Below are positions 1 through 64,000 of a DNA stretch of 64,000 nucleotides, one piece after another. The DNA comes from Cutibacterium granulosum (GTDB lineage: Bacteria; Actinomycetota; Actinomycetes; Propionibacteriales; Propionibacteriaceae), in the NCBI RefSeq assembly GCF_900186975.1, contig NZ_LT906441.1:1550001-1614000 (forward strand), in the 5' to 3' direction. How positions within the stretch are numbered: the first letter of the stretch is position 1; every line of letters begins with the position of its first letter. The notes below the pieces were generated by a model. The model was given only the letters and a program-made list of their open reading frames with translations. It ran no database searches and was not told where the DNA came from. A program made the position numbers and the translations under genes.

Positions 1-676
1 CCCCACCTGAGAGCTGCAGCAGATCGGCCCGAGCATCCTCGGCCAAGGTGTAACCGCCCCCGTCGGGGGTGCGCAGGCCGCGCTCGTCATTCAGGGCTCG
101 GTCGATGAGGCGGGAGATGTCCTCGGTGCTCAGGGGTTTCAGGGTGAGCAGCAGGGACCGGCTGAGCAACGGCGAGATGACCGAGAACGACGGGTTCTCG
201 GTGGTGGCGGCGATGAGGGTGACGATGCGGTTCTCCACTGCTGGCAGCAGGACGTCCTGCTGGGCCTTGGAGAACCGGTGCACCTCGTCGACGAAGAGCA
301 CGGTGGGCCGCCCGTTGACGAGTTCCCGGCGCGCAACGTCCAGCTCACGGCGCACGTCCTTGACGCCAGCCGTCACCGCGGAGATCTCGACGAACCGGCG
401 ATTGGTGGAGTGCGAGACCACCGAGGCGATCGTCGTCTTGCCGACCCCGGGTGGCCCCCACAGGAAGACACTCATCGCGGCCGTTCCCTCGGCCAGACGA
501 CGCAGTGGTGAGCCGGGGGTGAGCAGGTGCTGCTGACCGACGATCTCGTCCACCGTGCGGGGACGCAACCGCACTGCCAGCGGGGCATCGGGATTGACGG
601 CGTCCAGCGACCCTCCCGTGGTGGCGGGGGTCGGTTGGTCGCGCGGATCAGGGTTTCCGAAGAGGTCGGTGCTCAC
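1..676 (-). CDS. rarA: Replication-associated recombination protein A (RarA/MgsA), 3' part cut by window edge
   Basis: AAA+ ATPase of the RarA/MgsA/WRNIP1 clamp-loader-like family, acting at stalled replication forks. About 225 N-terminal residues are visible. They show the family entry motif RLRPRTVDEIVGQQHLL, a Walker A box GPPGVGKTT, a Walker B box LFVDEVHRF and a sensor-1-like segment IAATTENPSF. The start is GTG at 676, with AGGA nine bases upstream and a four-base GTGA overlap with the stop of the upstream phosphatase gene, so the two are probably translationally coupled. Location downstream of aspS is the usual actinobacterial arrangement. The C-terminal half lies beyond base 1. Confidence 0.93.
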   Translation of the reverse strand, partial: MSTDLFGNPDPRDQPTPATTGGSLDAVNPDAPLAVRLRPRTVDEIVGQQHLLTPGSPLRRLAEGTAAMSVFLWGPPGVGKTTIASVVSHSTNRRFVEISAVTAGVKDVRRELDVARRELVNGRPTVLFVDEVHRFSKAQQDVLLPAVENRIVTLIAATTENPSFSVISPLLSRSLLLTLKPLSTEDISRLIDRALNDERGLRTPDGGGYTLAEDARADLLQLSGG

Positions 677-1581
677 AGCTCGTGGTCCTGGGTCGTGGAT
701 TCGGCAGGGGGTTGCTGGCCGGTGGTGGGGACGCTCCCGGCGACAGGAACACGCCCACCGTCGCCCGGATGGCGAGCAGACGCACCGTCACGACTGCCCA
801 CCGTGGTGTGGGGGCTGGTGAGGGTTCGGCGCAGCTGCTCGTGATCGGCCGCGGTCCATCCGTGGGAACCCAGCAGGTCGAGAGCACCCTGCTGGCCGCC
901 GAGCAACTCGAGGAACCGGGCCATGACCTCTGGCGGTGTGGACTGGTCGGGGGTGTCATATGCCCCGTGGGTGGCAGCTCCTGCACTGGCAGCCTCCCCC
1001 AGTCGGGCAACGATCTGGCTCAGACGCTGCCCGCTGGCGGCGTAGTCGTCGATGATGTCCTGCTCGTCGGCACCCAGGGCGCACAGCAGCAACCCGATGA
1101 TCGTCCCGGTACGATCCTTTCCGGCCGCACAGTGGACCACGGTGGCACCTGGACTGGATGCGATGACGCGCAGGTGGTCGACGACGACCTCGGGGCTCCA
1201 GCGCAGGTAATTGAGATAGTGCTGGGCCAGCTCGTCGTTGCGATTGGCGGAGCCGATGGCATCCACCGAGGCCTTCCACGGCGGCACGTCACTGCTCGGA
1301 TCGGTCTCGGGGTACAGCGACCCGTGATGCACTCGCACTCGCGGGTCGTCCTCCAGAGGGCTCAGCCCGATGCGTTGGCACTCGTAGTTTGATCGTAGGT
1401 CGACGACGTCGACCACCCCGATCTGCTCGATGAGCACCGCGACGTCGTGGTCGGTGAGGAAGTTGAGGTTGTCGGAGCGCACCAGCCGATGCGGCGCGAT
1501 CCGATCCCCACCGGCCAACCGGGTGCCCACCAGGTCGCGCATGTTGAGGACGCCGTCGAGTTCGATCCAGGAGAATGCCAC
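673..1581 (-). CDS. Tyrosine-protein phosphatase (PTP-like, Y_phosphatase3 family)
   Basis: A 302-residue protein related to bacterial tyrosine/lipid phosphatases of the PtpB (MptpB) type. The P-loop VHCAAGKDRTG (about residues 150-160) holds the catalytic Cys and Arg of the CX5R signature. The N-terminus (ELDGVLNMRDL, then RSDNLNFLT and VVDLRS) matches the family. No signal peptide is seen, so it is cytoplasmic unless secreted by another route. The start is GTG at 1581. The last residues are low in complexity and the stop overlaps the rarA start by four bases. The physiological substrate cannot be told from sequence. Confidence 0.88.
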   Translation of the reverse strand: MAFSWIELDGVLNMRDLVGTRLAGGDRIAPHRLVRSDNLNFLTDHDVAVLIEQIGVVDVVDLRSNYECQRIGLSPLEDDPRVRVHHGSLYPETDPSSDVPPWKASVDAIGSANRNDELAQHYLNYLRWSPEVVVDHLRVIASSPGATVVHCAAGKDRTGTIIGLLLCALGADEQDIIDDYAASGQRLSQIVARLGEAASAGAATHGAYDTPDQSTPPEVMARFLELLGGQQGALDLLGSHGWTAADHEQLRRTLTSPHTTVGSRDGASARHPGDGGRVPVAGSVPTTGQQPPAESTTQDHEL

Positions 1582-1738
1582 GTCCCCACCCTAGCGAGGT
1601 CATGCAGTCGTGGCCCGCATCCGGTGACTCTGCTGGCAGAACACCGTGGGTGCGGGGCCGAACGGTCAGCCTCGTCGGGTCCGGCTGTCCCCATCGGGGA
1701 TGACACCGGGTGCGGACGTGCTCAACCCACGTCTGCGA

Positions 1739-3559
1739 TCACTTCGCGGACGCTGCGTCCTTCGCCTCGGCATCCTTCTTCTTGGCGGGTTTGGTATCCA
1801 CACCGGCCTCACGACGCTGCTGCGGGGTGATGGGGGCGGGAGCCTCGGTGAGCGGGTCGAAGCCGTTGCCCGTCTTGGGGAAGGCGATGACGTCGCGGAT
1901 GGAGTCGAATCCTCCCAGGAGCATGACCAGACGGTCCAGTCCGAAGGCGATGCCGCCGTGTGGCGGGGCGCCGAACTTGAAGGCGTCCAGCAGGAAGCCG
2001 AACTTCTCCTGGGCCTGCTCGGCGTTGATGCCCATGACCTTGAACACCCGTTCCTGGATGTCACGGCGGTGGATACGGATGGAGCCACCGCCGACCTCGT
2101 TGCCGTTGCAGACGAAGTCGTAGGCATAGGCCAAGGCCGATCCCGGATCGGTGTCGAAGGTGTCGATGCAGCCGGGGGTGGGGCTGGTGAAGGCGTGGTG
2201 CACCGCGGTCCATGCCCCGTCGCCGACGGCCACGTCGCCCGAGCTCTCGGCCTCCTTGGTCGACTTGAACAGTGGGGCGTCGACGACCCAGCAGAACGCC
2301 CAGTCACCCGGTTCGTAGAGGTGGCAGCGCTTGCCGATCTCCAGGCGGGCTGCGCCGAGCAGTTCCTGGGAGGCGGTACGGGCACCGGCGGCGAAGAAGA
2401 TCGCGTCTCCGGGGTTGGCCCCGACCTTCCGTGCGATTCCGGCCTTCTCGGCCTCGGAGATGTTCTTGGCGACCGGGCCACCCAGTGTGCCGTCCTCGGC
2501 CACCGTGATGTAGGCAAGACCCTTGGCGCCGCGGGTACGGGCCCACTCCTGCCAGGCGTCGAACTGACGACGTGGCTGGGAGGCACCGCCCGGCATGACG
2601 ACGGCACCGACGTAGGCCGCCTGGAACACCCGGAACGGGGTGTCGGCGAAGAACTCGGTGACCTCGGTGATCTCGTTGCCGAATCGTAGATCGGGCTTGT
2701 CGGAGCCGAAACGGTTCATGGCGTCGTGCCAGGTGATGCGCTGCAGCGGGGCCTGAATGTCCACTCCGATGAGCTTCCAGCACTCTCCCATGACCTCCTC
2801 GGCCAGGGCAATGACGTCGTCCTGCTCGACGAAGCTCATCTCAACGTCGAGCTGGGTGAACTCGGGCTGGCGATCGGCACGGAAATCCTCGTCACGGTAG
2901 CATCGCGCGATCTGGTAGTAACGCTCCATGCCGGAGACCATGAGCAGCTGCTTGAACAGCTGGGGGCTCTGTGGCAGGGCGTACCAGCTGCCCGGGGCCA
3001 GACGGGCCGGTACCAGGAAGTCACGAGCCCCCTCCGGGGTGGAGCGGGTGAGGGTCGGTGTCTCGATGTCGTAGAAGTCGTGGCGGTCCAGCACCTCGCG
3101 AATCTTGTGCGTCACCTTGGAGCGCAGCACCAGGGCCTCGTGCTGACGTGGACGACGCAGGTCGAGGTAACGATACTTGAGACGGGCGTCCTCACCGACG
3201 TTGATGTGCTCGTCGATCTGGAACGGCAGGGGTGCCGACGGGTTGAGCACCTCGAGGGTGGAGATGTTCACCTCGATCTCACCCGACGGCAGGTTCGGGT
3301 TCGCATTGCCCTCCGGACGTGCCTCGACGACGCCGGTGACGCGGATGCAGAACTCGTTGCGCAGGTCATGGGCACCTGAGGAGTCGAGGATCTCGTCGCG
3401 GATGACGACCTGGGCAAGCCCCGAGGCGTCACGCAGGTCGATGAAGGCCACGCCGCCATGGTCGCGTCGATGACCGACCCATCCGGCGAGAGTCACCTCC
3501 TCGCCGATGTCGCTGGCGCGCAGGCTTCCGGCGTCGTGGGTTCGCAGCACGGGATTCAT
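1739..3559 (-). CDS. aspS: Aspartyl-tRNA synthetase, probably non-discriminating
   Basis: Class IIb synthetase of 606 residues with an N-terminal OB anticodon-binding domain, catalytic core ([27 protein letters not shown] as motif 3) and the bacterial GAD insertion. I place the start at ATG 3559, giving [14 protein letters not shown] as in other bacterial AspRS; an upstream in-frame ATG at 3586 lacks family similarity. The OB domain has RRDHGG and ARPEGNAN, i.e. His and Gly at the two positions that in discriminating enzymes are typically Leu and Lys. From studies of Pseudomonas AspRS, His/Gly marks enzymes that also charge tRNA(Asn). GatCAB in the same window fits. A Lys/Ala-rich tail ends the protein. 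Confidence 0.96.
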
Positions 3560-3678
3560 CCTTCCATTGTGTGGTGGGCCATGCATAGACGGTGCAGACC
3601 AGGCACCACACTATCCCCCACGCCACCGCACCGCATCACGGGAGTTCACGTGGTGTGGGGAATGAGCGTCGCGTACTC

Positions 3679-4752
3679 TCAGTCGGCCGAGATCTCCGGG
3701 AACCAGTCGCTGATCTGGTTGGCGATGGCCTCATTGCCGCCGGAACGGCGATGGTGCCCGAGGATCCATTCGCTGATCGGTCCACCAGCCGACTCATCGA
3801 TCTTCGCCCGGGCCGCCTTGGGATCGGTGAGCACCTCCTCGAGCAGGGCGACGGCATGACGCGAGTTGTCGTAGAGATAGGGGTAGGTCTCCGGGACGAT
3901 GTCGCTGCTCCACTTGGCGCGCGGCAGCACGCCGACGACGCCGGCCAGCAGTGCCTCCATGTACTCGAACCCGTATGCCTCGTCCTTCGCGGTGGCCAGG
4001 AAGGCCGTCGTACGTGCCAACGCCTCCCAGTACTCCTCGCGCTCGCCGAAGAGCGGACCGACCTGGGCCCAGGTCGGTGAGCTCATCTTCATGGCGAGGA
4101 CGCTGGCCAGGTCACGCTGTCCCAGCCGGGCCTCCATCTGCAGCGGCATGTGCTCGGCGACCTCGGAGACGATGTCGAGGAAGACCTTGGGCTGCTTGTT
4201 GTCGTTGAGGTGGATCGACGGGTAAAGGACGGTCGGGACCTCCGGATCCACGTGCTCGCGCAGGAGGTCGTCACGGATACCGGGCTGCACCCAGGCGACA
4301 CGGCACTGGTGGGCCAGCGGTGGGATCATCCATCGCCGTGCCAGTTCGACGACCTCACCAGCCGTGCGCTCCCCCGCGCACAGGGTGGGGAAGAGCGCGT
4401 ACGACATACCCATCGCTGCGAAGTTCACCTTGTGGTGGTAGTGCGACGGCGGCAGCCACTGGAAGTTCATGATCTTGGGTTCGAGTCCCTCGCGGTGCAT
4501 CACCTGGAAGGCGCCGACCGAGTCGATGACGTCGAGATTGATGAGCAGGGTCGACTTGACGTCGAGATTGTCCAGGGTACGCAGTCGGAAGTCCGGGCAG
4601 TCCTTGTTCTCGTGTCCCACGATGACGGCATGGGGGTACATCTTCATCAGTCGTTCGACGATGTTGGATCCCGAACCATGCTTGGTCAGTTGTCCGTCAT
4701 CGCCGACAATCGGCGCGTCATCGAGGAAGCCGAGTTTGATGGCAATCGTCAT
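3679..4752 (-). CDS. GT-B fold glycosyltransferase-like protein
   Basis: A 357-residue soluble protein. Near the C-terminus, YGFEYMEALLAGVVGVLP resembles the E-x7-E nucleotide-sugar binding region of GT-B glycosyltransferases (GT4-like). The N-terminal half has no recognised motif but contains LPPSHYHHKVNFAAMGMSY. Start chosen at ATG 4752, which has GGGAG eight bases upstream; a GTG five codons earlier lacks a better site. It stands alone between aspS and a TetR gene on the same strand. Acceptor and donor are unknown, and a non-enzymatic role cannot be excluded. Confidence 0.6.
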   Translation of the reverse strand: MTIAIKLGFLDDAPIVGDDGQLTKHGSGSNIVERLMKMYPHAVIVGHENKDCPDFRLRTLDNLDVKSTLLINLDVIDSVGAFQVMHREGLEPKIMNFQWLPPSHYHHKVNFAAMGMSYALFPTLCAGERTAGEVVELARRWMIPPLAHQCRVAWVQPGIRDDLLREHVDPEVPTVLYPSIHLNDNKQPKVFLDIVSEVAEHMPLQMEARLGQRDLASVLAMKMSSPTWAQVGPLFGEREEYWEALARTTAFLATAKDEAYGFEYMEALLAGVVGVLPRAKWSSDIVPETYPYLYDNSRHAVALLEEVLTDPKAARAKIDESAGGPISEWILGHHRRSGGNEAIANQISDWFPEISAD

Positions 4753-4830
4753 TTGGAACTCTCCCACATGTGTCTTCAGGTGTGCAGCGGTGCGTCCTGT
4801 CGGTCTTTGGCACCCCAGCCTAGTCCGGAT

Positions 4831-5583
4831 TCATGGGGTGCGGCCACGGGGCACGGTGTTTGCCGGGCCGGGGTTGTCCTTCCAGACGTCGTCGATCGGG
4901 GCCGATGAGGGGAGCGATCCGGTGAGAATCGTCTGGAGGGTTGGGGCCTCCCGGGCGATGAGTTCGTCGTCAGGCAGGTGGCGCAGGGCGTCGAGTCCCA
5001 CAATGGTGCGGGTGATGAAGATTCCCAGCAGATGGGTGACCGCCAGGGCGGCTCGCACCTCGGCCTCCTGCTCGTCGAAACGCGTACCCAGCAGATGGGC
5101 AACCGGTTCGACGATCATGTGCTGGTAGAAGTCGTGCAGATTGTGGAACGCATCGGGTTCCTGCAGCAGTGCCTGGGTCATGCCCTGCATCGAGTTTCCT
5201 GCTGTCCGGTCGTCCTGATCCGCCGTGCCCTGCCCGGGCCAGGCGGTGAGGAAGGAACGTACCAGTGTCTCCCCCAGCTCGTCGATGCTCGACGACGCAC
5301 AGGCCTCGGCAATGATGCGATGCGGACCGCTGGGCAGCGAGATCGTCTGCAGGTAGAGCTCCTGCTTGGTGCCGAAGTAGTAGCTCACCAACGAGGTGTC
5401 CACCCCGGCCGTGCGGGCGATGGCTCGCATGCTCACCGACTGGTAGTCCATCTGCTGAAAGAGGCTGCGTGCCGCGGTGAGGATTGCCGAGCGTGCCGCT
5501 CCAGCATCGGTGCGGGGGCCTCGTCGTGGCCCAGCTGGCAGATGATCCGACGTGCCAGTGCTGCGAGCAGATGCCGATGACAT
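4831..5583 (-). CDS. TetR-family transcriptional regulator
   Basis: About 250 residues with an N-terminal TetR helix-turn-helix: SAILTAARSLF, then MRAIARTAGVDTSLVSYYFG followed by TKQELY, the classic helix 2-3 and tyrosine signature. The C-terminal ligand domain is not diagnostic. Start taken at ATG 5583, where an AGGGG lies very close upstream; an upstream in-frame start at 5631 would add a Ser/Arg-rich leader. It is divergent from the activase gene at 5669, with 85 bases between, so control of that gene and itself is the simplest hypothesis. No convincing long palindrome is visible in the spacer. Confidence 0.88.
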   Translation of the reverse strand: MSSASARSTGTSDHLPAGPRRGPRTDAGAARSAILTAARSLFQQMDYQSVSMRAIARTAGVDTSLVSYYFGTKQELYLQTISLPSGPHRIIAEACASSSIDELGETLVRSFLTAWPGQGTADQDDRTAGNSMQGMTQALLQEPDAFHNLHDFYQHMIVEPVAHLLGTRFDEQEAEVRAALAVTHLLGIFITRTIVGLDALRHLPDDELIAREAPTLQTILTGSLPSSAPIDDVWKDNPGPANTVPRGRTP

Positions 5584-5668
5584 ACCCCTCAGCCTAATCT
5601 CGGATTTTTCTCGCCGGGATTCGGTGTGCAATTGTGCAGATCAATTTCCATGGTGTTGAAATGGACAC

Positions 5669-8600
5669 ATGGACGCACAGGTCATGCGGATGGGGCTCGA
5701 CGTCGGTTCGACGACGATCAAGGCTGTGGTTTTCGACGGCGATCCGGGCGCGGACGCCCCGATCCTCTTCGAGGACTATCGCCGACATCGAGCTGACATC
5801 ACCGGTGCGCTTGCCAGCCTGCTCGCCGATGCCGCCGAGGCCCTGCCCGCACGCCGCGTCATCGCATCGGTGACGGGATCGGCCGGACTGGGCACTGCCG
5901 ATGCCCTAGGAATCCCGTTCATCCAGGAGGTCATGGCCGAGACCGCTGCGGTGCAGCACTGGAACCCCGATGCCGACGTCCTGCTGGAACTCGGTGGTGA
6001 GGACGCCAAGATCACCTACCTCAAACCGGTACCGGAACAGCGCATGAACGGCTCGTGCGCCGGCGGAACCGGTGCGTTCATCGACCAGATGGCCACCCTG
6101 CTGCACACCGACGCCCCAGGGCTCAACGAACTGGCGATGAACGCGTCGATGACGTACCCCATCGCCTCGCGATGTGGCGTGTTCGCCAAGTCGGACCTGC
6201 AACCGCTCATCAACGACGGTGCCCAGCACGAGGATCTTGCCGCCTCGGTCATGCAGGCGGTGGCCACCCAGTGCATCGCAGGTCTGGCCTGCGGCCGTCC
6301 GATCCGGGGACAGGTCGTCTTCCTCGGTGGCCCGCTGCACTTCATGCCGAGTCTGCGACATGCCTTCGCCACGATCCTCGACGGCAAGGTCGACGAGTTC
6401 GTCACCCCGGAGCGTGCCCAGCTCTACGTCGCCATGGGAGCGGCTCTCACCGCGCACGGCACCTCCATCGGGATAGACGAGCTGGCACGGGTCGCCCGAC
6501 ACAGCCGGGCCGCCACCGGCGTCAACCAGTCCATGCCCCCGCTCTTCCATGACGAGGAGGAACTGGCGTCCTTCCGCGCCCGACATGCTCGCGCAAAGTT
6601 GCCACGCATCCCCATCGGCCACGCCAAGGGAGAACTCTTCCTGGGGGTGGACGCCGGCTCGACGACGATCAAATCCGTCGTGCTGGACGACTCCCTCAAC
6701 ATCGTCGCGAGCTCCTACGCCTCCAACGAGGGCGATCCGGTCAATGCCGCGGTGCGGATCCTCGCCGACCTGTACGACGAACTGCCCACCGGGGCCGTCA
6801 TCGCTCGAACCTGCACCACCGGGTACGGGGAGGGACTCGTCAAGGCAGCCCTGGGCGCCGACGATGGTGAGGTCGAGACGATGGCCCACTACCGCGCTGC
6901 GGCCCACCTGTGCCCCGGGGTGACCTCGATCATCGACATCGGTGGTCAGGACATGAAATACCTGCGCGTCGTCGACGGGGTCATCGACTCCATCAGCGTC
7001 AACGAGGCCTGCTCATCGGGGTGTGGCTCCTTCCTGCAGACCTTTGCCGCCGGTATGGACACCGACATCCGCAGTTTCGCCGCGATGAGCCTGGACGCCG
7101 AGCACCCGGTCGATCTGGGCAGTCGCTGCACCGTGTTCATGAACTCCTCGGTCAAGCAGGCGCAGAAGGAGGGGGCCTCCCCCGCCGACATTGCCGCCGG
7201 ATTGAGCTACTCCGTGGTGCGCAATGCGCTGTACAAGGTCATCAAGCTCACCGATCCGGCCCAGCTCGGCGACAAGGTCGTCGTGCAGGGGGGCACCTTC
7301 CTCAACGACGCCGTGCTGCGTGCCTTCGAACTGCTCACCGGACGGGAGGTGGTTCGTCCCTCCGAGGCCGGTCTCATGGGTGCCTACGGAGCTGCCCTCA
7401 CGGCACGTGCCCGGTTCCACGCCGGGGAACCGGCCGGTGTGGGGTTGCGAGACCGTGGCGAGCTCGACGGTTTCGCCGTGGAGACCCACCGCGACGACTG
7501 CATGCTGTGCCAGAATCACTGCCAGCGCACCATCTCCACCTTCTCCGACGGTCGCGTCTTCGTGTCGGGGAACCGCTGCGAACGTGGCGCCCAGGTGGAC
7601 AATCGCAAACTCAAGCGAGCCCCCAAGTCGGAGCTGCCCAACCTCTTCGAGGCCAAGTACAAGCGGCTGTTCTCCTATCGCCGACTCACTGCCAAGAAGG
7701 CGTACCGTGGCGACATGGGCATCGCCCGTTCGCTCAACATGTACGAGAACTACCCGTTCTGGTTCACGGTGCTCTCCACGCTGGGCTATCGGGTGATGAT
7801 CTCGGGGCGGTCCAGCCATGAGATGTTCGACAAGGGCATGGAGTCGATCGCCTCGGAGAACATCTGCTACCCCGCCAAGCTCTCCAATGGCCACATCGAG
7901 GACCTCGTGCAACGCGGCGTCAAGCGGGTCTTCGACCCATGCATCCGCTTCGAGCGGGTCTCGGTGGAGCAGGCCGATGCGCATTTCAACTGCCCGGTGG
8001 TCGCCTCCTACCCCGAGGTCATCCGGGCCAATGTCGACTCCCTGCGTGAGCAAGGTGTCGAGCTCATCTCGCCGTTCCTGTCCCTGGCCAATGAGGACAA
8101 GCTCGCCGAGCGTCTCACCGAGATCTTCGCCTCCGACGGTGTCACCCTGGAGGAGGCCCGGCGCGCCGTTGCCGCTGGAACCGCCGAGGACGAGGCCTTC
8201 CACGCAGACATTCGACGGATGGGTGAGGAGGCGCTGGAGTACATGCGCGTCCACGACGTGCCCGGCGTCGTGCTGGCCGGACGCCCCTACCACGTCGATC
8301 CCGAGATCCATCACGGCATCCCCGAGATGGTCAACTCCTTGGGCATGGCGGTGCTCACCGAGGACTCGGTGGCCCATCTGGGAGCCGATCTGCTGGAACG
8401 TCCACTGCGGGTGCGTGACCAGTGGATGTTCCACTCCCGGCTCTACCAGGCGGCGGCATTCGTGCGCAGCCAGGGCAACCTGGAACTCGTCCAGCTCAAC
8501 TCGTTCGGTTGTGGGCTGGACGCCATCACCACCGATCAGGTACGGGAGATCCTCGCTGCCCGCGACCGCATCTACACGACGTTGAAGATCGACGAGGTCT

Positions 8601-10147
8601 CCAACCTCGGCGCGGCACGCATCCGGGTGCGTTCCCTGCAGGCCGCTGCCAAGGAGCGGGCCAGTCAGGAGGATCGTCCGGTTGTGAACCATCAGGTGTC
8701 GGCCTCCCCGGTCCGGTTCACCAAGCAGATGCGCAAGACCCACACCATCCTCGTCCCCCAGCTGGCCACCTACCAGACGGCCATCGCCGAGGCGGCGTTG
8801 CGTTCGTGCGGCTACCGGGTCGAGGTGCTCAAGGTGGCGTCCCACGACGACATCGAACGGGGGCTGGCCGTGGTCAACAATGATGCCTGTTTCCCCGCCA
8901 TCGTCGTCATCGGGCAGCTCGTCTCGGCGTTGAAGTCTGGCAGGTACGACCTGGACCACGTCTCGCTGTTCCTCACCCAGACCGGCGGCATGTGTCGGGC
9001 GACGAACTACATCGCCCTGCTGCGCAAGGCCCTCAAGGATGCCGGATTCGGGCAGATCCCCGTCATCGCGGCAAGCCTGCAGGGTCTGGAGGACAACCCC
9101 GGGTTCAAGCTCACCGGTCCGCTCGTCCATCGCATGGCCCAGGCCGTCACCCTGGGCGACCTCATCCAGCGTGTCCACCTGCGCACTCGCCCCTACGAGG
9201 CCGTGCCCGGTTCAGCCGACGAGCTCATGCAACGGTGGCAGACGATCTGTCGGGAGCACTTCGAGGACGGAGGCACCTCCCCCACCTGGGGACGACGTAC
9301 CAGCTACTCCGCACTGGTGCGCGGCATCGTCGACGCCTTCGAGGCCCTGCCGTTGCGTGACGAGCCACGCAAACCGCGAGTGGGGGTGTTGGGTGAGATC
9401 CTCGTGCAGTTCCATCCCGATGCCAACAATCACATCGTCGAGGTCATCGAGTCCGAGGGGTGCGAGGCCGTTCTGCCCGGGCTCATGTGGTTCGTGCACA
9501 ACGCCCTCACCAGTGGCGACTACAACTGGAAGACGTTTGGCACCGAGAAGTGGAAGCGCTTCCTCAAGAAGGGGTTCCTGGCCGTGCTCCAGCAGTACCA
9601 GAAGCCGGTGGACGCCGCCCTGGGCACCTCCCAACGTTTCGAGGTGCCCACCCACATCTCGCGAATCGTCGAGGAGGCGCAGCAGATCGTCCAGTTGGGC
9701 AACCAGTCCGGAGAGGGCTGGTACCTCGTGGGCGAGATGATCGACATGATCGAGGAGGGGGTGCCCAACATCTGCGTGGTGCAGCCATTTGCCTGCCTGC
9801 CCAACCACGTCACGGGGCGCGGCATCTTCCGTGAGATCCGTCGGCAGTACCCACACGCCAACGTCGCCTCCATCGACTACGATCCCGGTGCCTCACAGGT
9901 GAACCAGCTCAACCGCATCAAGCTCATGGCTGCCACGGCACGGGACCGGCATGAGGAGCTCACGAACGTCGAGCAGGGTGCGCCGATCCGTGGGGAGCAC
10001 GTCGCTGGTGGCGGCTCGGCCACGAATGGTCCAGGCGCAGCCTCAGGTACGCAAGGTGGGGATCAGGATGGTTCCGAGCATGCCGGTATGGCTGGGGCCG
10101 TTGATCTCAAGGACGCCCGTGGTGCCGTCTCACTCGGTGTCATGTGA
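5669..10147 (+). CDS. Double-ASKHA acyl-CoA dehydratase activase homologue (giant BcrAD/BadFG-type protein)
   Basis: A 1492-residue fusion. The first ASKHA ATPase domain (about residues 8-270) begins GLDVGSTTIKAVVFDG and holds NGSCAGGTGAF with Cys130 and ASRCGVF with Cys169. A second ASKHA domain (about 325-590) begins FLGVDAGSTTIKSVV and holds NEACSSGCGSF (Cys448, Cys452) and GSRCTVF (Cys487). A Cys-rich linker DDCMLCQNHC follows at about 609-618. Then come a DUF2229-like region (SENICYPAKLSNGH) and a part resembling dehydratase D components (TQTGGMCRATNYIALL at about 1105-1120). In 2-hydroxyglutaryl-CoA dehydratase, activases donate electrons from a [4Fe-4S] cluster using ATP. The substrate here is unknown. 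An alternative start is ATG 5684. Confidence 0.9.
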   Translation: MDAQVMRMGLDVGSTTIKAVVFDGDPGADAPILFEDYRRHRADITGALASLLADAAEALPARRVIASVTGSAGLGTADALGIPFIQEVMAETAAVQHWNPDADVLLELGGEDAKITYLKPVPEQRMNGSCAGGTGAFIDQMATLLHTDAPGLNELAMNASMTYPIASRCGVFAKSDLQPLINDGAQHEDLAASVMQAVATQCIAGLACGRPIRGQVVFLGGPLHFMPSLRHAFATILDGKVDEFVTPERAQLYVAMGAALTAHGTSIGIDELARVARHSRAATGVNQSMPPLFHDEEELASFRARHARAKLPRIPIGHAKGELFLGVDAGSTTIKSVVLDDSLNIVASSYASNEGDPVNAAVRILADLYDELPTGAVIARTCTTGYGEGLVKAALGADDGEVETMAHYRAAAHLCPGVTSIIDIGGQDMKYLRVVDGVIDSISVNEACSSGCGSFLQTFAAGMDTDIRSFAAMSLDAEHPVDLGSRCTVFMNSSVKQAQKEGASPADIAAGLSYSVVRNALYKVIKLTDPAQLGDKVVVQGGTFLNDAVLRAFELLTGREVVRPSEAGLMGAYGAALTARARFHAGEPAGVGLRDRGELDGFAVETHRDDCMLCQNHCQRTISTFSDGRVFVSGNRCERGAQVDNRKLKRAPKSELPNLFEAKYKRLFSYRRLTAKKAYRGDMGIARSLNMYENYPFWFTVLSTLGYRVMISGRSSHEMFDKGMESIASENICYPAKLSNGHIEDLVQRGVKRVFDPCIRFERVSVEQADAHFNCPVVASYPEVIRANVDSLREQGVELISPFLSLANEDKLAERLTEIFASDGVTLEEARRAVAAGTAEDEAFHADIRRMGEEALEYMRVHDVPGVVLAGRPYHVDPEIHHGIPEMVNSLGMAVLTEDSVAHLGADLLERPLRVRDQWMFHSRLYQAAAFVRSQGNLELVQLNSFGCGLDAITTDQVREILAARDRIYTTLKIDEVSNLGAARIRVRSLQAAAKERASQEDRPVVNHQVSASPVRFTKQMRKTHTILVPQLATYQTAIAEAALRSCGYRVEVLKVASHDDIERGLAVVNNDACFPAIVVIGQLVSALKSGRYDLDHVSLFLTQTGGMCRATNYIALLRKALKDAGFGQIPVIAASLQGLEDNPGFKLTGPLVHRMAQAVTLGDLIQRVHLRTRPYEAVPGSADELMQRWQTICREHFEDGGTSPTWGRRTSYSALVRGIVDAFEALPLRDEPRKPRVGVLGEILVQFHPDANNHIVEVIESEGCEAVLPGLMWFVHNALTSGDYNWKTFGTEKWKRFLKKGFLAVLQQYQKPVDAALGTSQRFEVPTHISRIVEEAQQIVQLGNQSGEGWYLVGEMIDMIEEGVPNICVVQPFACLPNHVTGRGIFREIRRQYPHANVASIDYDPGASQVNQLNRIKLMAATARDRHEELTNVEQGAPIRGEHVAGGGSATNGPGAASGTQGGDQDGSEHAGMAGAVDLKDARGAVSLGVM

Positions 10148-10247
10148 GGTGACGGCGGCCCAAGCCCTGCCCTGCTTCTAGTCGCCCAGCACCCATCGGC
10201 GCATCCCCCCGCCCACCGGGCGCGGCTCGACATCCACCGATGACCGA

Positions 10248-10272
10248 GGCCGGGACCCGCTGGGCCCCGGCC
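10248..10272. terminator. Hairpin between convergent activase gene and hisS
   Basis: Inverted repeat of seven bases, GGCCGGG (10248-10254) against CCCGGCC (10266-10272), in the spacer between two convergent genes. There is no clear T run, so it would be an actinobacterial I-shaped hairpin terminator. The rest of the spacer has a 15-bp direct repeat (10301-10315 and 10337-10351), the second copy reaching into the hisS stop. Confidence 0.45.
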
Positions 10273-10340
10273 ATCACGTGACGACTCTGTTTGGGATCGC
10301 GTCGTCACCAGGTGCGACGTCGTCCTGGATTGCGTCGTCG

Positions 10341-11705
10341 TCACCAGGTGCCGACGACGGTGGGCCACAGGTCAGCGGCCGGAGGATTCCACGAATCGGC
10401 CCGGGCCACCACCTGCTCACCGGAGCGGATGTCCTTCACCTCGTCATCACCACGGACCCCGTCGTGCACCGATCCGGGGAACCACACGAACGGGATCGAG
10501 CGACGGTCGGCATAGCGAATCTGCTTGCCGAACTTGTCCGCCTTGGGGGCCACCTCGCACGGAACACCACGGGAGCGCAGCTGGCGGGCGATGTGCTGGG
10601 AGACCTCTCGATCATCCTCGGTGTTGACGGCCACGAGTACGGCGCTGGGCACGCTGCGGCTCGCGGCGATGCTGCCCTTGCCGATCATCGGGGCGAGCAG
10701 CCGGGTGAGCCCCAGCGAGATCCCCACCCCGGGGTAGGTGTGCTTGCCGTCGGAGGCCAACGAGTCATAGCGTCCACCAGACGACACCGACCCCATCGAC
10801 TCGTGCCCCGAGAGCATCGTCTCGTAGACCGTGCCGGTGTAGTAGTCCAGGCCGCGGGCGATCTTGAGGTCGGCCACCATGCGGCCGGGCACCTCGCGGT
10901 TCACCGCACCGACCACCCGGTTCAGGGAGTCCAACCCCTCCTCCAACATGTCGTTGTGCACGCCGAAGTCACGCACCTGCTCGATGAACGACGAGTCGGA
11001 GGTGCAGATCCCGGCCAGGGCGACGCACTTGTCGGCCACCTCGTCGGACAGGCCGAGTTCACCCGTGAGCAGCTCCTTGACGGCTGCCGGACCGATCTTG
11101 TCGTACTTGTCGACGCGCTGCAGCACGGCTGCGGGTTCCTCGATGCCCAGGCCGCGGTAGAACCCCTCGGAGAGCTTGCGGTTGTTGACGTGCATCGTCA
11201 CGGTCGGGAACCCCAACTCGGTGTGCAATCGCTCCAAGGCCTCGAGCATCACCAGCGGGGCCTCGATGTCGTGGTGCTCGGCCAGGGTCTCGGAGCCGAC
11301 GATGTCGATGTCGGCCTGGGTGAACTCGCGGTACCGGCCCTCCTGGGGGCGTTCGCCACGCCACACCTTCTGGATCTGGTAGCGGCGAAATGGGAACGAG
11401 AGGTGGCCGGAGTTCTCCAGAACGTAGCGTGCGAATGGCACGGTGAGGTCGAAGTGCAGCCCGAGGTGGTCGTTGGGGTTGGGCTTCTCGCCGGGTTCGG
11501 CGTGCAGCCGGTTGACGACGTACACCTCCTTGTCGATCTCCCCCTTGCGGGTGAGCGATTCCATCGTCTCCACGGCGCGGGTGTGGATCGGTGCGAACCC
11601 ATGCAGTTCGAAGGTCTGCTCCAGGATGTGCGTCACATGGTTCTCCACCATCTGGCCCTGGGGCAGGAATTCGGGAAAACCGGACAGAGGCTTGAGACGA
11701 GCCAT
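10341..11705 (-). CDS. hisS: Histidyl-tRNA synthetase
   Basis: Class II synthetase, 454 residues, charging tRNA(His). Visible features are the N-terminal LSGFPEFLPQGQMVENHV, motif 2 region FRRYQIQKVWRGERPQEG followed by REFTQADIDIVG, and the HisA-type histidine-binding loop RGLDYYTGTVYE. The C-terminal anticodon-binding domain ends in GTW. Start ATG 11705, with GGAACG just upstream. Position next to a metallohydrolase gene and relA is conserved in actinobacteria. Confidence 0.97.
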   Translation of the reverse strand: MARLKPLSGFPEFLPQGQMVENHVTHILEQTFELHGFAPIHTRAVETMESLTRKGEIDKEVYVVNRLHAEPGEKPNPNDHLGLHFDLTVPFARYVLENSGHLSFPFRRYQIQKVWRGERPQEGRYREFTQADIDIVGSETLAEHHDIEAPLVMLEALERLHTELGFPTVTMHVNNRKLSEGFYRGLGIEEPAAVLQRVDKYDKIGPAAVKELLTGELGLSDEVADKCVALAGICTSDSSFIEQVRDFGVHNDMLEEGLDSLNRVVGAVNREVPGRMVADLKIARGLDYYTGTVYETMLSGHESMGSVSSGGRYDSLASDGKHTYPGVGISLGLTRLLAPMIGKGSIAASRSVPSAVLVAVNTEDDREVSQHIARQLRSRGVPCEVAPKADKFGKQIRYADRRSIPFVWFPGSVHDGVRGDDEVKDIRSGEQVVARADSWNPPAADLWPTVVGTW

Positions 11706-11850
11706 GGAACGTTCCTTCGAGACAAATCGTTGAGTGGATGGGTCGGATGTCGACCGGTTCGCCGGGCCGGGAATGCCAGACCAGCAGATCGAGTGACGAT
11801 CACGCGGTCGCGTGGGCCAAGTCTATCCGCATCACGAGGTGCAGGCCGCA

Positions 11851-12519
11851 TCACAGTTGCAGGTATGGGTTGACCTTCTTCTCATACCCCATCTGGGTGC
11901 TGCCACCATGGCCGGGTAGGACGTGTGTGGCATCGGGAAGGGGCCACACGACGTCTCGCAGACTGCTTGTCATGGCGTTCGGGTCTCCCCCGGGCAGGTC
12001 GGTACGGCCGATGGCTCCGGCGAAGAGCACGTCACCGGAGAAGATGATCGGGCCGTGCTCCTCGTCCACGAAGCGGATCATGGAACAACCGGGGGTGTGG
12101 CCCGGGGCATGGATGAACTCGAGGTCGAACCCGGCGACCTCGTGGTGGGTGTCGGGCATCACGTCCACAACCGTCTCGGGTTCGGTGAGGTGGGTGGTGC
12201 CGTAATGGTTCATGACCAGGGGCAGGGCGAAATCCGCCAGTCCCTCCATCGGTTCGCTGAGCAGATGACGGTCGTCGACCGGGCAGTAGGACGGGATCTC
12301 GTGGAGTTCACTCACCTCACGTGCTCCCCCGACATGGTCGATGTGACCGTGGGTGAACACCATCCCAGCTGGGCGCAGGTGGTGAGCGGTGAGGGCCTGC
12401 TGGAGCGGCTCGACACATCCCATTCCGGGATCGACGATGACGGCGTCACCGCCCTCCTCGTGGGCCAGGACGTAACAATTTTCCGAAAATGGTCCGATGA
12501 CGAATGACACGATGAGCAC
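11851..12519 (-). CDS. MBL-fold metallohydrolase (glyoxalase II-like)
   Basis: A 222-residue metallo-beta-lactamase fold hydrolase. The dinuclear metal motif THGHIDHVGG, a second metal His in HAPGHTPGCSM, the bridging Asp in FSGDVLF and the last His in LPGHGG are all present, so the enzyme should be active. The substrate is not determined; hydroxyacylglutathione-like thioesters are the family default. It begins with GTG at 12519, right after a likely -10 element, suggesting a leaderless message. It sits between relA and hisS as in many actinobacteria. Confidence 0.9.
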   Translation of the reverse strand: MLIVSFVIGPFSENCYVLAHEEGGDAVIVDPGMGCVEPLQQALTAHHLRPAGMVFTHGHIDHVGGAREVSELHEIPSYCPVDDRHLLSEPMEGLADFALPLVMNHYGTTHLTEPETVVDVMPDTHHEVAGFDLEFIHAPGHTPGCSMIRFVDEEHGPIIFSGDVLFAGAIGRTDLPGGDPNAMTSSLRDVVWPLPDATHVLPGHGGSTQMGYEKKVNPYLQL

Positions 12520-12549
12520 AAACCGATTTTATCGGGCAAAATTGGCTCC
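12520..12549. promoter_or_regulatory. 30-bp divergent promoter region, probably giving two leaderless mRNAs
   Basis: Only 30 bases separate the GTG of the metallohydrolase (minus) from the ATG of the DUF349 gene (plus). On the minus strand TAAAAT (12531-12526) ends six bases before the GTG. On the plus strand CAAAAT (12537-12542) ends seven bases before the ATG. Neither gene has room for a Shine-Dalgarno sequence. The overlapping palindrome CCGATTTTATCGG (12523-12535) could also be an operator. Confidence 0.45.
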
Positions 12550-13794
12550 ATGAGTCAAGATACAGGTCCGCAGTCCTTCGGCCGAGTCGACGATGACGGG
12601 ACCGTCTACGTCCGCACATCCTCTGGTGAGCGGTCCGTCGGACAGGTGCCGGATGCCAGCCCCTCCGAGGCGATGGAGTTCTTCGTCCGTCGGTTCACGT
12701 CGTTGCAGACGGAGGTCGAGTTGCTCGAGTCGCGGGTGTCCTCGGGTTCCGTGGCACCAGCCGAGGCGCAGCGCACGGCAGCACGGCTGTCGACGTCGAT
12801 CGAACAGGCCAATGCCGTCGGCGATCTGGAAGGTCTCAAGGCCAGGGTCGACGCTCTGGCTCCCACGATCGAGGCCAAGGCGGAGGTTCGCCGCGAGGAG
12901 CGCGCTGCCGCCCATGCCGAGACGAAGGCTGCCAAGGAGCGCATGGTTGCCCAGGCCGAGGAGATCCTTCACTCCAACGACTGGCGAGGCGGAGTGGGGC
13001 GGTTCCGCAAACTGCTCGAGGAGTGGAAGCAACTTCCGCGCATCGACCGCAAGACCGACGACGAGCTGTGGCACCGATTCTCCACGGCGCGTACCCAGTT
13101 CACCCGGCACCGCAAGGCGCACTTCGCCGAGCAGAACGCCGTGCGGGAACAGGCCCGCAGGATCAAGGAACAGATCATCGAGCGGTCTCGCCCGCTCGCC
13201 GACTCCACCGACTGGGGCACCACGTCTCGGGCCTTCCGTGACCTCATGAATGAGTGGAAGGCCGCTGGCCCGGCTCCGCGCGACGTCGACGAGAAGTTGT
13301 GGAAGGAGTTCCGCGGCATCCAGGACGTCTTCTTCGACGCGCGTGCCAAGGCCCAGTCCATCCAGGACGAGGAGTACCGCGGCAACCAGGAGGCCAAGGA
13401 GAAGTTGCTCGACGAGGCGGAGCAGAAGATCCTGCCGGTCAAGGACGTCGAGGCTGCCAAGGAGGCGCTGCGCGACTTCCTCACCACGTTCAACGAGATC
13501 GGCCGGGTGCCTCGCGACGCCATGCGCAGCATCGACGCTCGGGTCAAGGATCTGGAGGGCAAGGTCCACTCCGCCGAGCAGGCTGAGTGGAAACGCACCG
13601 ATCCCCAGGCCAGGGAGCGTGCCCAGGCCACCGTCGACATGCTCACTGCCCAGATCGACAAGCTCAAGACCGACGCTGCCAAGGCAGAGGCGGATGCCAG
13701 GACGGCTGCTGCCGCCAAGGCTCGCGAGTCCATCGCCACCTACGAGTCCTGGCTCGACCAGGCTCGCAAGGCTCTCAAGGACTTCACCTCCTGA
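12550..13794 (+). CDS. DUF349 domain-containing protein
   Basis: A 414-residue, highly charged, mostly helical protein with repeated DUF349 modules, each marked by a W-x-E/D-W pattern: HSNDWRGGVGRFRKLLEEWK, DSTDWGTTSRAFRDLMNEWK and a third more degenerate copy. Long coiled-coil stretches rich in Glu, Lys, Ala and Arg link them. Proteins of this type lie next to relA/hisS in many actinobacteria. Escherichia coli DUF349 proteins have been linked to RNA or ribosome-associated roles, but no function is established here. A hairpin terminator follows at 13831. Confidence 0.9.
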   Translation: MSQDTGPQSFGRVDDDGTVYVRTSSGERSVGQVPDASPSEAMEFFVRRFTSLQTEVELLESRVSSGSVAPAEAQRTAARLSTSIEQANAVGDLEGLKARVDALAPTIEAKAEVRREERAAAHAETKAAKERMVAQAEEILHSNDWRGGVGRFRKLLEEWKQLPRIDRKTDDELWHRFSTARTQFTRHRKAHFAEQNAVREQARRIKEQIIERSRPLADSTDWGTTSRAFRDLMNEWKAAGPAPRDVDEKLWKEFRGIQDVFFDARAKAQSIQDEEYRGNQEAKEKLLDEAEQKILPVKDVEAAKEALRDFLTTFNEIGRVPRDAMRSIDARVKDLEGKVHSAEQAEWKRTDPQARERAQATVDMLTAQIDKLKTDAAKAEADARTAAAAKARESIATYESWLDQARKALKDFTS

Positions 13795-13830
13795 GGTGCT
13801 GGCCCGGGGTGATGTCGTGACCGGGAGTCA

Positions 13831-13863
13831 ACGTGGGGCTGGGGGGATCTCCCGGCCCCACGT
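13831..13863. terminator. Strong hairpin after the DUF349 gene
   Basis: Nine-base perfect stem ACGTGGGGC (13831-13839) with GCCCCACGT (13855-13863), extended by an inner GGG/CCC pairing. It begins 37 bases after the DUF349 stop and lies between convergent genes, so it may serve relA too. No T tract. I see nothing else in 13864-14073. Confidence 0.7.
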
Positions 13864-14073
13864 GTTGCGTCGTGCCCGTCACGGTACGTGGTCGGCCCTG
13901 CCCGTGTTCCCTCGGGCCATGCTGCCGACGCCTGGATTCCCGGCGCACGGCTGCCCATCCGGTGCACCAGGTTCCGTTGGCGCCTCCCAGGTTCTGCTGC
14001 CCCGGCAGACTCCGTTCTATCCCCGCAGATCCCGTGAATTCGGCACCGCCACGGGCAACAGCTGACGGGGTGC

Positions 14074-16389
14074 TCAGGCCTTGACGCGATACACCTCGTA
14101 GACCCCGGAGATCCGTTTGATGGACTCGATGAGGTGGTGCAGATGAGTGGTGTCGGGTGAGACGAAGGTGAGACGCAGCTGGGCGATGTGATTCTTCGCG
14201 GCACTCATCTCCGCGGAGACCAGCGAGACGCCCTGCTCGGCGATGACCCTGCCGGTGTCACGCAGCAGCCCGGAACGATCCAGCCCCTCCACCTGGACGG
14301 TGACGAGGTATCCGTCGGCCTTGGCACCGGTCCACGACACCGGGATGATTCGCTCGGGGAACTTCAACAGGTGCTGGGCGTTGGAGCAGTCACGTCGATG
14401 GACCGACACCCCCTCGGAGCGTGTGACGAATCCCATGATCTCGTCACCGGGCATGGGGGTGCAGCACTTGGCCAGTTTGACGAGCATGTCCGGGTCGCCG
14501 TCGACGACGATGTCGCCGTTGCGCTGCCTGCTGGGCTTGGCGTCGGTGACAGGCAGATCCTCTCCGGCATCGGCGACCGTCTCCTCGGCCCCGCCCCCCA
14601 GGTCGATGAGTCGATCGACAACCGTCTGGGCACTGATGTTGTGCTCCCCCACGGCTGCGTAGAGGGCGTTGACGTCGCTCACGCGCAGTTCGTCGGCAAC
14701 GGCGGTGAGGTATTCCAGGGTGAGGACGCTCTGCAGGTAGTGGGCCTGGTGCTTGATCTGCTGGGCAATCGCATCGCGGCCTCGCTCGATGGACTCCTCC
14801 CGGCGTTCCTTGGTGAGGTACGACTTGATCTTGGACCGGGCCCGTCCAGAGGCGACGAACCCCAGCCAGTCGCGGCTCGGCCCGGCGTCGGGTGCGCTTG
14901 AGGTGAGGATCTCCAGCACGTCGCCATTGCTGAGTTCGGAGTCCAGTGGCACCAGGCGTCCGTTGACACGTGCCCCGATGCAGCGGTGGCCGATCTCGGT
15001 GTGCACCGCGTAGGCGAAGTCCACCGGTGTGGCACCCTGCGGCAGGGCCATGACGTCACCCTTGGGGGTGAAGACGTACACCTCGCGGGAGTTGATCTCG
15101 AAGCGCAGCGCGTCGAGGAACTCGTTGGGGTCATCCTCCTCGTGGGACCACTGATTGAGGTTGTGGACCCACGAGAGGTCCGAGCCGTCGGCCTGCACCT
15201 TCTTGCCGACCGCGTTGGGGTCCTCCTTGTACTTCCAGTGGGCGGCGACACCGTACTCGGCGCGACGGTGCATCTCGTGCGTGCGGATCTGGAACTCGAC
15301 GGGGTGGGCGCCCGGTCCCAGCACGGTCGTGTGCAAGGACTGGTACATGTTGTACTTCGGCATGGCGATGTAGTCCTTGAACCGGCCGGGAAGCGGGTTC
15401 CATCGCACGTGCATGACGCCCAAGGCAGCATAGCAGTCCCTGGGGGTGTCGACGAGGATGCGCAGACCGACGAGGTCGTAGATGTCGGAGAAGTCCCGGC
15501 CACGCACCACCATCTTCTGGTAGATCGAGTAGTAATGCTTCGGGCGCCCGTAGACCGTGGCCGTGATACCGGCCTCGGTGAGGTCGGCACGGACGATCTC
15601 GATGACCTCCTTGAGCTGTTTCTCACGCCCCGGCGCCCGTTCGGCGACGAGATGGACGATCTCGTCGTAGACCTTGGGCTGCATCGTGGCGAAGGCGAGG
15701 TCCTCCAGCTCCCACTTGATGGCATTCATACCAAGGCGGTGGGCCAGCGGGGCGAAGATCTCCAAGGTCTCCTTGGCGATGCGATTCTGCTTGTCCGGAC
15801 GCAGGTAACCCAGGGTCCGCATGTTGTGCAGCCGATCGGCAAGTTTGATGACGAGCACCCGGATGTCTCGGCTCATGGCGATGACCATCTTGCGGATCGT
15901 CTCGGCCTTGGCCGAGTCGCCGTACTGCACCTTGTCGAGCTTGGTGACGCCGTCGACCAGTTGGGCGATCTCCTCGCCGAAATCCGCGGTCAGCTGCTCC
16001 TTGGTGTAGGAGGTGTCCTCGACGGTGTCGTGCAACAGCCCGGCACACAGGGTCTGGTCGTCCATGCCGAGTTCGGCCAGGATCATGGTGACGGCCAGTG
16101 GATGTGTGATGTACGGGTCGCCGGAGATGCGTTTCTGGCCGCGATGGTAGTGATCGGCGGTGTCGAAGGCACGCTGTAGCAGGGCGACGTCGGCCTTGGG
16201 GTGCTGACTGAGCACGACAGCCAGCAGCGGGTCGAGCACGCCCTGACTCTGAGGTTTCGGGCTGCTCCACCGGATGAGACGCTCCCGCATCCCCATGCGG
16301 GGCTGTGGCGGCTTGTCCGGGGCCTTGCCGGGCACGCCCAGGGCGGACTTGCTGCCGTGGTACGGGCCATAGACGCTTTCGTCGGCCAT
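14074..16389 (-). CDS. relA: RelA/SpoT-type (p)ppGpp synthetase/hydrolase
   Basis: Long RelA/SpoT homologue of 771 residues controlling the stringent response. Order of domains: HD hydrolase (YITHPLAV, then GLLHDTVEDT, intact His-Asp), synthetase (YYSIYQKMVVRGRDFSDIYD, RFKDYIAMPKYNMYQSLHTT), TGS (VYVFTPKGDVMALPQGATPV), a Cys-containing zinc-finger/conserved-cysteine region (KCCTPMPGDEI) and a C-terminal ACT/RRM domain. The intact HD motif suggests a bifunctional enzyme. Start ATG 16389 is fixed by GGAGGT seven bases upstream; the frame continues to 16464 without another good site. Confidence 0.96.
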   Translation of the reverse strand: MADESVYGPYHGSKSALGVPGKAPDKPPQPRMGMRERLIRWSSPKPQSQGVLDPLLAVVLSQHPKADVALLQRAFDTADHYHRGQKRISGDPYITHPLAVTMILAELGMDDQTLCAGLLHDTVEDTSYTKEQLTADFGEEIAQLVDGVTKLDKVQYGDSAKAETIRKMVIAMSRDIRVLVIKLADRLHNMRTLGYLRPDKQNRIAKETLEIFAPLAHRLGMNAIKWELEDLAFATMQPKVYDEIVHLVAERAPGREKQLKEVIEIVRADLTEAGITATVYGRPKHYYSIYQKMVVRGRDFSDIYDLVGLRILVDTPRDCYAALGVMHVRWNPLPGRFKDYIAMPKYNMYQSLHTTVLGPGAHPVEFQIRTHEMHRRAEYGVAAHWKYKEDPNAVGKKVQADGSDLSWVHNLNQWSHEEDDPNEFLDALRFEINSREVYVFTPKGDVMALPQGATPVDFAYAVHTEIGHRCIGARVNGRLVPLDSELSNGDVLEILTSSAPDAGPSRDWLGFVASGRARSKIKSYLTKERREESIERGRDAIAQQIKHQAHYLQSVLTLEYLTAVADELRVSDVNALYAAVGEHNISAQTVVDRLIDLGGGAEETVADAGEDLPVTDAKPSRQRNGDIVVDGDPDMLVKLAKCCTPMPGDEIMGFVTRSEGVSVHRRDCSNAQHLLKFPERIIPVSWTGAKADGYLVTVQVEGLDRSGLLRDTGRVIAEQGVSLVSAEMSAAKNHIAQLRLTFVSPDTTHLHHLIESIKRISGVYEVYRVKA

Positions 16390-16820
16390 GGCGGCGACCT
16401 CCTTCACATCTATGGTTTTGGCCAGTTTAGTGCCTTGGCGTCTGGTACGTGGGCAGATGCCCACAGCGAACTGAGAACCGGAGTGTGTCGTGGCGCGTTC
16501 AACGCCCGCGACGTGCCCCAGGATGATCGTCTGCTTTCAAGGGTGCGCACGCCCGGGAAACGGTGTGCCCTCGGCCCCGGGCGTCCCGGACGCTCACGCA
16601 GGATGCAGCGACGTGAGTGCCACGATCTCGGTACCACGTGGGAGGGCCACCGGGGTGTTGCCGACGTGCCGGATCGCCCTGTGTTGAATCATCCAGGGCC
16701 GAATCACTTTGTGCCGGATCTCCCTGTGCTGAATCGTCCTGGATCGAACCGCTCGGTGTCGAGTCGTTCCGTACCAAATTGTCCTGGGATCCCGCGTCTC
16801 GGGGACGGCCGTGGTAGGGC
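16390..16820. other. relA-apt spacer without a convincing gene
   Basis: 431 bases with no convincing gene. The left part carries the relA ribosome-binding site and presumably its promoter. The right part is an array of 15-bp tandem units (listed separately). Open frames cross it on both strands, but their residue pattern is the repeat itself and they lack start signals. Confidence 0.6.
16666..16800. repeat. Degenerate tandem repeat, 15-bp unit, higher-order 45-bp period
   Basis: Nine consecutive 15-base blocks, of which eight fit a consensus close to GTGCCGAATCGTCCT. They also group as three 45-base copies (16666-16710, 16711-16755, 16756-16800). The first two 45-mers are clearly alike over their first 32 bases; the third is more decayed. 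The unit is a multiple of three and stays open in more than one frame, reading as a five-residue repeat. It lies between the stop of apt and the start region of relA. Confidence 0.8.
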
Positions 16821-17357
16821 TCAGACCGTGAGCACCGAGCTGAAGGAGTCGATTCCTGAGTTGGTGAGGGCATCGCGGCCGTGCAGGAAGCTGAGCTCCA
16901 TGAGCACCGAGACGTGGACGAGCTCCACGCCCAGTTGCTTGAGCAGGTTCGCGGTGGCGACGGCCGTGCCGCCGGTGGCCATGACGTCGTCGACGATCAT
17001 GACGCGCGACCCGGGCTTGATGGCGTCCTGATGGACGGTGAGGGTCTCCTCCCCGTACTCCAGGGCAAAGGTCTCGGAATACACCTGGCCGGGGAGCTTC
17101 CCCGGCTTGCGCACCGGCACGAATCCAGCCCCGATGGCCAGGGCCACCGGAGCGGCGAAGAGGAAGCCGCGAGCCTCCATGCCGACGACCACGTCGATGT
17201 CGCGTGGGGAACGCAGCACCAGTTCCTCGATAGCTGCGGAGAAACCGTTGGGGTTGGCCAGCAGCGGGGTGATGTCCTTGAAGACGACCCCGGGCTTCGG
17301 GAAGTCCGGAACGTCGCGGATGAGGCTTTCGATGAGCTCACTCTTGGATTCCATCAT
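16821..17357 (-). CDS. apt: Adenine phosphoribosyltransferase
   Basis: 178-residue purine salvage enzyme making AMP from adenine and PRPP. The PRPP-binding loop VMIVDDVMATGGTA is intact, as are DFPKPGVVFKDITPLL and GMEARGFLFA, typical of Apt. The start overlaps the secF stop (ATGA), with AGAGG just upstream. There are two adjacent Met codons (17357 or 17354). The order secD-secF-apt-relA is conserved in actinobacteria. Confidence 0.96.
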   Translation of the reverse strand: MMESKSELIESLIRDVPDFPKPGVVFKDITPLLANPNGFSAAIEELVLRSPRDIDVVVGMEARGFLFAAPVALAIGAGFVPVRKPGKLPGQVYSETFALEYGEETLTVHQDAIKPGSRVMIVDDVMATGGTAVATANLLKQLGVELVHVSVLMELSFLHGRDALTNSGIDSFSSVLTV

Positions 17358-18613
17358 TTCTTCCTCTGGGAACGAGTCATTCGACGGGGTTGGGGACGTG
17401 CGGAGCTGGCGGACGAGGTGGATGACTCGGCAGCTTCTCGTGCGACCGACGAGCTGGGTGGCATCCCTGCCCCATCGGCAGCATCATCGGCTGAGCTGGC
17501 ACTCTCCCCAGCACCCGACTCCTGGGACCTACTGCGGGTGCGATCGGCGGCCTTTTCCTCCTTGGTACGGCGACGCAGCACCTTCGCGTCGTGGTCCTTG
17601 ACGACGCGCTCGTTCCTGCGGAACTCGGTGAGTAGCGGGGTGGCGACGAAGATCGAGGAGTAACCACCGGCGAGCATACCGACGAACAGCGCCATGCCGA
17701 GGTCCTGCAGCGGGCCGGAACCCAGGATGAACACGCCGGTGAACAGCAGGGCTGCCACCGGGAGCACACCGATGATCGTCGTGTTGACCGAGCGGACGAA
17801 CACCTGGTTGAGGGCCCGGTTGACAGCCTCGTCATAGGTGTACGGGGATCGATCGAGGTCACGGGTGAGTTCGCGAACCTTGTCGAACACCACGACGGTG
17901 TCGTAGAGCGAGTAACCCAGGATCGTCAACATACCGATGAGGGTTGCCGGGGTGAACGCGAATCCGACCAGGGCGTACACACCGAGGGTGACGATGAGGT
18001 TGTTGAGCAGGCCGAGCATGGCCGTCACCGACATCTTCCATTCCCGGAAGTACGCCCAGATGAGCAGCATGACGAGCACGAGGAAGACCACCAGGGCCTG
18101 GACGGCCTTCTTGGTGATCTGGCTGCCCCACTGACTGCCCACCTTGGAGTAGGTGACCGAGGACTCACTGGATCCGGATGCCTTGGCAATGCCCTTCTTG
18201 AGGGTGGTGACCTCCGAGGAGTCGAGGGCGCGGGTCTGGATCTGCACCTGGTCGGATCCGAGTTCGACGACCTGGGTGCCATCCAGCTCGGGCAGACCGG
18301 TGTCGAGGACGGCACGGCGAATGTCGTCGGCGCTGGCGCTGGTGGCAGAGACGTTGGCCCGGAACTCCACGCCGCCCCGGAAGTCGATGCCCAGGTTGAG
18401 TCCGCGGAAGATGAGTCCGCCCAGGGCCACCAGGATGATGACCGCCGTGACGACGTACCAGCGCTTGCGGTGCGGGATGAACTGGTAGGTGAGTTGGCCG
18501 GTGTAGAGCTTGTGGGCGAATCCGGTTTTCTGGCCGGTTGCCGCCCTCCGTTCGTCGTTCGTGGTCACCTCGGTGTCCTGGTTCTCCACGTCGGCAATCG
18601 TCGAATTGGGCAT
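17354..18613 (-). CDS. secF: Protein translocase subunit SecF
   Basis: 419-residue inner-membrane RND-type subunit of SecDF, which uses the proton gradient to help export by SecYEG. Six membrane segments are expected. FRGLNLGIDFRGGVEFRANV is the SecD/SecF motif after the first one; GYSLYDTVVVFDKVRE is the conserved central motif. The C-terminal tail is Ser/Ala/Lys rich. Start ATG 18613 follows the secD stop by one base, with GAGGAGG upstream. Confidence 0.96.
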   Translation of the reverse strand: MPNSTIADVENQDTEVTTNDERRAATGQKTGFAHKLYTGQLTYQFIPHRKRWYVVTAVIILVALGGLIFRGLNLGIDFRGGVEFRANVSATSASADDIRRAVLDTGLPELDGTQVVELGSDQVQIQTRALDSSEVTTLKKGIAKASGSSESSVTYSKVGSQWGSQITKKAVQALVVFLVLVMLLIWAYFREWKMSVTAMLGLLNNLIVTLGVYALVGFAFTPATLIGMLTILGYSLYDTVVVFDKVRELTRDLDRSPYTYDEAVNRALNQVFVRSVNTTIIGVLPVAALLFTGVFILGSGPLQDLGMALFVGMLAGGYSSIFVATPLLTEFRRNERVVKDHDAKVLRRRTKEEKAADRTRSRSQESGAGESASSADDAADGAGMPPSSSVAREAAESSTSSASSARPQPRRMTRSQRKK

Positions 18614-18614
18614 C

Positions 18615-20309
18615 TCAGGCCTCCTCGGACGTGTTGGTGGCGGATGCGTGTGCTGTGCGACGGGATCGCGCCGTGCGTCGACGCCTCCTGCCCAGCAGGG
18701 CATCCTGGGTCACACCCATGTGGGCTGCCTCCAGGCCGGATCCACGGCGTCCCTCACCCCAGAACTTCGTGCGTCCCAGCAGGATGATGAGTGGGTGGGT
18801 GAAGAAGAAGCAGATGAAGAGGTCCATGAGGGTCGTGAGGCCCAGGGTGAAGGCGAATCCCTTGACCTGGTCCACCGACAGCAGGAACAGCACGATGGCC
18901 GACAACAGTGAGACGCCGTCCGCCATGAGGATGGTGCCGCGGGCCTTCTGCCACCCGGTCTCCAAGGAGCGTCGCAGGGTTCCGCCGTCTCGGATCTCGT
19001 CTCGGATACGTTCGAAGTAGACGATGAACGAGTCGGCGCTGATGCCGATGGCCACGATGGCACCGGCGATACCGGCCAGTGAAAGGGTGAAGCCCACGGC
19101 AGGGCCGAGCAGCACCATGGCTGCATAGGTGCCCAGGCCGGCAACCAACAGTGATCCGATGGTGACAGCGCCCAGTCCGCGGTAGTAGATGAGCGCGTAG
19201 GCGGCCACGAGGACCAGGCCGATGATTCCTGCGATGAGACCTGCATTGAGCTGCTCACCACCCAAGGTCGGCGAGACGGTGTCGACGCTGGAGACGTCGA
19301 AGGACAGTGGCAGGGCGCCGTACTTGAGGACGTTGGCCAGGTCGTCGGCGGACTCCATGGTGAAGTTGCCGGTGATCTGCGCCTCCCCCGCAGTGATCGG
19401 GCACTGCCCTCCCTTGCTGCCGTCCAGACGCGGCGCGCTGATGACCTTGCCGTCCAGGACGATGGCGAACTGGTTGCGCGGGTCCTGCTGGCTGCACAGG
19501 TAGGTCGTCGCGTCGGCGAAATCCTTGGCACCCTTGGAATCGAACTTGAGGCCGACCCCGTAGCCCATTCCATTGCTGAGCTGCTGCTGGTTGGCGTCGG
19601 TGACGACGGTGCCGGGGAAGGCGACCGGGGAGAGCATGTACTTGAGCTGCTTCTCACGGTCACAGGTGATGAGCGGCTTGCCCGGCTCGTCGGTGATGGG
19701 ATCGCCACACTTGAACTTGGTGAAGGCCTCCTGGTCCGCCTCGCTGGGCTGCCATTTCTGGGCGGTGGCCACGCTGGGCTCAGCCTTCTTGTCCTTGGCG
19801 GAGGCGCTGGGGCCGGAACTGGCACTGGCCGAACTGCTGGGAGCTGCCTCGGGCAGTGTCGTCGCCTTGATGCCGTTGGGTCCGGCGGACGGCGAGGCCG
19901 AGGGTGACGGTGAGGCTCCGGCATCCGGTGCCCGGTCGTAGGTGTTCACCATGCGGAATCCCAGCTGGGCCGTCTGCCCCACCATGTCGACGAGTTTCTC
20001 GGAGTCCACGTTGGGGGCCGAGACGACGATGTTGCGATCACCCATCGTCTTGACCGAGGACTCACCGACTCCCAAGGAGTTGACGCGCTGCTGGATGATG
20101 ACGCGTGCCTGCTCCAGGCTGGTCGGGGTCACGGACTTGTCGTTGGTGCTGCTGGCGGTCAGCGTCACTGACGTGCCGCCCTTGAGGTCCAGGCCCAGAC
20201 GTGGCGTCCACGTCCGGGTGGCCGCCATGAGCACGTACATGGCAAGAATCAAGACGAAGAAGATCGTCAATGTCCTGCCCGGGCGCGGTTGTTTCTTCTG
20301 AGTTGCCAC
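18615..20309 (-). CDS. secD: Protein translocase subunit SecD
   Basis: 564-residue partner of SecF. The first membrane segment near residue 12 is followed by RLGLDLKGGTSVTL. The large extracytoplasmic domain holds a low-complexity Ser/Ala/Pro/Lys stretch of roughly 55 residues (about positions 130-185), an actinobacterial trait. The membrane part includes VGFTLSLAGIAGAIVAIGIS and the conserved FERIRDE. Pairs with SecF and YajC, both adjacent. Confidence 0.95.
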   Translation of the reverse strand: MATQKKQPRPGRTLTIFFVLILAMYVLMAATRTWTPRLGLDLKGGTSVTLTASSTNDKSVTPTSLEQARVIIQQRVNSLGVGESSVKTMGDRNIVVSAPNVDSEKLVDMVGQTAQLGFRMVNTYDRAPDAGASPSPSASPSAGPNGIKATTLPEAAPSSSASASSGPSASAKDKKAEPSVATAQKWQPSEADQEAFTKFKCGDPITDEPGKPLITCDREKQLKYMLSPVAFPGTVVTDANQQQLSNGMGYGVGLKFDSKGAKDFADATTYLCSQQDPRNQFAIVLDGKVISAPRLDGSKGGQCPITAGEAQITGNFTMESADDLANVLKYGALPLSFDVSSVDTVSPTLGGEQLNAGLIAGIIGLVLVAAYALIYYRGLGAVTIGSLLVAGLGTYAAMVLLGPAVGFTLSLAGIAGAIVAIGISADSFIVYFERIRDEIRDGGTLRRSLETGWQKARGTILMADGVSLLSAIVLFLLSVDQVKGFAFTLGLTTLMDLFICFFFTHPLIILLGRTKFWGEGRRGSGLEAAHMGVTQDALLGRRRRRTARSRRTAHASATNTSEEA

Positions 20310-20384
20310 AGTCGAGGAATCCTTGATCAGACGACGTCACTCACCGGTTGACCGGAGAGACTCGTGATGGGGTTGTGCCGCGCG

Positions 20385-20897
20385 TCAGTCGCGCTGCTCT
20401 CCAGCCGAAGGGTACTCCCCCTCGGAGGAGATGGTGGTGTTCGTGTCACCGTCAACGGTGGTGCTGGCGTCGGGAAGCGAGTCATCGGACTCGGCAGTGG
20501 TGTCTTCCGACGCACCTTCCGTCGGATCGGCGGGGGCCTCCTGTGCCGAGTTCTCGGCCGGCTCGTCGATGTCTTCGGGCTGATCCTCGGCAACGATGAA
20601 TTCCTCTTCGGAATCCGTCACCTTGCGCATGACGGCGGCCTTGAGCACGACGACCTTGACGTCCGGGGCCAGCTCCACCCACAGCTGCTTGTCGCCAATG
20701 GTGTCAACGGTGACGATGACACCGCTGTGCAGCAAGACCCGGTCGCCGGGGTGCAGCGAGGACTCCAGGGTCTCGCGATCCTCGTTACGCTTCTTCTCCT
20801 GGCGTCGTGTGACCAAGGACATCACGACCAGGATGACGATGAAGATGAGGATCGCGGGCATCAACTGCGCGAACGCGTTGGAGCTCTGAAGGGGCAT
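20385..20897 (-). CDS. yajC: Preprotein translocase subunit YajC
   Basis: About 170 residues: one N-terminal membrane helix (AILIFIVILVVMSLV), a basic stretch (RRQEKKRNED), then the conserved YajC core LHPGDRVLLHSGVIVTVDTI. A long acidic Glu/Asp/Ser/Thr tail follows. Start taken at ATG 20897, which lacks a strong Shine-Dalgarno; a TATCAT -10-like element lies upstream (20938-20933, minus strand). Leads into secD and secF. Confidence 0.92.
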   Translation of the reverse strand: MPLQSSNAFAQLMPAILIFIVILVVMSLVTRRQEKKRNEDRETLESSLHPGDRVLLHSGVIVTVDTIGDKQLWVELAPDVKVVVLKAAVMRKVTDSEEEFIVAEDQPEDIDEPAENSAQEAPADPTEGASEDTTAESDDSLPDASTTVDGDTNTTISSEGEYPSAGEQRD

Positions 20898-21065
20898 GAG
20901 GTTGCTTTCTACGACGGAACGCTGGCGCACATATGATACCCGCCCATCCCTCCAACGGCGAAAAATGACCGCTGTCGTGCTGATGAGCAGACGATGTCAC
21001 CGACAGCGCCGGGCCTCGGTCGTGCGGCGGGCACGACCACGGGCGCAGTCCGTTCCAGCAGTGAC

Positions 21066-22082
21066 TCAGAACAGCTGTGTGCGGTTCTGCGGGGGTTGCA
21101 TGCCCAGGTGCTGCCAGCCCCGTTCGGTGGCGACTCGGCCACGTGGGGTACGCATGAGGAATCCCAGACGAACCAGGAAGGGCTCGGCGACCTCCTCGAT
21201 CGTCTGCGGCTCCTCCCCCACGCTGATGGCAAGGGTCGACAACCCCACCGGGCCACCGTGGAACTTGCCGCAGATGGACTCTAGGACGGCACGGTCCAGA
21301 CGATCCAGGCCCAGCTCGTCCACCTCGTAGAGGTCCAGGGCGGCAGCAGCGACCTGTGGGGTGACGGGTGTCTGGGCATGGACGTCGGCGTAGTCACGTA
21401 CCCGACGCAGCAGTCGGTTGGCGATACGTGGTGTGCCTCGGGAACGGCTGGCGATGGTCGACGAGGTGCCCTCGGCCAGGTCGACCCCCAGCACCTCGGA
21501 GGACCGCTCGACGATGCGCGCCAGGTCGTTGGTGTCGTAGTAGTCGAGCTGAGCGGTGAACCCGAATCGGTCTCGCAGCGGCCCGGGCAGCAGTCCGGCC
21601 CGGGTCGTTGCCCCGACAAGGGTGAAGGGTGGGATGTCGATGGGGATGGCCGTGGCCCCCGGGCCCTTGCCGACGACGACGTCGACTCGGAAGTCCTCCA
21701 TGGCCAGGTAGAGCATCTCCTCGGCCGGTTTGCTCATGCGGTGGATCTCGTCGAGGAAGAACACCTCCCCCTCGGTGAGTGAGGAGAGGATGGCTGCGAG
21801 GTCACCGGCGTGCTGGATCGCCGGACCGGACGAGATGCGAATGGGTGCGCCCATCTCGGCGGCAATGATCATGGCCAGGGTAGTCTTGCCCAACCCGGGA
21901 GGACCGGAGAGCAGGACATGGTCAGGGGTGCCACCGCGACTGCGAGCGGCAGCGAGTACCAGGCCAAGTTGATCGGCGACCCGCTTCTGGCCCTGGAACT
22001 CGGCCAGAGCGCTGGGTCGCAGGGCGACCTCCTCAGCCTTCTCCGGGGGATCTGCCCACGGCGTCACCGGTGAGGTCTCCAT
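21066..22082 (-). CDS. ruvB: Holliday junction branch migration helicase RuvB
   Basis: 338-residue AAA+ motor of RuvAB. Walker [12 protein letters not shown], Walker [11 protein letters not shown], sensor 1 LVGATTRAG and the C-terminal winged helix ([15 protein letters not shown]) are present. Part of ruvCAB, but separated from ruvA by 166 bases that hold an eight-base hairpin (22138-22161). Confidence 0.97.
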
Positions 22083-22137
22083 GATCGGTCGTCCTTTCTC
22101 GAATGCACCCCTGACCCAACACTGTCACCATGACGCG

Positions 22138-22161
22138 ACATCCTTCGCACGACAAGGATGT
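22138..22161. repeat. Inverted repeat in the ruvA-ruvB spacer
   Basis: ACATCCTT (22138-22145) and AAGGATGT (22154-22161) form a perfect eight-base stem with an eight-base loop. It could be a weak terminator or attenuator between ruvA and ruvB, or a binding site. No T run follows. Confidence 0.4.
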
Positions 22162-22248
22162 GCTGGCCAAGGTCCCAGTCTGCCGCGCCGGGGATCATGG
22201 CCTTGCCGTTCTCGTCGCGCCCGGTTGTCGGTGCAAGGGGGTGCAGGG

Positions 22249-22854
22249 TCATCGTGCCAGACTGCGCAGTGCAGCTCGCATGAGCACCCCGAGGGAGGCC
22301 CGGGGATCGTCGTCCTTGAGTGGGGCCACGGTCTCGACGGCCTGCTCGGCATCATGCGTGGACCAGCCCAGCCCCTCCAGCCCTTCCATGAGCTGCTGGC
22401 GCCATGACGTGTCGGTGCTGCTGGGAGCAGGCGTGGCCGAGGGGCCACCCTCGAGGTGCACGGCCTTGTCCTTGAGTTCCACCATGAGCTTGGCCGCGGT
22501 CTTCCTGCCTATCCCCGGTACGGTGCACAGGGCTGAGACGTCCTCGCTCTGCAGCACTTCCTTGAGACGGGCGGCGTCCAGTACCGAGAGGATCGCCAGA
22601 GCCAGCTTGGGGCCGACGCCCACCGCCCCCAGGACGATGTCGAAGGCATCCCGATCAGCCGTCGTGGCGAATCCGAAGAGGCTCAGGGAATCCTCCCGTA
22701 CCACCAGGGAGGTGTCGAGATGAATTTCTTCCCCCATCCGTGCTGCGGCGGCGGTGGCCGGTGGGCAGGACGCGCGTATTCCCACCCCGCCCACGTCGAC
22801 GACGACCCAGGTGGGTCCGGCGGCCGCAACCGTGCCACGCAGGTGAGAAATCAT
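22249..22854 (-). CDS. ruvA: Holliday junction DNA helicase subunit RuvA
   Basis: 201-residue junction-binding subunit. N-terminal OB fold MISHLRGTV, then helix-hairpin-helix segments (VGVGPKLALAILS, VPGIGRKTAAKLMVEL) and a C-terminal RuvB-interacting three-helix domain ending RSLAR. Start ATG 22854, with AAGGA nine bases upstream; upstream in-frame codons do not match the family. Confidence 0.96.
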   Translation of the reverse strand: MISHLRGTVAAAGPTWVVVDVGGVGIRASCPPATAAAARMGEEIHLDTSLVVREDSLSLFGFATTADRDAFDIVLGAVGVGPKLALAILSVLDAARLKEVLQSEDVSALCTVPGIGRKTAAKLMVELKDKAVHLEGGPSATPAPSSTDTSWRQQLMEGLEGLGWSTHDAEQAVETVAPLKDDDPRASLGVLMRAALRSLAR

Positions 22855-22981
22855 GCGAGGAAATCCTTCCATCATGAGTGCGATCGCGGTGGTTGCCGGG
22901 ACGGCCCCCACGAATCATCGGTGGCACGAATCATCGGAGGCGCCATCGGTCAACCAGCCGCGCGATGCCACGCACCCCTGA

Positions 22982-23551
22982 TCATCGCAGGTGGTGCTCC
23001 TGCCAGGTGCGTGGAGTGGAGCGTTGACGCCACGTTCGTGCCGGTGAGTGCTGTTGGGCGGCCATCGCTGCCTCGATCCGGCTCTGCGTACCGCCACGCC
23101 AGATGTGCGTGATGGCCAGGGCGACCGCGTCGGCAGCGTCGGCGGGGGTGGGAGGCTTCTCCAAGTGCAGGACACGAGCCACCATGAGGCCGACCTGGGC
23201 CTTGTCGGCCCGGCCAGAACCTGAGATGGCCGCCTTGACCTCGCTGGGGGTGTGCACCCCCACCGCAACCCCGTGACGAGCGCCAATCATCTGGGTGAGT
23301 CCCATGGCCTGCGCGGTACCTGCCACGGTGCTGCGGTTGTGCTGGGCGAAGACTCGCTCCACCGCCATGGCATCGGGGTGGTGGGCGTCGAACCACTCCT
23401 CCAGACCGTCGTGGATGCGTAGCAGACGGGCACCATGATCCAGATCGGACGGGGTGCGTATCACCCCCACCCCGAGCAGCTCCAGTGGGGTTCCGACTCC
23501 CCCGCGTACGATTCCGACACCACAACGCGTCAGACCCGGGTCCACCCCCAT
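22982..23551 (-). CDS. ruvC: Crossover junction endonuclease RuvC
   Basis: 189-residue resolvase. Acidic catalytic residues are visible in MGVDPGLTRCGVG, VERVF and DAADAVALAITH, as in RuvC. ATG 23551 starts directly at the conserved core; the preceding in-frame residues (RLTV) resemble the usual RuvC N-terminus, so the true start might be a non-ATG codon slightly upstream. The tail after residue 165 is poorly conserved. Confidence 0.95.
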   Translation of the reverse strand: MGVDPGLTRCGVGIVRGGVGTPLELLGVGVIRTPSDLDHGARLLRIHDGLEEWFDAHHPDAMAVERVFAQHNRSTVAGTAQAMGLTQMIGARHGVAVGVHTPSEVKAAISGSGRADKAQVGLMVARVLHLEKPPTPADAADAVALAITHIWRGGTQSRIEAAMAAQQHSPARTWRQRSTPRTWQEHHLR

Positions 23552-23592
23552 GACGGTGAGGCGGGACCCGGGTCGGCGTGAGATGTCGGCGT

Positions 23593-24390
23593 TCAGTCCT
23601 CGTCCTCCTCGAGGGCGGCGGCGAGCTCCGGGGTGATGTCTGCATTGGTGTAGACGTTCTGCACGTCGTCGAGATCCTCGAGCAGCTCGGTGATCTTGGC
23701 GATCTTGCGGGCATCCTCCAGCTCGACGGGCTGGGCGAAGCCGGCACGGAACTCCACCTCGGCGGAGTCGTAGTCGATGTCGGCAGCCTGGATGGCCTTG
23801 CGGACGTCGACGATGGCGTTGGGGTCACAGATGATCTCGAAGGCCTCACCCAGATCGACGATGTCCTCGGGCTCGGCCTCGAGGGTGGCCTCCATGAGCT
23901 GATCCTCGTCCACCTCGTGGGTGGTGGTCTTGCGTCCCTCGGTGACCTCGAAGGTCTTGGAGACGGTGACGACGCCCTTGCGCTCGAAGAGACGCTGCAC
24001 CGAACCGCCGTCCGCCATGGTGGCGCCATTGCGGGTCACGGCGACGCGCACGTCCGACACGGCCCGGTTGCGGTTGTCGGTGAGGCACTCGATGAGCATG
24101 GCGACGCTGCCGGGGGCATAGGCCTCGTACATGATCGTCTCGTAGTTGACGGCGTCGGCACCCTCACCCGAACCGCGCTTGACGGCGCGATCGATGTTGT
24201 CGTTGGGCACCGAGTTCTTCTTCGCCTTCTGGATGGCGTCGTAGAGGGTTGGGTTGCCCGAGGGGTCCCCGCCACCGGTGCGGGCGGCAACCTCGATGTT
24301 CTTGATGAGCTTGGCGAACAGCTTGCCGCGCTTGGCGTCAATCGCCGCCTTCTTGTGTTTGGTGGTGGCCCACTTGGAGTGACCGCTCAT
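23593..24390 (-). CDS. yebC: YebC/PmpR-family protein (transcriptional regulator or translation factor)
   Basis: 265 residues, starting [20 protein letters not shown], the diagnostic YebC N-terminus, with the core [18 protein letters not shown] and an acidic C-terminus. ATG 24390 has GAGGA about nine bases upstream. Members bind DNA in some bacteria, and others were shown to relieve ribosome stalling; the role here is unresolved. First gene of the ruvCAB cluster. Confidence 0.95.
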
Positions 24391-24475
24391 GTAGGCAGTT
24401 CCTCGCTTCCTCGGCTCAGTGTGATGGTGAAGACAGCCGTCAGTGATGTGCTGGCTGTTACGCAGACGGTGTTCC

Positions 24476-24503
24476 ATATTACACTTCCGAGGCCTGCCGG
24501 AAA
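24476..24503 (-). promoter_or_regulatory. Candidate promoter for yebC-ruvCAB
   Basis: On the minus strand TTTCCG (24503-24498) and TAATAT (24481-24476) are 16 bases apart. The -10 lies about 85 bases before the yebC ATG, in the hisA-yebC spacer. Confidence 0.4.
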
Positions 24504-24538
24504 TAGTGAGTATCCGATGCCCTGCGGTGTCTGCTCGC

Positions 24539-25300
24539 TCAGTCGTGTGGTTGCGGCGATGCGTCGGCTGGTACGGACCCCTGGCAGACGTCCAGGGCAT
24601 CGGCCACGGTGAAATTGCCCACGTACAGGGCGGTGCCGACGATGGCCCCCTCCACCCCGATGGGGACGAGTCCACGCAGCCGGCGCAGATCCTCCAGGGT
24701 GGAGATTCCGCCCGAGGCAATGATCCTGCCCTGGGTGCGGGCGCAGACCTGGCCGAGCAGTTCGTAGCTGGGGCCGGTGAGCATTCCATCACTGGTGACG
24801 TCGGTGACGACGTAGCGTCGGCAGCCGGCCTGCTCGAATCGGCTCACGACGTCCAGCAGGTCCCCACCGGACTGCGTCCAGCCGTGGGACTCCAGCACCC
24901 CGTCGCGCACGTCCAGGCCGATGGCCACCTGGTCGTCGAACCGGTGGATCATCTCGGCGCACCACTCGGGCTGCTCCAGGGCAGCGGTGCCGATGTTGAC
25001 CCGGCTCGCGCCGGCGTCCAGGGCCGCAGTGAGGGACTCGGTGCTGCGAATACCACCCGAGACCTCGACGTCGATGTCGAGATCACCGGTGATGCGACGA
25101 ATGATCTCGGTGTTGGCCCCATGACCGAAGGCGGCATCCAGGTCGACGACGTGGAGCCATTGCGCACCAGCACGCTGCCATGCGGTGGCGATCTCCACCG
25201 GGTCGCCGAAGACGCGCTCGGAGCCGTCCACCCCCTGTCGCAGCTGCACGGCGCGACCGTCCTTGACGTCGATGGCGGGCAGCAGGATGAGTTCTTCCAC
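24539..25300 (-). CDS. hisA: HisA/PriA-type phosphoribosyl isomerase
   Basis: 253-residue TIM barrel for the ProFAR to PRFAR step of histidine synthesis. [35 protein letters not shown] and [11 protein letters not shown] match the actinobacterial HisA/PriA family. Start is GTG 25300, preceded by TACTGT about seven bases upstream, suggesting a leaderless message. In M. tuberculosis PriA, Arg19 and Arg143 serve the dual HisA/TrpF activity; here the aligned positions appear to be Gln and His139 (in [11 protein letters not shown]), while the Trp is kept. This may mean a HisA-only enzyme. hisF is not adjacent. Confidence 0.93.
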
Positions 25301-25340
25301 ACGCCCGACAGTACCAGCTGGTGTCTTTGCGCCCATCTGC

Positions 25341-25368
25341 TTGACATGCCCCCTGCCACATCTACGGT
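25341..25368 (+). promoter_or_regulatory. Candidate promoter of the catalase gene
   Basis: A perfect TTGACA -35 (25341-25346) is followed after 16 bases by TACGGT (25363-25368), a TAxxxT-type -10. The catalase ATG is 65 bases downstream. It lies in the divergent hisA-katA spacer. Confidence 0.55.
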
Positions 25369-25433
25369 GGAGGTACATCACCACAGCGAGTATGCGCAGC
25401 GATGCCTCGCCCCAGCGACGGGAGAAATCCATC

Positions 25434-26885
25434 ATGACATTTGATCCCAAGATTCCCTCCACCACCGAATCCGGTGAGACGCGACTCTCTGACGAGAAGT
25501 CCCTGTCCGTCGGCGCGGACGGTCCGCTCATGCTCCACGACGTTGCCCTGGTGCAGAAGCTCGCCCGTTTCGACCGGGAGCGCATTCCGGAACGCAGCCC
25601 ACACGCCAAGGGATCGGGGGCCTTCGGTGAGTTCACCGTCACCGGAGACGTGAGCAAGTACACCAAGGCATCCTTCCTGCAACCTGGGGCCACCTGCCGG
25701 GTCTTGGCCCGATTCTCCGCCGTTGCCGGTGAGCTGGGTGCCCCCGACACCTGGCGGGACGTGCGCGGCTTCGCCCTGAAGTTCTACACCGACGAGGGCA
25801 ACTACGACATGGTGGGCAACAACACCCCAGTGTTCTTCATCAGGGACCCCATGAAGTTCCCCGACTTCATCCACTCCCAGAAGCGTCTTCCCGATTCCGC
25901 ACTGCGCAGCAAGAACATGCAGTGGGATTTCTGGACCCTGTCACCGGAGAGTGCCCACCAGGTGGCCTATCTCATGGGCGACCGTGGCATCCCACGCACG
26001 TGGCGGCACATGAATGGCTACTCCTCCCACACGTACATGTGGGTCAATGAGGCCGGGGAACGGTTCTGGGTGAAGTACCACTTCATCTCCGACCAGGGCG
26101 TGGAGTACCTCTCGAACGAGGATGCCGACCGGATTGCCGGTGAGGACTCCGACTTCCACCGTCGCGACCTCTTCGAGGCCATCGACCGTGGGGACTGCCC
26201 GAGCTGGACCCTCAAGGTGCAGATCATGCCCTACGAGGAGGCCAAGACCTACCGGTTCAACCCCTTCGACCTCACCAAGACGTGGTCCAAGAAGGACTAC
26301 CCGCGTATCGAGGTTGGCCGCTTCACCCTCAACGAGAACCCGACCAACCACTACGCCCAGATCGAGCAGGCCGCCTTCTCCCCGTCCAACGTGGTTCCCG
26401 GTATCGGTTTCAGTCCCGACAAGATGTTGCTGGCGCGTGTGTTCTCCTACCCCGACGCCCAGCGCGCCCGTATCGGCACCAACTACAACCAGTTGCCGGT
26501 CAATGCCCCGATCGTCCCGACGAACTCCTACGACAAGGAGGGCGCCATGCAGTTCGAGCACAGCGGTGACGCCCCGGTGTATGCGCCCAACTCCTACGAC
26601 CGGGCCTACCAGAGCGGTGATGTCGTCGACGAGGCGGGTTGGGAGACCGATGGTGAGCTCATGCGCGCCGCCTACAGCCTGCATGCCGAGGATGACGACT
26701 TCGGACAGGCCCACACCCTGGTGCGGGACGTCTACGACGACGCCTCCCGTGAGCGGCTCGTCGACACCGTCGTGGGGATGCTCGACGAGGTCGAGGAACC
26801 GGTGCTCTCGCGGGTCTTCGAGTACTGGAGGAAGATCGACCGACAGGTCGGCGAGCAGATCGAGAGTGCGTACCGGGCGCAGTGA
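25434..26885 (+). CDS. katA: Monofunctional haem catalase
   Basis: 483 residues, the size of clade-3 small-subunit catalases. The distal His lies in [12 protein letters not shown], the distal Asn in [10 protein letters not shown] and the proximal Tyr ligand in [14 protein letters not shown]. It breaks down hydrogen peroxide in the cytoplasm. Start ATG 25434, with GGGAG nine bases upstream. Its orientation is opposite to the histidine genes on both sides, so it looks like an insertion into an ancestral hisDCBHA(F) operon. Confidence 0.96.
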
Positions 26886-26894
26886 CCGCACCCT

Positions 26895-26964
26895 GAGGTT
26901 CCCGCGTCCCATCTGACGGTTCCCCCACCTGACGGTTGGGGTGCCGCGTGGGAGCGGGAACCTC
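26895..26964. terminator. Long hairpin between convergent katA and hisH
   Basis: Eleven-base arms GAGGTTCCCGC (26895-26905) and GCGGGAACCTC (26954-26964) enclose a loop that can itself pair (CCCCCACC...GGTTGGGG). CTGACGGTT occurs twice in the loop. Likely a bidirectional terminator. Confidence 0.65.
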
Positions 26965-27011
26965 TCAGCTCCACCCAGGTCCTGGAGCAGTCGGGATGTG
27001 GCCGAGCGGGA

Positions 27012-27869
27012 TCAGACCATCGCCAGCCAGTTGCGCAGCAGCTGGATGCCCGCCGGGCCGGACTTCTCCGGATGGAACTGGGTGGAGCACAGCCGGCCGC
27101 ACTCGATTGCCGAGACGAAAGTGCAGCCGTCATGACACGTGGTGGTGGTGCGTACCGGGTGGCCGTTCCGGCCTGTCATGGCATGGGCTGACTCGGGACC
27201 CGCCGCAGTGTGCCCGATGGCTCCGGGCGATGCCGTCCCCGTGCCGGTCTCGGGATCGGTCGCGTCATCCCCAGTGTGCGCCAGCGCAGCCGCATCACCC
27301 TCGACGTGCGCCAGCGCACAGGGGCTCACCGTCACCACGGCACAGGAGTGGACGAAGTAGAACCGCTCCCCCGATATTCCCGTGAACAGTGCAGTGTCAG
27401 CTGGGGGATGCACCGTGTTCCACCCCATGTGTGGCAGACGCGAAGTGGGCATGGGGACGACCGTGCCGGGCAGGCACCCCAACCCATCGACCGTCTCGTC
27501 TCGTTCGGTGCCCTGCTCGAAGAACATCTGATGACCCACACAGATGCCCAGCACCGGGCGCTCCCCCCGCTGGACCAGCTCCTGCACCTGCTGCACGCCG
27601 TTGATGCGTCGCAGGTTGGCCATGGCCGTGCCGAGCGCTCCCACCCCGGGCAGCACCACAGCGTCGACAGCACTGAGCATTCGAGTCTCCGAGACGAGCT
27701 TGGGGTGCGCCCCGGCCTTCTGCAACGCCTGGCACACGGAGTGCAGATTGCCCGAACCGTGGTCGATGACTCCGACGAGCGGGCCACGTCGACCACAGAT
27801 GGCAGGATCCGGGACGCGACCAGTCCCCCTGTCATGCACGTCGCCGGGCTTTCCGATCGGCTCAGGCAT
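27012..27869 (-). CDS. hisH: Imidazole glycerol phosphate synthase glutaminase subunit HisH, with insertion
   Basis: Class I glutamine amidotransferase feeding ammonia to HisF. The nucleophile lies in [14 protein letters not shown], the His-Glu pair in [10 protein letters not shown], and PGVGA is present. It has 285 residues against about 200-215 in the family. The excess is an N-terminal leader of about 30 residues plus a roughly 55-residue Ala/Gly/Thr/His-rich insertion after FVHS, at about residues 185-240. At DNA level the insertion contains a 30-bp direct duplication (27276-27288 and 27306-27318). Start ATG 27869 has AAGGGA seven bases upstream and overlaps the hisB stop by eight bases. 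Confidence 0.93.
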
Positions 27870-28482
27870 CAAGGGTTCCCTTCGTGGACGGCACACGTCC
27901 CGCACTACGCGGATCGGGTGCCAGGGCCACACGCAGGGCTCGAGCCAGTGCCTTGTACTGTGCCTCACAGATGTGGTGTGGATCGCGTCCGGCCAACAGC
28001 CGCAGGTGGATGCACAGCCCGGCATTGAGCGCCAACGAGGTGACGACGTGATACGTCATCGACCCCTGATAGGCCACCCCGGAGCCTCCGATACGGGCAT
28101 AGGCCTGTGCCTCGGGCTCACCGGTGCACGAGACGTAGGGGCGTCCGGCGACGTCGACGACGCACTGTGCCATGGCCTCGTCCAGAGGGATGGTGGCCTC
28201 ACCGAATCGGGTGATGCCGACCTTGTCGCCCAGTGCTTGGGACATGGCCTGACCCAGGGCGATGGCGGTGTCCTCGACGCTGTGGTGGCCGTCGATCTGC
28301 AGGTCGCCGGTGGTCGTGACGCGCAGGTCCATCCCGGAGTGTCTGGCAAGCGTGGTGAGCATGTGGTCGTAGAACCCCACCCCGGTGTTGATCTGCGAGC
28401 ATCCACTGCCGTCGAGATTGATCTGCAGGTCGACCTCGGACTCACTGGTGTGACGGACGATGTGTGCGGTGCGTTCAGTCAT
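27862..28482 (-). CDS. hisB: Imidazoleglycerol-phosphate dehydratase
   Basis: 206-residue monofunctional dehydratase. Both manganese-binding motifs, [14 protein letters not shown] and [17 protein letters not shown], and the N-terminal GVGFYDHML are intact. Start ATG 28482, with AGGAGG five bases upstream, overlapping the hisC stop by eight bases. Confidence 0.96.
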
Positions 28483-29707
28483 CGTGGCCTCCTGGGACGT
28501 GGCGGGGATCCCTCGTCGCCGCAGAGTCCGTGGTTCTCGGCCCAGGATCGCCGTGTCCCGCGTCACTGGGGCCGGCGGGCAGTCGGGGCGAGGTGGAGAT
28601 CACCTCGATCATCGCAGCCCGGAACTCCGACATCTGCTCCGGGGTGCCGGCACTGACGCGCAGGTAGCCCTCCGGCCCGACCTCGCGCACCAGCACACCG
28701 CGTTCCAGCAGTGTGGTGAAGACGCTGTGTCGGTCGGCGAATCGACCGAAGAGCACGAAATTGGCCTGGCTGGGCACGACGTCCAGGCCATGACGAGCCA
28801 ACCAGGTGGCTGTCTCATCTCGGGTGATGCGCAGTTCCGCCACCTTGTCGAGCATCTGCGGGGCATGTGACAGAGCCACCCGGGCGACGGCCTGGGTCGG
28901 TGCCGAGAGGTGGTATGGCAGCCGTATGACACGCAACGCGTCGACCACGGCGGGGGCGGCGACGGCGTACCCCACTCGCCCACCGGCCAGGGCGAAGGCC
29001 TTGGAGAGAGTGCGTACCACGATGAGACGGCCATGCTTGGGCAACAAGGCGATGGCGGAGTCGTCCGGGGCATCGGAGAACTCCTGATAAGCCTCGTCGA
29101 CGACGATCATGGCCGTGGTCCGCTCACAGATCTCGTCGATGACCGAGACCGGAATCGCGGTTCCAGTGGGATTGTTCGGGGTGGCAATGAGCACCACGGA
29201 GGCATGGGAGTCATTGATGGCCTGCACCGCGTCATCGACGTCGAGACCGAACCATCTGTTCCGATCGGCAGTGACGTAGTGCGAATGGGTGTTTCGGGCA
29301 TATTCGGGATACATGGAATACGTCGGAGTGAAACCCAGCACCGTTCGTCCCGGCCCGGCGAAGGCCTGCAGAATCTGCACCATGACCTCATTGGAACCAT
29401 TGGCCGCCCACACCTGGGTGGAACCGACCCCGAAACCGATGTAGTGGGCCAGGTCCTCGCGCAGTCCCAGCGCCTCCCGGTCCGGGTACCGGTTGAGGGT
29501 CTCGGCCGCCTCGGCCACGGCCCGGGCCATCTCGCGTCGTATCGCGGGGCTCGGTGGGTACGGATTCTCGTTGACGTTGAGCGGTACGGGCACCTCGAGC
29601 ATGGGAGCCCCGTAGGGCTGCTCGCCGACGAGCTCGTCACGCAGCGGAAGATCGGCCAAGGTGATCGGATTGACGTGCGAGATTTTCCCGAGGTCGCGCT
29701 CAGTCAT
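28475..29707 (-). CDS. hisC: Histidinol-phosphate aminotransferase
   Basis: 410-residue PLP enzyme of fold type I. Substrate region [28 protein letters not shown] and the PLP lysine in [17 protein letters not shown] are all visible. Start ATG 29707 overlaps the hisD stop by eight bases. The last 35 residues (Pro/Asp/Gly rich) lie beyond the usual family end. Confidence 0.96.
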
Positions 29708-31025
29708 GGGTGTCACCCTTCCTGGCTTCCCGACGCACGGAGATGGCATTGGCGTGACCGGGCAGGTTCTCGCTGTGGGCGAATCTCTCGACACCGTCGG
29801 CGACCTGCGTCAAACCATCGGCGTCGTAATCGATGACGTGCATGGCGCGCATGAAGGAACGTACCGTGAGCCCCGAGGAGTGACGGGCAGCTCCGCCGGT
29901 GGGAAGGACGTGGGTCGATCCCGCCGAGTAGTCCCCCAGCGACACCGGGGACCACTCCCCGACGAAGATGGCCCCGGCATTGTGGATTCGGGCGGCCACC
30001 TGCGCTGCATTGGCGGTGTGAATCTCCAGGTGCTCGGCGGCGTAGTCGTCGACGACGGCAATTCCCTGCTCCAGGTCACGGACCAGCACGATCGCGGACT
30101 GCTGTGATCCGAGTGAGGTACGGATGCGGTCGCGATGCGTCGTGTTCTCGATCATGGGGTCAAGCTCGCGACGCACCTGGTCGGCAAGCTCCGGACTCGT
30201 CGTGACGAGGACGGCGGCAGCCATCGGGTCATGTTCGGCCTGACTCATGAGATCGGCGGCGACGAACCGGGGATTGGCCGTCTCATCGGCAAGAATGGCG
30301 ATCTCGGTGGGGCCAGCCTCCGAATCGATGCCCACGATCCCCCGTACGTGACGCTTGGCGGCAACAACGTAGATGTTCCCCGGTCCGGTCACCATGTCGA
30401 CGTGGCGGCACAGTCCGGCAACACCGTGGGCGAACATGGCGATGGCTTGGGCACCCCCCACGGCGTAGACCTCATCGACCCCGAGCAGACGACACAGGGC
30501 GAGGATGTTCGGGTGCGGCAGACCGTCGAACTCGGCCTGCGGCGGGGAGGAGACGGCGATCGACTCGACACCGGCCACCTGGGCGGCCACGACGTTCATG
30601 ATGACGCTGGAGGCCAGTGGTGCCAGCCCACCGGGCACGTAGAGCCCCACCCGTTGCACCGGAACGATGCGTTGGCGCACATGGGCACCGGAAGCGAGCT
30701 CCACCTGGTGTGAACTCGTCTCCAGTTCGACGGCCTCGCACACGCCACGGCGGCGACGAATGGATTCCTCGAAGGCAGCTCTCAGCTGTGGGTCCAGCTC
30801 GGCCAGGGCCTGGTCGAGCTGGTCGGTGGGAACACGAAGATGTGGGGGAACCACATGGTCGAATCGCTCACTGAACTCTCTCAGGGCCTCCTCACCTCGG
30901 TCCCGAACCGCATCGCAGACTCCCACGACGTCATGCAGCGCCGTCTCGACGTCGAACGTGGCACGGGGAACGATGGTGCGGTAGTCCTCGAGGTCCTTCC
31001 CGCAGATGTCGATTGTTCTCACCAT
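29700..31025 (-). CDS. hisD: Histidinol dehydrogenase
   Basis: 441-residue zinc enzyme oxidising histidinol to histidine with two NAD+. [42 protein letters not shown] and the metal/catalytic SQAEHDP are present. First gene of hisD-C-B-H. ATG 31025 is seven bases after TACACT (minus strand 31037-31032), suggesting a leaderless message. Confidence 0.97.
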
Positions 31026-31067
31026 GACGCAAGTGTACGAGGGCGTGGCCGTGGTGCTGGTTCGGCG

Positions 31068-32087
31068 TCACGTGGTGGGATGCGTGACATCCCGATCACT
31101 GCCCTGCTGCCCGCTCCCCTCGTCGCTCCGGCCCCGATGGCCCTGCTCGACCTCATGGGGGTCGGACTGGCCGGTGCTCGCAGAACGTTGATCACCTACT
31201 GTGTGGACCACTGCGAGGATGAGGGTGACGATCAGTGCGCCAAGAACCCACACGAGCAGGGAGGTCCATGTGTGCAGTCGGAAATCCACCGGGACCTCGT
31301 CGCCCGGTGAGGCTGCAGCCACCCGGTCGGAAAAATCGTGCGGGCCCATGAGGGTGCCCACTGCCCAGCACACCGTTGCACTCACCAATGCCGTTGCGAT
31401 CGTCGGGACGAGCACGACCACTCCGCGATGGTGCAGGGCCCACCACGAGAGGAAACCGCATCCCACCCCGACGACCATCCCGATCAGGGCGAAGGTCGAG
31501 TCGATGGAGAAGATGGCGGTGAGCCCTCGCTCCGACGTCGTGGCATAGCCCTTGTCGTCCACCTGGTAGATGGGAAGGTGGACGCAGGCGTGCCAGATGA
31601 GCGCGCAGACGACGCCCGCGATGACAGCGGCAGCGAGACAGAGCACGACCGCCCGTCCCGGACGTTCCTCTGGAAGGTCCCTCACTCGGGCCCACACTCC
31701 CGGGCGGGGGTCCGTCACCTGTTCTTGCCGGTCGGTCCCGGCGTGGTGCTCCTGCCTTCCCTGCACACCAGTCACCGGGGACCGTGGGTCGGTGGAACGT
31801 GTGGTGGCGGTACCGGCACCAGTTGGCTCCGCACTCGTGGATTCCTCGGTCGTCCGTGGTTCGCCGTCTCCGCTGGTGAGGGTTCCGGACGCATGACCTC
31901 GGCCCACCGTCTCGTCTGCCGCCGCTGCGCCGCCGGACCCCACCTGGCTGTCACCGACCCTCGTCTCACGGGAACTCGGTTGCCGGTCGCCGTCCCGGTG
32001 CGTTGCTGAGCCATTCGACGCGGCCGCCGTGGGGCCATTCGACGCGGCCGCCGTGAGGTCGTCCTTCGAGTCGTGGGAACTGCTCAT
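31068..32087 (-). CDS. Membrane protein of unknown function with disordered ends
   Basis: 339 residues. The first 130 are polar, low complexity (a repeated AAASNG(P/S) block is encoded by near-identical DNA around 32013-32050). Then come about four hydrophobic helices (AVVLCLAAAVIAGVVCALIW, STFALIGMVVGVGCGFLSWW, VVVLVPTIATALVSATVCWA, SLLVWVLGALIVTLILAVVH) and a polar tail. This topology recalls the actinobacterial DUF2567 proteins, but I cannot confirm it. Start overlaps the dnaE stop (ATGA), so it is coupled to dnaE. Confidence 0.7.
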   Translation of the reverse strand: MSSSHDSKDDLTAAASNGPTAAASNGSATHRDGDRQPSSRETRVGDSQVGSGGAAAADETVGRGHASGTLTSGDGEPRTTEESTSAEPTGAGTATTRSTDPRSPVTGVQGRQEHHAGTDRQEQVTDPRPGVWARVRDLPEERPGRAVVLCLAAAVIAGVVCALIWHACVHLPIYQVDDKGYATTSERGLTAIFSIDSTFALIGMVVGVGCGFLSWWALHHRGVVVLVPTIATALVSATVCWAVGTLMGPHDFSDRVAAASPGDEVPVDFRLHTWTSLLVWVLGALIVTLILAVVHTVGDQRSASTGQSDPHEVEQGHRGRSDEGSGQQGSDRDVTHPTT

Positions 32088-35000
32088 GATGTCCTTCCCG
32101 GGATGCAGTGCGGGCCGAGCAGGGCCTTGAGATCGGCCATGAGCGGCTGGCCGTTGGCCACCTTGAGCTCGTCGGCCAGCTTGAAGGCCGTGACCGACTC
32201 GTCCCCCAGCAGGCGCAGATGCACCTCGGAGGGACCGGGATGGTTGCGCAGTACCGCGCGCAGCTGCTCAACCACGGGACGTGTGCACCGGGTCTGGTGC
32301 ATCTGGACGGTCACTGGCAGGGAGGCGTTGTCACGGATGTCCAGCAACCACACGTCGGAGGCGGACATCTCGACGGTCTCGTCGCGTTCACGCAGCCGCC
32401 CCCTGATCTTGAGGATCGCGTCGGTGGCGAGCAGTGGTTCGATGCGCTGGTAGACCCTGGGGAAACACGCCACATTGAAGGTGGCATCCAGATCCTCGAT
32501 GGTCACCGAAGCCCAGATGTCACCATTCTTGGTGGTACGACGCACGATCTGGGTCACCATGCCGACGACGGTCACCGTGCCCTCCCGTGGACCATCCTCC
32601 GACACCAGACGCGCCAGCGGGACATCCCGCTCCGCCTCGAGGATCGATTCCATCCCGCGCAACGGATGGTCGGAGACGTAGAGGCTGAGCATCTCACGCT
32701 CGAAGGAGAGTTTCGTGCGTCGTTCCCAGTCCTCCTCAGGCACCACCCGCTCGACACCCAGTTCGGGTGGTGCGTCGGTGGCGCCCATGCCGAACAGGTC
32801 GTCCTGGCCGTTGGCCTCGTTGCGTTTGAGCTCGGTGGCAGCGTCGACGGCCTGCTCGTAGACCGCCATGAGACCGCGCCGGGAGTGACCCATCGAGTCG
32901 AAGGCCCCCGCCTTGATGAGCGACTCGATGAGCCGCTTGTTGCACACTCCCAACGGCACTCGGTCGAGGAACTCGAAGAAGTCCTTGGCCGGGCCGTGTT
33001 CCTGACGAGTGGCGATGATGTCGTTGACGGCACTGGCCCCGACATTGCGAATGGCCCCCAGGCCGAATCGGATGTCCTCACCGACGGCCGTGAACTCCAA
33101 GGAGGACGCGTTGACATCAGGTGGCAGCACCTTGATGTGCTGGGCGCGCATGTCGGAGAGGTACAGCGCCATCTTGTCCTTGTCGTCCCCCACACTGGTG
33201 AGCAGGGCAGCACCGTACTCGGCCGGATAGTTGGCCTTGAGGTAGGCCGTCCAGTACGAGACGAGCCCGTAGCCTGCGGCGTGGGACTTGTTGAAGGCGT
33301 ATCCGGCGAACGGGACCATGACGTCCCACAGGGTCTGGATGGCGTCGTCGGAGTAGCCGTTCTTGCGCATGCCTGCCTGGAAGGGGACGAAGTTCTCCTC
33401 CAGGATGTGCTTCTTCTTCTTGCCCATGGCGCGACGCAACAGATCGGCGCCACCCAAGGTGTACCCGGCGAGTTTGCGGGCGATCGACATGATCTGCTCC
33501 TGGTACACGATGAGGTGGTACGTCGGAGCGAGGATCTCGTCGAGGTCCTCCTTGAGCTCTGGATGGATGGGGATGATCGGCTCGCGGCCGTTCTTGCGCT
33601 GGGCATAGAGGACGTGCGCATTGGCACCCATCGGGCCCGGCCGGTACAGGGCCAGTACGGCGACGATGTCGTCGAATCCGGTCGGCCCCATGAGACGCAG
33701 CAGGGAGCGCATGGCGGTGCCGTCGAGCTGGAAGACGCCGAGCGTGTCGCCACGCGAGAGCATGTCGTAGGTGTTCTGGTCATCGAGGGGGACGGCGTTG
33801 AGGTCGACCTCCTCGCCCCGGTTCTCCTTGATGATCTTGAGACAGTGATCCATGATGCCGAGGTTGCGCAGGCCCAGGAAGTCCATCTTCATGAGCCCCA
33901 TCTCCTCGAGCTGGGGGTAGGCGAACCCGGCGATGATCATGCCGTCCTTGTCGCGGCGGTGCATCGGCACGAGGTCGAGCAGCGGTGCACTGGACAGGAT
34001 GAATGCGCACGCGTGCACACCTGTGCCACGGATCAGCCCCTCCAGGCCACGGGCGGTCTCGACGACCTTGGCCACGTCCGGGTTGTCGGCGACGAGTTGG
34101 CGGAACTCGGTGCCCTCGGCGTAGCGCGGGTGCTCGGGATCGAAGATCTTGCTCAGTGGCACCCCCTTGCCCATGACGTCGGGTGGCATGGCCTTGGTGA
34201 TCTTGTCGCCCAGGGCGAAGGGGTAGCCGAGGATACGGTTGGCGTCCTTGACGGCGGCCTTCGCCTTGATCTTGCCGAAGGTGTTGACCTGGCTGGTGTA
34301 CTCGGCGCCGTACTTTCTGGTGACGTAGTCGATGACCTTGTCGCGCTGACGGTCGTCGAAGTCGAGGTCGATGTCGGGCGGGTTGACTCGCTCGGGGTTG
34401 AGGAATCGCTCGAACAGCAACCCGTGCTCCAACGGGTTCACCTGGATGATGCCGGTGAGGTAGGCGACCATCGAACCGGCGGCAGATCCTCGTCCCGGCC
34501 CCACTGGCACCCCCATGGCACGGGCAGAGTTGCAGATGTCGGAGACGACGAGGAAGTACGACGAGAACCCCAGTGGTTCGATGACCGACAGCTCCTTGTC
34601 GATGCGGTCCAGCACCTCCTGAGGAGGATTGGACCCGTACTTCTCGTCCAGCCCCTCGGCGATCTTCTTGCGCAGCCAGGACTCCTGGGTCTCCCCCTCC
34701 GGCACGTCGAACTGCGGCATGCGGTCGACGTGGGCGAAGACGTCGTCGTAGCTCTCGATCATCTCGGTGAGGGCCAACGTGTTGTCGGCGGCCTCCGGCA
34801 TGTCCGGGAACAGTGAACGCATCTCGTCGGACGACTTGATGTAGTACCCCGACCCGTTGAAGCGGAATCGGTTGGGGTCGTCCTTGTTGCGCCCCACGCC
34901 CACACACAGCAAGGAGTCGTGTGCGTCCGCGTCGTCCTCGTTGACATAGTGCGAGTCGTTGGTGAGCAACAGCGGGGCGTCGATCTTCTTCGCCAGTCGC

Positions 35001-35659
35001 AGCAGGTCGGAGCGAACCTGGCGCTCGATGGGCACGCCGTGGTCCATGAGCTCACAGAAGTAGTGATCCTTGCCGAAGATCTCCTGGTAGGCACCAGCCG
35101 CCTCGACGGCCTCGTCGAACTGGCCCAGCCGCAGCCTGGTCTGGACCTCACCCGAGGGGCAACCGGTGGAGGCGATGACCCCCTCGTTGTACTGGCTGAT
35201 GATCTCGCGGTCCATACGAGGCTTCATGTAATAGCCCTCGTAGGAGGCCAGGGACGACAGGGTGAAGAGGTTGTGCAGTCCGGTGGGATTCCTGGCCCAC
35301 ATCGTCATGTGGGTGTACCGACCACCACCGGAGACGTCCTTGCCACCCTCGACGTCCGGGTCGCCGCCGTCACCGCGCCGACGTCCCCAGAACTCCTGCT
35401 TGCGGGAGTGGCGGGAGGAGGGTGCCACATAGGCCTCGATGCCAATGATGGGCTTGACGAGGGGGTTCTCGTTGCCGTCGTACTTCTTGGCGATCTGGAA
35501 GAACTCATAGGCACCGAACATGTTGCCGTGGTCGGTCATCGCCACAGCCGGCATGCCTTGACGCGCCACCTCGGCAAACAACCGCTCATTGCTCGCCGCA
35601 CCGTCCAGCATGGAGTACTCGGTGTGAGTGTGCAGGTGCACGAAGTCAGAACGCGCCAC
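32084..35659 (-). CDS. dnaE: DNA polymerase III alpha subunit (DnaE1-type)
   Basis: 1191-residue replicative polymerase. N-terminal PHP domain FVHLHTHTEYSMLDGAA and AMTDHGNMFGA, the palm with catalytic aspartates NPPDIDLDFDD, the RGSAAGS motif, helix-hairpin-helix, and a C-terminal OB domain (VTVVGMVTQIVRRTTKNG). Length matches actinobacterial DnaE1. Start ATG 35659. Its promoter must be in the 157-base divergent spacer shared with the HdeD-like gene. Confidence 0.97.
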   Translation of the reverse strand: MARSDFVHLHTHTEYSMLDGAASNERLFAEVARQGMPAVAMTDHGNMFGAYEFFQIAKKYDGNENPLVKPIIGIEAYVAPSSRHSRKQEFWGRRRGDGGDPDVEGGKDVSGGGRYTHMTMWARNPTGLHNLFTLSSLASYEGYYMKPRMDREIISQYNEGVIASTGCPSGEVQTRLRLGQFDEAVEAAGAYQEIFGKDHYFCELMDHGVPIERQVRSDLLRLAKKIDAPLLLTNDSHYVNEDDADAHDSLLCVGVGRNKDDPNRFRFNGSGYYIKSSDEMRSLFPDMPEAADNTLALTEMIESYDDVFAHVDRMPQFDVPEGETQESWLRKKIAEGLDEKYGSNPPQEVLDRIDKELSVIEPLGFSSYFLVVSDICNSARAMGVPVGPGRGSAAGSMVAYLTGIIQVNPLEHGLLFERFLNPERVNPPDIDLDFDDRQRDKVIDYVTRKYGAEYTSQVNTFGKIKAKAAVKDANRILGYPFALGDKITKAMPPDVMGKGVPLSKIFDPEHPRYAEGTEFRQLVADNPDVAKVVETARGLEGLIRGTGVHACAFILSSAPLLDLVPMHRRDKDGMIIAGFAYPQLEEMGLMKMDFLGLRNLGIMDHCLKIIKENRGEEVDLNAVPLDDQNTYDMLSRGDTLGVFQLDGTAMRSLLRLMGPTGFDDIVAVLALYRPGPMGANAHVLYAQRKNGREPIIPIHPELKEDLDEILAPTYHLIVYQEQIMSIARKLAGYTLGGADLLRRAMGKKKKHILEENFVPFQAGMRKNGYSDDAIQTLWDVMVPFAGYAFNKSHAAGYGLVSYWTAYLKANYPAEYGAALLTSVGDDKDKMALYLSDMRAQHIKVLPPDVNASSLEFTAVGEDIRFGLGAIRNVGASAVNDIIATRQEHGPAKDFFEFLDRVPLGVCNKRLIESLIKAGAFDSMGHSRRGLMAVYEQAVDAATELKRNEANGQDDLFGMGATDAPPELGVERVVPEEDWERRTKLSFEREMLSLYVSDHPLRGMESILEAERDVPLARLVSEDGPREGTVTVVGMVTQIVRRTTKNGDIWASVTIEDLDATFNVACFPRVYQRIEPLLATDAILKIRGRLRERDETVEMSASDVWLLDIRDNASLPVTVQMHQTRCTRPVVEQLRAVLRNHPGPSEVHLRLLGDESVTAFKLADELKVANGQPLMADLKALLGPHCIPGRTS

Positions 35660-35804
35660 GACGATCCTTCCGATGACAGTCGACCTTTTTCAATGAGACC
35701 TCGGGCCGATGGGCAGTTGGGGTCTCCACCCTAGCCGGCCGAGTCGACGGAACGGCATTCACGACGGCATCAGATGTTCCGCGACTTGGCTCACTGGCTC
35801 AACG

Positions 35805-35810
35805 TAGACT
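35805..35810 (+). promoter_or_regulatory. -10 element of the HdeD-like gene, probably leaderless
   Basis: TAGACT ends six bases before the ATG at 35817, leaving no room for a leader. TTGGCT sits further upstream, though at a short distance. A TAxxxT at this position fits actinobacterial leaderless promoters. Confidence 0.45.
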
Positions 35811-35816
35811 GATCAC

Positions 35817-36491
35817 ATGTCTGACACATCCACGTCCCGTCCGTTGAGCTCCGTGTGGTGGCTCCCCCTCATCAAGGGAGTTGTCGCCGTTGTCGTGGGC
35901 ATCATCGCCATGGCGATGCCACGTGCAACGATCACCGCCCTTGTCGTGTTGCTGGGTGTCTATGTCCTGGTGGATGCCGTGATATCCGTTGCCAACGGTG
36001 CAGCCATGCGTGGCGTCGCGGGATCACGTCTCATGGTTGTCTGGGGAGTTCTTGGCGGCATCATTGCCATCATCATGCTGGCCCACCCGCAAGCAGTGAT
36101 GAACCTCATCGTGGTCCTGGTGGGTGCATGGGCACTGGTGTCTGGAATTTTCATCATTGCCATCGCGGTGTTGCTCATTCCGATCACTGAGAGGGCATGG
36201 ATCTGGGGTCTGGTCTCAGGTGCGGTGGCATTCATTGCGGGGATCGCGGTTCTCGTTCACCCAGGTTTCGGTGCGGTGGCCATGAGCTGGATTCTCGGGC
36301 TGGCAGTACTCGCCTACGGCGTGAGCCACATCGGGCTCGGAGTGGGGATCCGCAAGGTGAGCTCACAGGTGTCGTCCTCGTTGAATGCTGCTCGTGCCGG
36401 CCGGCCGGACCATACGATTGTCGAGGGCGAGGTCGTCAATGAGCCAGGTGACAAGCAGCAGAGGAACGAGGGACCGCAGATCACTGGCTGA
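35817..36491 (+). CDS. HdeD-like (DUF308) integral membrane protein
   Basis: 224 residues with about six membrane helices in paired repeats, for example VVAVVVGIIAMAMPRATI and GGIIAIIMLAHPQAVMNLIV, the DUF308 pattern of a short helix ending in HP or P. The tail is polar. HdeD of E. coli is linked to acid resistance, but DUF308 proteins have no general known function. Start ATG 35817. Confidence 0.82.
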   Translation: MSDTSTSRPLSSVWWLPLIKGVVAVVVGIIAMAMPRATITALVVLLGVYVLVDAVISVANGAAMRGVAGSRLMVVWGVLGGIIAIIMLAHPQAVMNLIVVLVGAWALVSGIFIIAIAVLLIPITERAWIWGLVSGAVAFIAGIAVLVHPGFGAVAMSWILGLAVLAYGVSHIGLGVGIRKVSSQVSSSLNAARAGRPDHTIVEGEVVNEPGDKQQRNEGPQITG

Positions 36492-36518
36492 TCTCGAGGA
36501 AAATGCCTCTCGCCGCAT

Positions 36519-36920
36519 GGGGCCAGGAATCGCGGGCCATGTTCGGGGGCCTCGTTTCTGCGGGCAGGCTGCCCGGCTGCCACCCGTTACCTCTGGATCG
36601 ATCCGCGTTGTCTGGTCCGTTCCTCTGGGTCAATCCGTGTTGACAGCACCCCTTCCTCGGGAGCAATCACGTTGTCAGCGTCCGTTTCTCTGGGGCATCG
36701 CTCAGGGCCGCACTGGTCATCTCACTTCTGCGGGGTAGATGCATCCCTTCGTATTGGGTCAGGGATCGGGGCCATGTTCGGGGCCTCGCTTCTGTGGGGC
36801 AGGTTGCCCGGTTGCGCCGTTCTTCGGATCGATCCACGATGATGACACCTGTTCCTCTGAATCATCGCTTCAGGGCACCAATCTTTTCGATCAGGTCTGT
36901 ACTGGTCATCTCGCTTCTGC
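36519..36920. repeat. Two diverged direct copies of a long repeat with internal 33-bp tandem units
   Basis: Copy A begins near 36519 and copy B near 36756, sharing GGCCATGTTCGGGGCCTCG-like sequence (about 36535 and 36770) and a distal ACTGGTCATCTC box (36712 and 36901). Inside, degenerate units of the form GTTCCTCTGGGTCAATCC start at 36586, 36619, 36652 and 36684 in copy A (spacing 32-33) and at 36819 and 36851 in copy B, so unit number differs. Confidence 0.7.
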
Positions 36921-37251
36921 GCGCTTTGATCGTCACCGTCATTGGCCTTCCTGTCACGTCGGTTCGCCCTGGCCGCACAGTCGCTTCTGTGCGAGCTGCT
37001 CACTCACTTGGCGAGCCATTTTCCCGCAACCCATCTTCCATTCCATCTCCCCCCAGTTCTAGCCAATCTTCCCAGCTGCCATCCCTTACCGCCGCTGTGG
37101 TAATTAGGTTTGCGATCGGTTGCTTGCCCTCGTGCATGGTTGCAGATGCCACTGCACGCAGGATTGCCACAAGCTGGGCAATGAGGATGCCAGAAGCTAC
37201 ATCTGGTGAGAGCAGACGGCTGACGCTGATGTGAATGCGCTGGACTTACTG

Positions 37252-37265
37252 CTCACAATTGTGAG
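37252..37265. repeat. Perfect 14-bp palindrome
   Basis: CTCACAATTGTGAG is fully self-complementary. It resembles half-sites of LacI-family operators (TTGTGAG). No gene starts close to it on either strand, so a target promoter is not evident. Confidence 0.5.
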
Positions 37266-37571
37266 TGATGCGGGATCTCGATCTACTGACTAGTGGTTTC
37301 AATCCGTGTGCGTCATCAGATCTTCTGGCATGGCTGGTGTGCGCTCCCAACAACGATCATCTTCACCCCGTACTGCTCGTGCCTTGAAACTGGTGCTTCT
37401 CATGACGTGATACCTTCTTCGTCTCTCAGCTGTGGATATCTTGTTGCCAGCTGGCGGAGAGCCACGTGTCACAGCAGATGGGGTGATCGGCAACCGGATT
37501 ACCACGGGCACTGTGGGGGTTGGCTGTCGTGATGCAACGAGGAAGGAAGCGACGATCGATATCTGAATTTG

Positions 37572-38555
37572 CTAGCTACTCTGAGGCTTCTTGGGTATCT
37601 CTGATTTCTCAGGTGTGATGTGACCGTTCATGATGCGTCGAAGTACGTGGTCACTGTATTGGCGTTTGGGCTTGTGCCGAGCGCGAAGGTAGGAGGTCAA
37701 CCAGTCTAGGACGAAACGTGGACAGCGGCGGAGCATGGTGGGCGTGACGTGGAGTACCTTCCAACCATGACGGTCAAGATTGGCTGAACGCATCATGGTT
37801 GATTCGTAGCCTTCGGCTGTGCCGTGGACACAACGTCCATCGATCTCCAGCGAAATTTTCTCTGACTCGAAGGCCTGGTCGAGATAATAGAAACGATCTC
37901 CCACGTGAACTTTGTGGTTGGGCTTGTGACCCGTAACCCCAGTTGCTCGCAATATCCGAGCCATCTCAAGTTCAGGGATTGACCAAGCAGCCAGGGCAAT
38001 GTCCGCAAGAGCCTTGTCCACCTGGTGCTGTGGGTACCGACCAGTGAGGCTACGCCGAGCAGCCTTGCAGGAATCCGGTGTCACCAGGCGGAGGCGTAAA
38101 GCGTGACACACCCACTCCCATTCTCCTTCGATCGCAAGTATCAGTACCGAGACTTCTGCGGTGGCGATACGGATCTGTTCGCGTTCAGTGATGAATTTCC
38201 AAGGGACGTGCCAGCGATGCACGTGTATTCCGGGCCGTACCAGTCGACGGGTACATGAGAAGGCTTCAACTTGAGAGATGCCAGTGAAATCGAGTGATCT
38301 TCCAGATTGGGGTGACGTCATCCCCAACATCAACAAGGCGGCTTTCCCCACAAGTACGACATCACGGTGCCACAACCACAGTGCCCTTATCAGGGTTCTG
38401 GGATCTCTGGCCAAGACTGTGGCAGCGACCACACCTGGCAAGACGCGGATCGCTTCTCCCTTGGCTACAGCTCGGTCAGCCTGACCGCGTATTGGGCTGT
38501 GGCGATGAATACGGGCCACGCCATGATGCTCAAGGTGCTCATACAAGCTCTTCAT
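37572..38555 (-). CDS. AbiEi-like N-terminus plus DUF559 (Vsr-like, PD-(D/E)xK) domain protein
   Basis: 327 residues. The first 60 resemble the AbiEi antitoxin-type DNA-binding N-domain (AVAKGEAIRVLPGVVAA, then RDPRTLIRALWLW). The C-terminal part has YYLDQAFESEKISLEIDG, then RSANLDRHGWKVLHVTP, the DUF559/very-short-patch-repair endonuclease core with candidate metal-binding Asp and Glu-Ile-Asp. Such singletons are frequent and variable in actinobacteria and are of unknown function. Start ATG 38555; an in-frame TTG is seven codons upstream. Lower GC than the surrounding housekeeping genes suggests an accessory origin. Confidence 0.72.
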   Translation of the reverse strand: MKSLYEHLEHHGVARIHRHSPIRGQADRAVAKGEAIRVLPGVVAATVLARDPRTLIRALWLWHRDVVLVGKAALLMLGMTSPQSGRSLDFTGISQVEAFSCTRRLVRPGIHVHRWHVPWKFITEREQIRIATAEVSVLILAIEGEWEWVCHALRLRLVTPDSCKAARRSLTGRYPQHQVDKALADIALAAWSIPELEMARILRATGVTGHKPNHKVHVGDRFYYLDQAFESEKISLEIDGRCVHGTAEGYESTMMRSANLDRHGWKVLHVTPTMLRRCPRFVLDWLTSYLRARHKPKRQYSDHVLRRIMNGHITPEKSEIPKKPQSS

Positions 38556-39321
38556 GCCTGTGGTTATCGTGGCCAAGCCCTGTATCCCGGCACAAGCCCG
38601 CCAACTTGTGGAAAACCAGAGTCGGGATCAGGTGTGTCGCTGTGGACATCTTGGTAGAGAAAACACTCACCAACATACGTGCTGGCATCGCTCATGTTTT
38701 CCACCACGATCACCACAGACATGAAGGTACGAGACCAGCCATGGACGACGGGAGGGGCTGGGGAGATTATGGGTGGTGCCGGGTGCATTTCGCCGTTGAT
38801 ATGCCACGACCTCATGAGCAGTCACCCATTGGCCGCACCACATTATGAGGATTCATGATCTAGGAACGTGGCAGAACGGTGACTGACGGTCCTGGCAACG
38901 TCTGTTCATCTTGGATGAGCGTGTTCACCCAAGATGAACATTTCTCCATGATGGGCACCAGGACTGTCCACATGCGTGGACGGCAGCAGGGAGAAAGTAG
39001 GCAGTCATGTCCGCTCATTGACCGACAGGTAGCTGATGACGCTAGGTTCTGGATTCTCAGATCAATGGGGCCACGCTTGCATCTGGTCAGTGAACAAAGG
39101 AATGGTCAGGCATTGCAAAGTTGTCTCACGGTTGGCCGCTCATCTGTGATTGACCATACTCATGCTGAGAGAACCAGTGAAGCAGAAGCGAGGATCAGGA
39201 TTGTCGGTAGTGATTGCCAACCACCGCCGGAACAAAATTCATCAATCTGCCAGCACCTCGATCCCGTTACTCAACGCGACGGGCCTTTGAGCTCTCACCT
39301 CGGTGGGGGACAGCTCAGATG
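38556..39321. other. Gene-poor spacer between the DUF559 gene and lgt
   Basis: 766 bases. No frame gives a believable protein. It holds two perfect inverted repeats listed separately (38904-38939 and 38966-38981). The left end should contain the promoter of the DUF559 gene. Confidence 0.5.
38904..38939. repeat. Perfect 11-bp inverted repeat
   Basis: GTTCATCTTGG (38904-38914) and CCAAGATGAAC (38929-38939) with a 14-base loop. It could be a hairpin or an operator. A second smaller palindrome, GTCCAC-ATGC-GTGGAC, follows at 38966-38981. Confidence 0.6.
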
Positions 39322-40197
39322 TCAGTTCTTGGTGACCTCGGTCTCATGATGCTCGACGGGTTCCTTGCCATCGTGACGTCCGTACTTGGCCTGCAGCGCG
39401 ATGAAGACGACGAGCCCTGCTGCCCACACGATGATCGAGGTGTACGAGTTGATCCGCCATCCCTGAACATGATTGGCAGGGTCGATGCGCAGTCGTTCCA
39501 CGAAGAACCGACCTGTGGTGTAGACGACGACGTAGAGCGCGAAAAGACGTCCATGGTCGAGCTTCCAACGTCGGTCCACCAGTAGCAGAACCGTGGCACC
39601 CAAGGAGTTCCAGATGAGCTCATACAGAAAAGTTGGGTGAAAGGTTGCGAATTGCTCGTACCCGACTGGCCGGTGTGAGGAGTCAATGCGCAGCGCCCAT
39701 GGAACTTCGGTAGGGCGGCCGAAAAGTTCTTGGTTGAACCAGTTCCCCAACCGTCCGATGGCCTGGGCATAAAGGATGCCTGGGGCGAGGCTGTCGGCGA
39801 TGATGCCGAAATTCAGTTTGTGCACCCGGGTGACGACCCACACGGCCAGGGCGCCGCCGGCAATGCTGCCCCAGATCCCGAGGCCTCCTTCCCAGATGTA
39901 CAACGCGCGGTACCACTGCCGTCCGGGACCGAAGTACAGCTGATGATCGGTGATGACGTGATATGTCCTTGCACCGACTATCCCGAAGATGATCCCCCAG
40001 GTCGCGATTCGATCGAATTCCTCAGAGTTGCCACCGCGGGCCTCATATCGTTTCGTCCCGAGCACATACGCCACGATGATCCCGGCGAGGATGCAGATGG
40101 CATACATGTGGATGGTGACGTGACCAATGCTCCAACCGCTCCAATTCGGGCTGGGAATGCTCAGTGCAACTGCGGGCGTCATGCCTTGGATCGTCAT
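39322..40197 (-). CDS. lgt: Prolipoprotein diacylglyceryl transferase
   Basis: 291-residue membrane enzyme that adds diacylglycerol to the lipobox Cys of preprolipoproteins. The Lgt signature GRLGNWFNQELFGRPTEVPW is intact, with several membrane helices (ILAGIIVAYVLG, IWGSIAGGALAVWVV). Start ATG 40197 is fixed by GGAG seven bases upstream; earlier codons in frame are not Lgt-like. The tail is short compared with other actinobacteria. Confidence 0.96.
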   Translation of the reverse strand: MTIQGMTPAVALSIPSPNWSGWSIGHVTIHMYAICILAGIIVAYVLGTKRYEARGGNSEEFDRIATWGIIFGIVGARTYHVITDHQLYFGPGRQWYRALYIWEGGLGIWGSIAGGALAVWVVTRVHKLNFGIIADSLAPGILYAQAIGRLGNWFNQELFGRPTEVPWALRIDSSHRPVGYEQFATFHPTFLYELIWNSLGATVLLLVDRRWKLDHGRLFALYVVVYTTGRFFVERLRIDPANHVQGWRINSYTSIIVWAAGLVVFIALQAKYGRHDGKEPVEHHETEVTKN

Positions 40198-40641
40198 GAG
40201 ATTTCTCCTTGTTGGTGCGGGTCGCACGGAACCTGTTCGGACGGATCTGGTGACCAAGAACCAGTAGGTCGGAACCGAGCCAGACGCGAACTTGGTGGGC
40301 ACCACAATGACCATGCGTCAGGAACGTTGCTGAGTCCAACTGGGTACCAAGCCAAATTGGCTGCTGGGTCAAGCTTCCAGATGACCAAACTGGTTATGCA
40401 CTGTTTACTCCCCCATGGGGTACCTTATCGGGATCTCGGCATGCATGAATTCTCATGGTGCGACATTCCTACAGCTTCACGCATCATGGGTCGCAAGGAT
40501 GGCGACGAGCGCACCGGGCTAGCCCTCCAGCACTGATGGAGGCGCACTCACCTCAACAGGATCCGCATCTGCGGTTCGTCCCCTGTCAGAACCTTCTCTT
40601 TGTCAACTGGTCGCTGGAGGCAACCATCCTGGGAAGATCGA
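40198..40641. other. lgt-hisI spacer
   Basis: 444 bases without a recognisable gene. It carries the lgt ribosome-binding site at its left end and a six-base hairpin, CCTCCA (40524-40529) with TGGAGG (40537-40542), that may end the hisI transcript. I see nothing else. Confidence 0.5.
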
Positions 40642-41151
40642 TCATGTGCCACTGACATGGCTCGGCCGATCATCAGGGTGGAGCAGCACATCGGTGTCGA
40701 AGCAGCTGTGCGTACCAGTGTGGCAGGCCGGTCCGGTTTGATCGACGATGAGCAGTATCGCATCTGCGTCGCAGTCCAGTCTCACCTCACGGACATGCTG
40801 GGTGTGTCCAGAAGTCTCTCCCTTGACCCAGTACTCCTGGCGAGAGCGAGACCAGTACGTCGCACGCCGGGTACGCAGGGTGCGGGCAAGCGCCTCCTCG
40901 TCCATCCAGGCGAGCATGAGGACGTCTCCAGTGCTGGCCTCCTGAGCGATGGCTGGCACGAGACCAGCATCGTTCTTCCTCAGACGGGCAGCAATGGCGG
41001 GGGCAAGGCTCGAGGTGGGGACCGAACCATCATGAGCTGTGGTAATCGTGTCCCCACGGGTCGAGGATGCGTCGGTGCTGTGGTGATTATTTGGGTTGCA
41101 CACACGATTACCACGCGAGTTGGGAAGTCGATCATCAGGCATGTCACACAT
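40642..41151 (-). CDS. hisI: Phosphoribosyl-AMP cyclohydrolase
   Basis: Third step of histidine synthesis, monofunctional PRA-CH. The core from [20 protein letters not shown] includes [33 protein letters not shown], the Asp-rich DCDADAILL metal motif and the zinc cysteines in [12 protein letters not shown]. The frame gives 169 residues from ATG 41151 (GAGG five bases upstream), about 45 more than usual. The extra N-terminus is not conserved-looking and coincides with a 13-bp inverted repeat, so translation could begin later at a non-ATG codon. Isolated from the other his genes. Confidence 0.93.
41039..41112. repeat. 13-bp inverted repeat at the hisI 5' end
   Basis: GTGGTAATCGTGT (41039-41051) and ACACGATTACCAC (41100-41112) are perfectly complementary, 48 bases apart. 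Each arm could be one half of a distant operator pair or both could form an RNA stem in the hisI message. Confidence 0.6.
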
Positions 41152-41226
41152 TGTTGCCTCTGGAGCTGGCAAAATGGGGCAAAACGTGACGCGAGCATGC
41201 CCATGCTCCCGGGAAAGGACACGACG

Positions 41227-41871
41227 ATGTCTCTGGCACAGAGTGAACGAGCCGGGCTGGCGGGGGATCTGGATCGTCTGGGCCCCGATGCCCCGACCCT
41301 CGACAAGGGGTGGACGACCAACGACCTACTCACCCACATGCTGCTGCGTGAGAATGATCCACTGGCCATTCCAGGTATGGCGGTCGACCTGCTGGACGAG
41401 ACGACAGCTGCGCGAGCACGTCGCCTGGAAGCGTCAACGACTTTCGATGAACGGGTGGCACAGTTCCGACGCGGCCCCAAACCGTGGAGTGCGTTTCGTA
41501 TCCCGCTTCTCGACCGGGTCGCCAACGGGGCGGAGTTCTTCGTGCACCATGAGGACGTGTTGCGGGCTGAGGAAGGGTGGTCACCCCGAGAGCTGGGGCA
41601 CCAGACCCAGACCCACCTGGCAAGGATCGTCAAGCAACATGCCCGCCTGCTCCTGCGCCGCAGCCCGGTGGGTGTGCGGGTGGAGATGACTGGGCAGAGC
41701 GGTGACCTGCACACACTCATGGTGCGTCCGGGATCCCGTATCGTCACCGTGGTCGGAGAACCTGCCGAGGTGCTGCTGCACTGCTATGGACGAAAGAGCG
41801 TCGCCCAGGTCACCGTGCTTGGGGAACGCGAGAGCGTCGAGGCATTCCTCCAGACGGAGTGCTCTGTCTGA
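41227..41871 (+). CDS. TIGR03085-family (mycothiol-dependent maleylpyruvate isomerase-like) protein
   Basis: 214 residues in the DinB/maleylpyruvate-isomerase N-terminal superfamily. [17 protein letters not shown] carries the first metal His, and [12 protein letters not shown] the later ones, the layout of actinobacterial TIGR03085 proteins. Function is not known; a thiol-transfer role is only inferred from the family. Start ATG 41227, with AAAGGA seven bases upstream. Divergent from hisI with about 75 bases between. Confidence 0.75.
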
Positions 41872-41986
41872 CTGCTGGAGCTGTCGGTGAACCCTGCACG
41901 GACGACGAGGGCAGGATGACACATCAGCCGTGGTCATCGCCGTAAATCCAGCTTGGGTTGCATGTGGTGCCGTGCCGGGATGGTGC

Positions 41987-42205
41987 TTACGGGACCTTGA
42001 CTCCTTCGAGCTGGTCGCAGGTGGAGACCAGGGTGTCGGGCATGGTCTCGGTGGGCAGGGAGAGGATGAAGTCGTCAATGGCGTATCCATCGCCCTTCTC
42101 GACGATCTCCACGGCAGAGATGTCCGCGTCGACCGTCCCCATCGTCGTGGCCACCTTGCCGAGGGCGCCGGGGACGTCAGGGACCTGGATACGAAGAATG
42201 AGCAC
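41987..42205 (-). CDS. ACT-domain-only protein, truncated duplicate of the gene at 46171
   Basis: 72 codons, GTG start, beginning LILRIQVPDVPGALGKVATT. Over 71 residues it is identical to the N-terminal ACT domain of the 205-residue protein at 46171. It then ends with Pro and a TAA where the long copy continues. The DNA identity spans 41992-42216 against 46160-46384 in inverted orientation. The four differences inside the coding part are all silent, so it may still be expressed. It could equally be a very recent partial copy. Confidence 0.6.
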   Translation of the reverse strand: MLILRIQVPDVPGALGKVATTMGTVDADISAVEIVEKGDGYAIDDFILSLPTETMPDTLVSTCDQLEGVKVP

Positions 42206-42216
42206 GACCCCATTGT
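41992..42216 (-). repeat. Left arm of 225-bp inverted duplication
   Basis: Matches 46160-46384 in opposite orientation with about six mismatches by hand count. The 5' ends of both ACT copies point inward, so the arms frame the gatCAB operon. Confidence 0.9.
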
Positions 42217-42677
42217 TCGCTGGTTCGTCATCAGTGAACCAGGGTGCGGCGACAGAACCGTGACCACGGGACCTGGGAACACGCGGGTCCGTCCAGGTTC
42301 AATGACGTACCTGATCAGGTCGGATGGGGGTCTGTTCGGAACGTGCACACATTCAGCGGCCACCGGACTGTGCTTGACACGGTCGTGGTACTGCCAGGTG
42401 AGTGCCTGAAAGCTGAGAGGAAACAACCTGCCCTGCGTGTGAACGTCGCCTTCTCAACGAGTTGAAGATGTCGGGATGGGCCTTCTGCCTGCCCCTGCGT
42501 GTGAACGTTGCCTTTCTGTGAACGCCGTCTCCCATGAAAAGTTGACGGTGGGTGATTTCGGTCGCTGCTCGTGCATTGAGTGGGGAATACCCCCACCCCA
42601 TCGCATTCACACATGAACGCCACGTGTTGGGGCCGGTGCGGACCCACCCGTCACCGGCCCCAGCAGGGTGCTCGGTC
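42206..42677. other. Spacer between the ACT fragment and gatB, with direct repeats
   Basis: 472 bases. A 22-bp direct repeat (CCCTGCGTGTGAACGTCGCC at 42431 and a one-mismatch copy at 42493) has a third partial copy near 42515. The rest holds the gatB terminator; no gene is seen. Confidence 0.5.
42628..42662 (-). terminator. Terminator hairpin after gatB
   Basis: Perfect 11-base stem TGGGGCCGGTG (42628-42638) with CACCGGCCCCA (42652-42662), starting 16 bases after the gatB stop on the minus strand. No T tract. Confidence 0.75.
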
Positions 42678-44183
42678 TCAGGAGAGTTTCTCCAGGATGA
42701 GCTCGCGCACCCGCTTGGCATCGGCCTGACCCTTCATGGCCTTCATCACCTGGCCGATGAGAGCCCCGGCGGCCTGCACCTTGCCGCCGCGGATACGCTC
42801 TGCGACGTCCGGATTGGCGGCGATGGCGTCATCGACGGCAGCTCCCAGGGCGGCATCGTCCGAGACGACGGCAAGGCCGCGGGCGTCCACGACCTGCTCT
42901 GGATCGCCCTCCCCCGCTGTGACGCCGTCAATGACCTGACGGGCCAGCTTGTCGGTGAGGGTCCCGTCGTCGACGAGGTTCTGCAGCTGAGCGACCTGGG
43001 CCGGGCTCATGCCCACCTCGGGCAGCTCCACACCGGCCTCGTTGGCCCGGCGGGACAGCTCGGTGAGCCACCACTTGCGGGCCGGGGCCGGTGCACAGCC
43101 TGCCTCGGTCGTCTGCTCGATGAGGTCTAGGGCGCCGGCGTTGACGATGGCCGACATCTCCACCTCGTCGAATCCCCACAGCTCCTTGAGTCGGGCTCGT
43201 TTGACGGCAGGCAGCTCGGGCAGGGTGGCACGCAGCTCCTCCACCCACTCCCGACTCGGTGCCACCGGCACCAGATCGGGTTCGGGGAAGTAACGGTAGT
43301 CCTCGGCATCGGACTTGTCGCGACCGGCGATGGTATACTCACCACTCTCCTGCCACATGCGGGTCTGCTGACGTACGCTTCCTCCGGAAGCCAGTACGGC
43401 GGCCTGACGGCAGATCTCGTAACGCAACGCACCTTCAACCGAACGCAGTGAGTTGACGTTCTTGGTCTCGGTTCGCGTCCCCAGGACATCAGAGCCCTTG
43501 GGCATGAGTGAGACGTTGGCGTCACAGCGCAGATTGCCTCGCTCCATACGTGCCTCGGAGACTCCCAGGGCAAGCATGACGTCGCGCAGATGGGCCATGT
43601 AGGCACGAGCCACTTCCGGCGCCTTGGCCCCCAGGCCACGTACCGGTTTGGTGACGATCTCGATGAGTGGGACACCGGCTCGGTTGTAGTCCAACAGCGA
43701 GTACTGAGCACCCTGGATGCGCCCGTCCGAGCCGCCGACGTGCAGCGACTTGCCGGCATCCTCCTCCATGTGAGCCCGTTCGACCTCGACGTGATAGGTC
43801 TGCCCGTCCACCTCGAGGTCGACGTAGCCGTCGTGACAGATCGGCTCGTCGTACTGCGAGATCTGGTAGTCCTTGGTCATGTCGGGGTAGAAGTAGTTCT
43901 TGCGCGACATGCGACTCCACTCGGCGATCTCACAGTTGAGTGCGAGGCCGATGCGGATGGCCGACTCCACGGCCTTGCCGTTGATTGCCGGCAGCGAACC
44001 GGGAAGTCCCAGACACACCGGGCAGACGTTCGTGTTCGGCTCGGCGTCGGAGTTCGTCGAGCAGCTGCAGAACATCTTGCTGGCCGTTGACAACTCGACG
44101 TGCACCTCCAGCCCCAGGACTGGGTCGAAACGCTCCATCGCCTCGTCGTAGTCGAGCAGATCATCGGTGGCATAGGCCGTCAT
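42678..44183 (-). CDS. gatB: Aspartyl/glutamyl-tRNA(Asn/Gln) amidotransferase subunit B
   Basis: 501 residues. GatB binds mischarged tRNA and activates its amino acid. The zinc site is visible as [12 protein letters not shown] plus CPVCLGLPG, and the kinase-like core as [19 protein letters not shown]. The C-terminal YqeY-like domain ends with [20 protein letters not shown]. Start ATG 44183 overlaps the gatA stop (ATGA), with AAGGAGG seven bases upstream. Confidence 0.97.
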
Positions 44184-45685
44184 CGTGCGTCCTCCTTGGC
44201 CGGGTCGGGAACTTCGGAGAGCAGGGAATGACCCCACGACTCCTCCAGGGCGTGTTCGACAGCCGCACCCACTCGGTAGACGCGGTCATCGGCCATGACC
44301 GGTGCCATGACCTGCAGACCCACCGGCAACCCATCGGCCAGACCGCACGGGAACGATCCGGCCGCGACACCGGCCATGTTCGCAGGGATGGTGCACAGAT
44401 CTGCACGGTACATCGCCATCGGGTCATCGGTGCGCTCCCCCAGTGTGAAGGCGACAGTGGGGGTCGTCGGGGCCACGAGGGCGTCACAACTGCGCCACGC
44501 CTGCGCGAAGTCACGCTGGATGAGGGTACGGATCTTCTGCGCCGAACCGTAGTAGGCGTCGAAATACCCGGCGGACAGGGCGTAGGTGCCCAGAATGATG
44601 CGCCGCTTGGCCTCTTCCCCGAAGCCGGCACCGCGGGTGGCACGCATCACCTGCTCGGCGCTGTGGTCACCATCGTCGTCCAGACGCAGTCCGTAGCGCA
44701 TGGCGTCGTAACGGGCCAGATTGCTCGACACCTCAGCAGGCTGGATGAGGTAGTAGGCCGACAGGGCGTACTCGAAGTTCGGGCAGGAGACCTCGACGAC
44801 CTCGGCGCCCAGACGGGTGAGCAGCTCGACGGTCTCGGTGAACCGTGCCTCGACACCGGGCTGGTACCCCTCACCGGAGAGCTCCTTGACGACGCCGATT
44901 CTCATGCCACGGACCTCGCCGATGCGAGCCGCCTCGGTGGTTGCGGGGACTGGTTGGTCGATGGAGGTCTGGTCCATCGGGTCGTGGCCGCCGATGACCT
45001 CGTGCAGCAGAGCGGTGTCCAGGACGGTGCGGGCACACGGGCCGGGCTGATCCAGGGAACTCGCCATGGCGATGACGCCGTGGCGCGAGGTGCCACCGTA
45101 GGTGGGTTTCACGCCGACGGTGCCGGTCACGGCAGCGGGCTGACGGATCGAGCCTCCGGTGTCGGTGCCCAGGGCCAGGGGTGCCTCGTGGGCCGCCAGG
45201 GCTGCCGCCGAACCACCACCGGAGCCGCCGGGTACCCGGTCCAGGTCCCACGGGTTGTGGGTGGGGCCGAATGCCGAGGTCTCCGTCGAGGATCCCATGG
45301 CGAACTCATCGAGGTTCGTCTTGCCGAGGACGACCAGGCCGGCGTCCAGGCAGCGCTGTACGACGGTGGAGTTGTACGGGGGCACCCACTTCTCCAGCAT
45401 CCGTGACGCAGCGGTGGTCGGCATCCCCCGGTAGCAGAAGAGATCCTTGACGGCGATGGGCACCCCAGCCAAGGGGCCAAGCTTCTCACCTGCGGCGATG
45501 CGCTCGTCAACCCTGCGAGCCGACTCGATCGCACGTTCCCCGTCGACGGCGAGGAATGCATGGACCGGACCGTCCACCTGCTCGATGCGGTCCAGGTGGG
45601 CACGAGTCACCTCTTCGGACGACACCTCGCGGCGGGCGATGCGCGTGCCGAGTTCGGCAGCCGTGCTGTGAATGAGATCGCTCAC
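44180..45685 (-). CDS. gatA: Aspartyl/glutamyl-tRNA(Asn/Gln) amidotransferase subunit A
   Basis: 501-residue amidase-signature glutaminase. The catalytic Lys lies in [10 protein letters not shown], and the cis-Ser and nucleophile Ser in [14 protein letters not shown] and [11 protein letters not shown]. It supplies ammonia to GatB. Start ATG 45685 overlaps the gatC stop by four bases. Confidence 0.97.
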
Positions 45686-45978
45686 TGCTCCTCCTGCAGA
45701 ATCCTGGGGACACGGAACCTGTTGTCCTCGACCTTGGGCGCCATGGCCAGGGCATCGTCGACTGGCATGGACGGGGCCACGACGTCCTCACGGAACACGT
45801 TGGACAGTGGCAGGGCGTGCGAGCTGGGTGGGACGTCGGCCGAGGCGACCTGGGAGACGACGGCCACCGAGTCAAGGATGAGTCCCAGCTGCGGGGCCAG
45901 GTTCTCCTTCTCCTCCTCGGTCAGGTCGATACGTGCCAGGCCAGCCAGACGGGCGACGTCATCAGGCGTCAGGGCCAC
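45682..45978 (-). CDS. gatC: Aspartyl/glutamyl-tRNA(Asn/Gln) amidotransferase subunit C
   Basis: 98-residue structural subunit starting [23 protein letters not shown] 45978 has GGAG seven bases upstream and gives the family length; the frame extends upstream to 46020 with non-homologous residues. Order gatC-gatA-gatB with ATGA overlaps indicates one coupled operon. The divergent 192-base spacer to the ACT gene holds the promoters. Confidence 0.95.
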
Positions 45979-46159
45979 GATGATTCTCCTGGAGGTGGAC
46001 TGATGGAAGGTGTCCGGCATGTGCCGTACAGCACGAGTCTAGTGGTTGACGTCCTGCCGATGTCTCGGCACTGCCGATCACGGTCGATGGAACAGGTGCT
46101 CCTGCACACCGCGTGTCTCACATGCGGGCGCGTATTTGGGTGAGATCTCCCGACGTAGG

Positions 46160-46384
46160 ACAATGGAGACGTGCTCATTCTTCGTATCCAGGTCCCTGAC
46201 GTCCCCGGCGCCCTCGGCAAGGTGGCCACGACGATGGGGACCGTCGACGCGGACATCTCTGCCGTGGAGATCGTCGAGAAGGGCGATGGATACGCCATTG
46301 ACGACTTCATCCTCTCCCTGCCCACCGAGACCATGCCCGACACCTTGGTCTCCACCTGTGACCAGCTCGAGGGAGTCAAGGTCC
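46160..46384 (+). repeat. Right arm of 225-bp inverted duplication
   Basis: Covers the 5' end of the full-length ACT gene, including 11 bases of upstream sequence. See the left arm at 41992-42216. Confidence 0.9.
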
Positions 46385-46788
46385 TGTGGCTGTCGCGCCA
46401 CCTCGAGGACTGGGGCCTGGAGTCCGACATCGCGACCCTCAACCGCATGGCCGAGGACCAGCAGCATGCTGCCGAACTGCTCACCGAGGCGGCACCCACC
46501 GTGTTTCACTGCCAGTGGGCCACTCTCTTCGGACCTGGTCATGAGGTGCTGACGTCGACTGCGCTCTCCCCGGAGTTCACCAGTGAGGCGATTGCTGCGC
46601 TCGGTGCGATGGATGAGCCGCGTCGCGTCGAACTCGATGAGACCTGGATGCCTGGATGGGGCGCCACCGTGGTGGCCCTTGCCCCGCTGTCCGGTGGACG
46701 CTGCCTGGTGCTGGGGCGCCGTGGTGGCCCGGTGTTCCTGGCATCGGAGGTCAACCGTCTGCGTCACATGGCGGCTCTGGCGAACTGA
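46171..46788 (+). CDS. ACT-domain protein next to gatCAB
   Basis: 205 residues: N-terminal ACT domain (VLILRIQVPDVPGALGKVAT, residues 1-71) and a C-terminal part of about 130 residues with an HFH-like HCQWATLFG and ELDETWMPGWGATVVALAPL. Its position beside gatC corresponds to Rv3013 in Mycobacterium tuberculosis. ACT domains usually sense amino acids; no ligand is known. GTG 46171 lies close behind TAGGACAAT, suggesting a leaderless message. Confidence 0.85.
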   Translation: MLILRIQVPDVPGALGKVATTMGTVDADISAVEIVEKGDGYAIDDFILSLPTETMPDTLVSTCDQLEGVKVLWLSRHLEDWGLESDIATLNRMAEDQQHAAELLTEAAPTVFHCQWATLFGPGHEVLTSTALSPEFTSEAIAALGAMDEPRRVELDETWMPGWGATVVALAPLSGGRCLVLGRRGGPVFLASEVNRLRHMAALAN

Positions 46789-46794
46789 TTCTTC

Positions 46795-47307
46795 GTGTCG
46801 ACCTGGCTCACCTGGCGTTTCTGGTACGAGGTTCTCTCCTCCCTGGGCTTTGGAATCGCATCCAGCCTGGTACCTGTTCTCAACTCCGAGATCTTCATCG
46901 TTGGTTCCCTGGCCAGTGGCCTGCTCGGTCCTCTGGAGATCTCGATCGGTCTTGCCATTGGCCATGCCATCGGCAAGCTCATCATCTTTGTGGGGATTCG
47001 CAAGGGCAAGGATTCCCGCTGGTTCCGGCACAAGGAGCCCAAACCGGTGGAACCGGGCTCCTGGCGCGACAAACTGCGTCGGTGGAACGTCAAGGCAGCG
47101 CATGCCGTGGAGCACCCCAAGTGGGGGGTGGCCATCCTCATGTTCTCCACGATCACCGGTGTCCCCCCGGTGTATCTCACGTCGATCTACGCGGCAACGA
47201 CGAAGATGCGCACCGTGCCCTTCATGGTCACCATGGTCATCGGTTTCTTCCTGCGGTGTTATGCCTTGGCGCTGGCCACGGTGTGGGGCATCGATCTGTT
47301 CATCTGA
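46795..47307 (+). CDS. Small integral membrane protein (possible VTT/DedA-like)
   Basis: 170 residues, GTG start six bases after the ACT gene stop. Hydrophobic segments LSSLGFGIASSLVPVLNSEI, GPLEISIGLAIGHAIGKLII, WGVAILMFSTITGVPPVYLT and VPFMVTMVIGFFLRCYALAL surround a basic loop. The GxPP after a helix recalls DedA/VTT proteins, but it is shorter than most. Function not known. Three degenerate 27-bp repeats start at its stop codon. Confidence 0.65.
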   Translation: MSTWLTWRFWYEVLSSLGFGIASSLVPVLNSEIFIVGSLASGLLGPLEISIGLAIGHAIGKLIIFVGIRKGKDSRWFRHKEPKPVEPGSWRDKLRRWNVKAAHAVEHPKWGVAILMFSTITGVPPVYLTSIYAATTKMRTVPFMVTMVIGFFLRCYALALATVWGIDLFI

Positions 47308-47366
47308 GAGGCCCTCGGACCGGTTCATCCAAGGAAGATCCTCGGGCCTGTTCATCCAAGGCAGGA
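47297..47366. repeat. 27-bp tandem repeat at the 3' end of the membrane protein gene
   Basis: Copies 47313-47339 and 47340-47366 share CCTCGG-CC-GTTCATCCAAGG. A shorter copy (TGTTCATCTGAGAGG, 47298-47312) overlaps the end of the gene, whose stop codon lies in it. Confidence 0.65.
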
Positions 47367-47410
47367 CCTGCCGGGGTATCACCGATCCATGTCGTCCCAC
47401 ACCAGGGTGC

Positions 47411-47755
47411 TCAGCCCATCATCGCGGTGAAGAAATAGTACCCCTGAGCCACCAGAGCTGCGAGGACCAGGACGAATGCGATGGGAACGACCACTCGCTG
47501 CACCTTCTTGCGACGGATGGACGGCACCCCACGTGGGGCCCATGGCGAGGGCTGAGGATGACCTGATTCGAGGTGCGCTGGGTCAGACGTATGTGGGGGT
47601 GCCATCCCCAACGAGGTCTGTCCAGATGCCGGCGGCTGGCCAGGCTGGGGCTGTCCTGGCTCTGATATGGGGCGCTGCGAGCCAGGCTGGGGTTGGACAC
47701 GTGTCGGTGTGTCACCGTTGAGGTCAAGATTGGAGAACAAACCCACGATGGTCAC
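47411..47755 (-). CDS. Small protein with Pro/Gln-rich N-terminus and one C-terminal membrane helix
   Basis: About 114 residues from GTG 47755. Residues 1-80 are Pro, Gln, Ser and Gly rich without hydrophobic stretches. A basic patch SIRRKKVQR is followed by one helix, VVVPIAFVLVLAALVAQGYYF, near the C-terminus, so it looks like a tail-anchored protein. The start is one base beyond the stop of the MetE_C-like gene, indicating coupling. No family recognised. Confidence 0.55.
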   Translation of the reverse strand: MTIVGLFSNLDLNGDTPTRVQPQPGSQRPISEPGQPQPGQPPASGQTSLGMAPPHTSDPAHLESGHPQPSPWAPRGVPSIRRKKVQRVVVPIAFVLVLAALVAQGYYFFTAMMG

Positions 47756-47756
47756 G

Positions 47757-48758
47757 CTACTTTCCGTACCCAAGTTGTTCGTCGACGAGACGTGCCGCCC
47801 GGGTGAGCTGACGCATCTGTTCGCGTGCCGCCGGCACCGACCAGCCGGCCAGGCCACATGCCGGGGTGAGCAGACCATGGTCCACCACGAGGGCCGGATC
47901 GATTCCCCACCGCCGAGTCAGCTGTACGACTGTGGTGATGATGCGATCAGCCGGGGCGACGACGTCTGGAACGTCAGTGGCAATGACGCCCAGCCCCACC
48001 TGCCGGCCAGCCTCCAGACGGCCGGCCACCGTGTCCATGCCCGTGCCCGATCCAGTGGCCAGTGCCGCCGTGAGGTCGAGGAACACTGCGTCGATGGCGG
48101 TTCCCAGCTCCTCCAGCGGCACCCCCGGCGCACAGCAGTGCAGGGCAACCGCGATGCCGTCCAATGCCTCGGTGAGGATCTGCCAGCTCCGCCGGGCCTC
48201 GTGGATGGACACTGGCGCAAGGGTGTGCAGTCCGGACTGCGTGGGAATCCGTCCAGCCAGGACTGCGGGCAGAGCTGGCTCGTCCAGCTGGAGCGTCCAC
48301 TCCACCTGTGGCATGCGTCGATGCAGCTCGTCGACGAGTTCGGCGAGACCGCTCGCCATGCTCTGCACCACCTCGCGCACGGCGCCATGATCGGCAAGGA
48401 CGACCTCACCACGTGGCAGGTGCAGGAGGGTCATTGCCGTCACCGGACCACAGAACGCGATCTTGGCGCACGTCTGGCTGTCGGCGAGCGTCTCCTCGAC
48501 ATCGTCGAGATCCTGCCGGAGCAGGGCGCGCGCCCGACGATGTGCCGCATCGGAGCTGTCCGCCAATCGCCAACCGCCGGGCCCCAGGTCCACGTCCAGT
48601 CCGCACAGCACAGCCGTCAGACGCCCAGCCATGCCAGCCGATGCCCCTCGCGCGGGCAACTCTGGCAGGGCAATGAGGTCATCGAAGAGTTCGGCAACCT
48701 CTGCCAGGCAACCGCGCATGTCGGTGCCGGGCACGGACCCGATCGTCGTGGCTCTCAT
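47757..48758 (-). CDS. MetE C-terminal-like protein (cobalamin-independent methionine synthase family)
   Basis: 333 residues, about the catalytic half of MetE. IGSVPGTD, LQLDEPALPAV, the HxC zinc motif in ALHCCAPG and the last Cys in TPACGLAGWS are present, so the zinc site may form. The N-terminal MetE half is missing, as in the Mycobacterium tuberculosis neighbour Rv3015c at the same locus. Whether it makes methionine is unknown. Start ATG 48758, with AGGA seven bases upstream; the frame is open to 48956. Confidence 0.85.
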   Translation of the reverse strand: MRATTIGSVPGTDMRGCLAEVAELFDDLIALPELPARGASAGMAGRLTAVLCGLDVDLGPGGWRLADSSDAAHRRARALLRQDLDDVEETLADSQTCAKIAFCGPVTAMTLLHLPRGEVVLADHGAVREVVQSMASGLAELVDELHRRMPQVEWTLQLDEPALPAVLAGRIPTQSGLHTLAPVSIHEARRSWQILTEALDGIAVALHCCAPGVPLEELGTAIDAVFLDLTAALATGSGTGMDTVAGRLEAGRQVGLGVIATDVPDVVAPADRIITTVVQLTRRWGIDPALVVDHGLLTPACGLAGWSVPAAREQMRQLTRAARLVDEQLGYGK

Positions 48759-48807
48759 CGAAGCTTCCTCGTCGGTCGGGTGCGGGTCATGGTTTGGGCA
48801 AGCATCG

Positions 48808-49968
48808 TCATGACTGCACCGGAGTGGTTGTATCCGGGGTGGTCGTGTCCGGCACGGCCCTGTCGTCCTGTCTGGCCAGCGCAGCCGTCGTACCAGCCCG
48901 ATCCGTACCACAGATCGTCGCCGAACCGATGACGAGATCACCGTCGTAGAAGACAACGGCCTGCCCAGGTGCCACTGCGCGCAGTGGTTCGGCCAGCTCG
49001 GTGATCACCCCGTCCTCAGTGCGTCTCAGATGTGCTGCCACTGGGGTGCCGTGCGCCCGCACCTGCACCTCACCGTCCCATTGGTCAGCAGGTTCCCCGG
49101 AGCACCACACCGGACGGATGGACTCCAGACGGTTGACGGACAACCCCTCGGCTCCGCCGACGACGACGGTGTTGGACACCGGCTCGATGTTCAACACGTA
49201 TCGTGGTTTACCGTCCTGGGCGGGGACGCCGAGGTGCAGTCCTCGGCGTTGCCCGATGGTGAAGTGGTGGTAGCCGTCGTGGCTGCCCACCACGGTTCCG
49301 GACTCATCATGGATCTCGCCCCGACGCTCACCAAGTTCACCCGAGAGCCATCCTGCGGTGTCCCCGTCGGGAATGAAACAGATATCGTTGGAGTCCGGCT
49401 TGTCGGCCACGGCGAGTCCGAGCTCGGCAGCCTCGGCACGTATGTCGATCTTGACGGTGTCGCCCAGCGGGAACATCGAATGGGCGAGTTGCTCCTGGTT
49501 GAGCACTGCGAGCACGTAGGACTGGTCCTTGCCCGCGTCGATCCCCCGGTACATCCTCGTACCCGAGGCGGTGCGTTCCAGACGGGCGTAGTGGCCGGTG
49601 GCCACCGCGTCGAATCCCAGATCAAGTCCACGCTCCAGCAGGGCAGCGAATTTGATCCGCTCATTGCAGCGCAGACACGGATTGGGGGTGCGCCCGGCCG
49701 CGTACTCGGCGACGAATGGATCGATGACCTCCTCGGCGAATCGGTCGGAGAAGTCCCACACGTAGAACGGAATACCGATCTTGTCCGCTGCGCGCCGTGC
49801 GTCGAAGGAGTCCTCCAGGGAGCAGCAGCCTCGTGATCCCTCACGTTGTGAACGTGGGTTGCGGGACAGGGCCAGGTGCACACCTGTGACGTCGTGCCCC
49901 TGGGCCACCAGACGTGCCGCCGCCACAGCAGAGTCCACTCCCCCGGACATCGCCGCGAGTACCCGCAT
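48808..49968 (-). CDS. mnmA: tRNA 2-thiouridylase MnmA
   Basis: 386-residue enzyme for s2U34 formation in tRNA(Lys, Glu, Gln). PP-loop [15 protein letters not shown], the catalytic Cys in [12 protein letters not shown], the second Cys in [10 protein letters not shown] and the GQRRGL motif are present. A Thr/Pro/Asp tail ([10 protein letters not shown]) is unusual. Lies between the cysteine desulfurase that gives it sulfur and the MetE_C gene. Confidence 0.96.
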
Positions 49969-50039
49969 CCGTCTCTCCTCCTGGCTTCCTGTTCATCGAC
50001 CGTCCAAGTCTAGGTGTCGATGAACCGCATTCGGAACTG

Positions 50040-51236
50040 CTACCGCGCCCCGCGAACGGTCTCGATCGCCCCGGGCAGGACGTCCAGCAGCTGCTCGATG
50101 TCCTTGCGAGTGGTGGTGTGTCCCATGGAGATGCGCAGCCCCCCTTGGGCCTCATCAACGCTGCGCCCCATGGCGAGCATGGTGGAGCTGGGTCGGGCGA
50201 CTCCGGCCTGGCAGGCGGACCCGGCTGAGCAGTCGATGCCTGCTGAGTCCAGGACGAGCAGCAGGTCGGTGGCACGTACCCGGTCGATGGTGAGGTGGCA
50301 GATCGACGGACTTGTCTGCGGGGCGTCGTCGACGTGGACACCGGGCAGTCGGCCCATCTCGGCGACGATGAGGTCGTGCCACGCCTGCCACTGGGCTCGG
50401 TCCCGGTCCAGGTTCTCGACGGCCTGCCGGGCGGCGGCGGCGAATCCCCGGGCCAGCATGACGGCCTGGGTGCCGGATCGCACCTGAGCCTGCTGCATGC
50501 CACCAGCCGTGATGGGGGCGAGGTTCACACCACGCCGAACCCACAGCGCGCCGATACCAACGGGACCACCGATCTTGTGTGCCGAGATCGAGATCAGGTC
50601 CACCCCGAGCTCGGCTGGGTTCACATCGATGTGTCCGAAGGCCTGGACGGCATCGGTGTGGGCCAGCGCCCCGGCGTCGTGAGCCATCCGTGCCATCTCG
50701 GCCACGGGTTGGACGGCGCCGGTCTCGTTGTTGACCATCATGAGGGACACGACATCCCCCGGCCGGGGTCCCCGCCCGTCCCCCATTCCTCTGCCACCAG
50801 CGAAACCAGCCAGATCGACGACCCCATGCCCGTCCACCGGTACCGTGCTGACGCGCTGACCCAGCAGCCGCGGATCTGCCAGCCCTGCCACGGCTGGATG
50901 CTCCACGCCGGAGGTCCACAGCCTGCCCTGGGGTGCCAGCCCACCGAGGATCGCGAGAGCATCGGCCTCGGTGCCACCACTGGTGAGGATGATCTCCAGG
51001 GGTCGCACACCGAGCAGGGCTGCGATCTCCTCGCGGGCGTCCTCCAGCATGGCTCGAGCAGCCCGGCCGGATCCGTGCACCGCCGATGGATTGCCCAGTG
51101 CCGGGGTGTCTGCCATCGCCTGGGCAGCACAGGGGCGCAATGGTGAGGTCGCGGCATGGTCGAGGTAGGTCCGTCGGGGCCGGCGCACCTCGCGAGGTTC
51201 CGGTGACTGTGCATTTTCACCGTGGTCAGTTAGCAT
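50040..51236 (-). CDS. iscS: Cysteine desulfurase (IscS/NifS type)
   Basis: 398-residue PLP class V aminotransferase-fold enzyme delivering sulfur to MnmA and Fe-S assembly. YLDHAATSPL, TSGGTEADALAI, the PLP Lys in SISAHKIGGP and the catalytic Cys loop CSAGSACQAG are visible. ATG 51236 has AGGAGG ten bases upstream; an ATG seven codons earlier lacks one. Alone with mnmA, not in a suf operon. Confidence 0.94.
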   Translation of the reverse strand: MLTDHGENAQSPEPREVRRPRRTYLDHAATSPLRPCAAQAMADTPALGNPSAVHGSGRAARAMLEDAREEIAALLGVRPLEIILTSGGTEADALAILGGLAPQGRLWTSGVEHPAVAGLADPRLLGQRVSTVPVDGHGVVDLAGFAGGRGMGDGRGPRPGDVVSLMMVNNETGAVQPVAEMARMAHDAGALAHTDAVQAFGHIDVNPAELGVDLISISAHKIGGPVGIGALWVRRGVNLAPITAGGMQQAQVRSGTQAVMLARGFAAAARQAVENLDRDRAQWQAWHDLIVAEMGRLPGVHVDDAPQTSPSICHLTIDRVRATDLLLVLDSAGIDCSAGSACQAGVARPSSTMLAMGRSVDEAQGGLRISMGHTTTRKDIEQLLDVLPGAIETVRGAR

Positions 51237-51349
51237 TCGTGGGTTTCCTCCTGCCATGTCTCGGCCGTGGCAATTTGTGGCCAGTCTGCAAAGGCATCAC
51301 CATTGTCCTGCCGTGAAGGACTGGCAGCTGCAACCAGAAAGGTCCATGC

Positions 51350-53596
51350 ATGCCCGACACGCTCCCCTCGAACAGCGTCTCGCCCACGTACGAGATGTTC
51401 GGGGCACATCTGCATGACGGCGGCTGTCGTTTCGCCCTGTGGGCACCGCGAGCAGAACGGGTGGAACTCGTGCTCGTGTCCCTCGACCGTACGCAGAACA
51501 ATACTGACATGAACCGTGGCGCGAACGGTGCGTGGCAGCTGGACGTGCCCGGCGTACGAGCCGGACAGATCTATGGCTACCGGGTGCATGGGCCGTGGAA
51601 TCCCGACGACGGGATGCGATTCAACCCGGCGAAACTGCTTCTGGACCCCTATGCGCGGGCCATCACTGCTGGTGTCGACTACCACGGACCGATTCTCGAT
51701 CACACCTCGCAGTCCAACTTCGAGCCCGACACCACCGACTCGGCTGCCTGCGTGCCGCTGTCCATCGTCGTGGCGGACTCACCGGCTCCCGAACCGGTTG
51801 CCCGACGTCGACCGATGGACGAGTCCGTCATCTACGAGATGCACGTCAAGGGTTATACCCGCACCCATCCTCTGGTGCCAGATCATTTGCGTGGTACCTA
51901 CGCCGGTCTGGCGTACCCGGCTGTGATCGAGCACTTGGTGAGTCTGGGGGTGACAGCGGTGGAATTGCTGCCGGTCCACCACTTCGTCTCCGAGCCGTTC
52001 TCCGTGGCCAAGGGATTGCGCAACTACTGGGGATACAACACCTTGGGATTCTTCGCCCCCCATGCGGCCTACTGCTCGGTGGGCAGCCTCGGCCAGCAGG
52101 TCGACGAGTTCAAGGCCATGGTCACCGCCTTCCACCGGGCAGGTATCGAGGTCATCCTCGACGTCGTCTACAACCACACCGGTGAGGGGGGCCATGAGGG
52201 CCCCACCCTGTCGTTCCGAGGGATCGACCACTCCACCTACTACCGACTCAACGAGGATTGCCGTGACGACTACGACGTCACGGGGTGTGGCAATTCCCTG
52301 GACACCTCCCAGCCCGAGGTGCTCGACATGGTGCTGGACTCGTTGCGCTACTGGGTGACGCAGATGGGGGTGGATGGCTTCCGCTTCGATCTGGCGACGA
52401 CACTCATTCGTGACGCCGCCCACGGCGTCGATCAGAACCATCCGTTCAAACAGGCCATGGCCCATGACCCGGTGCTCAGCCAGGTCAAGCACATTGTCGA
52501 GCCGTGGGACGTCGGTCCCTATGGGTACCAGGTTGGCCAATGGGGTGCGGACTGGAGCGAGTGGAACGATCACTTCCGCGACCACATCCGCGACTTCTGG
52601 CGGATGGCGACCTGTGGTGTGCAGGGACTCGCCACTCGACTGGCCGGCTCCGAGGACCTCTACGCCGATCCCACTCACAGTGTGAACCTCGTCACCGCCC
52701 ATGACGGATTCACGGTGCGCGACCTGGTGTCGTACAACGACAAGCACAATGAGGACAACGGCGAGGACAACCGGGACGGTTCCAACGACAACAGGTCGTG
52801 GAACTGCGGCTGGGAAGGTGAGACGACCGACGACGCGATCGTCGATCTGCGACACCGTCAGGTACGCAATCTCATGGCCACCATGCTCCTGGCCGCTGGG
52901 GTGCCGATGATCACCGCCGGCGACGAGATGGGGCGTACCCAGAACGGCAACAACAATGCATACTGCCAGGACTCACCGATCTCCTGGCTCAACTGGGATG
53001 ACGCCGTGGAGTGGTCCGACATCACCGAACTCACCACCACACTCGTTGCACTGCGTGCCAGTCATCCAGCGCTGCGTCCGAACACGTACCGGCATCATGG
53101 CTCGGTGCACACCGAGGACGGCCAGGACACCGGACGTCCAGACCTGGCCTGGTTCTCCGAGTCCGGTGCGGAGATGTGCACCGAGGAGTGGAACGACCAG
53201 GGGCGTCGCACCCTGGGCATGTATTCCTCGAGTGCGGACGAGGCGTTCCTCATGTGGTTCCACAGTGGGGATCAGCCGCTGGGTGCACGACTGCCAGCAC
53301 GTCAGTTCGGGGAGAACTGGCAGCTGGAGCTCACCACGGCCCACCCCGATGAGGTGATCGACGCCCCGCTCCCCCCAACTGCGCAGTTCGTCATCCCACC
53401 ACGCAGTGTGACGATTTTCCGTGCGACGCTCCGCCACGACTCCGCTGGTACCCATGACCACTCTCGACCGACCCAAGAGCCCCAGACCCAGGATCTCGAC
53501 GCCGCCGACGAGCAGTCACCGGGGACCAGTGGTACTGGTCGTATGCTGGTGGATGACCCCACTGGCCAGCCACCAGCTGGTGACACTCGGCAGTGA
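51350..53596 (+). CDS. glgX: Glycogen debranching enzyme GlgX
   Basis: 748-residue GH13_11 isoamylase-type enzyme cutting alpha-1,6 branches. CBM48 domain (HDGGCRFALWAPRAERVELV), region I VILDVVYNHTGEG, nucleophile region GFRFDLATTL, acid HIVEPWDVG (Glu in VEPW) and VTAHDGF. The Ser/Thr/Asp-rich last 55 residues are extra. ATG 51350 has AAAGG seven bases upstream. First gene of a long glycogen/GlgE operon. Confidence 0.96.
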   Translation: MPDTLPSNSVSPTYEMFGAHLHDGGCRFALWAPRAERVELVLVSLDRTQNNTDMNRGANGAWQLDVPGVRAGQIYGYRVHGPWNPDDGMRFNPAKLLLDPYARAITAGVDYHGPILDHTSQSNFEPDTTDSAACVPLSIVVADSPAPEPVARRRPMDESVIYEMHVKGYTRTHPLVPDHLRGTYAGLAYPAVIEHLVSLGVTAVELLPVHHFVSEPFSVAKGLRNYWGYNTLGFFAPHAAYCSVGSLGQQVDEFKAMVTAFHRAGIEVILDVVYNHTGEGGHEGPTLSFRGIDHSTYYRLNEDCRDDYDVTGCGNSLDTSQPEVLDMVLDSLRYWVTQMGVDGFRFDLATTLIRDAAHGVDQNHPFKQAMAHDPVLSQVKHIVEPWDVGPYGYQVGQWGADWSEWNDHFRDHIRDFWRMATCGVQGLATRLAGSEDLYADPTHSVNLVTAHDGFTVRDLVSYNDKHNEDNGEDNRDGSNDNRSWNCGWEGETTDDAIVDLRHRQVRNLMATMLLAAGVPMITAGDEMGRTQNGNNNAYCQDSPISWLNWDDAVEWSDITELTTTLVALRASHPALRPNTYRHHGSVHTEDGQDTGRPDLAWFSESGAEMCTEEWNDQGRRTLGMYSSSADEAFLMWFHSGDQPLGARLPARQFGENWQLELTTAHPDEVIDAPLPPTAQFVIPPRSVTIFRATLRHDSAGTHDHSRPTQEPQTQDLDAADEQSPGTSGTGRMLVDDPTGQPPAGDTRQ

Positions 53597-55860
53597 GGAA
53601 CCGCGGCTGCCTTCCGATTGCAGATTTTGCCGTCGGGAGTCTGCCGCACGCGGATCGAGCCGGTACCGTTGGGTACATGTGGAGGCGAAATCGGCGCGAT
53701 GACGACGCGGCCAGGATCCATGAAGGCTGCGACACGGTTCCAGGTGGCATCGAGGACATGCCCGAATCATCCCCGGACGCACCGGTGCAGCAGTGTTCCG
53801 TGATCCCGGAATCCTCCGCCACCACACCACGACACGCCGCCCCCGACGACGGCACCGACCTCCAGGACCCTCCCATCGATCGCCCCGGACAGCCCCCATT
53901 GCGGGGTTTCGGACGTATCGGGGTCCATGACGTGCAGCCTGTGGTCGAGGGGGGTCGACTGCCCGCCTACGCCGTCGTCGACGAGGAGTTCGAGGTCACC
54001 GCGCACGTGTTTCGTGAGGGCCACGACAAGGTGGGAGCCACCGTCGTGCTCACCGCACCGGACGGACGCGAGCTGCGTACCGACATGTGCCAGCAGGAAC
54101 CCATGGGACTGGACATCTGGTCGGCTCGGGTGCACGCGGACGCCACTGGTTCGTGGACCATGCATGTCGAGGGGTGGTCGGATCTGTGGCACACCTGGCA
54201 CCATGCCGCGCAGGCCAAGCTTGCTGCCGACATTGACGTCGACCTGGTACGGGCCGAGGGTGTTTGCCTAGCCGAAACCGCCTTCGATCGTGCCCGTGAT
54301 GCCGGGTACGACGCCGACTCCGAGATCATTGGTGCGGGGCTCAGCCGTCTCAAGTCGGCAGGCAACGCTCAGGCCCTGCTCACCGATGTCGTGGGCTGGG
54401 AGGAGTTCTGTGAGGTCATGGCGCGTCATGCCGATCGAGACCTCGTGAGCCCGACGCAACGCACTCCCCTGCTCGTCGAGCGCCGTCGGGCGCTGTACGG
54501 GTCGTGGTACGAGTTCTTCCTCCGTTCCCAGGGTGCCCATCGCCGTCCCGACGGCAGCTGGGTGTCCGGCACCTTCGCCAGTTCCGAGAAACGTCTGGAC
54601 GAGATCGCTGCCATGGGCTTCGACGTCGTCTACCTGCCACCGATCCATCCGATCGGTTCGGCATTCCGCAAGGGGCCGAACAACACCTTGGATGCCGGGC
54701 CGAATGATCCGGGATCGCCGTGGGCCATCGGCTCGCCAGACGGTGGCCATGACTCGATCCACCCGGACCTGGGCACCTTCGATGACTTCGACCACTTCGT
54801 GGCACATGCCCATTCCCTGGGCCTTGAGGTCGCCCTGGACTTCGCCCTGCAGGCCTCCCCGGACCATCCATGGGTGCATGAGCACCCGGAGTGGTTCACC
54901 ACCCGAGTGGATGGCACCATCGCCTATGCGGAGAATCCGCCGAAGAAGTACCAGGACATCTACCCCATCAACTTCGACAACGATCCAGAAGGCATCTACC
55001 ACGAGTGCGTGCGCATCCTGGAACTCTGGATCGCCCACGGCGTGACGATCTTCCGGGTGGACAATCCGCACACCAAGCCGATCAATTTCTGGGCCTGGCT
55101 CATGGCGACCATGCGTCGCCGTCATCCCGAGGTCATCTTCCTGGCGGAGGCATTCACCCGACCGGAAATGATGCAGGCCTTGGCCAAGGTGGGATTCCAG
55201 CAGGGATATTCCTACTTCGTGTGGCGCAGCGCGAAATGGGAGTTGGAGGAATTCCTCACCGAGGTGTCCACACAGACCTCTGCCTGGTATCGACCCAATT
55301 TCTTCGTCAACACCCCTGACATCAACCCCTACTACCTGCAGGACGGCAACCCTGCTGCATTCGCCATTCGCGCGATTCTGGCCGCGACGATGAGCCCGTC
55401 GTGGGGAATGTATTCCGGGTACGAATTGTGCGAGCACGTGCCATTGCCCGGTCGTGAGGAGTATGACCACTCCGAGAAGTACGAGTACCGACCGCGCGAC
55501 TACTCCGGCGAACCCAATCTCAGTGTCCTCATCACTCGGCTCAACGAGATCCGCAGAGAGCACCCCGCTCTGCAACAGCTTCGTGACGTGACGGTCCACC
55601 ACGCCCCTGACGATCGCATCCTGGTCTTCTCCAAGAAGTCCGGTTCCGACGTCGTCATCGTTGCCGTGAGCCTGGATCCGGTGTGGGGGGCGAGCAGCCA
55701 GGTGATGCTCGACATGGCGGCACTTGGCCTGAGGTCCGACGCCCAGTTCGACGTCCACGATGAACTCACCGGAGCCGATTTCACCTGGTCCCAACAGGCC
55801 TGGGTGAACCTGTACCCGGCTCAACCGGCACACATTCTCACCGTCCGAGGGAGTCACTGA
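53593..55860 (+). CDS. glgE: Alpha-1,4-glucan:maltose-1-phosphate maltosyltransferase GlgE
   Basis: GH13_3 enzyme that adds maltose from maltose-1-phosphate to alpha-glucan. Catalytic region FRVDNPHTKPINFW (nucleophile Asp), acid FLAEAFTRPEMM and NTPDINPYYLQ are present; GFDVVYLPPIHPIG and RKGPNNTL match GlgE. The frame from GTG 53593 overlaps the glgX stop (GTGA) and gives 755 residues. The first ~95 residues are not conserved, and ATG 53758 would give 700, nearer the family length, so the start is open. Confidence 0.95.
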   Translation: MRNRGCLPIADFAVGSLPHADRAGTVGYMWRRNRRDDDAARIHEGCDTVPGGIEDMPESSPDAPVQQCSVIPESSATTPRHAAPDDGTDLQDPPIDRPGQPPLRGFGRIGVHDVQPVVEGGRLPAYAVVDEEFEVTAHVFREGHDKVGATVVLTAPDGRELRTDMCQQEPMGLDIWSARVHADATGSWTMHVEGWSDLWHTWHHAAQAKLAADIDVDLVRAEGVCLAETAFDRARDAGYDADSEIIGAGLSRLKSAGNAQALLTDVVGWEEFCEVMARHADRDLVSPTQRTPLLVERRRALYGSWYEFFLRSQGAHRRPDGSWVSGTFASSEKRLDEIAAMGFDVVYLPPIHPIGSAFRKGPNNTLDAGPNDPGSPWAIGSPDGGHDSIHPDLGTFDDFDHFVAHAHSLGLEVALDFALQASPDHPWVHEHPEWFTTRVDGTIAYAENPPKKYQDIYPINFDNDPEGIYHECVRILELWIAHGVTIFRVDNPHTKPINFWAWLMATMRRRHPEVIFLAEAFTRPEMMQALAKVGFQQGYSYFVWRSAKWELEEFLTEVSTQTSAWYRPNFFVNTPDINPYYLQDGNPAAFAIRAILAATMSPSWGMYSGYELCEHVPLPGREEYDHSEKYEYRPRDYSGEPNLSVLITRLNEIRREHPALQQLRDVTVHHAPDDRILVFSKKSGSDVVIVAVSLDPVWGASSQVMLDMAALGLRSDAQFDVHDELTGADFTWSQQAWVNLYPAQPAHILTVRGSH

Positions 55861-56022
55861 ATGTAGGTCTTCCCGATCCTCCGGTTCCTGTTTCCGACTC
55901 CGTCCACCCCGACCAGAACCTGATCCTTGCGGCTGAGCTCCGCCTCAACTCCCGCACCCGAGTCCCCTGAATCTGAACTCCCTGAACCTGAACCCCGAAC
56001 CTGCTACCATCAAGGCATCCCG

Positions 56023-57852
56023 TTGCACGCTGTCCCTGAGTCGCACACCGTTTCCAATCCCACACGTTCAGACGGTCCCCACCTCGACCACCGTGAGGCA
56101 CCACGTCCGAACCGGCATGATCCTGCCAAGGACGAGCACGTCCTCGACATGTCAGCCGAGGAGCTGGCCGGAGCACTGGACGACGTCCGCCCCACGGGCT
56201 CCTTGGACCGCACCGACACCCAGTGGTTCCGCACCGCCGTCTTCTACGAGGTGCTGGTGCGTTCCTTCAAGGACTCCAATGGCGACGGTATTGGCGACTT
56301 CAAGGGACTGGAATCCAAACTGGACTACCTGCAGTGGCTGGGCGTGGACTGCCTGTGGCTCCCACCGTTCTACGACTCCCCATTGCGCGATGGTGGATAC
56401 GACATCAGCGATTATCGGTGGATTCGTGAGGAATTGGGAACGATCGAGGACTTCAAGACATTCCTTGATTCCGCCCATGACCGCGGCCTGCGCGTCATCA
56501 TCGATTTCGTCATGAACCATACCTCGGACTCCCATCCGTGGTTCCAGGCTTCCCGCAGTGATCCCGATGGCCCATTCGGCAATTTCTACGTGTGGTCCGA
56601 CACCGATGAGAAGTACTCGGACGCCCGCATCATCTTTCTCGACACCGAGAAGTCCAACTGGAAATGGGACGAGGAACGGGGGCAGTACTATTGGCACCGG
56701 TTCTTCCACCACCAACCCGATCTCAATTTCGACGAGCCACGAGTCATCGACGAGATGTTCAATGCCGTGCGGTACTGGATGGACATGGGAATCGACGGTT
56801 TTCGGCTCGACGCCGTGCCCTACCTCGTCGAGGAGGATGGGACGAATTGTGAGAATCTTTCCGGGACCCACCAGATCCTCAAGGACCTGCGAGCCATGGT
56901 CGACAGGGAATATCCGGGACGTATCCTGCTCTGCGAGGCCAATCAATGGCCTGAGGACGTCGTCGAGTACTTCGGGGCCGGTGACGAGTGCCAGATGGCC
57001 TTCCACTTCCCGGTGATGCCGCGTCTGTTCATGGCCCTCCGACAGCATTCTCGCCAGAGCATCTCGGACATTCTTGCCCGAACCCCACAGATCCCGGATG
57101 GCTGCCAGTGGGGCACCTTCCTGCGCAATCACGACGAACTCACCTTGGAGATGGTCACGGCGCAGGAGCGGGAATACCTGTGGGGCCAGTACGCCCCGGA
57201 ACATCGCATGCGGTGCAATCTCGGCATACGCCGCCGACTGGCCACCCTGGTGGGCAACGATCAGGACCAGATCCGTCTGCTCCACGCCATGCTGCTCACC
57301 CTGCCAGGCTCCCCGGTGCTCTACTACGGCGACGAGATCGGTATGGGCGACGACCCCTGGCTACCGGATAGGGACGGTGTACGCACCCCGATGCAGTGGG
57401 ACAATTCGCCCTCGGCAGGGTTCTCGGACGCTCCGCCGGAGAAATTCCACCTGCCCGTCATCGACCAGTTCGGTTACCGTCCAGCACGTGTCAACGTCGA
57501 GCGTCAGATGGAGGATCCCTCCTCCCAACTGGTCTGGTTGCGCTCCATGCTCGCGGTGCGACGTCGATACCCGGTGTTCGGCACCGGTGAGTTCATCGAT
57601 CTGGGTGGCGACGACGAGGCCATCCTCGCCTTCCTGCGTCGTGACCGGACGAGCACCATCCTGTGCCTTGTGAACCTCAGCCCGGACGAACGCAGGTACG
57701 TCGGCGTCCTGCCGCAGTTCGGTGGGCACCGGGTGGTCAACATGCTGCGCGACGAGCCCTTCGGCCCCTTGGATCCTGCTGGCACGGTGGAGTACGACCT
57801 GGCGGGATGGGGTTTTGCCTGGATCCTGTTGCACCATGGGGAGGACCATTGA
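56023..57852 (+). CDS. treS: Trehalose synthase (maltose alpha-D-glucosyltransferase) TreS
   Basis: GH13_16 enzyme interconverting trehalose and maltose. AVFYEVLVRSFKDSNGDGIG, IIDFVMNHTSDSHPWF, GFRLDAVPYL (nucleophile) and LLCEANQWPEDVVEYFG (acid) match TreS. Start not certain: TTG 56023 (609 residues) lies just after a TACCAT -10-like element, ATG 56149 is the next Met, and the frame runs back to 55927 through a 15-bp tandem repeat (55966-55995) that is unlikely to be coding. The stop overlaps the mak start by one base (TGATG). Confidence 0.94.
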   Translation: MHAVPESHTVSNPTRSDGPHLDHREAPRPNRHDPAKDEHVLDMSAEELAGALDDVRPTGSLDRTDTQWFRTAVFYEVLVRSFKDSNGDGIGDFKGLESKLDYLQWLGVDCLWLPPFYDSPLRDGGYDISDYRWIREELGTIEDFKTFLDSAHDRGLRVIIDFVMNHTSDSHPWFQASRSDPDGPFGNFYVWSDTDEKYSDARIIFLDTEKSNWKWDEERGQYYWHRFFHHQPDLNFDEPRVIDEMFNAVRYWMDMGIDGFRLDAVPYLVEEDGTNCENLSGTHQILKDLRAMVDREYPGRILLCEANQWPEDVVEYFGAGDECQMAFHFPVMPRLFMALRQHSRQSISDILARTPQIPDGCQWGTFLRNHDELTLEMVTAQEREYLWGQYAPEHRMRCNLGIRRRLATLVGNDQDQIRLLHAMLLTLPGSPVLYYGDEIGMGDDPWLPDRDGVRTPMQWDNSPSAGFSDAPPEKFHLPVIDQFGYRPARVNVERQMEDPSSQLVWLRSMLAVRRRYPVFGTGEFIDLGGDDEAILAFLRRDRTSTILCLVNLSPDERRYVGVLPQFGGHRVVNMLRDEPFGPLDPAGTVEYDLAGWGFAWILLHHGEDH

Positions 57853-59198
57853 TGACGCACCGCTCAACGGCAGATCTCGGCTCCCTGTGGGCACACATGA
57901 GTGCCGCGCGATGGTTCTCCGGCAAGGGACGCGGCGGCCGACTGATCGCACTCACTGCTCTGTCACCAGTCATCACCGAACCATCGGTGCGTCACGTCAT
58001 CGCAACCGTGGGCTACCCCGAGGGGCCGGATGAGTACTACCAACTCCTGCTCAGCGCGGCCAGCAAAGACGACGAGGACGTCCTGCTCGTCGATTCCGAA
58101 GGTGCGTGGCGAGATGCGACGAATGACCCAGATGCCCTACTGGCCTGGGCGCGGGCCATCCTCTCCGGTGCCGTCGATCCCACAGCGCGTGGTGCTGAAG
58201 GGCACTGGAGCATCGACACCTATCGTCCGGTGGACGGGTCGAGGGTGCGCACCGCACGGCGCTTCGGCGGGGAGCAGTCGAACACGTCGATAGAACTCGA
58301 CGACACCCTCATCATCAAACTGTTCCGCCGTCTGGAGCCCGGGGAGAACCTGGACATCGTCCGGCACCGTGGCCTCAACGAGGCGGGTGTCACCTCGGTC
58401 GCCACCGTGCATGCCGCGATGCACGCCACGGTGGGCGTACCCGGACACCACGTCGCATCGGCCGAGCACCCCACGACCTGCCCGTCCGACATCACCTTGG
58501 CCCTCACCACCGATCTCGCCATGGTCGTCGAGCGACTTCCCCATCCCCGTGACGGCTGGCAGTACTTCTGTGACAGGGCCCGTGATCTGGACGATGCAGG
58601 TGACGACGCCCGTCTGATCGGAGCAGGCCTTGCCGCCATCCACCGTGCCCTAGCCGATTTCAGTACGCCGACCACCGTCTCGGGAACTCGCATTGCCGAC
58701 GCCATGTCGGCTCGACTCCACCGGGCCTGTCATCGGGTACCCGATCTCATCGAACTGCAGCCGGCACTGGTGCAGATCTTCGATCCACTGCGGGCAATGT
58801 CCGTTCCGGTGCAACCGGTGCACGGCGACTTCCACCTGGGACAGACCCTGCTCACCGACGACGGCTGGCGCATCATCGACTTCGAGGGCGAGCCGCTCAA
58901 GACGGCGCAGGAACGCCGGCAACCGGATTCTCGCTGGAAGGACGTCGCCGGGATGGTGCGCTCCCTCTCCTACGCCACCAGCGCGACCCCCGACCCGCAC
59001 AGCACCGAGTCCCAGCAGTGGTACCGATGCGCACGAGCCGCCTTCCTGGACGGGTATGGTGCTGCCACTGGTCGGGAGCGGAACATCCTTGCTGCCTATG
59101 AGGCCGACAAGGCGATATACGAGACGGTGTACGAGAAACTCAATCGTCCCGAATGGATCGATGTGCCCTTGACGGCGCTGCATGAGCTCATCGGCTGA
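57852..59198 (+). CDS. mak: Maltokinase (Mak/Pep2)
   Basis: 448-residue kinase making maltose-1-phosphate for GlgE. Kinase-like core VHGDFHLGQTLLTDDGW and RIIDFEGEPLKTAQERRQ, the signature of maltokinases, are intact; the N-terminal cap includes ARWFSGKGRGGRL. It is a separate gene, not fused to treS as in some actinobacteria. GGGGAGG lies seven bases before ATG 57852, which shares its A with the treS TGA. Confidence 0.94.
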   Translation: MTHRSTADLGSLWAHMSAARWFSGKGRGGRLIALTALSPVITEPSVRHVIATVGYPEGPDEYYQLLLSAASKDDEDVLLVDSEGAWRDATNDPDALLAWARAILSGAVDPTARGAEGHWSIDTYRPVDGSRVRTARRFGGEQSNTSIELDDTLIIKLFRRLEPGENLDIVRHRGLNEAGVTSVATVHAAMHATVGVPGHHVASAEHPTTCPSDITLALTTDLAMVVERLPHPRDGWQYFCDRARDLDDAGDDARLIGAGLAAIHRALADFSTPTTVSGTRIADAMSARLHRACHRVPDLIELQPALVQIFDPLRAMSVPVQPVHGDFHLGQTLLTDDGWRIIDFEGEPLKTAQERRQPDSRWKDVAGMVRSLSYATSATPDPHSTESQQWYRCARAAFLDGYGAATGRERNILAAYEADKAIYETVYEKLNRPEWIDVPLTALHELIG

Positions 59199-59331
59199 CC
59201 AGGATCGGCACGTGGACCAGCGCCAGTCGACGCACGACCATTCCGGGAATTGACCAGCCTTTTCGGTGACCCACCCGGTAGATTGGCAACAACGATCCAC
59301 ACATCTGGCGACCACACATCTAGGAGACGAG

Positions 59332-61245
59332 ATGGCGCACGACCTCTTCGGTGGCCTCACCGGAACAGACCTGCAGGGTTTCCACTCCGGTGGAGACACC
59401 GAGTGCTGGAAACGCCTGGGTTCCCACGTCGTCACCATCGATGACGACGAGCGGGGTGCGATCACCGGCACCAGATTCGCCGTGTGGGCACCCAACGCCC
59501 AGGCCGTGGAGATCATCGCCGACTTCAACTGGTGGACCGGTGACCCCATGCAGCTCATCCCCGGATCGGGGGTCTGGGGCACCTTCGTCGAGGGAATTGG
59601 TGAGGGAACCCTCTACAAGTTCCGCATCCAGGACCAGTGGGGCAACTGGCACGAGAAGGTCGACCCCATGGCCCGATTCAGCGAGCAGGCTCCTGGCAAT
59701 GCCTCCATCGTCACCGCCAGTCACCACACCTGGAACGATGCGCAGTGGATTGCCCGGCGAGAACGTTCCGCCGCTCACCAGGAGCCCATGAGCATCTACG
59801 AGCTGCATCTGGGTGGCTGGCGTGCCGGGCTCACCTACCGTGACCTGGCCGACGAGCTCGTCTCGTACCTCGTGTGGCAGGGCTACACCCATGTGGAGTT
59901 CATGCCACTGGCCGAGCACCCCTTCGCCCCGTCATGGGGATACCAGGTGACCGGCTACTTCTCCCCCACCAGCCGCTACGGCACCCCCGACGACCTGCGT
60001 TTGCTCATCGACAAGCTGCACCAGGCGGGCATCGGCGTCATCATGGACTGGGTGCCCGGCCATTTCCCCAAGGACGACTGGGCACTGGGACGTTTCGACG
60101 GCACGGCCCTGTACGAGCATGCCGATCCACGTCAGGGCGAGCACCTGGACTGGGGCACCTACATCTTCAACTATGGTCGCAACGAGGTGAAGTCGTTCCT
60201 CGTCTCCAACGCCCTGTACTGGATCGACGAGTTCCACGTCGATGGCCTGCGCGTCGACGCCGTGGCCTCGATGCTCTACCTGGACTACTCCCGTGCGGAG
60301 GGTGAGTGGGTGCCCAACAAGTACGGTGGTCGGGAGAACCTGGAGGCCATCGACTTCCTGCGCTACGTCAACAGCCATCTCTACCAACGTTTCCCCGGAA
60401 TCACCATGATCGCCGAGGAGTCCACGAGTTTCCCCGGCGTCACCAAGCCGGTCGACGAGGGCGGCCTGGGCTTCGGGTTCAAGTGGAACATGGGGTGGAT
60501 GAACGACTCGTTGCGCTACCTCGAGCTCGACCCGTTCCATCGCCAGTACCATCACAACGAGATGACCTTCGCGATGGTCTACCAGTACTCGGAGAACTTC
60601 ATCCTGCCGATCAGTCACGACGAGGTCGTGCACGGCAAGGGCTCCATGATCAACAAGATCGATGGTGACGACTGGCGTCAGTTCGCCTCACTGCGCGCCT
60701 ACTACTCCTACATGTGGTCCTTCCCCGGCAAACAGCTCATCTTCATGGGTTGCGAGTTCGGTCAGCGCCACGAATTCGACGAGTCGACGAGCCTGGAATG
60801 GTTCGTCGCCGATCTGTGGGGTCATGGCGGTCTCAAACGGATGTTCCGCGACCTCAACCACATCTACCGGGAGCATCCGGCGTTGTGGCAGATGGACTCG
60901 GATCCGCGTGGCTTCACCTGGATCAACGCCAACGACGCCGGGGGGAACGTCTTCTCCTGGCTGCGGCGCTCCGAGGACGGGCAGACCATCGCCTGTCTCA
61001 CGAACTTCTCCCCCAACCCGCAGACCCAGTACTCCATCGGGCTGCCCCGAACAGGTGTGTGGCAGGAGATCTTCAATTCGGATGCCGCGGAGTACGACGG
61101 TACCGGACAGTTCGGCAATCTTGGTCGTGCGGTGGCACATCCCTGCGCCGACAATGACTCCTGGCCGGCTCGGGCCACGGTGTGCGTACCGCCGTTGGGA
61201 TCGGTCTGGTTGCGCTTCACACCGGAGGACACGCAGCAGTACTGA
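59332..61245 (+). CDS. glgB: 1,4-alpha-glucan branching enzyme GlgB
   Basis: 637-residue GH13_9 enzyme. N-terminal CBM48 (GTRFAVWAPNAQAVEIIADF), nucleophile GLRVDAVASMLYLDYSR, acid MIAEEST, and ISHDEVVHGKGSM. The extra N1 domain found in mycobacterial and E. coli GlgB is absent. Start ATG 59332 has AGGAG five bases upstream; the frame is open to 59266 only by chance. 133 bases separate it from mak. Confidence 0.96.
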   Translation: MAHDLFGGLTGTDLQGFHSGGDTECWKRLGSHVVTIDDDERGAITGTRFAVWAPNAQAVEIIADFNWWTGDPMQLIPGSGVWGTFVEGIGEGTLYKFRIQDQWGNWHEKVDPMARFSEQAPGNASIVTASHHTWNDAQWIARRERSAAHQEPMSIYELHLGGWRAGLTYRDLADELVSYLVWQGYTHVEFMPLAEHPFAPSWGYQVTGYFSPTSRYGTPDDLRLLIDKLHQAGIGVIMDWVPGHFPKDDWALGRFDGTALYEHADPRQGEHLDWGTYIFNYGRNEVKSFLVSNALYWIDEFHVDGLRVDAVASMLYLDYSRAEGEWVPNKYGGRENLEAIDFLRYVNSHLYQRFPGITMIAEESTSFPGVTKPVDEGGLGFGFKWNMGWMNDSLRYLELDPFHRQYHHNEMTFAMVYQYSENFILPISHDEVVHGKGSMINKIDGDDWRQFASLRAYYSYMWSFPGKQLIFMGCEFGQRHEFDESTSLEWFVADLWGHGGLKRMFRDLNHIYREHPALWQMDSDPRGFTWINANDAGGNVFSWLRRSEDGQTIACLTNFSPNPQTQYSIGLPRTGVWQEIFNSDAAEYDGTGQFGNLGRAVAHPCADNDSWPARATVCVPPLGSVWLRFTPEDTQQY

Positions 61246-61281
61246 CCTCTCACCGCAGTGTGGTGGCACGGTTGCGGTGTG

Positions 61282-61320
61282 ACCTGGTCGTGGGCAAGTC
61301 GTTGTCAGCGACCAGGTTTT
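61282..61320 (+). terminator. Rho-independent terminator of the glycogen operon
   Basis: Nine-base stem ACCTGGTCG (61282-61290) with CGACCAGGT (61309-61317), followed by T bases to 61320. It begins 37 bases after the glgB stop. This is the only clear T-tailed terminator in the window. Confidence 0.8.
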
Positions 61321-61362
61321 CAGCGGAAAGTGGCACAGGTGTCTGTGGTGTGGGCGATGCCG

Positions 61363-61368
61363 TATGAT
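61363..61368 (+). promoter_or_regulatory. -10 element of the PTS gene
   Basis: TATGAT lies 45 bases before the PTS start. No good -35 at 17 bases. No BglG-type antiterminator stem is seen. Confidence 0.35.
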
Positions 61369-61412
61369 GAGTCGCACAATTTCAAACACGATCGGACAGA
61401 AAGCGTCATCAC

Positions 61413-63518
61413 ATGTCTTCAACACCTGCCGCGATCATCGAGGCAGTGGGTGGGGCGAGCAACGTTCGCAGCCTCACACACTGTGCCACGAGATTGCGGT
61501 TCCAACTCATTGACGGATCCAGGGCCAGCAAGGATGCGGTCGAGAGGATTCCCGGAGTCGCGGGAGCCGTGCCCCAGAGCGGGGACCGATTCCAGGTCGT
61601 CATCGGTGGAGCAGTCGACAGTGTCTACAAGGAGATCATGGCCCTGCCGGACATGGCGGCTCTCGACTCGGGTGCGTCGCGCAGCAATGACGATGTCAAG
61701 GCCGCTGCCCGTTCCCAGGGGCCACGTGGCAGGTTCTCGTGGCTGGACACCTTCTTCGAGTTCCTCTCCGACTCGTTCCGTCCCATCATCGGTGCCCTGT
61801 TGGGTGCCTCGCTCATCATCACCTTCATGTCGCTCATGGCGACCACCGGGGTCATCGGGAACTGGGCCGACTCGCGCGTCACCCTGCCCCCGAGCTGGCA
61901 GTTCGTCAACCTCATGTGGCAGACGGTGTTCTACTTCCTGCCGCTCATGGTGGCCTACAACGCGTCGAAGAAGCTCGACGTGGACCCGTGGCTCGGATTC
62001 GCGATCATGGCCTTCGTCATGCTGCCCGGATTCACTGGTCTGGAGTCGTTGTCCCACTCGGCCTCGGTGGCCGGCACCCCGGTGAAGATCGTCGAGATCT
62101 TCGGTCTGCCACTGACGATCTTCAACTACGGATCAACTGTCTTCCCACCACTGCTCATGGCTGCAGTGCTCGGCCCACTCTACAAGGGGTTGAAGAAACT
62201 CATTCCGCAGAGCGTGCAGCTCATCTTCGTGCCCTTCCTGTCGCTGCTCGTCATGATCCCGCTGACGGCCTTTCTCATCGGCCCGATCGGCGTGTACCTG
62301 GGTGCCTACCTGGCCAAGGGGTTGGCCACCGTCAACAGCTTCAGCCCACTCATCTTCGCCATCATCATTCCGCTGGCCTACCCGTTCATGGTGCCGTTGG
62401 GCCTGCACTGGCCACTCAACGCCGTCATGCTGCTCAACATCCAGACCTTGGGTTACGACTACATCCAGGGGCCGATGGGGGCATGGAACTTCGCCTGCTT
62501 CGGGGCAACGGCCGGGGTGCTGGCCCTGTCGGTCCGCAATCACGAGGAGACCATGCGACAGACGGCCGTCGGTGCCCTGGCGGCTGGCCTGCTCGGCGGC
62601 ATCTCGGAACCGAGTCTGTACGGTATCCACCTGCGGTACAAACGGATCTACCCGTCCATGCTGGTCGGCTGTCTCGTGGGCGGCGTCATCATCGGCATTG
62701 GTGGCGGGCTGCACACCCAGGCATTCATCTTCACCTCCCTGCTGACGATTCCGGCCTTCGACAAGATCGGTCTGTACTGTGTTGCCATTGCTGCCTCCTT
62801 CGTCGTCTCGGGTCTGCTGGTCTTCTTCCGTGGTTACCAGGATCCCCAGACGGCGAGCGAGGACGGCACGGCCGGGGCGACGATCCCGGCTGCAGCCGCC
62901 CCCGTCAGTGTCGGTGCCAGCACTGGGACTGGCGAGGTTTCCGATGTCGAGACCTCTGCCGCCGTGTCGTCCGCCGACCAGACGACACCTGACACCACCA
63001 CCCCTGCTGACGTACCGATGGGTCATGGAAGCACCGGGTCCACCAGTCCTGACGCGGACCAGGCACCCATCCAGATCACCTCTCCCCTGGCCGGTCGGGC
63101 ACTACCGATCGAGGAGGTTCCCGATCCGGTCTTCTCCACCGGTGTGGTCGGTCAGGGCATTGCCATCGATCCGACGTCGACGGCGGTCGTCGCCCCAGCC
63201 GCGGGTACGGTGCTCACCGCTCCCGACTCGGGACATGCCCTGGGACTGAAACTGGACAACGGCGTGGAACTGCTCATCCACATCGGCATCGACACCGTCG
63301 AGCTGGACGGCAAGGGCTTCGACGTGCACGTGAAGGCTGGTGAGGAGTTCCGCGCCGGACAACCGCTGGTCACCTTCGATCCCCAGATCATCGAGAAGGC
63401 TGGCTACTCCACCATCACCCCGGTGCTGGTGACCAATGGATTCGCCTTCACCACGGTGGAGGGGCATCCAGCCGACACGGTGACGACCGAGTCCCCGGTG
63501 ATCTCCGTCACGAGGTGA
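61413..63518 (+). CDS. PTS permease IIBCA, beta-glucoside/sucrose/trehalose class
   Basis: 701-residue fused permease. IIB: phosphorylated Cys in SLTHCATRLRF (residue 24). IIC: about ten membrane helices (residues ~110-475), with FVMLPGF and GISEPSLYGIHLRYKRIY. A Thr/Ala/Asp-rich linker (about 480-555) joins IIA (GVELLIHIGIDTVELDGKGF, active His). Specificity cannot be read; an alpha- or beta-glucoside is likely. The adjacent GH65-like gene suggests a disaccharide such as trehalose or maltose phosphate. Start ATG 61413. Confidence 0.92.
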   Translation: MSSTPAAIIEAVGGASNVRSLTHCATRLRFQLIDGSRASKDAVERIPGVAGAVPQSGDRFQVVIGGAVDSVYKEIMALPDMAALDSGASRSNDDVKAAARSQGPRGRFSWLDTFFEFLSDSFRPIIGALLGASLIITFMSLMATTGVIGNWADSRVTLPPSWQFVNLMWQTVFYFLPLMVAYNASKKLDVDPWLGFAIMAFVMLPGFTGLESLSHSASVAGTPVKIVEIFGLPLTIFNYGSTVFPPLLMAAVLGPLYKGLKKLIPQSVQLIFVPFLSLLVMIPLTAFLIGPIGVYLGAYLAKGLATVNSFSPLIFAIIIPLAYPFMVPLGLHWPLNAVMLLNIQTLGYDYIQGPMGAWNFACFGATAGVLALSVRNHEETMRQTAVGALAAGLLGGISEPSLYGIHLRYKRIYPSMLVGCLVGGVIIGIGGGLHTQAFIFTSLLTIPAFDKIGLYCVAIAASFVVSGLLVFFRGYQDPQTASEDGTAGATIPAAAAPVSVGASTGTGEVSDVETSAAVSSADQTTPDTTTPADVPMGHGSTGSTSPDADQAPIQITSPLAGRALPIEEVPDPVFSTGVVGQGIAIDPTSTAVVAPAAGTVLTAPDSGHALGLKLDNGVELLIHIGIDTVELDGKGFDVHVKAGEEFRAGQPLVTFDPQIIEKAGYSTITPVLVTNGFAFTTVEGHPADTVTTESPVISVTR

Positions 63519-63523
63519 TCGAA

Positions 63524-63560
63524 GCTGGGCCGGGAGACAGAGTCCCGGGACAGGCCCAGC
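63524..63560 (+). terminator. Compound hairpin after the PTS gene
   Basis: Outer stem GCTGGGCC (63524-63531) with GGCCCAGC (63553-63560) and inner CGGGA/TCCCG. It starts six bases after the PTS stop. No T run. Confidence 0.6.
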
Positions 63561-63643
63561 AGGGGCAACCTCGATCAGCGATGAGAACCCAGCAGTCCTC
63601 AAGAGCGCAGGGGCTCCCATGGGCCCATCGGTGCCACACGTAC

Positions 63644-63677
63644 GGCGGGGTGGATGGGCAGACTCGTCCACCCCGCC
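63644..63677 (-). terminator. Hairpin after the GH65-like gene
   Basis: Perfect 11-base stem GGCGGGGTGGA (63644-63654) with TCCACCCCGCC (63667-63677), 24 bases beyond the stop at 63701 of the minus-strand gene. Confidence 0.65.
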
Positions 63678-63700
63678 TCCTCAGCTCGGATGGGAAGACG

Positions 63701-64000
63701 TCAGCCTCGGCTGGTGTCCAGCGGCACACTGCTTGCCGGCATGGGGAGGTCTGGCACCTCTGAGGTCACCAGGGAACCGTCCGCCCTGCGCAGACCGGTC
63801 ACGGGATGGCTGCCGTGCAGTCGGGCTCGTACCGGTCCCTGGTCGGCCAGCGGTACCCGCACCGGTTCGGACCCGATGTGGTGGAGCTTGCCACGCACCG
63901 TGACGTCGCGGTCCCGACCCGAGAGGATCTGGAAGGTGATGGCGTCCTGTTCCACGACGATGGACATGTCGGAGTTGCCGAGCACCATGTGGTGCCGGAT
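63701..64000 (-). CDS. C-terminal fragment of a probable GH65 glycoside phosphorylase
   Basis: Only the last 99 residues are in the window; the frame is open to the right edge. The order of short beta strands (MSIVVEQDAITFQILSG, then VTVRGKLHHIGSEPVRVPL) resembles the small C-terminal domain of GH65 maltose/trehalose/kojibiose phosphorylases. No catalytic residue is in view. It is convergent with the PTS gene. An unrelated beta-sandwich is possible. Confidence 0.5.
   Translation of the reverse strand: MRHHMVLGNSDMSIVVEQDAITFQILSGRDRDVTVRGKLHHIGSEPVRVPLADQGPVRARLHGSHPVTGLRRADGSLVTSEVPDLPMPASSVPLDTSRG

Follow-up and report, generated by a model that had tools for sequence, protein, structure and literature searches.

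Many bacteria make glutaminyl-tRNA with the product of the gatCAB operon. In the 64-kb stretch of Cutibacterium granulosum DNA that we analysed (the window, positions 1550001-1614000 of its contig), this operon lies wholly between two inverted copies of the beginning of an ACT-domain gene. One copy belongs to a full-length gene and the other to a truncated frame, ACT'. We wondered whether this arrangement is a switch, a second working gene or the remnant of a copying event.

The first-pass annotation had described an inverted 225-bp match with about six mismatches, each arm made of 11 upstream bases and the N-terminal ACT code with the 5' ends facing inward. Alignment bore this out: the arms differ at 6 of 225 positions (97.3% identity, above the 90% set as the least acceptable), their longest perfect run is 102 bp, and in both a GTG start codon follows the eleventh base. 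A repeat finder widened the arms to 228 bp each (41989-42216 and 46160-46387, spacer 3943 bp) and listed no further inverted pair of at least 40 bp in the window. In a search of the whole genome (2.175 Mb), the match of arm to arm had an E-value of 3.5e-106, which excludes chance; the next best match to the left arm was 39 bp long at 82% identity (E 7e-4). We also ran 24 records of 20 kb from this genome, which cover 23 distinct stretches (460 kb) since one stretch was recorded twice. The pair was the sole inverted one there of at least 100 bp and at least 85% identity, and besides it the run turned up just one inverted match, a palindrome of 56 bp. In the viral contigs scanned, a word of 30 bases from the arm had no match, and a scan of genome contigs gave three loci, none from C. 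granulosum. A gene fragment is thus repeated in opposite orientation far above chance (Table 1).

Table 1. Features in and around the inverted pair (window coordinates).
Feature	Position	Strand	Remark
806-bp stretch	41872..42677	.	separates the convergent genes gatB and TIGR03085; shorter in relatives
ACT' reading frame	41987..42205	-	72 aa; residues 1-71 identical to full protein, one new residue, stop
Left arm	41992..42216	-	inverted copy, 6 mismatches in 225 bp
ACAAT box of ACT'	42212..42216	-	opens left arm
22-nt direct repeat, copy 1	42431..42452	+	flanks clpC scrap
clpC scrap	42459..42486	-	identical to 28 bp of own clpC-like gene; minus strand is the sense strand
22-nt direct repeat, copy 2	42493..42514	+	flanks clpC scrap
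G+C-rich inverted repeat	42625..42665	-	directly after gatB; possible gatB terminator
gatB	42678..44237	-	longest frame; start may be internal
gatA	44180..45685	-	
gatC	45682..46020	-	longest frame
-35-like TTTGG of full ACT gene	46135..46139	+	conserved; outside arm, within segment that would flip
-10-like ACAAT of full ACT gene	46160..46164	+	conserved; opens right arm
Right arm	46160..46384	+	-10-like box, GTG start, codons 1-71 of full ACT gene
Full ACT-domain gene	46171..46788	+	205 aa; ancestral locus

One copy is at the ancestral locus, and the other stands in DNA that relatives lack. Here, as in 27 of the 29 family genomes that matched best, the full ACT gene and gatCAB run divergently; the other two genomes allowed no call. 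From this comparison we take the right arm to be part of the ancestral gene and the present gene order to be the ancestral one. The full protein scored 23.7 bits against Pfam ACT, under the cut-off of 27, and matched solved structures weakly by sequence (E 0.039). Its predicted structure (mean pLDDT 91) shows an N-terminal beta-alpha-beta-beta-alpha-beta order, and the fold matches of the model include ACT domains (for example 6lxg, TM 0.80 by target length). A VTT-like gene stands behind the full ACT gene.

The left arm lies where gatB and the TIGR03085 gene converge; the space between these two genes measures 806 bp here versus 27-103 bp in all eight genus relatives. The same stretch holds the clpC scrap, identical at 28 of 28 bases to the genome's own clpC-like gene (E 4.7e-7) and matched nearly as well in genomes G013 and G035 (94% over 32 bases). 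Because ACT' and the scrap share one stretch, it looks like a composite insertion. Genome searches found no source for most of the 806 bp; its frames of 110 and 122 aa had no Pfam match, and a genome search with the 122-aa frame returned only the frame itself. A mobile element or insertion sequence found no support: the stretch had no transposase, Pfam or phage match, and its one match in the plasmid collection was 32 bp long, the clpC word. A CRISPR reading of the 22-nt repeats was discarded, as the repeat of the genome's own array, which is accompanied by a casE match, holds GGCTCACCCCCGCGTAGGCGGG and by eye is unlike them. Without mismatch, the 16-nt core of the 22-nt repeat occurs only at these two places in nine genus genomes, the present one among them; with up to two mismatches it matched in eight of the nine, and a reversed control matched too, so that these looser matches are mostly chance. 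The stem after gatB in one relative (L044) resembles, by eye, the inverted repeat after gatB here.

The arms open within what may be a promoter. The TTTGG box upstream of the full ACT gene is kept in 13 of 13 relatives and is missing from ACT'. The start codon follows six bases past ACAAT, so the full ACT message is probably leaderless. The 11 bases at the inner end of each arm are present as annotated, but "upstream DNA" was too plain a label: they contain the conserved -10-like box and are therefore probably part of the gene's own promoter. This putative promoter, with TTTGG inside the invertible segment and the -10-like box in the arm, is recognised by conservation and not by consensus, as a scan of 41800-46300 found no sigma-70 site. 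Since the arms start at the -10-like box and leave out TTTGG, an inversion would exchange the -35 side of both genes.

To what extent has ACT' diverged? The coding parts of ACT and ACT' differ at four positions, all synonymous, an outcome with a probability of 0.4% without constraint. At all three polarisable sites ACT' has the ancestral base, for which the probability is about 0.8% if only the full gene is constrained, or 2.8% if the same polarity is counted as at least three of four ACT' sites (all three values were computed after the data had been seen). This pattern fits poorly with a freely decaying fragment; ACT' would have to be young, subject to gene conversion, brought in from another strain or under selection. 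Judged by its synonymous differences and ancestral bases, ACT' appears to be young, homogenised or imported. Among 197 family genomes searched, 131 had a match at E 1e-4, and a second truncated copy beside the gene was found only in the present one (G000). Four genomes (G018, G098, G143 and G155) had a more distant full-length second match, G140 had two part matches that lie on two contigs, and of the single matches a few were partial.

In the predicted ACT fold, the truncation point of ACT' falls within strand beta-4 (residues 70-76); block 71-80 of the full-length model has a pLDDT of 78. Because it lacks the conserved -35 box, most of this last ACT strand and the C-terminal part of the protein, ACT' is probably a non-functional fragment. 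The Pfam score is no argument against function, since ACT' reached 26.8 bits, just under the cut-off and above the full protein.

We consider it likely that the locus carries a recent inverted partial duplication, present only in this genome among those searched and probably a non-functional leftover; we rate the duplication as real and mostly ordinary. The 225 bp that open the ACT gene (its first third, from the -10-like box to codon 71) would have been copied, inverted, into the space that separates gatB from the TIGR03085 gene, arriving within a composite insertion of 0.8 kb that would also have taken up the clpC-like scrap. Template switching or ectopic copying in replication repair would be the likeliest origin. 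A search for Ku had no match in any of nine genus genomes (in the control set it found 1 of 14, Bacillus subtilis), so a Ku route to templated insertions is without support. Once in place, the arms may exchange sequence via RecA, mostly by gene conversion and rarely by inversion, which would leave gatCAB intact but deprive the full ACT gene of its -35 box. Even without inversion, the locus would still illustrate how part of one gene, along with a scrap of a distant one, is copied into the gap between convergent genes, in a genus with Ku in 0 of 9 genomes searched.

Does the segment flip? It had been proposed that recombination between the arms flips the ~3.9-kb gatCAB segment and swaps the DNA upstream of the two ACT frames. 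The geometry for this stands, the segment carrying gatCAB together with its upstream DNA, but no flipped order was seen, and the ACT order in relatives is no test of flipping because those genomes lack the second arm. According to a pneumococcal study, the SpnIII locus recombinase is dispensable for recombination between inverted repeats of 85 and 333 bp (PMC10790761), which makes spontaneous inversion between the arms plausible by analogy. A Salmonella study reports inversion in 5 of 59 repaired clones, and up to a quarter in earlier tuf work (PMC8262849); by the same reasoning, gene conversion would be commoner than inversion here. RecA-driven inversion would be feasible on these precedents. 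No dedicated invertase was found beside the repeats, and the RecA route needs none: the three genome matches to tyrosine recombinases (Phage_integrase family) all lie outside the window, the nearest ~149 kb past its end, and serine resolvases (Resolvase family) had no match in the genome (control 10 of 14). A literature search on C. granulosum genome inversion returned nothing related.

Among known systems, Salmonella tufA and tufB are likewise nearly identical, lie on the same chromosome in opposite orientation and allow both conversion and inversion through RecA (PMC8262849). Unlike that pair, the copies here include a fragment of just 225 bp and enclose a spacer of 3.9 kb, and the case is known from sequence alone. 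Streptococcal hsdS loci have a full gene beside partial inverted copies, as here. Repeat length is comparable in those loci (SpnIII and SsuCC20p; 85 and 333 bp in SpnIII; PMC10790761). They shuffle coding parts, whereas the part shared here is protein-identical and only upstream DNA would be swapped; nor is there a recombinase in the window. In invertons, a site-specific invertase cuts at short repeats that flank a short promoter segment. Their inversion changes the promoter before a gene, as it would here, whereas the spacer here is a whole housekeeping operon.

Against this background we weighed other readings. RecA recombination that flips gatCAB, and so adds or removes the -35 box in front of the full ACT gene and its VTT-like neighbour, would be served by arms that leave this box in the flipping segment, by their 102-bp perfect run, by a gatCAB left whole and by the SpnIII precedent (PMC10790761). 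We nevertheless think such a slow switch unlikely: the present order is the ancestral one, the recombinase searches were negative in the window (tyrosine) and the genome (serine), and the arrangement is known from one genome only. That gatCAB is the body of this switch, with each flip shifting the -35 box from ACT' to the full ACT gene and its VTT-like neighbour or the other way, seems quite unlikely. If inversion occurs, gatCAB would serve as cargo in a switch by which a conserved ACT neighbour is turned up or down without a dedicated recombinase. That the insertion was acquired through recombination from another strain or a relative, ACT' being the older allele of that lineage, is improbable in our estimate. 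Such an import would account for the three ancestral bases and for the lack of another genome match to most of the 806 bp, but ACT' shares 97% identity with the full gene of this genome and 82% with the nearest relative in the comparison, the scrap matches the genome's own gene at every base (though G013 and G035 come close), and phage and plasmid searches gave only the clpC word.

We find it very doubtful that ACT' is an expressed short protein, kept by selection, that pairs or interferes with the full ACT protein. Its open frame of 72 codons, four synonymous differences out of four and retained ancestral bases speak for such a role; the missing TTTGG box, the loss of most of beta-4 in the predicted fold and the distance of 472 bp to gatB, with a possible terminator stem between, speak against it. 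Read-through from the TIGR03085 gene could also yield a plus-strand RNA in antisense to two messages, the clpC-like one and the beginning of the ACT one, with nearly perfect complementarity over 225 nt and perfect complementarity over 28 nt on the same strand, and a terminator scan of 41800-46300 reported none. This reading strikes us as highly improbable, as two folded stretches were ordinary (z -1.32 and -0.14) and the three Rfam matches in 41500-46400 all fell far below the gathering score, indicating no known RNA family. As for the preferred reading, an inverted partial duplication, partial duplications in direct orientation occur elsewhere in the genome, for example one of 339 bp at 98.8% identity (L087).

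The first-pass annotation described a 225-bp inverted duplication with about six mismatches around gatCAB. We aligned positions 41992-42216 with 46160-46384 base by base and counted 6 mismatches in 225 bp, and the description is thus accurate as an observation. A repeat finder returned the pair with a length of 228 bp and an arm-to-arm distance of 3943 bp. A search with the left arm as query through the entire genome (a single contig of 2,175,244 bases) hit the arm itself, the right arm at E 3.5e-106 and, weakly, one 39-bp stretch. In 23 distinct 20-kb stretches of this genome (three inside the window, twenty elsewhere), it was the only inverted pair that reached 100 bp and 85% identity.

The right arm covers the start of the full ACT gene, which occupies the ancestral locus and whose product of 205 aa carries an N-terminal ACT domain; the left arm holds a truncated copy (ACT') between the convergent gatB and TIGR03085 genes. 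We compared gene order in 29 family genomes, the best-matching of the 130 besides this one that gave a match. Upstream of the ACT gene, on the opposite strand, lay gatC or gatA in 27 of the 29, at about 0.9-1.1 kb in three of these (loci L020, L025 and L026); in the other two, neither gene lay within the short stretch covered. A wider survey of 17 loci found this divergent order in 14/14 relatives' stretches, all among the 29. Two of the 17, L034 and L035, are further records of stretches already counted, and a metagenome bin (L036) is the exception: gatB lies on the same strand 6.4 kb off, and gatA and gatC were not found there. The second arm was absent from the relatives. A truncated second copy adjoining the ACT gene was seen in this genome alone among the 197 family genomes searched, 131 of which gave a match. 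A second match that is full-length and more distant occurs in four genomes (G018, G098, G143 and G155); G140 has two part matches on two contigs, and some other genomes have one part match.

Most probably, the structure arose by a recent partial duplication in inverted orientation, within a composite insertion. The ends of gatB and of the TIGR03085 gene are 806 bp apart here versus 27-103 bp in 8 other genomes of the genus (both stop codons counted), a comparison that concerns genus genomes only, several of the five sister-genus stretches having gaps above 1 kb. The 806 bp include a short scrap of a clpC-like gene, so called because the product of the matching gene is a Clp-type AAA+ ATPase that carries a UVR motif; a weaker second match in the genome falls in a clpB-like gene. 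Judged by sequence, the scrap likely derives from the genome's own gene, although the clpC-like genes of two other genomes (G013 and G035) also match at 94% over 32 bases. The scrap is flanked by a 22-nt repeat whose 16-nt core occurs, with zero mismatches, at these two places only among the 9 genus genomes. For the remainder of the 806 bp, beyond ACT' and the scrap, sequence searches found no source. The 22-nt repeat was also considered as a CRISPR repeat and is unlike the repeat of this genome's own array.

On this reading the event is of an ordinary type; the one interesting coincidence is its breakpoint at a -10-like box. The full gene and 13/13 relatives (8 genus, 5 sister genus) share two boxes upstream of the start codon, TTTGG at positions -34 to -37 and A[CG]AAT at positions -10 to -12. 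By eye, most of the more distant genomes do not keep the pair, and a sigma-70 consensus scan reported no site. The boxes before the GTG start (46135-46173) form a putative promoter, and its message would be leaderless. The arm begins with the first base of ACAAT, and ACT' has ACAAT at -11 without TTTGG. The other arm end lies one base past codon 71. On the predicted fold (pLDDT 78 for residues 71-80), ACT' is an incomplete ACT domain, because the cut falls within strand beta-4 (residues 70-76) and only one extra residue precedes the stop after the join. A perfect 7-bp inverted repeat (CTGGTTC-N9-GAACCAG, 42220-42242), noted by eye, lies shortly before the -10-like box of ACT' and may be chance.

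ACT' and the full gene show four coding differences, all synonymous (codons 24, 59, 63 and 67); the remaining two arm differences are at -4 and -2. ACT' keeps the ancestral base at codons 63 (C in 13/13 relatives) and 59 (C in 11/13). At codon 24 it shares G with the nearest relative and 4/5 of the sister genus, the other seven genus members having T (6) or C (1). All three polarised changes are on the full-gene side, -4, -2 and codon 67 being without polarity. If ACT' is unconstrained, 3/3 has a probability of ~0.008 (three or more of 4: 0.028). Of the 6 mismatches, 5 are no more than 40 bp from an arm end, for which the chance probability is 0.024. Both tests were picked post hoc, with the data already seen. 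This substitution pattern would fit mid-arm gene conversion, an imported older allele, selection acting on ACT' or mere youth.

An inversion between the arms, also proposed in the first-pass annotation, is possible. No flipped order turned up, the relatives compared having only one arm. The longest perfect run is 102 bp of the 225 bp, and both lengths are within the range of recombining repeats: at SpnIII, the locus recombinase is reported as dispensable for recombination between 85- and 333-bp repeats (PMC10790761), and PMC8262849, on Salmonella, gives inversion in 5/59 repaired clones and in up to a quarter of events in earlier work. A flip would depend on RecA, because the window gave no tyrosine recombinase match and the whole genome no serine resolvase match. 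With a flip, gatCAB and the DNA upstream of it would stay intact; the full ACT gene would lose its TTTGG box and ACT' would gain it.

Features near the left arm (window positions) and in 20-kb stretches of the same genome (L078, L080, L087, L103)
Feature	Location	Details
clpC-like scrap	42459-42486	28-bp exact match to genome positions 234752-234779; encodes KAHPDIFNS
22-nt direct repeat, two copies	42431-42452 and 42493-42514	flank clpC-like scrap
Direct duplication, 339 bp	L087 14463-14800 and 16054-16392	98.8%; end of Schlafen AlbA_2 gene
Direct duplication, 573 bp	L080 12826-14633	96%; at and after end of 1878-aa RHS-repeat gene
Direct duplication, 79 bp	L080	86%; scan of 20-kb stretches
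Direct duplication, 531 bp	L078	85.5%; scan of 20-kb stretches
CRISPR array	L103, from 7148 on	22-nt repeat core, 31 exact copies within 20 kb, mostly 61-bp spacing, near casE match

The same scan gave three further direct duplications (52-55 bp) and one 56-bp palindrome. The L087 duplication is another partial gene copy of recent look, and the L080 573-bp duplication probably represents repeated small genes downstream of the RHS-repeat gene. G+C is 64.5% in a 400-kb sample of this genome; PMC10832045 gives 2.153 Mb and 64.1% for Cutibacterium granulosum, with type I-E CRISPR in 19/30 genomes, and a casE match and a CRISPR array are present here.
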